Positions 1-37,687 of a stretch of DNA of 37,687 bases are shown here, in pieces. Source of the DNA: Bdellovibrio sp. (GTDB lineage: Bacteria > Myxococcota > SpSt-1050); the NCBI GenBank assembly GCA_020725805.1, contig DYEF01000019.1:1-37687 (forward strand). The letters are read 5' to 3'. Within the stretch, counting starts at the first letter, position 1. Each line of letters starts with the position of its first letter. Made by a program: the position numbers and the translations under genes. Below the pieces are notes generated by a model. It was not told where the DNA came from and did not search any database. It saw only the letters and a list, made by a program, of their open reading frames with translations.

Positions 1-27
1 GGGGAATACTCTTAATATCGAGCTTAA

Positions 28-198
28 CAAAATACCGCACTAATTGGGAAACTCAGGAAAATTATCTATATGTCGGGCTATATCAAGGATTTTGCCTCGA
101 AAGAGAAGAGACTAGTTCCGGATTCCTTCTTCCTTCAGAAGCCTTTCCCTCTTGATGTCCTGAAAAAAATCGTTACCGATGCACTGAAATCAGAATAG
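28..198 (+). pseudogene. Eroded C-terminal remnant of a response-regulator receiver domain
   Basis: The frame ending in TAG at 196-198 reads IIYMSGY near 61-81 and then FLQKPFPLDVLKKIV. This is the beta4 strand/loop and beta5 Lys-Pro-Phe segment at the end of CheY-like receiver domains, often found at the C-terminus of hybrid histidine kinases. The conserved Lys is present (codon 139-141). Upstream the same frame has TAA stops at 13-15 and 25-27, and a neighbouring frame reads IELNKI, like the alpha3 part of a receiver domain. The gene is therefore either frameshifted here or decayed. Only about 56 codons are open and the phospho-acceptor Asp is not in the window. It converges on nadA, with 1 base between the stop codons. 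The family is fairly clear; whether it is a true pseudogene or an assembly frameshift cannot be decided here. Confidence 0.6.
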
Positions 199-199
199 T

Positions 200-1243
200 T
201 CAGCCTGCTGTATCGAGCATTCTTTTCAGAGCCTCGCGTGAGTGCTTTTTGACATTTTCGGGCAAAAGAACCCTGTTTTTGTCAGGAATACTTTCAAGGG
301 TTGTCTTCAGCTTTGCAAGTGTAATCTTGAACATATTAGGGCACATCGAACGGGCGAGTTCAAAAACTCTCCGGTCATTATAAGAGGCTGCGAGCCTTCT
401 CACCAGATTCAGTTCCGTTCCTACTATTACTGTTGAGCCCGGAGAAGAATCCGCAATATATTTTACAATGAATTCAGTCGAGCCGCTCGCATCTGACAGT
501 TCGACTACTTCCGGTCTGCATTCGGGATGAACCACTATTCGGCATCCTTTGTGTTTTTCTCTGGCGGCGAGAATATGCTCCCTGCTGAAAAATGTATGTA
601 CATGACAATATCCCTTCCATACCAGATACTCTCTTTTTACCAGTTCATCGGGAGTATTCCCTCCAAGCGGAAGTGAGAAATCCCAGTAAGCCAGCTTCGA
701 CATATCTTTACCGAGTTTTCTGTAAGTATTGAAACCGAGATATTCATCAGGGATAAAAATTACCTTCTTCTTCTGTGAAAAGACGAATGATACAATCTTA
801 TCTGCATTGGAAGAGGTACATATAATCCCTCCCCGCTCACCTGACAGAGACTTGACCTCGGCAGAACTGTTCATATATACAACCGGTATATATGAATTCT
901 TCCCCCACACCTCATCGAGTTCTTCAAAAGCCCGCTGTACATCTTCTCCCTCGGCCATATCAGCCATCGGACAGCCTGAGAAGGGTTCGGGGTGGAAGAC
1001 CATCTGAAAATCCCTTCTCAGTATCTCTGCACTCTCGGCCATAAATCTCACACCGCAGAAAACTATATATCTTGCATCCAGCTGATGGGCCTTCTTGCAG
1101 AGGGCATAGGAATCTCCGACGTAATCTCCTAATTCTACTATCTCCGGACGCTGATAATGATGTGTAAGGATTACAAGCTCTTTGCCGAATTTTCTCTTCA
1201 GACTCTTTATCTGACCAATAGTTTCCTGTAGTTCTGATTCCAT
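200..1243 (-). CDS. nadA: Quinolinate synthase NadA
   Basis: This 347-residue protein should condense iminoaspartate with dihydroxyacetone phosphate to give quinolinate, the first committed ring of de novo NAD synthesis, in the cytoplasm. Family hallmarks are visible: HHYQRPEIV (28-36), GDYVGDSY (39-46), CGVRFMAE (63-70), SGCPMADM (89-96), a YCHVH segment (212-216), HPEC (239-242) and MCPNMFK (300-306). The three Cys expected to bind the [4Fe-4S] cluster are C91, C213 and C301. Length is normal for the family. The ATG lies 3 bases after the stop of the upstream lipoprotein gene, so it is probably the last gene of the run that begins at 5191. No nadB or nadC is in the window. Confident call. 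Confidence 0.97.
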   Translation of the reverse strand: MESELQETIGQIKSLKRKFGKELVILTHHYQRPEIVELGDYVGDSYALCKKAHQLDARYIVFCGVRFMAESAEILRRDFQMVFHPEPFSGCPMADMAEGEDVQRAFEELDEVWGKNSYIPVVYMNSSAEVKSLSGERGGIICTSSNADKIVSFVFSQKKKVIFIPDEYLGFNTYRKLGKDMSKLAYWDFSLPLGGNTPDELVKREYLVWKGYCHVHTFFSREHILAAREKHKGCRIVVHPECRPEVVELSDASGSTEFIVKYIADSSPGSTVIVGTELNLVRRLAASYNDRRVFELARSMCPNMFKITLAKLKTTLESIPDKNRVLLPENVKKHSREALKRMLDTAG

Positions 1244-1246
1244 ATC

Positions 1247-2749
1247 TTATTTCTGAAACGACGTTGCCACAATGGAGACTTCAACATGAGGCTCATTCGG
1301 GTCATTCGATTCTATAACAATCTTCCCTCTGTTCTGCCCGAATACCGTGGGTTTATACCTGATTGTCAGTGAGGTCGATTCATTATTGCCGAGAGTGTAC
1401 GGGGTGGCCTTTGCCGCCTCCATCTCTATCATTCCCCCGCCGTTATCTGTAAGTTCGACTTTTGTAACCGTAAGCGGTGCGTCTCCGACATTCCTGATGA
1501 TAAAGCCGTTGTAATCGAAGCAGCAGCAGTCCATCGTACACCCTGACGAACAGTTGGGGTCACTCGCATCGTAAGGTGATTTGCATCCGAGCTGCATAGT
1601 GACAGCACCCGTAACGTCGATTTTCGGGAACGGGGTACGGCTTTTGATATTTACATAAGCTATGTAATGATTATCAGCATCCCTGTCGATGAGCTGAGGG
1701 TCATTGCAGTGAATCTGGAGTTTGCTGGATATCGCCCCTTCCTTATCCTTGGGGGCAAAGGTGACGGTATATTTCGTGGAACTCTGGGGCAAAACGGTCT
1801 TCTCAACCGACGGCTCGGTAACCGTCAGATACTTACTCGACAGTTCCGCAAAATCAAGACCGTATATTATCAGGTCCTTATTGCCGTTGTTGTAGACGAT
1901 AAAATCCTTCGAGAGTGACTGATTGACCTCCACACCTCCGAAATCTATCTCCGACGGCTCAACCTTGATGAGCGGGGCAACTCCCTCCCCCCTGACAGGT
2001 ATATCGATCTTCGGTAGGTCCTTCGAACTGCTCTCAAACGTCAGAGTACCTTTATCCTCACCTATATCCGTCGGGACATAAATGAGCGAGAATGTAACCA
2101 TCTGGTCAGGATTGAGTTCTAAGGGTGTCTTGGGGACAGAATGCAGATATATATCCGTCGAATTGCCATTTGGGGTATATTTTGCCGAATTTACTGTAAG
2201 TTTATCGGTACCCGTATTTTTTACTGTAATCTCCTTTGTTGCCTTTGAATATACATCAACCTTGCCGAAATCGATGATATCAATAGGACTGACCTCAATC
2301 GATGCCTTGATTCCCTTCCCGGTAATCTTAACCTCCCTGTCAGGAGTATCCTTCAGATTTGAGGATATCACAAGTATTCCCTCGTCCGGAGGAGGAGCGG
2401 GTTTTACCGGCCTGAAATATATCTTAAAGGAGACAGAGGCGTTCGACCCTATGCTGATCTTACCGTTATTAAAACCTGTTATCTTGTCGATCGGGTCAAC
2501 TTTGAAAATCCCGGTCTGCTCCTTAAATGCGATCGAGGAAACAAGTATCTCTGTCTCGCCCTGATTCTTCAGCTCCACATCGGCAGAAAGTTCCTTTGTA
2601 ATCGTAACCTCCCCAAAGTCATATGAGTCTGTTATTTCCTTGCCGCCGATAATTACTACGAGCTTCGACGAAAGTTCACCTATACTCGAATCATCACACT
2701 GACAGGCAAGCGACGTAAGTACCAGAAGTACCGGTATTATCCTCTTCAT
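1247..2749 (-). CDS. ASH (HYDIN-like, choice-of-anchor D) repeat lipoprotein
   Basis: This 500-residue exported protein starts with a basic and hydrophobic signal peptide ending at Cys16 (LTSLAC; the -3 position is Ser rather than Leu, so the lipobox is imperfect). Four beta-sandwich repeats follow at roughly 35-146, 150-255, 260-365 and 376-500. Each has the pattern 'DFG.V.....S....V.N.G...L.V' typical of ASPM-SPD2-Hydin/choice-of-anchor D domains and ends with a 'SNDP' or 'SSS...P' turn before the last strand. The fourth repeat carries a Cys-rich insert that includes three consecutive Cys. In bacteria such domains occur in surface or periplasmic proteins with binding or structural roles; the ligand is unknown. 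Its start codon overlaps the PilZ gene stop by 4 bases, so the two are translationally coupled. Confidence 0.8.
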   Translation of the reverse strand: MKRIIPVLLVLTSLACQCDDSSIGELSSKLVVIIGGKEITDSYDFGEVTITKELSADVELKNQGETEILVSSIAFKEQTGIFKVDPIDKITGFNNGKISIGSNASVSFKIYFRPVKPAPPPDEGILVISSNLKDTPDREVKITGKGIKASIEVSPIDIIDFGKVDVYSKATKEITVKNTGTDKLTVNSAKYTPNGNSTDIYLHSVPKTPLELNPDQMVTFSLIYVPTDIGEDKGTLTFESSSKDLPKIDIPVRGEGVAPLIKVEPSEIDFGGVEVNQSLSKDFIVYNNGNKDLIIYGLDFAELSSKYLTVTEPSVEKTVLPQSSTKYTVTFAPKDKEGAISSKLQIHCNDPQLIDRDADNHYIAYVNIKSRTPFPKIDVTGAVTMQLGCKSPYDASDPNCSSGCTMDCCCFDYNGFIIRNVGDAPLTVTKVELTDNGGGMIEMEAAKATPYTLGNNESTSLTIRYKPTVFGQNRGKIVIESNDPNEPHVEVSIVATSFQK

Positions 2750-3087
2750 AAACCTTCACCTCTTTTAATCTGTTCGTTTATATAATCGGAAATAGCCTTT
2801 CTCTGTGCATCGGTCAGGTCGATAAACCTGATACCCATCCCGAGTCCGTCTGCATCACTGGGCAGATTCACTATCTCTCCCTTTACACAAATCGGTTCTG
2901 TCTGATTCGGGAGTGTAAACTTCAGATTAACTACTGTCCCTTTGGGATGCGGAACGGTTCTCTCGAAGAAGAGACCTCCCTCGCTTATATTTGCCGTCCG
3001 CTGGTAATAGAGCTCACCGTTTCTGGATTCCTCTACCCAGATATCGATAGGAACCCTCGTTGATGCCCTCTTCTCTTCGGTACTCAT
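2746..3087 (-). CDS. PilZ domain protein (predicted c-di-GMP receptor)
   Basis: The whole 113-residue product is a single PilZ beta-barrel. Both c-di-GMP-binding motifs are present: RxxxR at R7-R11 and [D/N]xSxxG at N33-G38 (NISEGG). The C-terminal 'GMGIRFIDL' strand and final helix are also typical. No catalytic or DNA-binding domain is attached, so it presumably works by binding a protein partner after sensing c-di-GMP. A clear Shine-Dalgarno (GGGAGG) precedes the ATG. The gene sits 27 bases downstream of tRNA-Arg and overlaps the ASH lipoprotein gene. The HD-GYP gene at 27618-29057 could be part of the same signalling economy, but that link is inference. Confidence 0.92.
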   Translation of the reverse strand: MSTEEKRASTRVPIDIWVEESRNGELYYQRTANISEGGLFFERTVPHPKGTVVNLKFTLPNQTEPICVKGEIVNLPSDADGLGMGIRFIDLTDAQRKAISDYINEQIKRGEGL

Positions 3088-3114
3088 ATACTACCTCCCG
3101 GGATATGAATAATG

Positions 3115-3188
3115 CGGGCGATACAGGGCTCGAACCTGCAACCTTCGGCTCCGGAGGCCAACGCTCTATCCAATTGAGCTAATCGCCC
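3115..3188 (-). tRNA. tRNA-Arg (anticodon CCG)
   Basis: Reading the minus strand, a full cloverleaf folds in 74 nt. The 7-bp acceptor stem is GGGCGAT/ATCGCCC, the D stem GCTC/GAGC, and the anticodon stem TTGGC/GCCGA closes loop CTCCGGA, giving anticodon CCG. The T arm has loop TTCGAAC and the discriminator is G. The CCA end is not encoded (CAT follows). It decodes CGG. The gene lies between two protein genes on the same strand, 8 bases after the stop of the Ig-like lipoprotein gene and 27 bases before the PilZ start codon, so it may be processed out of a common transcript. Confidence 0.95.
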
Positions 3189-3196
3189 GGAAATCA

Positions 3197-5191
3197 TCAG
3201 TGAACCCTCAGTCGCCACTGAACAACCTCGGACTTATTCGACAATGACGAATCGTCCAGTGCAAATACCTGAATTGTGATAATCTGATTTGACATAAGCG
3301 TATCAGGGATACTGAACGAAAATGTTACTTCGTCACTCTTCTTGTTTATTATCATTTTCTTCTGGTCATTGTAGGGACTTATTACATTGGCATCGATTTC
3401 TGCGACGAGACTGTTTTTGTCCTCTGCCCTCACCACGAGTTCGACCACAGAACCCGCATCAACTAAACTGTTATATGCCGGAGAGACCACACTTGCCAGA
3501 GGTTTTACATTATCCACGACCATTATTCTGGTAGAACCGGATTTACCCTGATTCTCCGATGTATCAGTAGCAGAAGCAGTTATATAAAGATTCCCTTCCG
3601 GAACATCGTCGGGCAGTTTATACGAAAAGATCTTCGAGACAGACTTCTGCGGGACTGGCAGTGTGAACGTCTCATCCACTGTGATTCCCTCGATTCCTTC
3701 AATGTGATACGAAACCGATTTTATAGACACATTCGAGGACTGCGCAAATACTGTAGTACCGATGTTTGACGAAGGATAGAAGATATCATCTTCCGAAGGA
3801 GAGAGAATCTGAACCTGAGGTTTCTGATTTATGATATTTACCCTTACCGGACCTGCACTTCCGGTGCTCTCTGCCGAAGAATTATCCTTTGCATCGACAT
3901 AAATCAGTATCTGGTCACCGGCCTTGAGATTTGCCGGAATATTTACATCGAAGCTAAACGTCGCCGTTGCCTGTGCCGGATTGAGCTGTATTTTTCTGGT
4001 CTCTGAATATGAACCGGTGATTCTGAGGGCTACTTCCTTTATCTGATACCTTTTGGAAATGGCTGTACCGGAAACGACTACCTTATCTCCCGCCGCTACC
4101 GAGACATTATCCTGCGGAGAGATTATAACTACCTGCGGGACATCCCTTCCGGATGCGACAAGTTTAAGTTCTGCGGCATTATCCCTCGAGCCGTGCTTCG
4201 GGTCGTTTGTATCTTCTGCCCACACATATACTGAAAATTCCTCCTGATCTCTCAGCGAATCCGGAACTCTGAAAACTATATCCTCTTCCACGACCCTCTT
4301 CTTGTTTACCACATTTACTGTATAAACCTGTTCATCAAAGGAGGTATAATAGTAAATTTTATCGACGAGCGAACAGTCATCCTCTCCCCTGACCCTGATA
4401 GTGATATTCTCACCTATTGAGACTGAAGATTTCTGCTCCGGACTGATAAATGATATATCCGGTGCATTTTCGTCAAACGGGTGACCGTTTATCTTCAGAA
4501 GAAGTCTCTTTTCGGCAAAATTCTTCTGAGATGAATCATCATATACCCTGAGTACAAGCTGAACAACACCGCAATTCATCAGAGGGGCTACAAAATTATA
4601 CCTTTTATTCACATATTTGCCCGAAACAGACTCATCAATTTTAGTCGTAAGCAGATTATTGGCATCATACAGTTCTATACGGCTGATTCCCGTATTGAGG
4701 TCCTGTGTCTCCACAATGACAGAGAAAGGAGAATCAGAAACGATACTGTCAGATGGCGTCTGGTCCTTCTCGAATTTAACAATCTGCGGAGAATTCATAT
4801 CGATTACCTTAACAACTACTATATTGGAGGTTACAAACATACCCTCATTTGTCTCGGCAACGACCTTGCACAACAGGGTCTCCTCGGATGAGTTTTTATC
4901 GATGATAAAACCTGTTATTTCTATCTGATACGGCGGCGTACGGTTTTGTGTACCGGCAATATCTATAAACTTCTCACCTGCATAAAACATCATACCCTTG
5001 AGCGGAGCGACACCCTCAACCATAAGGGTAAATCTCACATTGTCACCCGGAAGGGCAGTCAGGACGAGGTCCTTCGACTCAGGTAGTAGCTTCAGGGAAT
5101 ATTTTGTCTCACCGCTTTCGGTCTTAAGTTCGGCATTAATACAGCCAATAATAGTATACAGCAATAAAAGACCTATAATGACATTCCTCAT
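3197..5191 (-). CDS. Large lipoprotein with tandem bacterial Ig-like repeats
   Basis: This 664-residue protein has a signal peptide with a convincing lipobox (IIGC, Cys17), so it is probably anchored in the outer or inner membrane facing outward. After an N-terminal beta domain that contains the 'G..VRFTLMVEGVAPL' Ig-like pattern, at least five repeats of about 100 residues follow. Each opens with a 'P.(V/I)..(I/V)SP' strand and continues '..V..G..V.(V/I)...A.D' (starts such as PQIVKFEK, PDISFISPEQ, PQVVIISPQD, PQVQILSPSE, PLASVVSPAY). This is the Big_9/Ig-fold style found in adhesins and polysaccharide-binding surface proteins. No enzyme motif is seen. A Shine-Dalgarno (GTGAGGTG) precedes the ATG and a promoter lies about 25 bases further upstream. 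It is the first gene of the run ending with nadA. Confidence 0.8.
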   Translation of the reverse strand: MRNVIIGLLLLYTIIGCINAELKTESGETKYSLKLLPESKDLVLTALPGDNVRFTLMVEGVAPLKGMMFYAGEKFIDIAGTQNRTPPYQIEITGFIIDKNSSEETLLCKVVAETNEGMFVTSNIVVVKVIDMNSPQIVKFEKDQTPSDSIVSDSPFSVIVETQDLNTGISRIELYDANNLLTTKIDESVSGKYVNKRYNFVAPLMNCGVVQLVLRVYDDSSQKNFAEKRLLLKINGHPFDENAPDISFISPEQKSSVSIGENITIRVRGEDDCSLVDKIYYYTSFDEQVYTVNVVNKKRVVEEDIVFRVPDSLRDQEEFSVYVWAEDTNDPKHGSRDNAAELKLVASGRDVPQVVIISPQDNVSVAAGDKVVVSGTAISKRYQIKEVALRITGSYSETRKIQLNPAQATATFSFDVNIPANLKAGDQILIYVDAKDNSSAESTGSAGPVRVNIINQKPQVQILSPSEDDIFYPSSNIGTTVFAQSSNVSIKSVSYHIEGIEGITVDETFTLPVPQKSVSKIFSYKLPDDVPEGNLYITASATDTSENQGKSGSTRIMVVDNVKPLASVVSPAYNSLVDAGSVVELVVRAEDKNSLVAEIDANVISPYNDQKKMIINKKSDEVTFSFSIPDTLMSNQIITIQVFALDDSSLSNKSEVVQWRLRVH

Positions 5192-5215
5192 AATTTACAC
5201 CTCACTAACTACGGG

Positions 5216-5243
5216 ATAATACCAAACAAATAATGTAAATCAA
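5216..5243 (-). promoter_or_regulatory. Sigma-70-type promoter of the Ig-like lipoprotein operon
   Basis: On the minus strand a -35 TTGATT (5243-5238) and a -10 TATTAT (5221-5216) are separated by 16 bp and sit just upstream of the start at 5191. The 16-bp spacing matches most other promoters read in this window. The rest of the 5192-5341 gap shows nothing convincing. Confidence 0.55.
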
Positions 5244-5341
5244 CACAAAAATACAATACCTGCAGATAGTTACTTTGCCGTAAATACCTCTTCTTCCAAA
5301 AATACGTTCAGCAAAACCGCCAGTACTGTTGTTACTATTAC

Positions 5342-6718
5342 CTATTTTTTAATTTCCGTTTTCCCCCTCAGCTGAACAAACCACTCAAAGACATTTCTTC
5401 TTCCCACAAAAGGTATATACACATCGGTGCCACCTTTGTAATCATCTGATAACCATTCTTTTTGGGCAATAAGGTCCCATTCTCTGGCGTAATTTTCAAG
5501 AAAATCGCGGACCCTGCCATTTTTGAGGATATCATCGGCGCCGCTGCAGGTGGGCTTGGCACCCGACTCCGAAATTACTTCGGGAAGAACAGACGGATTA
5601 TCGATAATCTTGCATACCTTCAGAAGATTGCCTGAATACGGCTGTCTGCCACGGATTTTTTCGAAGAGCGGACTCTTCCAGATTTCCAGAAATGTGCTCG
5701 TTTTGATATTGTGTGTCGCAAACTGCACAAAAGTACAGGGCTGGACATCCCCGTCGACAGTGACATAGCAGTATCTGGATGCCGACAGACAACCACCCGT
5801 GCATACACCGTCATTGAAGAAATCTCCGATGAATACCGGCTTGCTGAATGCCCATTCACGGGTCTTCTTCCTGAGACGTTCTCTCTGTTCAGGACTTGCC
5901 ATAAGACCGACATCCGGACTCTTACCCACGGGAATATACGTAAAGAGCCATCCGAAAAGCGCACCTTTTTCTATGAAGAAATCAATGAACCTGTCATCGC
6001 ATATCAGGTCTGAGTTTCTGGATGTAGGAGTCACGGAAAAACCGAAAAAGACACCTCTCTCTCTCAGAAGTTCCATAGCTTTGAGCACATTCCCGAATAC
6101 ACCCTTCCCTCTTCTCTCATCCGTCTCCTTTTCAAAACCTTCCACTGATATTGCAGGAAAGATATTACCACTTTCTGCTATCCTGTCTGCTATTTTCCCG
6201 TCAATCAGAAGACCGTTTGTATACATAAGAAATGCCATATCACTGTATTCCTCTGTCATATCAAAGAGCTCTTTATAAAGAAGCGGTTCCCCGCCTGAGA
6301 TTGTAATAAACCGGACACCGTAATTTTTAATCTCATCAAGAAGTTTTTTAAGATATTCATATTCAATATCCTTTTTTGAATACCGGTATGAATAACAGCC
6401 GGTACACATAAGATTACACCTCATTGTGGGATTGATAACGACTGTAAACGGGGCGGTTATTCCGTTCTCTGCCATAAACTGTCTCCTGAGCGGCATAGAC
6501 TCCATTATAACACTCTTAACGAAGGTCTCTGCAAACCTTCTTCTTGTATAGTCATTGAGAGAATTTAATATGCGGTTTATCCACAGAAGAACTGCTGGAT
6601 TATCCTTTACAAGATTAACGGCCCCCTCGATAAAACCCGAAAGATTCGGATGGGCAAGAAGTTCGGGCGGCAGTTTCTCCGCAATACCTGAGAGCATTTC
6701 ATTATTTATGTTTTGCAT
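5342..6718 (-). CDS. Radical SAM enzyme with Cys-rich (SPASM/twitch-like) C-terminus
   Basis: This 458-residue protein carries the radical SAM cluster motif CNLMCTGC (C101, C105, C108) and SGGEP (141-145), with the usual partial TIM barrel. Further Cys at 306, 310, 317, 328, 369 and 391 resemble the auxiliary iron-sulfur clusters of SPASM/twitch enzymes that modify peptides, proteins or small molecules. The first 90 residues form a helical region found in some uncharacterised radical SAM families. An ATG at 6775 would be longer, but the start at 6718 has a strong GAGGAGGA 5-8 bases upstream and is preferred. It overlaps the phosphoesterase gene by 17 bases and ends the GntR operon. No precursor peptide gene is visible nearby, so a small-molecule or lipid substrate is as likely as a peptide. 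Substrate unknown. Confidence 0.88.
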   Translation of the reverse strand: MQNINNEMLSGIAEKLPPELLAHPNLSGFIEGAVNLVKDNPAVLLWINRILNSLNDYTRRRFAETFVKSVIMESMPLRRQFMAENGITAPFTVVINPTMRCNLMCTGCYSYRYSKKDIEYEYLKKLLDEIKNYGVRFITISGGEPLLYKELFDMTEEYSDMAFLMYTNGLLIDGKIADRIAESGNIFPAISVEGFEKETDERRGKGVFGNVLKAMELLRERGVFFGFSVTPTSRNSDLICDDRFIDFFIEKGALFGWLFTYIPVGKSPDVGLMASPEQRERLRKKTREWAFSKPVFIGDFFNDGVCTGGCLSASRYCYVTVDGDVQPCTFVQFATHNIKTSTFLEIWKSPLFEKIRGRQPYSGNLLKVCKIIDNPSVLPEVISESGAKPTCSGADDILKNGRVRDFLENYAREWDLIAQKEWLSDDYKGGTDVYIPFVGRRNVFEWFVQLRGKTEIKK

Positions 6719-7856
6719 AATATTCCTCCTCTGACCTAAATTTAATTTCATAATATTCGAATCTCCCGTTTGCAAACCTCAGAACAGATAATCTGTCAGG
6801 CTTATTTACCGGGACGCTCGAATAATACATCTGCGGTTCTTCATAACCAAAAAAGTGATTATGTCCGAAGACTATATATCTTTTGCCGGACCTCTTTCTA
6901 AGGCCATCCGCAGCCTTTGAGAGTAGTCTGTGGGTCTTGTCTCTGTTACTTATCCTGAAAAGAGGAAGAAGAGTTACAGAGAGTCCTATTACAGGCAAAA
7001 AAAAGACCGAAGGCTCAAGAAGAAGAGTAATAATAAGTACCGATGAAAAGAGAAGGAAGAAGGTCACCTGAATTAAATACAACCTTCTGACAGTTAGAAG
7101 AAGAGATGACATAATGGGAGGGGCAAGGTATTTGTCGGCGGCTGGTTTCATGGCCAAGTTCATTTTCAAGCATCTTGTAATCACTCTTGAGGCATAAAGA
7201 AAATACTGGAAAATAAATATAAATGCCCTGAGCCCGAAATTTCTGAAAACCCATACAAAATACTCACCTGCCGAGATATCATTCCTCGGAAGTCCTGCCT
7301 CCTTCTCGATTATATTGCCGAAATATTTGGTCGTAACATAACCAAAGGAATACTCCTCGGGACAGTCTCCGGTTTCATACAAAATACGGTTCTCGGGGTC
7401 GTACTGATGTCCGTGTTCGGCAAGCAGGAGGTCATCTGAAAAGTTCATATCAAAGAAGATATTCTTCCCTTTTTCGGCACCGGTCTCTGCAATAATGATA
7501 TTCTGAACGTCGTTGAATCTGAGTTCGGAGTCGTGATTACCGTAAATAAAGTGAAGTATGAATCCCTTCTCTATGAGTCTTCTTAAGAGGTCAAAGAAGT
7601 ATCCGTTCGAACCGGCAATCAGGCGCATTTTCAGGGCGGCACCTTCAGGTCCGGAATTCAGTCCGTACTTTCTCTCACTTTCCGTGGCAATGTAATTTTC
7701 GGGTACAAGATTCGTACGTGCAAAATCGAATGTATCTCCGTTAAAGATGATTCTGTCAGGATTTCCGAGGAGCAGACTGGAGAAGATACGGTCTATTCTC
7801 TCTCTGCCAATAGCAGAATAACTGTGCGAGATATGTAAATCGCTGATAAACCACAT
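6702..7856 (-). CDS. Membrane-associated calcineurin-like metallophosphoesterase
   Basis: The 384-residue protein has the ordered metal-binding motifs of calcineurin-like phosphoesterases: SDLH (D6, H8), NGDTFD (39-44), YGNHD (105-109), a HGH at 148-150 and GHNHFFG near the C-terminus. Between the third and last blocks (about 205-305) it carries an insert with hydrophobic stretches, including two likely membrane helices (around LFSSVLIITLLL and FFLPVIGLSVTLL). The catalytic head would therefore sit on the membrane. The architecture recalls LpxH-type UDP-diacylglucosamine hydrolases, but the long insert argues for another, possibly lipid-linked, phosphodiester. Its ATG shares one base with the GntR stop (TAATG) and its end overlaps the radical SAM gene, so the three are surely co-transcribed. 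Fold is certain; substrate is unknown. Confidence 0.88.
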   Translation of the reverse strand: MWFISDLHISHSYSAIGRERIDRIFSSLLLGNPDRIIFNGDTFDFARTNLVPENYIATESERKYGLNSGPEGAALKMRLIAGSNGYFFDLLRRLIEKGFILHFIYGNHDSELRFNDVQNIIIAETGAEKGKNIFFDMNFSDDLLLAEHGHQYDPENRILYETGDCPEEYSFGYVTTKYFGNIIEKEAGLPRNDISAGEYFVWVFRNFGLRAFIFIFQYFLYASRVITRCLKMNLAMKPAADKYLAPPIMSSLLLTVRRLYLIQVTFFLLFSSVLIITLLLEPSVFFLPVIGLSVTLLPLFRISNRDKTHRLLSKAADGLRKRSGKRYIVFGHNHFFGYEEPQMYYSSVPVNKPDRLSVLRFANGRFEYYEIKFRSEEEYYAKHK

Positions 7857-8533
7857 TATACAGGGATAAGTTTGCCCGAAATGATTTTTATTTTCTCGGA
7901 GAAGCGGGATGTATGAACAAACATAATGTCGTAAATACCGGCACTATCCTTTTGCAATGCCATTTTTATAATTTCACTGTGCTCTCTGTGATATTCATCG
8001 AGGTCAAAGACGAGATTGAAGGCACCGGCCCAGTATCTCCAAAGACGTTCACCCTCCTTCGTAAGCTGTGAGAGCAGATACTTATTGGGGCAGGCAGACA
8101 AAAGGGTTATATGAAAACTCTGATTATATGCAACCCACTGAATTCTCTCACCGTGACTGGTGGCACTGCGCATTTTATTGTCATAATCGTTCAGCTCATC
8201 TATCTGCCTTCTGGTCAGGTGTTCAACACTGAGAGAAGAGGCAAATGCGAGCAGATTCGAAAAATATATAAACCTTTCAACAACCTCCTCCGGACTCAGA
8301 TAAGAAACATAGACGCCCCTGTTCTTCGAATAAGTAACAAATCCTTCGGCTTCGAGTCTTCTTAAGGCCTCTCTGAGTGGTGTGCGGCTTACATTGAACC
8401 TTCTGGAAAGTTCGAGTTCGACGAGTTTCTGGTTTGGAAGGAGTTTGTGGGAGATTATCGACTCCTTGAGCATTTCATATATCTGGGATGCATCGGCATT
8501 TCTGACTTTATCAACCTTTACCTTTACCTTCAT
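7856..8533 (-). CDS. GntR-family transcriptional regulator, FCD (FadR-like) subfamily
   Basis: Residues about 14-75 form the GntR winged helix (LPNQKLVELELSRRF, then SRTPLREALRRLEAEG, then the wing KNRGVYVSYLS). Residues about 90-215 form an all-helical FCD effector domain, with the His/Asp-type metal or acid-binding positions plausible at HITLL, HREH and HTSRF. Total length, 225 residues, is typical. FCD regulators usually sense organic acids or acyl compounds. The gene is first in an operon with the phosphoesterase and radical SAM enzyme. Its promoter region holds overlapping palindromes fitting the GntR operator rule, so autoregulation is likely. No Shine-Dalgarno precedes the ATG; a TTGACA/TATACA promoter places the mRNA start at or next to it, suggesting a leaderless message. 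Confidence 0.93.
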   Translation of the reverse strand: MKVKVKVDKVRNADASQIYEMLKESIISHKLLPNQKLVELELSRRFNVSRTPLREALRRLEAEGFVTYSKNRGVYVSYLSPEEVVERFIYFSNLLAFASSLSVEHLTRRQIDELNDYDNKMRSATSHGERIQWVAYNQSFHITLLSACPNKYLLSQLTKEGERLWRYWAGAFNLVFDLDEYHREHSEIIKMALQKDSAGIYDIMFVHTSRFSEKIKIISGKLIPV

Positions 8534-8538
8534 ACATA

Positions 8539-8558
8539 ATTGTATACAATATTGTATA
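8539..8558. promoter_or_regulatory. Double palindromic operator, probably bound by the GntR regulator
   Basis: Positions 8539-8550 read ATTGTATACAAT, a perfect 12-bp palindrome containing the TNGT-N-ACNA pattern of FadR/FCD-type GntR operators. Positions 8543-8558 form a second perfect 16-bp palindrome, TATACAATATTGTATA, sharing one half with the first. The sites cover the -10 element and most of the spacer of the GntR promoter, so binding would block transcription. A third ATTGTAT half-site lies at 8587-8593, upstream of the -35. Confidence 0.75.
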
Positions 8559-8570
8559 TCTGAATGTCAA
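8541..8570 (-). promoter_or_regulatory. Promoter of the GntR / phosphoesterase / radical SAM operon
   Basis: On the minus strand a perfect -35 TTGACA (8570-8565) is followed by 18 bp and a -10 TATACA (8546-8541). Only 7 bases separate the -10 from the GntR ATG, so transcription should start on or within a base or two of it. The -10 lies inside the palindromic operator. Confidence 0.65.
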
Positions 8571-8958
8571 GGAAAATATAGCAAAAATTGTATCTGGCAC
8601 CTCAATAAACCGGTATTTTTAGAACTTTCTTAAAGTAATTTATCTGGTTTTCTTTTTATCTTATTGATATAATTTGGTTTTCCTCTATATGTCATTAAAT
8701 CAAAACGACAGAAATTCAAGACGCTTATCAGTCAGGTTTTTAAGGCTTGTGCCAGTTAGAGTACTAGTGGAGTACTATAAACATCACAATGACATTGAGC
8801 AGGTGAAGCCATACCGAAGTATCAAATTGTGACGGCCGCTTCGATATATTTCATTACTCAGCAACCTTAGTAATAATAAACGGTTTTCATATCTGGCACC
8901 AAAAATACTGAATATTATCAATGGATTAAATCACCTTATGGTCATCAGCTAAGGAATT
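8571..8958. repeat. Non-coding gap with dispersed TATCTGGCACC repeats
   Basis: No ORF with coding character is seen. An 11-bp direct repeat TATCTGGCACC occurs at 8591-8601 and 8890-8900. An inverted short copy GTGCCAG lies between them at 8749-8755. Two AGTACT boxes occur at about 8760-8776 (GAGTACTAGTGGAGTACT). The same CTGGCACC/GTGCC core recurs in the 13534-13859 gap. This may be an eroded small repeat element, but no intact terminal repeat or transposase is present. Confidence 0.35.
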
Positions 8959-9843
8959 TTATTCTAATAAATTCATCAGTTCCCTTGCGTTTCTGACGGC
9001 CTGTGAACCTCTGTGGTTATTGAACATTGCAAAGACCCTTTTAACCTTCCCTCTGACCAGCTTTATATCCCTCGCAAAGATTTCAAGTTCTGATTTACTG
9101 TATTCATAATCATACCTCAGTGAGACATCAACACCCTTTTTATCCCAGTTTTCCGTATTTCTGCCGTGAAACCTGAAATATGCTGTATCGGACGTCACAT
9201 CGGCAAGATATCTGACTGTCTTATTGCTATTTACCTGAGGTGCATCGGAAACCACATAAGTAATATTATGTTCTCTCAAAAAGTTTAATGTTTCATTTGC
9301 CCCGTCATTTTCAAGCCAGCTTTTGTTTCTGAATTCAACAGCACAACCGATATCTCCCATCAGTTCTTTCATCTCTGCAATTTTATCAAAATTACGGATA
9401 TTTTTTTCAAACCACGGAGGATACTGAAAGACCACGAGCCCGAGTTTATTTGCATCGGCAAGCGGCAGAATTCCCTCCACGAATCTTCTGAAAATCTCTC
9501 TTACTGCTCCGCTGTCATTTATAAAGATTCTCTCATCCCTGTCTCTATCTGTTTTTTTTATGATATCCTCAGGCAATGACTGTAATTTTACGCTATGCCC
9601 CGTCATAACGCCAAAAGCCTTGAGATTGAAAATAAATTCATTTGGGGTTCTTTCGGTCCAGAGTTTCGAATTTCTCGCAGAAGGTAACGCATAAAAGGAG
9701 GAATCCACTTCAACAGATGAAAAGACAGATGCGTAGTATCTCAGTCTCTGCTCCGGACTACTGATACCTGACGGATAAAACTCACCCGAATTTACAAGAG
9801 ATTTATCTGCCCAGCTGCAGGTCCCGACGTAAATATTACTCAT
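8959..9843 (-). CDS. DUF72 (YecE-like) family protein
   Basis: The 294-residue protein follows the DUF72 pattern throughout: an N-terminal 'YVGTCSWADKSLV..GEFYP', then 'QRLRYYASVFSSVEVDSSFYALPS', 'TPNEFIFNLKAFGVMTGH', 'GLVVFQYPPWF', 'AVEFRNKSWL', 'YVVSDAP', 'AYFRFHGRNTENW', and a C-terminal 'VFAMFNNHRGSQAVRNARELM'. The family has a TIM-barrel fold and is very widespread; its biochemical role is not firmly known (links to nucleic-acid or redox functions have been suggested). Length is normal. Its ATG overlaps the end of the lipase-like lipoprotein gene by 8 bases, so the two are coupled, although their functions have no obvious relation. Confidence 0.93.
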   Translation of the reverse strand: MSNIYVGTCSWADKSLVNSGEFYPSGISSPEQRLRYYASVFSSVEVDSSFYALPSARNSKLWTERTPNEFIFNLKAFGVMTGHSVKLQSLPEDIIKKTDRDRDERIFINDSGAVREIFRRFVEGILPLADANKLGLVVFQYPPWFEKNIRNFDKIAEMKELMGDIGCAVEFRNKSWLENDGANETLNFLREHNITYVVSDAPQVNSNKTVRYLADVTSDTAYFRFHGRNTENWDKKGVDVSLRYDYEYSKSELEIFARDIKLVRGKVKRVFAMFNNHRGSQAVRNARELMNLLE

Positions 9844-11812
9844 CCGAAAAACTCTTTATCTCTGCCTTACCCGTTTCAAGATATGTCCTGAAAAAATGCA
9901 CAATCTGTTTTCTGCCGCGTTCTCCCTCCTTCCCCTCCTCCCCCGAATGTCTGAAAAGGAAGGAATGTTCTGCCGGATGAAACTGCGTCAGCCCGCTCCC
10001 CGTATATGGTTCATCGACAATATCGATAAACGGAATTGTCTCGAAGACCGGCCGGACAATAGGAATCCTGAGTGCCCTTGCCAGTCCCTCTGTCGTCGGA
10101 TTAGGGACGGTAGAATCCTCACAGGCCTCCTGAAGCAGAATAAATTTATTCTCACCGGTATATACAGAGTGAACTGCGGGGTCAATCCCGTCCAGAATAC
10201 CCTGCGCAACAACTGCAAAAAGGGGGACCTCCGGCATCTCTGCAAGTGAAGGCGCTGCCTGAAAGAGGAAGGACTGGACAAAATCCATCATCCCGCCCCC
10301 TCCTACATTCAGGACGGCAAGTTCCAGAGAATCTTCCACACTAATCGTTACACCTCCCAGAATACCTCCGAGAGAATTTCCTACATAGAAGAATTTCGAC
10401 ACATCAAAATCGGGTATACCGTCAGACCCATAAGGCAGTCTGTCAAACTCCTTTAGGGATTTTACCAGCTGGACAAGTCTCATATGGTCAAAATGTGTCT
10501 GCATAAAATTGGACCTTGTGGCAAGGGGGTCATTGATATTCAGAAACTGGAATCCTGCTTTGGCGGGGTCTGCGGTCCTCGAGCCGTGAGTAACTGCATC
10601 TATCGCAATCAAAGCAACGTTCTCTTTCAGAAATATCTCTGCAATTCCTATCATATCCCATCTCCGGGCAGACAGCCCGTGCTGAAACATCGCAATCTTA
10701 TGGGGCTGAGGTCCGTCAGGTATAAAAATCGTAAATTCGAGCCTCTCTGTTTTCTGTATATCGGGAGTATGCGAGTCCTTAAAGACCATCCTGCCCTTCT
10801 TATCCAGAAAATTCGGTGCATCGAACCTCCCTTCCGCAATATACTTCAATCCCTCAACCGATGAATAATTCCTGCCTTTATAATCAGAGGCCTCTGCAAT
10901 ATCCTCGGTGCCATCACCATCCACGTCAAAAACAAGATTAAACGGGATATCCGATGAATAAATGAACTCCCTCTCCTTTTTATAGACACTTTTCACATCA
11001 CCTGTTGTAAAACTCATTGCCATTACTATTTCATCACGGCTGATATCCTTTCTGAAGTTTACGAGAAAATCAGCCGCATCAACAACAAGTTCCCTGAGTC
11101 TTTTCTCTTCCTCCGTCAGATTGCCGTCAGTATTGATTATCCTTTCAAAATCCTTATCGCGTATAATTTTATTCCCCTTTGAATCCTTCAGGCTGTTTAA
11201 GACATAATAATAATATTTCGTATTCTCCATAAGAGGCCTTACAGGTCTTACATAAAGATACCTGAGCATCCTTCTGCTCTCTTCCAGATACTTTTCGACA
11301 AACTTTACGGAGACAGGCACAACAGAAGGGTTATCCCCGCTTTTGATAAGAAGGACAGGGAGGTCTTCGAAATTTCCGGTCACATTTTCAAGAGATGAGG
11401 CATCAGATTTACCCGTAAAGGGTATTATCACCGGCCCGTAGGTCGCAAATCCGCACATTCTGTTCATTGCAGGCAGATACTGGTCGCCGAGGAATATCAG
11501 TCCCAGATCAAGCGGTTCATTATTCATATCTGAGAGATAAATCCTTCTGCCGGAGAGACAGAAAGAGTCGGCTTTTGTAAAGAAATCACTCGGGAAAGGC
11601 AGATTTCTTTTTGAGGCATCGGTCACAAAAGATGGTCTTGTAGTCGAGGATGGCTTCCCGGTATCTGCAATAATCCCGATATCGCCCTCATTTATGTCAA
11701 GACCCGGGACATCCTGTCCGAAAGCTGTATCGTGATAGACAATCTCGTTCTGAGGCATACATCCCAAGAAAGCAGAAAAAAGAATCAGCAGAGAGAAGAC
11801 TTCCCGTTTCAT
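9836..11812 (-). CDS. Lipase-like alpha/beta-hydrolase lipoprotein
   Basis: The chosen start at 11812 gives 658 residues beginning MKREVFSLLILFSAFLGC, a lipoprotein signal with Cys18, preceded by an AAGAGGTGAT ribosome site. A longer frame to 11887 would put a non-signal sequence first and is rejected. The middle has 'LPFPSDFF' and 'YLYVRPVRPLMENTKYYYYVLNSL', as in the N-terminal region of the bacterial virulence-factor lipase (VolA/Pla-1) family. The hydrolase core follows, with the oxyanion strand FQHGLSARRWDM and nucleophile elbow GNSLGG (Ser480). A likely His is in the C-terminal FHPAEHSFLF. It is predicted to hydrolyse esters or lipids at the cell surface. A calcium-like DVDGDGTEDIAE segment occurs near the middle. 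It heads an operon with the DUF72 gene and is divergent from pgeF. Confidence 0.82.
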   Translation of the reverse strand: MKREVFSLLILFSAFLGCMPQNEIVYHDTAFGQDVPGLDINEGDIGIIADTGKPSSTTRPSFVTDASKRNLPFPSDFFTKADSFCLSGRRIYLSDMNNEPLDLGLIFLGDQYLPAMNRMCGFATYGPVIIPFTGKSDASSLENVTGNFEDLPVLLIKSGDNPSVVPVSVKFVEKYLEESRRMLRYLYVRPVRPLMENTKYYYYVLNSLKDSKGNKIIRDKDFERIINTDGNLTEEEKRLRELVVDAADFLVNFRKDISRDEIVMAMSFTTGDVKSVYKKEREFIYSSDIPFNLVFDVDGDGTEDIAEASDYKGRNYSSVEGLKYIAEGRFDAPNFLDKKGRMVFKDSHTPDIQKTERLEFTIFIPDGPQPHKIAMFQHGLSARRWDMIGIAEIFLKENVALIAIDAVTHGSRTADPAKAGFQFLNINDPLATRSNFMQTHFDHMRLVQLVKSLKEFDRLPYGSDGIPDFDVSKFFYVGNSLGGILGGVTISVEDSLELAVLNVGGGGMMDFVQSFLFQAAPSLAEMPEVPLFAVVAQGILDGIDPAVHSVYTGENKFILLQEACEDSTVPNPTTEGLARALRIPIVRPVFETIPFIDIVDEPYTGSGLTQFHPAEHSFLFRHSGEEGKEGERGRKQIVHFFRTYLETGKAEIKSFSDE

Positions 11813-11853
11813 AATATCACCTCTTAAAAAGTAAAAATAAAGAAATTTAGGAT

Positions 11854-11881
11854 TTGAAATTTCATATTGCTGATATATAAC
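11854..11881 (+). promoter_or_regulatory. Leaderless promoter of pgeF-pfkB
   Basis: -35 TTGAAA (11854-11859), 16-bp spacer, -10 TATAAC (11876-11881). Only 7 bases (AGACATT) separate the -10 from the pgeF ATG at 11889, and no Shine-Dalgarno fits in this space, so the transcript probably starts at the A of the ATG. Confidence 0.65.
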
Positions 11882-11888
11882 AGACATT

Positions 11889-12605
11889 ATGATACTACTC
11901 GAACCGAATTTTGTAAATACAGATTTTCGTATATATTTCGGTACAAGGATAAGGCATTCTGATTACTCCGAAAAATTTATAAATTCTTATCTTACTAAAA
12001 TAAATAAAATAACCGGTATTGATAAATTTATCCTTATGGAACAGATTCACAGTGCAACTATAAGGCGAATTCTCAGTACAGGATTTAGAAAATATAAAAA
12101 TATTTCTTACTCGGTTATGAAACGAACTGACGGGATTTATACAGACAGAAAGGGTATCGCGCTCTGTATTAAGACAGCCGATTGTATGCCTGTATTTGTC
12201 ATAGCAGATAATACTGCAGCAGCAATTCATATGGGATGGCGGGGTGCACAGAGCAGAATTGTCGAAATCTTTATACAACTTATATTATTTCCGAAGAAAA
12301 TACCTCCCGAAAGAATTCATTTAATCATAGGACCACACATAAGAGACTGCTGTTATTCGGTAGGACAGGAGATTATCTATAAATTCGAAGAAAATGGCTA
12401 TAAAACAGATACAATATTCAGACCGACAGGCGAAAAGCCCTTTCTGAGTCTCGAAGCATCTCTTTACGAACAGGCTGAGAAATGCGGAATTCCCTCCAAA
12501 AATATCTTCAGCACAAATATCTGCACTTCCTGTCTGAATAATCTCTTCTATTCATACCGTAATGGTGACAGGGGCAGAAATATCAGTCTTATCATCAGAA
12601 AGTGA
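11889..12605 (+). CDS. pgeF: PgeF/YfiH laccase-domain protein (purine nucleoside or peptidoglycan-editing enzyme)
   Basis: The 238-residue product is the full DUF152/YfiH fold. The metal-binding triad characteristic of the family is intact: H54 (EQIHSA), C99 (KTADCMP) and H114 (AIHMGWRG). The later blocks IIGPHIRDCCYSVG and CTSCLNNLFYSYRNGDRGRN are also typical. Family members have been described as multicopper polyphenol oxidases, as zinc enzymes acting on purine nucleosides (LACC1/YlmD type), and as an editor of mis-incorporated residues in peptidoglycan precursors (E. coli PgeF). The sequence cannot choose between these. It starts directly after a promoter without a ribosome site, and is followed after 4 bases by a PfkB-type kinase. 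If the nucleoside activity holds, the pair could form a nucleoside/ribose salvage unit; this is inference. Confidence 0.9.
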   Translation: MILLEPNFVNTDFRIYFGTRIRHSDYSEKFINSYLTKINKITGIDKFILMEQIHSATIRRILSTGFRKYKNISYSVMKRTDGIYTDRKGIALCIKTADCMPVFVIADNTAAAIHMGWRGAQSRIVEIFIQLILFPKKIPPERIHLIIGPHIRDCCYSVGQEIIYKFEENGYKTDTIFRPTGEKPFLSLEASLYEQAEKCGIPSKNIFSTNICTSCLNNLFYSYRNGDRGRNISLIIRK

Positions 12606-12609
12606 AATA

Positions 12610-13533
12610 ATGAATAAACTCATTGCGGCAGGAATAGGACAGGCAGCAAAAGATACAATAATCGCGGTGGATGCATACCCTGAATACGGGTTGAAAAAGA
12701 AGGTAGAAGAGATAATTTCTGACGGAGGCGGACCAGTTGCGAATGCCATTTATACACTTGCGAAACTTGGTATTGATACACGGATTTCTACAGTAATCGG
12801 AGATGACCCCGAAGGAAATTATATCTTATCTCAATTAAAGATTGAAAAAATTGATACCAGATTTGTAATAAAAAGAAAAAATGCAGCATCACACGTGGCA
12901 TATATCATTGTCGAGAAAAAGAGCGGCGAACGGACAATATTTTACAAATTATGTTCGGGCAGGGAAATAGAGCCGGATGAACTAAGTATGGAATTCTTCA
13001 GAAATATTTCGTTTTTACATCTGGACGGATTTCAGGAAGAGATATCGGTATTTGCCGCAAAATATGCAAACAAACACAGTATCCCTGTAATGCTGGACGC
13101 AGGTTCATACAGAAGCTATATGGAAAGAATCATCAGAAATACCGATTACCTTGTCACATCTTCTGTCTTTGCAGAGAAATACGGTTTTGACGGCAGTATC
13201 AAAAAATTCCGGGAACTTGCGGCATACTTCAAAAGACCTCACCTTACAGTTACAATGGGAGAGAAAGGCTCATTTACCTTCCACAAAGGAATGATATTTC
13301 GGACACCGGCATACAGGCTGAAGATACTGGATACCACAGGGGCCGGAGATGTATTTCACGGGGCAATGATTTACGGGATTATGAAAAAATTCGATATAGC
13401 CAAATCTGTAAGATTCGCAACGGTAGTAGCTTCACTCAAATGCAGGGATTTCGGGGGGCGGAGAGGCATTCCTTCCTTAAAAGAGGCACTTTGGCATCTG
13501 AAAAAATTCAAAGAAATTACATATTATTTCTGA
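12610..13533 (+). CDS. PfkB-family carbohydrate/nucleoside kinase
   Basis: With the ATG at 12610 the protein is 308 residues, a normal ribokinase length. An upstream ATG at 12562 lies inside pgeF and adds residues before the conserved first strand 'AAGIGQAAKDTIIAVDAYP', so it is rejected. Motifs include the N-terminal GGG-P-NA (DGGGPVANAIYTLAKLG, substrate site), 'STVIGDDPEGN', and the C-terminal PfkB signature DTTGAGDVFHGA with the catalytic base Asp247. It should transfer phosphate from ATP to a sugar or nucleoside. The exact substrate is not readable: the 'GDDPEGNYI' and 'SGREIEPDEL' segments resemble the sulfofructose/ribokinase-like branch as much as adenosine kinases. It is coupled to pgeF, 4 bases downstream. 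Confidence 0.92.
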   Translation: MNKLIAAGIGQAAKDTIIAVDAYPEYGLKKKVEEIISDGGGPVANAIYTLAKLGIDTRISTVIGDDPEGNYILSQLKIEKIDTRFVIKRKNAASHVAYIIVEKKSGERTIFYKLCSGREIEPDELSMEFFRNISFLHLDGFQEEISVFAAKYANKHSIPVMLDAGSYRSYMERIIRNTDYLVTSSVFAEKYGFDGSIKKFRELAAYFKRPHLTVTMGEKGSFTFHKGMIFRTPAYRLKILDTTGAGDVFHGAMIYGIMKKFDIAKSVRFATVVASLKCRDFGGRRGIPSLKEALWHLKKFKEITYYF

Positions 13534-13859
13534 TAACAAACGTGTAAATAATAGTGCCGGTTATATCCCGACTTACAAACAAAAACGTTATTGACTTATT
13601 TGAAAGATCCAAAATGTACCAAAAATCAGGCAAGTTAGTGTATAAATATTTGACTATTTTTTCTGCCTGACACCAGCCCAAAGCCCTGCAATTTTTCAAT
13701 TATACTTTAGTAAAGTCAATTGGTCTTTATGCTTCCAAAACTGAGTTTACGGCAAGAAATAGCAAAATATTTCCATAATATCATATAGTTAGCACATTCT
13801 TTACCTGGCACCTGTTCAGAAAATGGCAAAAGCATAACCGGTACTCTGCTGAAAGCAGG
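13534..13859. repeat. Non-coding gap with GTGCCGG / CCTG(G/A)CACC repeats
   Basis: This gap between convergent genes has no plausible ORF. It contains GTGCCGG (13554-13560), CCTGACACC (13666-13674) and CCTGGCACC (13804-13812), the same core found at 8591, 8749 and 8890. The first is inverted relative to the other two, as in the earlier gap. The rest is AT-rich. No intrinsic terminator could be read for either flanking gene. Confidence 0.35.
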
Positions 13860-15503
13860 TCATTTAAGCTCTTTTTCAACTGTATAAATATTTGACTGCG
13901 GGGGATTAATTAGCTGCTCACTGAAATGTTCTTTTACACCAAAAGCCTTTTCGAAAAACGGCAGTATAAAGGAAGTTACCACCTTAAACTGGGTCTCTCT
14001 GCTGATTTTTGGCTGACCGTCCATCATAGCACCTGCCCATACTTTATGATCTGTAAAGAGACTGTGATTCCCTCCATTAATTGTAATAAACCATTTGGGC
14101 GCTGACTGTCTGTTGTAATAGGTATCTGAATAGCCATCACTGGATTGCAAATCTTCTGTTGCATAAAATGTCATAAAATAACCCGGTACTACATAACTCA
14201 GACCTACAGGCCCCAGAAAGGCACATCCGACAGTCTTCTGGGATAAAAGGGATGAACCATTTAATACCTGTCCTGTCCTGTCTGCTCCTCTCGAATGCCC
14301 AACAAATCCGATCTTATCGGTCGTCCTGACACCGCTCAGTACAGGACTCAAAGAGCCCAGATCGGCATTAATAAATGAACTAATAATTGCAGTAAGTTCT
14401 TTTATATCCGCTGTTGCAGGCATAAAGGTAAGAAACCCCCAGCTTGCAAGATACTGTCCGAGATATTCGTAATTGAGATACACAGCCCCGTCTCCGTGCA
14501 GAATAGCCACTGCGGGGAAAGTCCCTTTCTGTGACGGTCTTCTGAGACCACCACACAGGGCAGGATAAATTACTCTGGTCTGCTTGCCTTCCAGATCGAG
14601 ATATCCGGCTGCATAGGGACCTGCCGAATCAATCGACGGGCCTTCTTTTCCCGATGCAGGAGGGTCATCTGTCCCGCAGCTAATTTCACCACTTTTGATC
14701 TGTGAAACAGCATAAGGATAACTGCCTGCTCCGTCCTCTCCCGTAATCGAGATATTCCCGCTCTCATTGCCATTTATAAAAACAAGTATCCTGTTTTCAT
14801 CCACATAACTGCCCGCAGTCTTCTGAGTTGAACCTATGCTTATCTTGACCTTCATCGCCCCAAACATCGAATAATAGAATCTTCTGCCATCTATAACCAG
14901 AACATCCCCTTTGGAGACACCCACAGGTCTTGCATTGTATATTGCAAATTTATCCGATGAACTCTTCCACACATCACGTGTCTCACAGATTCCCGTTGAC
15001 AGATAACAGGCCATATTGTCAGGACACATACCCCAGCCCGAGCACCTTAAAGAAGGATTCGTCCCAGAGTCGTAGCCTGCATCAAAACCAGCGTCAAGCC
15101 CGGAATCGGCAACTGCATCATTATAGCCGGAATCCTCCGGAACATCATAAGTGATTTCTGAATCTCTCACTGACCCGTCATAGGCGGCATCGTTTATGAA
15201 AGAATCGTTAAGGGCAATATCCTCAATGGCCTCCGCATCATCCGGAATAATCTGTATGTCCGAGACATCAGAAGAAGAGAGGTCATCAGTCAAAATCTCT
15301 GTATCAGAACCTGTATCATTCTCTTCCACGACGATATCCGTTTGTGAATCATTTCCTACAGATGTATCTTCATACAAGGCAGGACTTTCCTCGCTGCAGG
15401 AATACATAAACATCAGTACCAATAAAATTATCAGAATTTTTGAATAGAAAGGAGAATCAAATAAAATACTTCTGAACATCATTTTTCTTCTATCCGGTCT
15501 CAT
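13860..15503 (-). CDS. Alpha/beta-hydrolase lipoprotein with Asp-rich linker
   Basis: The start at 15503 (547 residues) has GGGAGAGAAT in front of it; a longer frame to 15554 has no ribosome site. A hydrophobic signal ends at SYC-like 'MFMYSC' (Cys36). Residues about 40-145 form an acidic, low-complexity linker rich in Asp and Ser, ending in DAGFDAGYDSG. A short Cys-containing module (CSGWGMCPDNMACYLSTGIC) and an IPT/TIG-like beta domain follow. The C-terminal half is a dienelactone-hydrolase/PETase-like alpha/beta hydrolase with 'FPAVAILHGDG', nucleophile elbow GHSRGA (Ser404), and a probable His in GGNHSLF. This linker style is common in myxobacterial-type surface lipoproteins. It is likely an exported esterase; substrate unknown. 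It lies downstream of the GT4 gene on the same strand. Confidence 0.82.
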   Translation of the reverse strand: MRPDRRKMMFRSILFDSPFYSKILIILLVLMFMYSCSEESPALYEDTSVGNDSQTDIVVEENDTGSDTEILTDDLSSSDVSDIQIIPDDAEAIEDIALNDSFINDAAYDGSVRDSEITYDVPEDSGYNDAVADSGLDAGFDAGYDSGTNPSLRCSGWGMCPDNMACYLSTGICETRDVWKSSSDKFAIYNARPVGVSKGDVLVIDGRRFYYSMFGAMKVKISIGSTQKTAGSYVDENRILVFINGNESGNISITGEDGAGSYPYAVSQIKSGEISCGTDDPPASGKEGPSIDSAGPYAAGYLDLEGKQTRVIYPALCGGLRRPSQKGTFPAVAILHGDGAVYLNYEYLGQYLASWGFLTFMPATADIKELTAIISSFINADLGSLSPVLSGVRTTDKIGFVGHSRGADRTGQVLNGSSLLSQKTVGCAFLGPVGLSYVVPGYFMTFYATEDLQSSDGYSDTYYNRQSAPKWFITINGGNHSLFTDHKVWAGAMMDGQPKISRETQFKVVTSFILPFFEKAFGVKEHFSEQLINPPQSNIYTVEKELK

Positions 15504-15590
15504 ATTCTCTCCCTGACGGTATTTCAGGATACAACATCTCTTATAAACCAACAAGAGTAATATTTATTTTTTAAAATATAGACCGACCTG

Positions 15591-16724
15591 TCAGAGCAAT
15601 TCCCTGTAGATTCTCTCATATCTCTCTGCCATTTTTTCTGCTGAAAATTCCTTTATTATATATCTTTTCCCTTTCCTAACGACTGCATCTCTGAATTTTT
15701 CCTGTTTGAGAAGTTTTATCATAAGGTCTGCAAGTTCTATGGAATCTCCGTAACTGACAAAGAGTTCGGGAACTACACAGGAGAGATATTCGGATGTCCC
15801 GAAGTCATCTCCGACAATACAGGGTTTTTCAAGATACAATGCCTCAAAAGGCACATATCCGAATGCCTCATATATGGAAGGATACAACAGCAATTCCGAA
15901 GAGAGGATTGCAGAGATTTTCTCCCTCTGCCCGAGATGACCTATATAGACCACGCGTTCATCCATCTTTATCTTTTCAGGGAGGTTCCCGAGCACCTCAC
16001 CGGCTATCACAAATCTGAGATTATGCCCCTTAATCCTGCGGAATGCATCCAGAGCCACATCAAGACCTTTTCTGCGGGTGATCTTGCCAAGAAAAAGAAC
16101 TACCTTACTGTTCTTTCCTATATTGAACTTTTCGAAGAAGTTTTTATCTTCCGGCTCCGTCTTCAGGTCATCAAAACTGATTCCGTTCGGAACAACACGA
16201 AATTTTTCCTCATCAATCCCTGCTGACAAAAGTTCGTTTCTCTCAGATTCCGAGTGAACTACCACAAATCCGGCCTCATTAACAAATCTGTCCCCCGTTA
16301 TAACGTCGTAAATCCCCTTGATTATCTTTTTGCTCTCGTAATTATGAAGCGTCCCGTGAGTAGTTATGATATAAGGTTTTCTGAAAAGCCTCGAAATATA
16401 AAAAATCATATCATTGAGAAGATTGCGGTGGCCATGAAAATGCAACACATCCGCCCTTCTTATTGCCGGGAAGAGTTCACCTCTCGGGACGGGTGAATAA
16501 AACTGATATCTGTAAATCATACTGCTGCTCAGATTTTTCAGATATACCACATTGACACCCGGCAAACTCTCCGGGCTATCTTTGTCAATCTGGTTTGTAA
16601 TAACAGAAACATTGTGTCTTTCTCTCTGAATCCTCACAAGGTCATAGACAGCACGCGGCACGCCACCCAGATTCATATATGGATAAAATGCAAATGTTAT
16701 GTGAAGCAGATTAATATTTTTCAT
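15591..16724 (-). CDS. Family 4 glycosyltransferase
   Basis: A GT-B fold retaining glycosyltransferase of about 377 residues. The N-terminal domain opens 'LLHITFAFYPYMNLGGVPRAVYDL', the usual acceptor-side Gly-rich loop, and has HFHGHRNLL and TTHGTLHNYE. The C-terminal donor domain has VPNGIS, 'VVLFLGKITRRKGLDVALDAF', and the E-x7-E motif in EAFGYVPFEAL. It should transfer a sugar from a nucleotide donor in the cytoplasm for surface polysaccharide or glycolipid synthesis. I chose the ATG at 16724 because it fits the family's first strand. A GTG at 16736 is possible, especially if the mRNA is leaderless. No Shine-Dalgarno is visible for either. It is divergent from the TMTC-like gene, which may act in the same glycosylation pathway. 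Confidence 0.92.
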   Translation of the reverse strand: MKNINLLHITFAFYPYMNLGGVPRAVYDLVRIQRERHNVSVITNQIDKDSPESLPGVNVVYLKNLSSSMIYRYQFYSPVPRGELFPAIRRADVLHFHGHRNLLNDMIFYISRLFRKPYIITTHGTLHNYESKKIIKGIYDVITGDRFVNEAGFVVVHSESERNELLSAGIDEEKFRVVPNGISFDDLKTEPEDKNFFEKFNIGKNSKVVLFLGKITRRKGLDVALDAFRRIKGHNLRFVIAGEVLGNLPEKIKMDERVVYIGHLGQREKISAILSSELLLYPSIYEAFGYVPFEALYLEKPCIVGDDFGTSEYLSCVVPELFVSYGDSIELADLMIKLLKQEKFRDAVVRKGKRYIIKEFSAEKMAERYERIYRELL

Positions 16725-16771
16725 TGCTTTTTGCACAACAATTATCTATACCATAACTATGTTATTTTCAA
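16724..16771. promoter_or_regulatory. Overlapping divergent promoters between GT4 and TMTC-like genes
   Basis: Plus strand: TTGCTT (16724-16729), 17 bp, TATACC (16747-16752), then 6 bases to the ATG at 16759. Minus strand: TTGAAA (16771-16766), 17 bp, TAGATA (16748-16743), leading to the GTG/ATG starts at 16736/16724. The elements are weak, but the divergent start codons are only 22-34 bp apart and both lack ribosome sites, so promoters must overlap here or lie inside the coding regions. Confidence 0.4.
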
Positions 16772-18576
16772 ATAAAAATACCAGAATCCTGATGATGCTC
16801 ATTCCCCTGCTCGCCGGATTAGTCGTTTATATTAACAGCATCAACGCCCCCTTTCAGTACGACGACTATGATACAATAATGCAGAATAAAGATATCAGGG
16901 TCCTAAGCGACCTTAAATCAATCTTTACACATTCCCTGTTCAGACCCGTACTCTTCTTCACATTCGCAATCAACTATCATATCTCGGGACTAAATCCGCT
17001 GTCATATCACATACTAAACCTGATTCTTCATCTCATCAACATACTCCTAGTTTTCCTGATAAGCCGGATAATCATCCTGAGTTTATCTGACGAAAAAGAG
17101 AGTTCTATAGGGGCATTTCTCTCGTCAATTCTCTTTGCCGTTCACCCGATAGGGACCGAGGCAGTGACTTACATATCCAGCAGGTCTTCGGTTCTGGCAA
17201 CATTCTTCTTTCTTTTAGCTTTCTATACATATCTGCAGACATATTCGGCCGAAAAGGCCTCAAGGAGAAATCTGCTCTACTTCCTGATGATAATATTCTT
17301 CTTTCTGGGAGCAGGTTCGAAGGAGATAATTCTTACACTCCCTCTTATAATCGTCGTTAGTGATATCCTGATGCTGAAACTGAACCCGAAAGACACATTC
17401 AGAAGGATATTCAGCACACATCTCCCGTTTGTAATAATAATAGTTTCGGGGATTCTCGTCAGAATATATTTCTTTTTGAGTTATGAGAAGGTAGGCGGAG
17501 TTCTTCCGAGGTCAGTTTATGAAAACCTGCTTACACAGTCGGAAGTCATAATAAAATATATAAGACTGCTCCTTTTTCCATTCGGACAGAATCTGATTCA
17601 TAACTATCCGACCGTAAGAACGATACTTAATGTACATACACTATTATCCATCTTTACAATCTTCATTCTCATCAGATTCGCCGTAAAGAATATCAGGGGA
17701 CTGCCCGTTATATCTTTTGGCATATTATGGTTCTTTATAACCCTGCTCCCCTCGTCAAGTTTTATACCGTTTCAGGAGGCAATGACGGAGAAACATCTCT
17801 ATCTTCCTATGTACGGATTTTTCCTCGTTATAACAGGTATTATTATGATTCTCGAAAAGAGATTTTCAGAATACAGCACACACATCAAAGCGACTGTCGT
17901 AGCAGTGATTCTTATTCTATCTGTACTCACTCTCTACCGGAATTACATCTGGGGTGACTCAATAAGACTGTGGGAAGATATAATCAGAAAGACTCCTGAT
18001 TCGTGGGCAACACATTATGCTTATGCCGATTCCCTGAGAAAGCAGGCGGAGACAGATATTATAAAATCATTCAAAAGCTACCAGGAAGGAGATCAGGGTA
18101 TTTCGCAGGAGTATATGAACAGATATACAACGGGACTGGTCAGGGCTATAAAACACTACACCGAATCTGCTCTGCTGAGGCCTGCATATACTGACGCATT
18201 ACTCAATGCCGGCATATGCTTCGGAATGTTGTTTCAGGCAACAAAATCCGAAAACGACCTTAAGGAAGCAGAACGTTTTTTCAAAATCGTAAAGGAACTT
18301 GAACCATCCAACATTAAAGCAATAAACAATCTCGCCAATATTTATCTTATAAGGGGGAGTTATGAGGAGGCAATAAGACTCTACAACGATGTACTGAAAT
18401 CAGACGCAAACAACGTAAATGCACTGAGCAATCTTGCACAGATATACCTGAATGCAATTAGGGACAATGCAAAGGCAAAAGAAGTACTCGTAAGACTTCT
18501 GGAAATATACCGTTACTACCGCGAATTCGACCGCATAAAGGAAATCGAGGAGATACTCAAAAAGCTCGGGCAATAA
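16759..18576 (+). CDS. TMTC-like polytopic membrane protein with C-terminal TPRs
   Basis: 605 residues. The first ~400 form about 10-11 hydrophobic helices. The first extracytoplasmic loop contains FQYDDYDTI and the pattern then runs 'RPVLFFTFAINYHISGLNPLSYHILNLILHLINILLV', then FAVHPIGTEAVTYISSRSSVLA. This is the GT-C/DUF1736 arrangement of TMTC-type protein O-mannosyltransferases, with the acidic catalytic-type residues in the first loop. The last ~170 residues hold TPR repeats ('NIKAINNLANIYLIRGSYEEAIRLYNDVL', 'NVNALSNLAQIYLNAI') after a more divergent region. It probably transfers a sugar from a polyprenyl donor to exported proteins, with the TPRs helping acceptor recognition; this is inferred from the family. 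It is divergent from the GT4 gene and seems leaderless. Confidence 0.8.
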   Translation: MLFSNKNTRILMMLIPLLAGLVVYINSINAPFQYDDYDTIMQNKDIRVLSDLKSIFTHSLFRPVLFFTFAINYHISGLNPLSYHILNLILHLINILLVFLISRIIILSLSDEKESSIGAFLSSILFAVHPIGTEAVTYISSRSSVLATFFFLLAFYTYLQTYSAEKASRRNLLYFLMIIFFFLGAGSKEIILTLPLIIVVSDILMLKLNPKDTFRRIFSTHLPFVIIIVSGILVRIYFFLSYEKVGGVLPRSVYENLLTQSEVIIKYIRLLLFPFGQNLIHNYPTVRTILNVHTLLSIFTIFILIRFAVKNIRGLPVISFGILWFFITLLPSSSFIPFQEAMTEKHLYLPMYGFFLVITGIIMILEKRFSEYSTHIKATVVAVILILSVLTLYRNYIWGDSIRLWEDIIRKTPDSWATHYAYADSLRKQAETDIIKSFKSYQEGDQGISQEYMNRYTTGLVRAIKHYTESALLRPAYTDALLNAGICFGMLFQATKSENDLKEAERFFKIVKELEPSNIKAINNLANIYLIRGSYEEAIRLYNDVLKSDANNVNALSNLAQIYLNAIRDNAKAKEVLVRLLEIYRYYREFDRIKEIEEILKKLGQ

Positions 18577-18589
18577 CGTTACTATTTAT

Positions 18590-18617
18590 TTGACAATACC
18601 CAAATATCCCATAAAAT
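18590..18617 (+). promoter_or_regulatory. Promoter of the phosphoesterase-lipB operon
   Basis: Perfect -35 TTGACA (18590-18595), 16-bp spacer, -10 TAAAAT (18612-18617). It begins 14 bases after the preceding stop codon and 25 bases before the ATG at 18642, which has a GTGAGG ribosome site. Confidence 0.7.
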
Positions 18618-18641
18618 CTGCTACCTGTCGGGTGAGGTTTT

Positions 18642-19373
18642 ATGAAAATAGGTATTATCTCAGATATTCACGCAAATCTCGAGGCACTCGAGGCGGTTCT
18701 GAAGAGTCTCGAAACAGACAAGGTTGACCGCATTGTATGTCTCGGAGATGTGGTCGGATATGGTGCAAGTCCCCGGGAATGCTGTGAGATTATTATGTCT
18801 GTCTGCGATGTATGTGTGATAGGTAACCACGACGCGGCTATTACAGGAAAGATGGATTACTCATATTATTACGATGCAGCACATATGGTTCTGGACTGGA
18901 CAAAGACACAGCTCAGTGATGCCTGCAGGGAATATCTCTCTGCCCTCCCCTATCATCTCGAATACGAAGGGATACTCCTCTGCCACGGTTCACCGGTTGA
19001 TGCCCAGAGTTTCGAATACATATTTTCCATTGAACAGGCAAGGACCATTATACCGCACTTCGAGAATCTGAAACCGCTGACACTCATCGGACATTCACAC
19101 CTCTTCAAGACATTTGCCTATATCGAGAACGAGGTCAATGACGTCCTTGCACAGAAATTCGGACTGCGTAGAAATTACAAATACATAATTTCATCAGGTT
19201 CAGTCGGCCAGCCCCGGGACTATGATTCAAGGGCCGGATACGGTATCTATGACACCGAGATGCGCACTTTTGAGATAAAACGGATAGAATATGATGTAGA
19301 AAAATCGGCAAACAGAATAATCTCGGCAGGTCTTCCGAGCGCATTTGCAAAACGTCTCTATATGGGGCTCTGA
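18642..19373 (+). CDS. YfcE/MJ0936-type metallophosphoesterase
   Basis: A soluble 243-residue calcineurin-like phosphoesterase. It begins MKIGIISDIHANLEAL, giving D8 and H10, followed by CLGDVVGYGASP (34-44), IGNHDAA (60-66), LCHGSP and LIGHSHLF. A final 'SSGSVGQPRDYDSRAGYGIYD' block is characteristic of this small bacterial/archaeal branch. It should hydrolyse a phosphodiester or phosphomonoester with two bound metal ions in the cytoplasm; the natural substrate is not known for most relatives. It is complete, lacks membrane segments and is unrelated in architecture to the membrane phosphoesterase at 6702-7856. It heads an operon with lipB 3 bases downstream. Confidence 0.92.
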   Translation: MKIGIISDIHANLEALEAVLKSLETDKVDRIVCLGDVVGYGASPRECCEIIMSVCDVCVIGNHDAAITGKMDYSYYYDAAHMVLDWTKTQLSDACREYLSALPYHLEYEGILLCHGSPVDAQSFEYIFSIEQARTIIPHFENLKPLTLIGHSHLFKTFAYIENEVNDVLAQKFGLRRNYKYIISSGSVGQPRDYDSRAGYGIYDTEMRTFEIKRIEYDVEKSANRIISAGLPSAFAKRLYMGL

Positions 19374-19376
19374 AAG

Positions 19377-20018
19377 GTGATAAGGACAGAATATATCTAT
19401 CTGTCAGAAACGGATTACAGCGAGGCCTTTCTGTTTCAGAAGAAAAAGATAGAAGAAATAAAAAACGGCGGCTCATCCAATTATATCATCTTTCTTGAAC
19501 ACAACGATGTGATTACCTGCGGCATAAGAACAAAAAAAGAAGATATTCTTGCCGGCCCGGAAATTCTGAAGAGAGAAAAGATTCAGCTGATTGAAACGGA
19601 CAGGGGTGGTTCACTAACGGCACACGGACCGGGACAGCTCGTAGTATATACAATATTTGACCTGAAAAAATGCGGATTTTCCGTCAGCGACCTCATCAAA
19701 AGAATAACAGACTCATTTGCTCTCTGGCTTAAAAAAAAAGGTGTAACGGCACACTATGACAATGAGCGTCCGGGACTATATGTCGCCGGCAAAAAGATAC
19801 TCTCTCTGGGACTCAGACTCGACAATTTTATTACATACCACGGATTTGCACTCAATCTCAACGCCGTGCCGAAAGGATTCAGTTATATAATTCCCTGCTC
19901 TATCAGAAATTGCTCTATGACCTCGGTTTATCTTGAAACATCCGTAAAATATGATATCAGGGAAGTCTCATTCGAACTGTACAACATTATGAATGAAAGG
20001 ATTAGAGCAGAGTTCTGA
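19377..20018 (+). CDS. lipB: Octanoyl-[acyl-carrier-protein]:protein N-octanoyltransferase LipB
   Basis: Transfers octanoate from acyl carrier protein to the lipoyl domains of 2-oxoacid dehydrogenases and GcvH, the first step of de novo lipoylation, in the cytoplasm. The 213-residue sequence has the signature DRGGSLTAHGPGQ (75-87), the catalytic-type Lys140 in AGKKILSLGLR, 'HGFALNLN' (155-161) and the catalytic Cys174 in IIPCSIRN. The start is GTG at 19377, 3 bases after the preceding stop, so translation is probably coupled; no strong ribosome site is visible. LipA is not in this window. The usual 'TYHGPGQ' reads 'TAHGPGQ' here, a minor change. Confidence 0.95.
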   Translation: MIRTEYIYLSETDYSEAFLFQKKKIEEIKNGGSSNYIIFLEHNDVITCGIRTKKEDILAGPEILKREKIQLIETDRGGSLTAHGPGQLVVYTIFDLKKCGFSVSDLIKRITDSFALWLKKKGVTAHYDNERPGLYVAGKKILSLGLRLDNFITYHGFALNLNAVPKGFSYIIPCSIRNCSMTSVYLETSVKYDIREVSFELYNIMNERIRAEF

Positions 20019-20020
20019 AG

Positions 20021-20917
20021 ATGAGAAGAATCAATTTTCTGATTTTTGCTATATTGCTGTTTTCTGCCTGTTCAAAGGAATACAATGTAGGGAAGATATT
20101 TGTTGTGGATGAGACCCAGTCGAACAAGAACCTCAACATTTCAGAAATTGCCGAGAAACTTTTAAGGGAGACCAGACACATCGGCGTGACTTCTCCCGAA
20201 AAATCCGATTCCACACTGAAGATTACCCTTAGTGAAATAAATGTATCGAGAGACAAAAGCAAGGTCAGAAACAGATTCAGTATCACCCTTACTCTTACCG
20301 CATCGGACAAGAACAAGGGTCTGCAGATATTTCAGTCAGACAGCATAGGTACTCAGGATATCAATCTTCAGGACCCCTACTCTCAGATTAAGGTCCTGCT
20401 ATACGATGCAATACTTAAGCTCGATTACCAGTGCAACATACGTAAACACAGTGAAGACGAACTGATAAAGTTCTATGAAGATAAAAAGACGGCAAAATGG
20501 CAGCGCGAGACCATAATCGATGAGATCGGGAACAGACTCAACACGAATCTGGTTCAGAATTATGATAAAGTATTCAATTTTCTCTATTCGGAATGTTTCC
20601 TGAAACAGCACAGGGATTACGGAGATAAGGTCATCGGAATTCTGTCATCCTCTGATTTTTCCAGATTCAGACTGAGCGACAGGGCAAAGAATGAAATACC
20701 AGTTACCCTTGCGAAATACAGTCTTGAAAGGGAACCTCATATACAGATTCACACAATCAGCATACTGGCAAAGATAGATAATGACATATCCCGTTCAATC
20801 ATATTCACCCTTTCTACGGGAAGTACAAACAGGAATGTCCGTGAACACGCAAAGGAGGTTTTGAGTGAACTCAAGAAAAGGAATTCTGATTCTGATAATA
20901 TTGTTACTGCAAAGTGA
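20021..20917 (+). CDS. Lipoprotein of unknown function, possible HEAT-like C-terminus
   Basis: 298 residues starting MRRINFLIFAILLFSAC, a clear lipoprotein signal with Cys17. The N-terminal 130 residues look like an alpha/beta domain of alternating strands ('DSTLKITLSEINVS', 'RFSITLTLTASD', 'PYSQIKVLLYDAILKLDYQC'), similar in style to periplasmic proteins that assemble in lipid or LPS export, but I recognise no family. The C-terminal part is helical with 'VTLAKYSLEREPHIQIHTISILAKI' and 'NRNVREHAKEVLSELKK', which resemble one or two HEAT/ARM repeats. It begins 2 bases after the lipB stop, and the next gene starts inside its 3' end, so it is a middle member of the operon. Confidence 0.6.
   Translation: MRRINFLIFAILLFSACSKEYNVGKIFVVDETQSNKNLNISEIAEKLLRETRHIGVTSPEKSDSTLKITLSEINVSRDKSKVRNRFSITLTLTASDKNKGLQIFQSDSIGTQDINLQDPYSQIKVLLYDAILKLDYQCNIRKHSEDELIKFYEDKKTAKWQRETIIDEIGNRLNTNLVQNYDKVFNFLYSECFLKQHRDYGDKVIGILSSSDFSRFRLSDRAKNEIPVTLAKYSLEREPHIQIHTISILAKIDNDISRSIIFTLSTGSTNRNVREHAKEVLSELKKRNSDSDNIVTAK
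20852..20858 (+). promoter_or_regulatory. Strong Shine-Dalgarno that fixes a GTG start
   Basis: AAGGAGG inside the end of the preceding coding region, 6 bases before GTG at 20865. It identifies GTG rather than a later ATG as the start of the next gene, and explains the 53-base overlap. Confidence 0.75.
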
Positions 20918-21449
20918 AATATCTCACTCGAAGGATAAAAAGGAACTATTAACCGAAAAATATTATCCTCTCGGAATCGGTTACAGCTGGACATACAAAG
21001 GTAAGTTTTTGGGACAGATTGTCGAGAAGAAAATTACCATTGAAAAAACGGAAGGCTCATATTTCGTTGACAACACCGGCGCAATGCTGATGCATGACGA
21101 AGAAGGTCTCAGAGACAATAAAAGATACCTCATCAAGAATCCGGTAAAAAAGGGGAACAAATGGATGTCCGTGATTTCCTCACAGAGTACAGAACACTAT
21201 GAAATAGTTCAGACAGATATCAAGGCAAAGTATAAGGACGAGATGATAAAAAACTGCATCAAGGTCAGGTCCACAAACCGTATTGACGCCACAAAGGATA
21301 TGATAGCAGAATGGATATATGCCCCCGATATCGGAATGATAAGCTTCTCCACATATATTCTGAAGAACAAAAAGGACTGGGAACCGCAGGGATACTTTGA
21401 CCTCGTAGATTTTACAAAGCCGGAGTCACCTCAGAAGAGCGGCAGATAG
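20865..21449 (+). CDS. Exported protein of unknown function
   Basis: 194 residues. The start is GTG at 20865, supported by a strong ribosome site at 20852-20858, and the gene overlaps its neighbour by 53 bases in another frame. A signal peptide (GILILIILLLQSEISHS) is followed by a soluble domain opening 'YYPLGIGYSWTYKG'. That opening, with later 'KGNKWMS', 'KNCIKVRSTN' and 'WIYAPDIGMISFSTY', resembles a recurrent type of bacterial secreted beta-rich domain found in many 'hypothetical' lipoproteins, where the last segment reports that the protein is not otherwise informative. No lipobox or catalytic motif is seen. It is the last gene of the 18642-21449 operon and its 3' end overlaps the convergent histidine kinase gene by 19 bases. 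Confidence 0.65.
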   Translation: MNSRKGILILIILLLQSEISHSKDKKELLTEKYYPLGIGYSWTYKGKFLGQIVEKKITIEKTEGSYFVDNTGAMLMHDEEGLRDNKRYLIKNPVKKGNKWMSVISSQSTEHYEIVQTDIKAKYKDEMIKNCIKVRSTNRIDATKDMIAEWIYAPDIGMISFSTYILKNKKDWEPQGYFDLVDFTKPESPQKSGR

Positions 21450-22846
21450 ATCCTTACCTCACACCCTTTAGTATATTCGCTCTCAAGTCTTATATCTCCC
21501 CCTAACTGATTGATATATTTTTTTACCAGTGCAAGACCCAGACCTGTGCCCTTCTCCTTAGTCGTAAAGAACGGTCTGAATATCATCTGCATATCTTCGG
21601 GTTTTATCCCTTTCCCGTTATCTTTTATGACTATAACTGCACTATCGCCTTCTTTAAAATTCTTAATCCCGATTCTGCCTCCCTTATCTACTGCCTGAAC
21701 CGAATTGAGCAGGATATTCAGGAGAATCTGCTTGAGTATATCTGCATCCGACATAACCTCAACTTCTGCAAGTTCCCTGTCAAGCAGAATATTTTTAGCC
21801 GAAATCTCTGAGGAAAGCACATCTATAGCCTCTTTGATTACCGATACGAGACTGACCTTCGTCCGGACTATATTAACGTTCCTTGAATAATTCAGAAACG
21901 AATTTACAACATTGCCGAGATATCTCAGTTCGTTGTTCATCTGGGAGATAAGTTTCGATGTCTCTTCGTCACCGCTGAATTTCTCCGATAGCAGGTCTAT
22001 CATCAGTTGCATACCTCCGAGGGGATTTCTGATTTCGTGGGCAATACCCGACAACATCATCTGCATCTCGTTATTTCTGTTCATAATTCTCTCGCGCATC
22101 TGCTCGAACGTATCCACAAGTATGGCAAGTTCACCATAGGTGCGTGTCTTCAGTCTGCTCTCAAAATCACCCTTCGCTATAAGTTTGGCCTGTCCTATCA
22201 GGTCGGCTACCGGTCTTGAAATTCCCTTGGAAACAACCGAAATGATAAAAACAATAAGCATCAGTGATATAAACACAATGAGCAGAATCCCGTTTCTGAT
22301 ATTGTTCAGTGTTTCGAAATATGTGACAGAGGCACTGACACCGAGCGCTGCCGTTACCCTATCACCTTCATAAATTACCGGCACATAGGCATTTTTATAG
22401 TAATATCCGTCATCTCCTCTGAAGAGTACGGATGAGACCTTATTGTTTTTAAATACCGTCTCAATCTCTCTTCTGTCTATTTCAAGGCGCACAATCTTTT
22501 TGCCAATCTTCTCCCCTTCCGAAGAGACGAGCATCCTGCCTTCCGAATCAAAAATAAAGACCGTTTTTAGCGATGCAATATCCCTTGCGGCTTTAAGTTT
22601 GGTTACGAGATAATCGAATGACATCAGTTCCTCGTCTCCGCTCTTGAAATCAGATGCATATTCAATATTCGGAATAGTCGAGATAAGGCTGGCAACCGAT
22701 ATAAGACGATTTTCTATCTCCCTGTCAAATCCCGCCCTCAGATAATAGTAGGAAACAGGTATAATAGTCAGAAAGACGAAGGTAACAGGTATAAGCGTAG
22801 CGATCAGTATCCTGAATCTTACCGAATCCTTTACAAATCTCTTCAT
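21431..22846 (-). CDS. Sensor histidine kinase (periplasmic sensor, HAMP, HisKA, HATPase)
   Basis: With the start at 22846 (AGGA ribosome site a few bases upstream) the protein is 471 residues. Two membrane helices (LIATLIPVTFVFLTIIPV and ILLIVFISLMLIVFII) flank a periplasmic sensor of about 150 residues of the Cache type, with a 'FIFDSEGRMLVSSEGEKIGK' strand-turn pattern. A HAMP domain (ISRPVADLIGQAKLIAKGDF) follows. The H-box is GIAHEIRNPLGG with phospho-acceptor His270. N-box (NILLNSVQAV), G1 (DNGKGI), F (FRPFFTTKEKGTGLGLALV) and G2 boxes are complete, so it should be active. No response regulator lies next to it; the partner may be elsewhere. It converges on the preceding operon, overlapping by 19 bases. 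Confidence 0.93.
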   Translation of the reverse strand: MKRFVKDSVRFRILIATLIPVTFVFLTIIPVSYYYLRAGFDREIENRLISVASLISTIPNIEYASDFKSGDEELMSFDYLVTKLKAARDIASLKTVFIFDSEGRMLVSSEGEKIGKKIVRLEIDRREIETVFKNNKVSSVLFRGDDGYYYKNAYVPVIYEGDRVTAALGVSASVTYFETLNNIRNGILLIVFISLMLIVFIISVVSKGISRPVADLIGQAKLIAKGDFESRLKTRTYGELAILVDTFEQMRERIMNRNNEMQMMLSGIAHEIRNPLGGMQLMIDLLSEKFSGDEETSKLISQMNNELRYLGNVVNSFLNYSRNVNIVRTKVSLVSVIKEAIDVLSSEISAKNILLDRELAEVEVMSDADILKQILLNILLNSVQAVDKGGRIGIKNFKEGDSAVIVIKDNGKGIKPEDMQMIFRPFFTTKEKGTGLGLALVKKYINQLGGDIRLESEYTKGCEVRIYLPLF

Positions 22847-22931
22847 CTCATTCCTGCCATAGGATATTAAAACACAATACAAACACGCTGTAAATAATAT
22901 TCCGGCCGGATTGAAATACTACCGGGCAGAT

Positions 22932-22960
22932 AAAAAAAGAGCGGCATAATATGCCGCTCT
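22932..22960 (-). terminator. Intrinsic terminator
   Basis: On the minus strand AGAGCGGCAT and ATGCCGCTCT form a perfect 10-bp stem (22960-22951 and 22947-22938) with a 3-base loop, followed by seven T. It ends transcription of the thioredoxin-fold lipoprotein gene about 28 bases after its stop, before the histidine kinase gene. Confidence 0.92.
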
Positions 22961-22987
22961 CCTGTAAAATCTATATCAGAAATAAAA

Positions 22988-24577
22988 TTACTTGCCGCCG
23001 CAGGAACCCTGAACCTTCTGGTCCTGTGAAAGCTTGTTCTCACAGCCGGCCTGTCCCTGATTGTATTTGCAGTAATTGGTCTTGATTGTCTCTGCATCAA
23101 TTCCGCCGAACTGGTACTTGTTGTTGGCCAGGAAGGTGGGACTGCCGCTCATACCTGCATTCTTTGACTCCTCGAAGCTCTTCTTGAGAAGTTCCTTTCC
23201 TTCACCGTCAAAGCATTTCTGAATAACCTTCTCGTCAATACCATTCGAACCTGTGCAGGCCTTCCAGTCGTTATTTCTGTAATCCTTGCTTCTGCATACG
23301 AGATAGTCCATAAATTTGTAATTCTTGGAATAGTGCTTGATTGCACATATCTCTCTGATATCCTCATCCACCTCCGACTGCCCGTGCATAGAGGAGAGAT
23401 TCCCGTTATTGACATCTCCTATAAAATGAACATTGAATTTGATGTCATTTTTGAAATTGTCCAGAACTTCCTTCATTGCAATAAGGGCCTTTGCGCCGTA
23501 CGGGCACTGGGACATTACATATACATCAAGAGTCTTTGGAGTTTCGGGACGGCAAACGAGCTTGCTCTTGCAACCGTCATCATCACAGTCAACCTTTCCG
23601 TTGCCATCATCATCGATCTTGTTATCACATATCTCGGCAGTCGGGTCAAAAGAGCCACCAATTGCCAGAGAATAATACTTGTCGCCTACTGGCCTCAGCC
23701 ATCTCTCAAGCGCACTCTTGCCGTCCTTGTCGGCATCAATCGATTTGGTAAAGAGTATTACCGGCAGATATTTCATCTCGGGACTGATACCTGTAAGTTC
23801 CTTATAAAGAGCCTTGCCTTCATCTGTCATATAATCGACCTTCTGGACAGAGAGCCCTTCGATATCGCTCTTGATTCTGCCTTCAAGTCTGTCGATATTG
23901 CAATCCGGACATCTCTTGTCACTGAAGAAGATTGCATCTACTTTCGGAGCAACAGGGATATTCATACAGGCATCCGGTTTCTTCCCCTGATAGGTGTCAC
24001 ATATTGCCTTCAGAAAGTTTGATGTCTTCCTGCCGCCGTTATAGGCCTGACCATTGAGGAATATTGTAGGTGAACCTCTGGCTCCCTTTTTGTTTGCCTC
24101 TTCAAATGAATCCGAGAGGAGCTTCTTTCCTTCATGTCCTTCCAGACAGCCCTTGAGTTTCGCCGGATTCATACCGTTTTCCTTAGCACAGGCCTCCCAG
24201 TTCGTTGCAACCTCTCTGTAGTTCTTATTCTGGCATACGAGGAAGTTCATATATTTGTTAGGGAAGTGTTTCATTGCACAGAGCTGTACAATATCTCCTT
24301 TTACCTCATTTTCACCGTGCATCGATGAGAAATTCCCGTCAGGAGTCTTGTTCCCGATGTAATTTATCTTTAATGTCATATTCGGACCGAGTTTCTCCAC
24401 TACCGGAGCAATTGCGTTTACAACCTGAACCCCGTACGGACATTGGGACATAATATAAAATTCAAGGACAGCCGGTTTATCGACTACTTTCTTTACATTA
24501 CTCCCGCCTTTTGGTGCACAGGCAACAAATGTAAGTAAAAAGACCAACAAACTCAAAACAATAATCTTTCTTGTCAT
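22988..24577 (-). CDS. Triple thioredoxin-fold lipoprotein (two GILT/DsbA-like domains around a CPDC domain)
   Basis: 529 residues, lipoprotein signal ending at Cys20 (LTFVAC). Domain 1 (about 35-205) and domain 3 (about 348-510) are clear duplicates: both have YIMSQCPYG or YVMSQCPYG (C46, C358), 'NLSSMHG..EV..DI....CA.KH', and the cis-Pro loop GSPT. The HG-x2-E-x6-8-C pattern recalls the GILT signature, with Val and Asp where GILT has Cys and Asn. The usual CxxC is reduced to one Cys. Between them (about 210-310) is a thioredoxin-like domain with CPDC (223-226). At 315-337 lies CDN-IDDDGNG-VDCDDDGC, a Ca-binding-like motif common in deltaproteobacterial surface proteins. It is likely a periplasmic thiol-redox protein. 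It has its own promoter, ribosome site (AAAGGAG) and terminator. Confidence 0.82.
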   Translation of the reverse strand: MTRKIIVLSLLVFLLTFVACAPKGGSNVKKVVDKPAVLEFYIMSQCPYGVQVVNAIAPVVEKLGPNMTLKINYIGNKTPDGNFSSMHGENEVKGDIVQLCAMKHFPNKYMNFLVCQNKNYREVATNWEACAKENGMNPAKLKGCLEGHEGKKLLSDSFEEANKKGARGSPTIFLNGQAYNGGRKTSNFLKAICDTYQGKKPDACMNIPVAPKVDAIFFSDKRCPDCNIDRLEGRIKSDIEGLSVQKVDYMTDEGKALYKELTGISPEMKYLPVILFTKSIDADKDGKSALERWLRPVGDKYYSLAIGGSFDPTAEICDNKIDDDGNGKVDCDDDGCKSKLVCRPETPKTLDVYVMSQCPYGAKALIAMKEVLDNFKNDIKFNVHFIGDVNNGNLSSMHGQSEVDEDIREICAIKHYSKNYKFMDYLVCRSKDYRNNDWKACTGSNGIDEKVIQKCFDGEGKELLKKSFEESKNAGMSGSPTFLANNKYQFGGIDAETIKTNYCKYNQGQAGCENKLSQDQKVQGSCGGK

Positions 24578-24620
24578 TTCTATTCTCCTTTCGAAAATAG
24601 TTCAAAAATAATGAGCATAC

Positions 24621-24648
24621 CTTATACATTAATATTCTATGATATCAA
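24621..24648 (-). promoter_or_regulatory. Promoter of the triple thioredoxin-fold lipoprotein gene
   Basis: Minus strand: -35 TTGATA (24648-24643), 16 bp, -10 TATAAG (24626-24621), 44 bases before the start codon at 24577. Spacing matches the other promoters. Confidence 0.6.
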
Positions 24649-24724
24649 GTAAAAAAATTCATAATTTTTAACTACCGAACATTTTTATCGTGTCCTCAAA
24701 ACTTTTACCTTTAATAATAACACC

Positions 24725-24752
24725 TTGACATATCACATATGTATAGTAGAAA
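24725..24752 (+). promoter_or_regulatory. Promoter of the 24781 lipoprotein gene
   Basis: Perfect -35 TTGACA (24725-24730), 16 bp, -10 TAGAAA (24747-24752). An AAGGAGG ribosome site at 24769-24775 then precedes the ATG at 24781. Confidence 0.6.
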
Positions 24753-24780
24753 TATCTCAACTTTTTAAAAGGAGGCTCTG

Positions 24781-25419
24781 ATGAAGAGATGTATTTTTGT
24801 GTTTGTATTAATTCTTATCGCCGGCTGTGCCGGACAACTTAAGCAGACTCCGCTTAAAATGGCGGATGTGTCTGACAAACTGTCTGAATTCGACAGCAAA
24901 CCCGAAATGAACTTTGTTGCAAAGGCAGGGATAACTTACGCAACTACCGAGATGAACAAGTTTGATGACTTTTTCAGAAAGTCAGCCGCCGTCAAAGGGA
25001 CAATTGTAGTAGCAAAGGGACTGATGGAACACCAGAAAAATCTCCTTATGAATCTTGGTAAAGAAATAAACATTACTGATTTTTCAGATATCAAAAAAGT
25101 GGCAGAAGAACTCAAGAGCAAAAAGGGTAATATTGCAAAAGAGAAGATCGAACCGCTGAAAAACTGCGTTAATAATATGCTTACTGTCAAGGACCTTCTT
25201 ATGGGACTTGAGGGAAAAACCAAGGAACTCATTTCAGAAGGAACCAACCTCGTCAACATCGCTCCGAACGAACTGAAATCTGACCCCAAAAAGGCGATGA
25301 CCATTCCAAAAGCATTAAAAGACTCCATTAATAACCTCGAAGGGGCCGGGAAGGAAATTCCGGAACTCGTAAAATCATTTACCGAACTGGTAGATTTAGT
25401 CAAACCGATTATCGAATAG
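24781..25419 (+). CDS. Small helical lipoprotein of unknown function
   Basis: 212 residues beginning MKRCIFVFVLILIAGC with an excellent lipobox (IAGC, Cys16). The mature part is almost entirely charged, helix-forming sequence with heptad-like spacing of Leu, Ile and Val and only one Cys (NCVNNM), suggesting a helical bundle or coiled-coil. I recognise no family. It is a single-gene unit: a strong promoter and ribosome site in front, and an intrinsic terminator 19 bases after the stop. That arrangement suggests an abundant, independently controlled envelope protein, which is inference. Confidence 0.75.
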   Translation: MKRCIFVFVLILIAGCAGQLKQTPLKMADVSDKLSEFDSKPEMNFVAKAGITYATTEMNKFDDFFRKSAAVKGTIVVAKGLMEHQKNLLMNLGKEINITDFSDIKKVAEELKSKKGNIAKEKIEPLKNCVNNMLTVKDLLMGLEGKTKELISEGTNLVNIAPNELKSDPKKAMTIPKALKDSINNLEGAGKEIPELVKSFTELVDLVKPIIE

Positions 25420-25437
25420 TTCTGATATTTCCACCCT

Positions 25438-25464
25438 AAAAAGGCACCATAAGGTGCCTTTTTT
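25438..25464 (+). terminator. Intrinsic terminator
   Basis: AAAAAGGCACC (25438-25448) pairs with GGTGCCTTTTT (25453-25463) across loop ATAA, ending in six T. It terminates the single lipoprotein gene; the A-rich left arm could also serve the minus strand, where no gene reads in. Confidence 0.92.
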
Positions 25465-25470
25465 AATTCC

Positions 25471-25498
25471 TTTACATTAGGAAAAATAATGTTATAAA
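25471..25498 (+). promoter_or_regulatory. Promoter of the winged-helix / MoxR pair
   Basis: -35 TTTACA (25471-25476), 16 bp, -10 TATAAA (25493-25498), followed by AGGAGG (25510-25515) and the ATG at 25524. Confidence 0.6.
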
Positions 25499-25523
25499 TA
25501 CACCAGCATAGGAGGGAGATTCT

Positions 25524-25727
25524 ATGATTAAGACAGAAATCGGTTTTGCTGCAGGTGATATCTACAATGTTCTCAGGGAGAAAGGACCGTTATCTTTAAA
25601 AGAGGTCGTTGGTCTGATAAAGGCAGAACAGACCATCGCAGTTATGGCTCTGGGGTGGCTGGCCAGAGAAGACAAAATTGAATTTTATCAGGAAGGCAAA
25701 AAGAAGCTGATAAGACTAAAAGGATAA
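25524..25727 (+). CDS. Small winged helix-turn-helix protein (DUF2582-like)
   Basis: Only 67 residues: 'IGFAAGDIYNVLREKGPLSLKEVVGLI' then 'IAVMALGWLAREDKIEFYQEGKKKLIRL'. This is the compact winged-helix pattern of the DUF2582 family, which occurs widely in anaerobes and deltaproteobacteria with unknown targets. The final strand pair forms the wing. No ligand domain is attached, so DNA or protein binding is the only visible role. It lies 3 bases ahead of a MoxR ATPase gene and shares its promoter, so a link to MoxR function is possible but unproven. Confidence 0.75.
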   Translation: MIKTEIGFAAGDIYNVLREKGPLSLKEVVGLIKAEQTIAVMALGWLAREDKIEFYQEGKKKLIRLKG

Positions 25728-25730
25728 TAT

Positions 25731-26732
25731 ATGAATGAACCGCTATCCGATACAGATAAGATAAGGTATTTTCAGAACTCATTTATAAAAGTAAAGAAAG
25801 AGATTCAGAAGGTCATTATCGGTCAGGAGAGGATGATCGACCTGTTGCTTATCTCTCTCTTCTCAGACGGGCACAGTATAATAATGGGCGTACCGGGACT
25901 TGCAAAGACATTGCTTATTTCCACTGCCGCAAGGGCGCTTTCGCTGAATTATTCGAGGATTCAGTTTACTCCGGACCTTATGCCGTCGGACATCATCGGG
26001 ACAGAGGTACTTCAGGAAGAGAAAAGCACGTTCAGAAAAGAACCGGTATTCGTCAAAGGCCCTGTCTTTACTAACATCCTGCTTGCCGACGAGATTAACC
26101 GCTCACCGCCCAAGACACAATCGGCCCTTCTGCAATCCATGCAGGAATATGCCGTTACCATAGGTGGCAAGACCTATGAACTCCAGAGACCTTTTATTGT
26201 CTTTGCCACTCAGAATCCGATAGAACAGGAAGGGACATACCCCCTTCCCGAGGCACAACTCGACAGATTTCTGATGCTGATTAAGGTCGAATACCCTGAC
26301 TACAACGAGGAAATCGAAATAGCAAAATCAGTTACATCACCGGGTAACATACAGATATCTCCTGTAATCGGAAGAAGTGAATTGTTTGAATTCAGGGAAA
26401 TACTTGCCAGATTTCCTGTTTCTGAGCACCTGATTAAATATGCTGTAGAGATAGGAAGACTTACAAGGCCATCCGATAAAAACCCGATAGATGAGGTAAA
26501 TGAATTCGTTAGATGGGGAGTGGGCCCAAGGGCTATACAGCATCTGATAATAACTGCAAGAACCGGTTCGCTACTCAAGGGAAAATCAGCCCTCGAAATA
26601 GAAGATATTGAAGAAATAGTACAGGCTGTTCTCAACCACAGAATAATTCTGAATTTCAAGGCTGTCTCCAGAAAGGTTACAGTCGAGAATATCATCGAGA
26701 TTATCCTGAAAGAGGCAAAGAAGAAAATATAG
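25731..26732 (+). CDS. MoxR-family AAA+ ATPase
   Basis: 333 residues with a complete MoxR core: 'VIIGQERMIDLLLISLFSDGHSIIMGVPGLAKT' (Walker A GVPGLAKT), 'RIQFTPDLMPSDIIGTEV', Walker B LLADEINRSPPKTQSALLQSMQE, sensor 1 ATQNPIEQEGTYPLPEAQLDRF, and the C-terminal lid. MoxR proteins are chaperone-like ATPases that usually work with VWA-domain or DUF58 partner proteins in maturation of enzymes or envelope complexes. Here no DUF58, VWA or BatA gene follows. Downstream is a convergent cNMP gene 21 bases away, so the usual partner must be encoded elsewhere or be missing. An N-terminal extension of about 25 residues is charged and unremarkable. Confidence 0.95.
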   Translation: MNEPLSDTDKIRYFQNSFIKVKKEIQKVIIGQERMIDLLLISLFSDGHSIIMGVPGLAKTLLISTAARALSLNYSRIQFTPDLMPSDIIGTEVLQEEKSTFRKEPVFVKGPVFTNILLADEINRSPPKTQSALLQSMQEYAVTIGGKTYELQRPFIVFATQNPIEQEGTYPLPEAQLDRFLMLIKVEYPDYNEEIEIAKSVTSPGNIQISPVIGRSELFEFREILARFPVSEHLIKYAVEIGRLTRPSDKNPIDEVNEFVRWGVGPRAIQHLIITARTGSLLKGKSALEIEDIEEIVQAVLNHRIILNFKAVSRKVTVENIIEIILKEAKKKI

Positions 26733-26753
26733 TCTGCCGGGCAGCAAATCCAT

Positions 26754-27221
26754 TCAGTCGATACAGGAGAGTATCTTCTCGGCAGCTGATTCGGCCCGCT
26801 TTTCGATCAGCGAGGCAAGGAGTTTTTTCAGTTTCGGGTTCTTTTCTATAATTTTATCGATATCAGAGAAATTAAATACCAGTGCTGTAACCTCCGTCAG
26901 GCACTGGACAGAAGCAGTCCTGCGGCATTTCGTAATCAGCGCTCCCTCCCCGATGCATGCCCCCATTGAGAGTACCGATAAGGTAATCTTCTGCCCCGAT
27001 TTCTCGGTAAAGACCTCTACCTCACCGGACTTCACGATAAAGAATTTGTCACCTATCTCATCCTCTCTTATAAGAAATTCACCTGTCTCGAAGAGTGCAA
27101 TATACCCCTTCTCCAGAAAGACCGCCCTGTCATCCTTCTCAAGGGCAGAATATACCGCTGAAGACGAAACAAGATTCAAACCTACAGGGTCATTTTCAAT
27201 AATTGTATTGATAATTTTCAT
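26754..27221 (-). CDS. Stand-alone cyclic nucleotide-binding (CRP/cNMP) domain protein
   Basis: 155 residues containing one cNMP beta-roll: 'LFETGEFLIREDEIGDKFFIVKSGEVEVF', then 'LSVLSMGACIGEGALITKCRRTASVQCLTEVTALVF'. The phosphate-binding cassette position has GEGALI...RRTASV, close to canonical GE-ALL--PRSA, so nucleotide binding is plausible. There is no helix-turn-helix, so it is not a CRP-type transcription factor. The final helix 'LLASLIEKRAESAAEKIL' may mediate interaction. It is the last gene of the HEAT/HD-GYP/PDZ operon, starting 8 bases after the PDZ gene. Confidence 0.88.
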   Translation of the reverse strand: MKIINTIIENDPVGLNLVSSSAVYSALEKDDRAVFLEKGYIALFETGEFLIREDEIGDKFFIVKSGEVEVFTEKSGQKITLSVLSMGACIGEGALITKCRRTASVQCLTEVTALVFNFSDIDKIIEKNPKLKKLLASLIEKRAESAAEKILSCID

Positions 27222-27229
27222 AGATATTC

Positions 27230-27625
27230 CTATTCCTCAAAGACATAACCCTTTTCTGTAAGAACACTCCTCTTTCGTTTAACAGAAAAGACATTAATAC
27301 TTTTATCCTTACCCGATTCAATTGTCAATATAACAGTTGATTTGGGTAATCCCCTTATTTTGTCAACAGTCTCGGCCAGTGATAGTTCTGCAATATTCAC
27401 ATTATCTACTGCAATAAGCATATCATCGGGCCTGATTCCTGCCTCATCGGCCGGCGAAGACGGGAGGACACGGACTATTCTGGCATACTGCCCTTCTTTC
27501 TCGATTTCTATTCCGACACCTGCAAACTTATCGGGGAATGCCTGTATCGTTCTGGGCTTTTCACATAAGGACAGAAAAGCAGAAGAACCAACCAGTACAA
27601 GTATATAAAAAACCCTGCTATTCAT
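27230..27625 (-). CDS. Exported PDZ-domain protein
   Basis: 131 residues. An N-terminal hydrophobic signal (FYILVLVGSSAFLSLC) could be a lipoprotein signal at Cys21, although Leu at -1 is unusual. The rest is one PDZ domain: 'FAGVGIEIEKEGQYARIVRVLPSSPADEAGIRPDDMLIAVDNVNIAELSLAETVDKIRG', followed by a strand 'KSTVILTIESG' and a short tail. No protease domain is attached, so this is a free ligand-binding PDZ on the outside of the cytoplasmic membrane. Its start overlaps the HD-GYP stop by 8 bases, so it is coupled to a cytoplasmic signalling gene, which is an unusual partner. Confidence 0.85.
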   Translation of the reverse strand: MNSRVFYILVLVGSSAFLSLCEKPRTIQAFPDKFAGVGIEIEKEGQYARIVRVLPSSPADEAGIRPDDMLIAVDNVNIAELSLAETVDKIRGLPKSTVILTIESGKDKSINVFSVKRKRSVLTEKGYVFEE

Positions 27626-29057
27626 TGAAGAGATAAAACGGGGGATTTATCCCCACCTCCTCCGGGTCGATACTCTTTCTTATCTGAACCGAATGCATCT
27701 CTGCAAGATTTATGATGCCTTCTTTTGACTGGGCAGATGATGAATTTACAAGTTTGACAACGGGTCTTTCGATATTTTCATACTGAGGATTCGACTTGAG
27801 TACTACCGCAAGTGAACCGTTGCTAAGTTCAACAAGAGTTCCCGGAGGATAAAGACCTATTGAAGAGACAAATGCCTTAACCAGAACCGGGTCATATCTC
27901 TTTGACGCAAACGAGATAATCCGTCGCAGGGCATCGTCGGGCCGCAACGCCTTCTGATAAACCCTCTCGGTTGTCATTGCATCGAATGTATCTACTATGG
28001 CAACAATTCTGCTGAAGAGATGAAGTTTCTTTTCGAGAATCAGTCTCGGATATCCCGAAAAATCATAATTCATATGGTGCTGAAGGGCTACAATTATTTT
28101 CTTGAGACCTGATTCGCTGTAACCGTGCATATTGAAAAGCAGCCTTATTGCAAAAAGCGGGTGCTGCCTCATTATATCCCATTCTTCATTCGTAAGCTGC
28201 CCCGGTTTATTGAGAATCTTTTTGGGTATCGTCAGCTTACCTATGTCGTGAAACAATGCAGCAAGTCCGAGTTCTGCAAGCCTTCTCTTGTTGAGACCTA
28301 AGGCATTTCCGAAAGCTATAGCCAGAACACAGACATTCACACTGTGATTATATGTATATTCATCGAAATTCTTTATGGCCGACAGACCCAGAAAGGAGAA
28401 ATTCTCGATATTATGCCCGGATAAATCAACCATCTGGTTTACCAGTCTCTTTGCATTCCTCATATCCATACCGGACAGATAATCCTTCGAACTGAGTGCG
28501 TCCTTCAGAAAACGGATTGTACTCTGATAAATAATAAGTGTCCTCTTCTTATAATCCCTTAGGACCTGAACTTCATCTGGAGTTATCTGTTCGAGTGTCT
28601 GAACCGGAAGGACGCGGATATTCTTTATACCGTTGAGTTCAAGAAGGTCCTCGAAGACATTCAGAGCATCAGTACCTTCTGCCGCAGAATACTTGATAAG
28701 ATTATGGAAAAAGAGCAGAAATTCCCTTGAATCCGGAAGAACATAGAATTCGAAACCACCTATCCCCTTCTTCGAGAAGAGTTTCGACAGAAAATCACTC
28801 GCAGCAAAACTCGTTATATTCTGAACTATTCTTGCCTTGTTGAGATAGATATCGTTCTTCAGGAAGAGGATAGAAAAGACCCCTTCCTGTTCGAGAATCT
28901 TCGACACCGAATAGAGAAGATTGTGCACAGTCTTTGAAAATATCTCATTATCAGGCTCATGGGTCATAAGGAGTTTACATATTCTGTAGATATGAATTAC
29001 CGCCTGCTTATCAAAATTAAGCCTGTTCTTGACCTTATTTATACTCTCTCTGTTCAT
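27618..29057 (-). CDS. HD-GYP domain protein (predicted c-di-GMP phosphodiesterase)
   Basis: 479 residues. The C-terminal half carries the HD-GYP catalytic set: H238, HDIGK (H270-D271), H299 (RQHP), H327-H328 and SGYP (334-337), followed by the conserved DTFDAMTTERVYQKAL. It should hydrolyse c-di-GMP to pGpG or GMP in the cytoplasm. The first ~150 residues form a regulatory module (FSILFLKNDIYLNKARIVQN, KKGIGGFEFYVLPDSREF) that also appears in the upstream HEAT protein. A short beta domain (GTLVELSNGSLAVVLK) lies at the C-terminus. The start overlaps the HEAT gene by 4 bases, and the PDZ gene follows with an 8-base overlap. Confidence 0.93.
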   Translation of the reverse strand: MNRESINKVKNRLNFDKQAVIHIYRICKLLMTHEPDNEIFSKTVHNLLYSVSKILEQEGVFSILFLKNDIYLNKARIVQNITSFAASDFLSKLFSKKGIGGFEFYVLPDSREFLLFFHNLIKYSAAEGTDALNVFEDLLELNGIKNIRVLPVQTLEQITPDEVQVLRDYKKRTLIIYQSTIRFLKDALSSKDYLSGMDMRNAKRLVNQMVDLSGHNIENFSFLGLSAIKNFDEYTYNHSVNVCVLAIAFGNALGLNKRRLAELGLAALFHDIGKLTIPKKILNKPGQLTNEEWDIMRQHPLFAIRLLFNMHGYSESGLKKIIVALQHHMNYDFSGYPRLILEKKLHLFSRIVAIVDTFDAMTTERVYQKALRPDDALRRIISFASKRYDPVLVKAFVSSIGLYPPGTLVELSNGSLAVVLKSNPQYENIERPVVKLVNSSSAQSKEGIINLAEMHSVQIRKSIDPEEVGINPPFYLFNE

Positions 29058-30727
29058 TTCTCTATATTCTTTATTGCGTTTTCAATCTGTTCCAGAAGGA
29101 CAGATTTCAGTTTACCCCTTGCCCTTCTGAGCGCCTCGAGCGCCGTATGGTCTCCTATCATTTCAAGGGCAGCGATCGCACACATCTTTATTTCATTATC
29201 AGTCTGAACCGACTGCATTCTCTGATTAATCAGCAGGTCCTCAAGATAATTTACAAGAGCCGGTCCGGCAAGTTTTGCAAGTGCCAGAAAGAATCTCCTC
29301 TTTTCCTGAAGTGACTTCCTGTTGAAATCATCTGTCCCTATAAAACTTACCAGTGAATTGACCGTCTTAAAGGAGCCGTGGGCAACAATATTTCTCAGGG
29401 CAGATGTCCTGACATCAAGGTCAGTATCCAGCAGAGCCTCCACAAGATATTTTTCCGAATCCTCATCCCTGTATCTGCCGATCGAGGCAACGGCCTCCAG
29501 CCTGAGTTCCTTGGAAGGAAATTTCATTGCTTTTGCAAGATATTCGAGTGATTTCGGGTTTTTGAGTTTGCCAAGAATATAAATTATATCCTTTATAATC
29601 ACCTCAGGGGCATTCTGCAGCTTCGAGCCTATCATATCCACATATTCATGTCCGTTCTGCGCTATTGCCTCACAGAATACCCTTCTGTAAGCTATATGTT
29701 TCAGTTCTATCAGCTTGTTCAGAAGAAGCGGTACGATATCCTTACTGAGATTAGAGAGATACAGCAGGACATCATTCAGTCCCTGATGGTATGTTGAATT
29801 GAGCATATCTACAAGTTCAACAATTTTCTGTTCTGTAGAAAGCTCCGATATAATCCTGTCGTAGAGTGATTTTATAACATCTGACGAACTGAAGACACCG
29901 TTTTTATGCTCCTGATATCTCATAATCAGGGCATTGAAAGTCCTCAGATTTCCCTCCGCAAATGAGTTCATAATAAATTTTTCTATTATGGTTACGTACT
30001 TCGAAATCTCTTCCTGATTCCTTTCGTGAAATAAAAGTTCCAGAAGGACATCCAGCATCCCTATCTGAAGGGCATTCTCGTCCTCATATTCTATTTCGGA
30101 CCTTATCTTCTCAATCTCATCATCTGTCAGGGCAATCTCGTTGTGAGGAATAACCGGCGGAGGTTCGAGCTCTTCCGGGTCAAATTCAAGGTCTGTCTCT
30201 TTCGCGTCACTTTCATTGCCTGTATCTTCTCTTTTAATAAACTCAAAGATGTCACTTTCCTGAGGATTCTGCACAAAGTAGTCATCTCTCAGGGTGTATT
30301 CAATAAAACTGAATTCCCTGCTCCACATAAGTGTTACAATATCATCCTCGATATTATCCTCGTCCAGCATATCTATATTGAGAATCGAGATGAGGTCAAA
30401 AAGTTCCTTATCCTCAACCCCCTTATAGAATGTGATACTGCTGATACCGTTTGAATACAGCTGGAAAGCAAGGCTCTCGGTTCTGTCGGGATTGCTGTAG
30501 ACCATGTTCTTCATATAAAAGATATCTGTCGGTGTTATTACAAGGCCAATGCTTTCGTCTTCCATAAAGAATTTCTTGAATTTATGGACGAGCTCGATAT
30601 GAAGTTTCTGTAGTATCTCATTATTCGGGAGATAGATTCTCTGCGCCCTCTTTAATTTGACAAAAGATACGACGATATCCTTTACTTCACTGATTTTAAC
30701 TAAATTCTGAGCAATATCCTCTGCCAT
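29054..30727 (-). CDS. HEAT-repeat protein sharing an N-terminal module with the adjacent HD-GYP protein
   Basis: 557 residues. The N-terminal ~130 residues ('ESIGLVITPTDIFYMKNMVYSN', 'LYSNGISSITFYKGVEDKELFDLI') parallel the same region of the HD-GYP neighbour in strand order and spacing. An acidic linker (EDTGNESDAKETDLEFDPEE) follows. The C-terminal ~280 residues are HEAT repeats, clearest in 'NPKSLEYLAKAMKFPSKELRLEAVASIGRYRDEDSEKYLVEALLDTDLDVRTSALRNI'. No catalytic motif is present. It is likely a scaffold or output partner of the HD-GYP enzyme. It heads the four-gene operon, and its promoter places the mRNA start on the ATG. Confidence 0.78.
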   Translation of the reverse strand: MAEDIAQNLVKISEVKDIVVSFVKLKRAQRIYLPNNEILQKLHIELVHKFKKFFMEDESIGLVITPTDIFYMKNMVYSNPDRTESLAFQLYSNGISSITFYKGVEDKELFDLISILNIDMLDEDNIEDDIVTLMWSREFSFIEYTLRDDYFVQNPQESDIFEFIKREDTGNESDAKETDLEFDPEELEPPPVIPHNEIALTDDEIEKIRSEIEYEDENALQIGMLDVLLELLFHERNQEEISKYVTIIEKFIMNSFAEGNLRTFNALIMRYQEHKNGVFSSSDVIKSLYDRIISELSTEQKIVELVDMLNSTYHQGLNDVLLYLSNLSKDIVPLLLNKLIELKHIAYRRVFCEAIAQNGHEYVDMIGSKLQNAPEVIIKDIIYILGKLKNPKSLEYLAKAMKFPSKELRLEAVASIGRYRDEDSEKYLVEALLDTDLDVRTSALRNIVAHGSFKTVNSLVSFIGTDDFNRKSLQEKRRFFLALAKLAGPALVNYLEDLLINQRMQSVQTDNEIKMCAIAALEMIGDHTALEALRRARGKLKSVLLEQIENAIKNIEK

Positions 30728-30735
30728 AGAATATT

Positions 30736-30763
30736 AATATAATATATATTTCCGTAAAATCAA
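30736..30763 (-). promoter_or_regulatory. Leaderless promoter of the HEAT/HD-GYP operon
   Basis: Minus strand: -35 TTGATT (30763-30758), 16 bp, -10 TATATT (30741-30736), then 8 bases to the ATG at 30727. No ribosome site is visible in this AT-only interval, so transcription probably starts at the ATG. Confidence 0.5.
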
Positions 30764-30833
30764 AATTTTGGTAAACCCTTTTTTGCAAAATATTCATCGG
30801 AATAACTCATTGGATATACCTGATATTTTAAGT

Positions 30834-30862
30834 TTGACAAATACGATTTTCATTAATAGTTA
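30834..30862 (+). promoter_or_regulatory. Possible promoter of the PhaC-like hydrolase gene
   Basis: Perfect -35 TTGACA (30834-30839), 17 bp, weak -10 TAGTTA (30857-30862). A CGGAAG ribosome-site-like element lies just before the ATG at 30935. Confidence 0.4.
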
Positions 30863-30934
30863 AGATATCGCCGGGTATAAACTGCCTGCATATATTTCCA
30901 AACACTGCTTAAACGGAGTAGGTATCGGAAGTTT

Positions 30935-31909
30935 ATGTATAAATTATATGAATATGTAATAAACAACAACGACGGATGGGAACTTTCGGCAGAAAAGCTG
31001 GTCAATACCAGAAAATTCGACAAATCACTCTCCCCTGCACTCTTTATTCCCGGATACGGAATGAATTCCTTTATTTTTAATTATCATCCCAACGGCAAGT
31101 CACTTGCACAGTATGTCTCAGACAGGGGTTTCGAGGTCTGGATGATAAATTTCAGACAGATGGGAAAATCCCGTTGCTACGATGAAAAAAGGGAAGAAAA
31201 TTACAGTCTTCTGGATATAGCAAGATATGACCTCGCCTCAACCGTCTCTTTTGTAAAGGAGAACACCTCCTCAATCAGGAAGGATATCCATTTTCTCTCC
31301 TGTTCTCTGGGAGCAAGCATAGGCTTTATATATTTCGCATTTTTCGGAGATAACAATATCAGGTCATTTACAAATCTGGGCGGGCCTCTCAGATGGGTAA
31401 GAATTCATCCGTTCATAAGGGCTGCATTTATCTCGTCAACAATTATGAAGAATATCAGGTTCAGAAACTCCAGAGAACTTGCGAAGAGATTTTTACCTCT
31501 TATCAGCCGCACCCCGCTCCTTTCAATATATCTTCATTCCGAACATATAGATATGTCCAAGGTCAGTGAGTTTACGCAGACGGTCGAAGACCCCAACAGA
31601 TTCATCAATGCAGAAATATCACAATGGATGAAGGACAGGGACCTTTCATACGAGGGGAAGAACATTACAGAGGAATTCAGAAAATTCAAAAAACCCCTTC
31701 TATGCCTCATCGCAAATGCAGACGGGATTGTCCCGCCCGAGACCGTAAGGTTTCCTCTGTCAATAGCCTCATCACCCGTAAAAGACGAATTGATAGTCGG
31801 CAATGAAAAAATCAGATTTGCACACGCCGACCTTTATATAAGCAGATATGCACAGAAAATGTTTTTTGAACCTTTTTCGGACTGGCTTTACAAGATAGAA
31901 AACCAGTAA
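30935..31909 (+). CDS. Alpha/beta hydrolase of PhaC/lipase-like type
   Basis: 324 residues, cytoplasmic by sequence (no signal). The core has 'SPALFIPGYGMNSFIFNYHPNGKSLAQYVSDRGFEVWMINFRQMGKSRC', which resembles polyhydroxyalkanoate synthase/AB-hydrolase-associated lipase proteins. The nucleophile elbow reads SCSLGA with Ser124, so the first Gly of GxSxG is Ser and the PhaC-type Cys is absent. Later acid and base are plausible in NADGIVPPETVR (Asp) and FAHADLY (His). A lipid ester or acyl-CoA thioester is the likely substrate. It converges on an acyltransferase gene with a single base between stop codons, which supports a lipid role; this is inference. Confidence 0.82.
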   Translation: MYKLYEYVINNNDGWELSAEKLVNTRKFDKSLSPALFIPGYGMNSFIFNYHPNGKSLAQYVSDRGFEVWMINFRQMGKSRCYDEKREENYSLLDIARYDLASTVSFVKENTSSIRKDIHFLSCSLGASIGFIYFAFFGDNNIRSFTNLGGPLRWVRIHPFIRAAFISSTIMKNIRFRNSRELAKRFLPLISRTPLLSIYLHSEHIDMSKVSEFTQTVEDPNRFINAEISQWMKDRDLSYEGKNITEEFRKFKKPLLCLIANADGIVPPETVRFPLSIASSPVKDELIVGNEKIRFAHADLYISRYAQKMFFEPFSDWLYKIENQ

Positions 31910-31910
31910 A

Positions 31911-32885
31911 TCATCTGGACGCCAGCAGTTCGTTGATCATATTCTGAATGGTCCCTCTGAGCGATTCGTTATAACCTGAGACCAGAGCGGTATCCTCAGC
32001 ATCCTCTCTTTTAAGTTTGTCGAATCTTACAGGTTCCCCGAACTGAATCATCCATTTAGACGGAAGCGGGAGAAGTCCCAGCGGACCAAGGAACGGAAAT
32101 GTATAGGTTACCGGTATATAAGGCAGACCGAACATCATTGCAAATCTCTTTATCTTGAACAACATAGGATATGATTCCTCTGCACCTATAACCGCAGCCG
32201 GAATAATCGGTACTCTGTTGCGTATGGCAAGCCTTATTACCCCTCCCCTACCGAATCTCTGAACCTTATACCTGTCTTTATACAGTTTCGAAATGCCCTG
32301 TATACCCTCAGGGAATACGGCAATACCCTTCCCCTTTCTGAGGAGACGTTCGGCATTCTCCCTGCAGGCCCTTACCGCACCTATTCTGTTCATAAATGTG
32401 CCTGCAAACGGGAGGTGATAAATATAATCCTCTATCAGAAATCTGATATCCCGCGAAGAAGGATGTTCATTCAGCAATGCAAGTCTGAGCATAATACCAT
32501 CGAGCGGAAGGGCACCCGAATGATTTGAAACGATAATCACACTGCCGCTGTCCGGCACATTCTTTATACCCTTAATCGCAGTCCTGAAATATTTGTAGAA
32601 CAGAAATTCATAGAATCCCCTTACCATCTCAAAATATCTGGCATTAAAACCAAACTCATCGATATTTACAGGTTCAACATCAATCTCATTTCTTCTTTTG
32701 TCTCTGGAAAAATAATCGAGTGTCAGTATATCCCTCGCAGCCTTCGCCAGACCTCCGAGGATATCTGCCGGAGACTTCTTTATCAGTCTGTGGCTTGTAT
32801 CCCGCAATTCCTCCCCGATACCGCCAATAGAAGCAATTATCTCATTGATAAATTTCTCTTCGTTTGTTTTCAGTTCTTCACTCAT
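31911..32885 (-). CDS. Lysophospholipid/glycerolipid acyltransferase (PlsC-like, MGAT-type motif)
   Basis: 324 residues with the acyltransferase blocks 'VIIVSNHSGALPLDGIMLRLAL' (NH followed by six residues and D, the wider spacing of the MGAT-like branch rather than the H-x4-D of PlsC), 'FAGTFMNRIGAVRAC', IAVFPEGIQGISK and 'VPIIPAAVIGAEESYPML'. It should transfer a fatty acyl group from acyl-CoA or acyl-ACP to a lysophospholipid or other hydroxyl acceptor at the cytoplasmic membrane. The first ~90 residues are a helical region without known motif. It sits 3 bases after the epimerase gene on the same strand. An epimerase next to this type of acyltransferase is also seen, as I recall, in mycobacteria (the galE2 region). 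Confidence 0.88.
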   Translation of the reverse strand: MSEELKTNEEKFINEIIASIGGIGEELRDTSHRLIKKSPADILGGLAKAARDILTLDYFSRDKRRNEIDVEPVNIDEFGFNARYFEMVRGFYEFLFYKYFRTAIKGIKNVPDSGSVIIVSNHSGALPLDGIMLRLALLNEHPSSRDIRFLIEDYIYHLPFAGTFMNRIGAVRACRENAERLLRKGKGIAVFPEGIQGISKLYKDRYKVQRFGRGGVIRLAIRNRVPIIPAAVIGAEESYPMLFKIKRFAMMFGLPYIPVTYTFPFLGPLGLLPLPSKWMIQFGEPVRFDKLKREDAEDTALVSGYNESLRGTIQNMINELLASR

Positions 32886-32888
32886 ATA

Positions 32889-33881
32889 TCAATTCGCAAG
32901 TTCAATTTTGCGAAGCCTCCTAGTCCCGAGATAGTTTTTAATAGCCTCAAGTGAAGAATATTTGGGAGTAAATCCCATATCCTTTCTGAGCTTTTCATTA
33001 TCCACATTAAACACATATTTCATATAATTGAGAAAACCTGCCGGATATCTGATAAGCTGTCCGTTCCACAAAAATGAAATCACATTTTTCAAGGCAAAAT
33101 ACGGAACCGGAACCGGGATTATACCCCCGAGCCTCATAATCTCCGAAACAGGTATTACCCCGTCTGAGGCTACGTTGAATTCGCCCTTAATCTCCCTGTC
33201 CAGAACGAACTTAAAGACATCAATCACATCTACCTCGTGAATAAACTGCATAAGAGGGTCATATCCCATAACAACAGGGACATAGTTTCTGAGCAGAAGG
33301 GATGTAAAGATATTATCGACCGTAGGCCCGACAATAGTACAGGTTCTCAGAATTGTATATTCAAAATCATCGTTTTTGGAGGCAAAATCCATCACCGCCT
33401 TCTCTGCCTCAAGCTTGTCCTGTACAAAGGAAAAACCCGGACAACCTCTTTTTTTATGAGACTCGGTCAGATAATTGGGATTATCCGGATAGGCACCGTA
33501 AACCATCGTACTGGACCACATTACGAATCTTTTTACTTTCGATGCCGAACAGGCATTGATAACCTTGAATGTCCCCACCGATTCAAGTTCGTGAACCCAT
33601 TCAGTATTTGCAACCGGATTGGAGAGGAATGCAAGGTGTACAAGGGTATCCACCTTCTCCTTTTTCAGTATTTTCATCAGTTCGGTCTCGGCGGAAGGAG
33701 AGGTCAGGTCCACATTGTAATACGAGAGTTTCTTTGCAGCAAAAGGAGGTGATTTGATATCGATTGCCACGATTTTCGAATATCTGTCATCGCAGTCAAG
33801 AAGCGGTATCAGATGCGAACCTATAAATCCGAAAGCTCCTGTTACGGCAACTCTCTTTTTCTGATTTTTTATTCGTCTCAT
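32889..33881 (-). CDS. NAD-dependent epimerase/dehydratase (extended SDR)
   Basis: I take the ATG at 33881, giving 330 residues; the frame is open to 34148, but that part lies opposite the start of mutL and has no SDR character. The Rossmann motif is VAVTGAFGFIGSHL near the N-terminus, followed by 'IVAIDIKSPPF', 'YYNVDLTSP', 'LVHLAFLSNP', 'WSSTMVYGAYPDNP', and the substrate-side 'ILRTCTIVGP'. The usual catalytic YxxxK position reads FSFVQDKLEAEK, with Phe or Val where Tyr is expected, so activity may differ from classical epimerases. It is coupled to the acyltransferase gene. A sugar-nucleotide or lipid-linked substrate is possible. Family is certain, substrate unknown. Confidence 0.87.
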   Translation of the reverse strand: MRRIKNQKKRVAVTGAFGFIGSHLIPLLDCDDRYSKIVAIDIKSPPFAAKKLSYYNVDLTSPSAETELMKILKKEKVDTLVHLAFLSNPVANTEWVHELESVGTFKVINACSASKVKRFVMWSSTMVYGAYPDNPNYLTESHKKRGCPGFSFVQDKLEAEKAVMDFASKNDDFEYTILRTCTIVGPTVDNIFTSLLLRNYVPVVMGYDPLMQFIHEVDVIDVFKFVLDREIKGEFNVASDGVIPVSEIMRLGGIIPVPVPYFALKNVISFLWNGQLIRYPAGFLNYMKYVFNVDNEKLRKDMGFTPKYSSLEAIKNYLGTRRLRKIELAN

Positions 33882-33923
33882 AACTGATTGATTTCTCAGT
33901 AAAAGTTGCTTAATATAATTGTG

Positions 33924-33950
33924 TGTATAGTATAAATGCGCTTTTGTCAA
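33924..33950 (-). promoter_or_regulatory. Possible promoter of the epimerase-acyltransferase pair
   Basis: Minus strand: perfect -35 TTGACA (33950-33945), 15 bp, -10 TATACA (33929-33924), 42 bases before the start at 33881. The 85-bp divergent gap must also serve mutL, whose promoter (perhaps TATAAA at 33931-33936) is not clear. Confidence 0.4.
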
Positions 33951-33966
33951 GGAAAGGCAAAAAAGA

Positions 33967-35703
33967 ATGCATAACAGAATCCTGAGACTCGATGAAGAAA
34001 CAATATCGAAGATATCAGCAGGTGAGGTAATTCTCAGACCCTCAAATGTTGTTAAGGAGCTTCTGGAAAATTCCCTTGATGCCGGCTCTGATTTCATTGA
34101 ACTGGAAATAATCAGGGGAGGTAAAGAGCTGATTCGCATAACAGACAACGGATGCGGGATAGAGAAGGAAGACCTCCCTCTTGCAATCGAAAGATTTGCA
34201 ACCTCAAAAATCAGAAGAATCGATGACCTCGGCTCTACCCTGACTATGGGATTCAGGGGCGAGGCTTTAGCCTCGATAGCCGCTGTCTCAAAGATGACAA
34301 TAATCAGTTCCTGCGGGAAGAATGCCTATAAGATGGAAGTCGAAAACTCAAGAGTCATCTCCATCGATGAAACGGCGGCACCGCGCGGAACTACAGTAAT
34401 TGTGCGCGACCTCTTTTACAATATCCCTGTAAGAAAGAAGTTTCTAAGAACGGACCAGACCGAAATGATATCGGTAACAGATGTCTTTTTACGTTATGTT
34501 ATTTCCAATCCGTCAGTTCACTTCAGATTGCTCTCTCCCAAAAGACTTCTGGATGAATATTTTGTGCAGAATGACTACCTGTCGAGAATATTATCTGCAT
34601 TCAGGGAATGTCCCAAGGAAAGTATGAGGGAATTCAGCCGCAAATCTGACTATATTTCGCTCAGATTCATAGGAAGCGACAGAACCTACACAAGAAATGA
34701 CAACAGATATATCTACACTTTTGTAAACGGCAGATACATAAACGACAGACTTCTCAAGAAGGCCATAACCGATGCCTACTCGAATATTCTGCCACCCCAG
34801 AAATATCCCGCCGCCGTTCTGCTCATCGGGATAGACCCGAGTCAGACCGATATCAACATTCACCCCCAGAAGACAGAGATTCGTTTCAGGGATACAAACA
34901 GGATTTACTACGAGGTCTATTCGGCAATTTCGGACATTATCAGGACACAGTCATTCAATATCACCTCTGATTCACCTGCGGATTACAACGCGGCTTTGCC
35001 AAAGACCATAGAAAACATTAAGGAGAATACAGAGAAAACTTATAATCCCGGATTCAGACACCGGCAGACAAGCAGTAATAATTTCTTCTTTAAGCCTGAA
35101 GAGATATTCAGGACAGAGGGCTTCTTCTCATCACTGAAAATCCTTACACAGATAATGGACAGATTCATTGTATTAAGTTCGGGCAGTTCCATTGTTATCA
35201 TTGACCAGCACGCAGCACAGGAGAGGATTCTCTACAACAACCTTATAAAGAATATAAAAGCAGTAAAACAATCCGTACAGAGAATGCTGATACCTCTGAC
35301 CATTGAGATGAACACATCTCTTGTCGAAAGACTCAGACTCTTTCTCCCCGAACTTGCAAGAACGGGATTCGAAATCGAGATATTTTCTGAAAACACAGTG
35401 GTAATCAAAGGCATACCCGCCTCGATAAGCACCTCCTTTTCCGAAGAAACATTTATCAACATAATCAGTTCGATCGATGAGGAGGCAGGGAAGTCCGGCA
35501 CCGATGAACTACTTATGGAAATTGCAGCCAGAACCGCCTGTCATGCATCAGTCAGAGGGCATAAAAGCCTGAGTGAGATTGAAATAAAAAGATTGCTCAT
35601 AGATATGGACAGGACGGATTTTTCAGTGTCGTGCCCGCACGGCAGACCTGTATTCTTCGAAATTAAAATGGAAGAGATTGAAAAGAGATTCGAAAGAAGA
35701 TAA
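33967..35703 (+). CDS. mutL: DNA mismatch repair protein MutL
   Basis: 578 residues. The GHKL ATPase N-terminus is complete: 'ISAGEVILRPSNVVKELLENSLDAG' (catalytic Glu31, Asn35), ITDNGCGI (58-65), RFATSKI, and GFRGEALASIAAVS (95-108). The transducer domain has 'GTTVIVRDLFYNIPVRKKFLR' and 'INIHPQKTEIRF'. The C-terminal dimerisation/nuclease domain has DQHAAQERILYN (413-424), ACHASV and SCPHGRP. MutL couples MutS mismatch recognition to strand nicking or excision. The Glu that ends the DQHA-x2-E-x4-E motif is Asn424. The gene overlaps miaA by one base (TAATG), the classic mutL-miaA order, and has an AGGAAAGG stretch about 10 bases before its ATG. Confidence 0.97.
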   Translation: MHNRILRLDEETISKISAGEVILRPSNVVKELLENSLDAGSDFIELEIIRGGKELIRITDNGCGIEKEDLPLAIERFATSKIRRIDDLGSTLTMGFRGEALASIAAVSKMTIISSCGKNAYKMEVENSRVISIDETAAPRGTTVIVRDLFYNIPVRKKFLRTDQTEMISVTDVFLRYVISNPSVHFRLLSPKRLLDEYFVQNDYLSRILSAFRECPKESMREFSRKSDYISLRFIGSDRTYTRNDNRYIYTFVNGRYINDRLLKKAITDAYSNILPPQKYPAAVLLIGIDPSQTDINIHPQKTEIRFRDTNRIYYEVYSAISDIIRTQSFNITSDSPADYNAALPKTIENIKENTEKTYNPGFRHRQTSSNNFFFKPEEIFRTEGFFSSLKILTQIMDRFIVLSSGSSIVIIDQHAAQERILYNNLIKNIKAVKQSVQRMLIPLTIEMNTSLVERLRLFLPELARTGFEIEIFSENTVVIKGIPASISTSFSEETFINIISSIDEEAGKSGTDELLMEIAARTACHASVRGHKSLSEIEIKRLLIDMDRTDFSVSCPHGRPVFFEIKMEEIEKRFERR

Positions 35704-36611
35704 TGTCCAGAATAATTACCATATCCGGTCCCACGGCAAGCTATAAGAGCAAAATAGCAATTGAAGTAGCAAAACGGTTTAGCGGTGAAATTATCAATGC
35801 AGATTCAAGACAGTTTTTCAGATATATGGAGATTGGCACGGCCTCCCCTACAGCTGAAGAAAAGGGTGAAGTTCCCCATCATCTGTACAATATTCTCGAC
35901 CCTTACGATAAAATCAATGCTGGGCTCTTCGTCAGGATTGCGGACGAAAAGATAACAGAGATTCTGAGACGCAGCAGAATACCCGTAATTGTCGGTGGCA
36001 CGGGTCTCTATCTCAAAGCGCTGATAAAGGGAATGGCTCAAATACCTGAAATACCTGAAGATGTTAGAATAAAAGTCAGGGAGATGATAGAAAAAGAGGG
36101 TACCGAAAAGTGTCACCGGTATCTGGCGGAAAAGGACAGCGATTATGCCGCTAAAATATCTCCCTTTGACAGACAGAGAATAGAAAGGGCACTCGAAGTC
36201 ATCCTCTTTACAAATGAAAAATTCAGTATGTTTCATCAGAACCACGGATTTATCAGAAACAGATACGATTCTGTCCCAATATGTATTATGCCTCCCAGAA
36301 AACTGCTTTATGAAAGAATCAACAGAAGGACAAGAGACATTTTCAATAAAGGAATCATTGACGAGACCAAATACCTGCTCAGTAATAATTACCGGGACAG
36401 TCCTGCATTCAATGCCATAGGTTATTACGAGACCTACAGATTTCTAAATTCCGAAATTTCACTAAGCGAAGCAATTGATACTACCGCACTCAGGACCAGA
36501 CAGTATGCAAAGAGGCAAATAACATGGTTCAGAAAGACCGAAGGCAGGGTCTTTACAGAACCGGATAATATAAACGAAATTCTGGATTATATTGAATTAT
36601 GTTTGAAATAA
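35703..36611 (+). CDS. miaA: tRNA dimethylallyltransferase MiaA
   Basis: Adds a dimethylallyl group to A37 of tRNAs that read codons starting with U. The 302-residue sequence has the family order: P-loop (ISGPTASYKSKIA), 'GEIINADSRQFFRYMEIGTASPT', VPHHLYNILDP, 'VIVGGTGLYLKALIKG', 'SPFDRQRIERALEV', and the C-terminal 'TRQYAKRQITWFRK'. The P-loop is unusual: GPTASGKT is expected, but the second Gly is Tyr and the Thr is Ser (TAT and AGC codons). All other blocks are normal, so it is probably functional unless the substitution harms nucleotide binding. It overlaps mutL by 1 base and the methyltransferase gene by 13 bases. Confidence 0.95.
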   Translation: MSRIITISGPTASYKSKIAIEVAKRFSGEIINADSRQFFRYMEIGTASPTAEEKGEVPHHLYNILDPYDKINAGLFVRIADEKITEILRRSRIPVIVGGTGLYLKALIKGMAQIPEIPEDVRIKVREMIEKEGTEKCHRYLAEKDSDYAAKISPFDRQRIERALEVILFTNEKFSMFHQNHGFIRNRYDSVPICIMPPRKLLYERINRRTRDIFNKGIIDETKYLLSNNYRDSPAFNAIGYYETYRFLNSEISLSEAIDTTALRTRQYAKRQITWFRKTEGRVFTEPDNINEILDYIELCLK

Positions 36612-37141
36612 GGTTTTATCTGAACAGATTTTTCATATCTTCCTGTATTACAGATAAAGGCATATACTCCCTGAATATCCTGAGAATCTGCAATAATACG
36701 AGAGATTTTACCATTGCTGAATCGTTAGGAGAAGAAACAGAAATCAGAAAGAAACACTTCAAAACCCTGATAAATCATCTCTCGGGATACTTTTCGGGCG
36801 ATACAGATATTTTCAGGGCAGAAACTGACTTTGAGGGCTTCAGTGAACGGGAAATGAAGATATTCAGACATCTTATGAATGTCCCGTCCGGACACATCAC
36901 AACATACGGGGCTCTTGCAAAACATGCACTTGGAAATAACGCAAACAGGTATGTTGGAAGAGCCTTATCGCGCAACAGACTCCAATTAATAGTGCCCTGC
37001 CATCGCGTAGTTATGAAAGACCTTAAAATAGGGGGATTTACAAGTCACCTTGGTCTGAAACTCAAAATTTTACTGCTTCAGAGCGAAGGTATCACCGTAA
37101 AAAATAATAAAATAGAGCATTGCAGAATATATAGTTTCTGA
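36599..37141 (+). CDS. Methylated-DNA-protein-cysteine methyltransferase (Ogt/MGMT type)
   Basis: 180 residues. The C-terminal ~95 are the MGMT DNA-binding domain: 'VPSGHITTYGALAKHALGNNANRYVGRALSRN' (helix-turn-helix with the Arg finger region) and LIVPCHRVV with the methyl-acceptor Cys134. The end 'GGFTSHLGLKLKILLLQSEGI' corresponds to the usual GGY..G...K..LL..EG. The protein repairs O6-alkylguanine by irreversible transfer of the alkyl group to Cys134. The N-terminal domain is short and diverged. The tail after the EG motif is slightly extended (VKNNKIEHCRIYSF). It is the third gene of the mutL-miaA operon, starting within the end of miaA, which ties it to DNA repair. Confidence 0.92.
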   Translation: MFEIRFYLNRFFISSCITDKGIYSLNILRICNNTRDFTIAESLGEETEIRKKHFKTLINHLSGYFSGDTDIFRAETDFEGFSEREMKIFRHLMNVPSGHITTYGALAKHALGNNANRYVGRALSRNRLQLIVPCHRVVMKDLKIGGFTSHLGLKLKILLLQSEGITVKNNKIEHCRIYSF

Positions 37142-37687
37142 GACAGCGGATTTTACATATATTTTAACGCCTGACATACCGCAAATCATTATTTTTAAGC
37201 GGCTTTGCGATTACCGGTGTTCTAAAATGCCCGTTTTTATATTATTCCAAAGACCATCGTCCTTACAAAGTAAGTATTTAGTAAATATCATAAACCTTTA
37301 CACAAAAATCTATTTTATTTCAACGAGTTACAATTACTCTTAAAGCTTTTAATAAAATTTCGTTAACTTTTATTAACATATTGAAATCATTGCAACAGAA
37401 CCGGTTTATCAACATCAATTCGCGAGAATAAAGCCAATATATTCAACAGGTTAAAAATCAACAATACAGGATTTAAACATTATTTAAACAAGAGGTAGCT
37501 AATGAAAAAACCGGGCTTTTTACACACCATAAACCAAAATAAAATCCGGATAAATCAGTGACCGAAAATCAGTGATTTTGATGAAAAGCAAAATTATTCT
37601 GAATATACCCCAAAATTTTGGTATTTTTAGAGTGTATGAGAGCAGGGATTATTGGTTTTACTACTATCTAAAAGCAATCTGTCTCTA
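37142..37687. other. AT-rich non-coding region to the window edge
   Basis: No gene with clear coding character is seen in these 546 bases. They are markedly AT-rich and contain the short ORF at 37502-37561 and a perfect 12-bp palindrome CCAAAATTTTGG at 37610-37621. Its core CAAAATTTTGGTA is repeated at 30761-30773. There is no clear intrinsic terminator after the methyltransferase gene (a CCGC/GCGG pairing near 37180-37203 is too weak). The region may be the upstream control zone of a gene beyond the window. Confidence 0.5.
37502..37561 (+). CDS. Possible 19-residue leader or truncated peptide
   Basis: ATG at 37502 with an AAGAGG element 8 bases upstream opens a reading frame of 19 codons (MKKPGFLHTINQNKIRINQ) ending in TGA. 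The ribosome-site spacing is good, but nothing about the peptide is recognisable and it could arise by chance in AT-rich DNA. It might be a leader peptide or the relic of a gene start. Confidence 0.2.
   Translation: MKKPGFLHTINQNKIRINQ

Follow-up and report, generated by a model that had tools for sequence, protein, structure and literature searches.

In the 37,687-nucleotide stretch of Bdellovibrio sp. DNA analysed here (hereafter, the window), a gene on the minus strand, at positions 22988–24577, encodes a 529-amino-acid, three-domain thioredoxin-fold lipoprotein whose full length is conserved among its relatives. All features of this gene are on the same strand. The protein begins with MTRKIIVLSLLVFLLTFVAC, a lipobox-type signal (24518–24577) in which the lipobox LLTFVAC ends at C20, and this position was Cys in 53 of the 76 aligned relatives. 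Archaeal relatives carry a hydrophobic N-terminal stretch in place of the lipobox. Judging from its sequence, the window protein is an outward-facing, lipid-anchored bacterial surface lipoprotein. From the N- to the C-terminus, it is characterized by a GILT/DsbA-fold domain with CPYG (domain 1), a domain with CPDC (domain 2), an acidic loop with four Cys, and a second CPYG domain (domain 3). The arrangement proposed in the first-pass annotation, two CPYG thioredoxin-like domains around a CPDC domain, was confirmed by Pfam, by alignment and by the predicted fold.

An intrinsic-terminator-like hairpin, with a stem of 13 pairs followed by a T run, was found by sequence scan (22963–22935, minus strand), in agreement with the terminator that the annotation had assigned to the gene. 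The promoter that it had also assigned was not recovered, no sigma-70-type site being found on the minus strand in the scan. A divergent gene encoding a 212-aa lipoprotein is located next door (24781–25419, plus strand), and both genes must have their promoter region within the 200-bp gap that separates them (24578–24780). ORF clustering around 80 relatives revealed no recurrent neighbour gene, and no pathway was supported. The largest non-family cluster (21 loci), considered as a conserved operon, was rejected: it lies on the opposite strand, and its example, L056:5746-7614, overlies the family gene, as antisense frames are expected to do where G+C content is high. We also searched the window's genome for another, hidden GILT gene and found only the one at 22988–24577. 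Also encoded in this genome are a VKOR-DsbA fusion (L112; G000:C66:83796-84191), a DsbD-thioredoxin protein (L113; C18:27626-28264) and a CcdA-thioredoxin protein (L114; C17:10450-11067), so that both oxidising and reducing envelope partners exist.

Domain 1 (aa 36-205; 23963–24472) exhibited seven invariant Cys, with CPYG at the active-site position (C46-G49; 24431–24442) and no tail of its own. Domain 3 (aa 347-515; 23033–23539), with CPYG at C358-G361 (23495–23506), is its duplicate within the one protein (39% identity). The GILT family PF03227 scored 88.3 bits for the whole protein, against a gathering cut-off of 22.4, and each outer domain was above the cut-off (58.3 bits for domain 1 and 39.4 bits for domain 3), the matches covering aa 38-133 and the equivalent segment of domain 3. 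PF01323 (DsbA; 51.9 bits, cut-off 25.6) and PF13462 (Thioredoxin_4; 45.8 bits, cut-off 23.2) were also matched above their cut-offs; PF25011, the TRX domain of the plant vacuolar sorting receptor (VSR), scored 24.2 bits against 27, and NF041057, the Rcas_1661 thioredoxin-like (seleno)lipoprotein, 26.6 bits against 190, both below. A profile of the family searched against PDB sequences matched mouse GILT (E 2.3e-7), and the six non-active-site Cys of domain 1 all align with Cys of that protein. The internal duplication and the kinship to GILT noticed in the first pass therefore hold, as do the conserved HG..E and downstream Cys of the outer domains, found here as HGxxEV with C100 and C411.

The AlphaFold2 model, built with 73 relatives, had a mean pLDDT of 93.9 (approximately 97 in domain 1). 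When the whole model was searched with Foldseek, mouse GILT (6nwx) ranked first, with a TM score of 0.78 by target length, followed by Staphylococcus aureus DsbA (3bci) and then by the VSR; a model of the minimal archaeal domain also had 6nwx as its top PDB match. The predicted fold is thus thioredoxin-like, with GILT as the best match, and the only relative from a known non-redox family is the VSR domain, below its cut-off. Both outer domains contain GSPT (Ser-cisPro-Thr). CP[YF]G was observed almost throughout the family, and the active-site Cys, the cis-Pro and the Gly were as invariant as the structural Cys, although the invariance of the Gly is partly built into the set from our genome scan, whose patterns included 'MSQCP[YF]G'; separate profile searches had no CP[YF]G requirement. 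By Pfam score and modelled fold, the protein belongs to the GILT superfamily, and by its motifs it lies outside the GILT thiol reductases, a group defined by CxxC and the complete signature. The first-pass view that the protein is not a plain DsbA was also supported.

Domain 2 (aa 212-310; 23648–23944) is a thioredoxin-like domain with CxxC and Leu-Pro. It was confidently modelled, and its profile matched the archaeal protein disulfide oxidoreductase (PDO; 1a8l / 1j08) weakly (E 2e-5 to 7e-5). Its motif is RCPDC, the two Cys of the dithiol (C223 and C226; 23900–23911) are invariant (79 out of 79), and an invariant Leu-Pro (LP271-272) suits the cis-Pro position. The protein therefore combines monothiol sites (CPYG; C46 and C358) with a dithiol site (CPDC), as had been noted. 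Between domains 2 and 3, where the first reading had placed a Ca-binding-like motif, we found an acidic four-Cys linker (aa 312-342; 23552–23644) with an EF-hand-like stretch, DDDGNGKVDCDD. The nearest model, NF033662 ('acidic double-disulfide repeat'), matched it below the curated cut-off (E 2.5e-6; 27.1 bits against 41). The four linker Cys were conserved in 81 out of 81 rows, and two relatives (L012 and L015) kept them while having lost the acidic loop.

To find relatives, 84,980 GTDB species genomes were scanned, which yielded 454 stretches, with relatives encoded in 421 of them. The 80 relatives kept were mostly from Myxococcota / 'Deltaproteobacteria' MAGs, with a minority from a few Oligoflexia, Acidobacteria, proteobacterial and archaeal MAGs. 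Within the window's phylum, a GILT match was found in 21 of 193 genomes, all 21 belonging to the present family, and of 194 genomes from the phylum to which one archaeal MAG (labelled Nanoarchaeia) belongs, 96 contained relatives at E <= 1e-10. The CPYG-CPDC-CPYG order, for which the first-pass annotation had suggested a phyletic survey, recurs; because some 80 aligned relatives share the layout with every one of its Cys, neither the domain layout nor the Cys pattern is, on this alignment, due to chance. The window protein is, by these searches, one of a large family and not an isolated oddity. The literature searched contained no account of GILT-like CPYG proteins bearing a tail Cys. A 2008 survey stated that no prokaryotic homologues of GILT were known (PMC2398784); contrary to that statement, Myxococcota-type MAGs and small-genome archaea commonly encode proteins of the GILT fold.

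Several architectures were observed: three-domain proteins, domains 2 and 3 only, GILT-GILT, and a single GILT-like domain (approximately 240-480 aa). One three-domain protein (L010; 1498-3339, minus strand) carries PQQ/YVTN beta-propeller-like repeats (NLYAVDVNTGKKKWDFDVKGGLT...) in its N-terminal 90 residues, ahead of the three domains, and a 336-aa archaeal protein (L182) contains domain 2 alone, after a long charged coil and a membrane segment, with no GILT-like domain. Six archaeal three-domain proteins (L045, L063, L079, L089, L097 and L116) shared about 45-50% identity with the window protein. On a quick tree of weak support they fell among bacterial rows and needed only one change, which points to possible transfer between domains of life or to mixing within the MAGs.

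A feature missed in the first pass alters the likely mechanism. The C-terminal tail (aa 513-529; 22991–23041; ENKLSQDQKVQGSCGGK), which extends past the last structural Cys, C512, and which in relatives is of low complexity and rich in G, A, S, T and P, contains a Cys within its last four residues (C526; 23000–23002). In the 81-row alignment, 20 Cys (seven in domain 1, two in domain 2, four in the linker and seven in domain 3) were invariant wherever the region was present; C526 is the 21st conserved Cys, present in 75 of the 81 rows. One protein (L070/L015), at first scored as tail-less, actually runs off the end of its contig. In a wider set of 142 non-redundant proteins (85% identity) in which the last GILT-like domain has CPYG or a close form, a tail Cys was found in 138. 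In 136 of these it falls among the last 8 residues, with a gap of at least 10 residues to the Cys before it, and in two (L083 and L100) an extension comes after the same GSCG; one of the proteins counted (L133) is doubtful, with a glutaredoxin-type domain last. No scan pattern required this Cys. Four CPYG proteins had no such Cys: L101, L181, and the pair L025 and L027, which group as sisters on the tree. Selenocysteine in the tail was considered, and the members lacking the Cys were inspected for an in-frame TGA at its position. The genes of L025 and L027 end in TGA; unlike in relatives, however, no further stop follows within a few codons, and an ordinary stop is more likely.

Among CxxC-type DsbA (Thioredoxin_4) proteins from the same two phyla, used as a control, only 1 out of 59 had a Cys among its final 8 residues; the control began as 60 proteins, two with such a Cys, from which L214 was removed as a CPYG member with a tail. 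The difference between CPYG proteins and controls was significant (Fisher's test, p ~2e-42, uncorrected for shared ancestry). Two paralogues with CPYA in domain 3 (L081 and L090) both had no tail Cys, nor did a dithiol relative with CPFC (L183). L081 and L090 are second copies, in genomes that also hold standard members (L038 and L051). The tether before the tail Cys was 13-43 residues long and rich in G, A, S, T and P, and was never shorter than 13 although shorter lengths were allowed. It contained a near-constant Leu (109 out of 135), often followed by Ser, with other positions variable, and the Cys itself usually occurred in the context G[S/G]C[G]. Since the Cys stays while the tether varies in length and shares little sequence beyond the Leu, these comparisons indicate that the tail Cys is under selection. 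The tail was modelled with moderate pLDDT (71 for aa 521-529 in the window protein; 63-78 in the minimal model).

What such a Cys might bond to can be approached through the Cys count. The minimal archaeal proteins with one CPYG domain (L132, L147, L164 and L180) each contain eight Cys in all: the CPYG Cys, six more at positions shared with GILT, and the tail Cys. Counted from the last CPYG onwards, the number of Cys was even in 126 of 135 proteins and exactly eight in 106 of the 135. Should the other six form the same pairs as in GILT, elimination leaves the tail Cys with the CPYG Cys, and we infer from this that the two are pairing partners. The CPYG of the last domain is probably, therefore, part of a pair and not a lone thiol. 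The tail accompanied the last GILT-like domain with or without domains 1 or 2 (L120-L122 and L132); because proteins with domains 2 and 3 only, and those with one domain, keep it, the partner most likely lies, from these architectures, in the domain directly before the tail. After the lipid Cys, a typical three-domain protein contains 21 Cys, which is an odd number. Given this and the missing tail of domain 1, C46 must act otherwise or stay free: it may remain unpaired, be reached by the C526 tail, or exchange with CPDC.

A different partner, outside the chain, would be expected if the tail Cys formed an interchain disulfide, either in a covalent homodimer or to another surface protein, with the GILT-like domains serving mainly as structural or binding modules, as in the VSR. 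We consider this unlikely, though worth weighing. The extreme C-terminal position on a flexible tether would suit such a bond, the precursor of human GILT is a disulfide-linked dimer through a Cys of its C-terminal propeptide, and VSR thioredoxin-like domains were among the fold and sequence matches. That VSR match, however, is under its cut-off, and the proposal explains neither why the active-site Cys, cis-Pro and Gly match the structural Cys in invariance nor why the tail Cys is nearly absent from the CxxC DsbA controls.

The relay put forward in the first-pass annotation, in which the monothiol CPYG domains are isomerase-like sites that pass electrons to the central CPDC, gives the tail no part and seems improbable. 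It does account for a CPDC that is both invariant and central, and the monothiol C75S form of human GILT kept some activity towards one virus (PMC6818130). But domain 2 is missing from many archaeal relatives that keep CPYG and the tail Cys, which argues that CPYG functions independently of domain 2, and the conserved tail Cys would have no explanation. Among the relay, isomerase and redox-sensor roles offered in the first pass, the analysis favours none over the others. Very improbable, in our view, is a soft-metal or haem site in which C358 and C526 bind a metal ion (copper, mercury or arsenic), by analogy with chaperones and reductases that have C-terminal Cys tails. Two lone Cys, one of them mobile, could in principle form a two-coordinate soft-metal site; against this, there is no conserved Met/His-rich segment, metal-resistance genes were not recurrent beside the gene in the neighbourhoods of 80 relatives, and the cis-Pro, a hallmark of thiol-disulfide exchange, is invariant.

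The reading that we prefer, which we hold to be evenly balanced between right and wrong, is that of a monothiol GILT-fold oxidoreductase whose missing resolving Cys is supplied by the tethered tail Cys. In this scheme, C358, in the CPYG of domain 3, would attack a disulfide of a substrate or partner, after which C526 would swing in and resolve the mixed disulfide, replacing the second Cys missing from CPYG, in the manner of the C-terminal shuttle cysteines known from redox enzymes elsewhere. Electrons would pass between the CPDC domain and one of the outer domains (domain 1 or domain 3), as well as between CPDC and the cell's envelope redox enzymes (VKOR-DsbA, DsbD-Trx or CcdA-Trx); the direction may be that of an oxidase, a reductase or an isomerase. 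More tentatively, Myxococcota-type bacteria and small-genome archaea may share a 'split CxxC' subfamily, in which the second Cys of CxxC has been given up and a tethered C-terminal Cys resolves instead. If the tail Cys does resolve CPYG, the active site of a thioredoxin fold can be divided, with one part in a domain and the other on a mobile tail, and the tether would set the distance between the thiols and hence the substrate choice and the redox potential.

Compared with known systems, the protein is closest to GILT, with which it shares the fold, the PF03227 score in both outer domains, HGxxE and six further aligned Cys. GILT, however, has CxxC where domains 1 and 3 have CPYG. Its signature, CQHGx2ECx2Nx4C, corresponds here to SMHGxxEVxxDxxxxC, in which HG, E and the last Cys are kept and the two Cys of CQHGxxEC are replaced by Ser/Met and Val. 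Unlike GILT, moreover, the window protein combines two copies with a CxxC domain in one lipoprotein, carries a tail Cys, and is of a bacterial and archaeal type. With the DsbA family (PF01323 and PF13462; nearest fold 3bci), it shares the thioredoxin core, the helical insert, Ser-cisPro-Thr and an extracytoplasmic location, but its domains 1 and 3 have no second active-site Cys, it has many more structural disulfides, and its tail Cys is missing from the DsbA controls. Domain 2 is similar to the first half of archaeal PDO (1a8l / 1j08), with CxxC, but the match is weak (E about 1e-5 to 1e-4) and domain 2 is a single unit set between GILT-like domains. The linker resembles NF033662 in its four Cys and DDxxNGxxDC spacing; that model describes repeats, whereas the window protein has one copy, under the cut-off.
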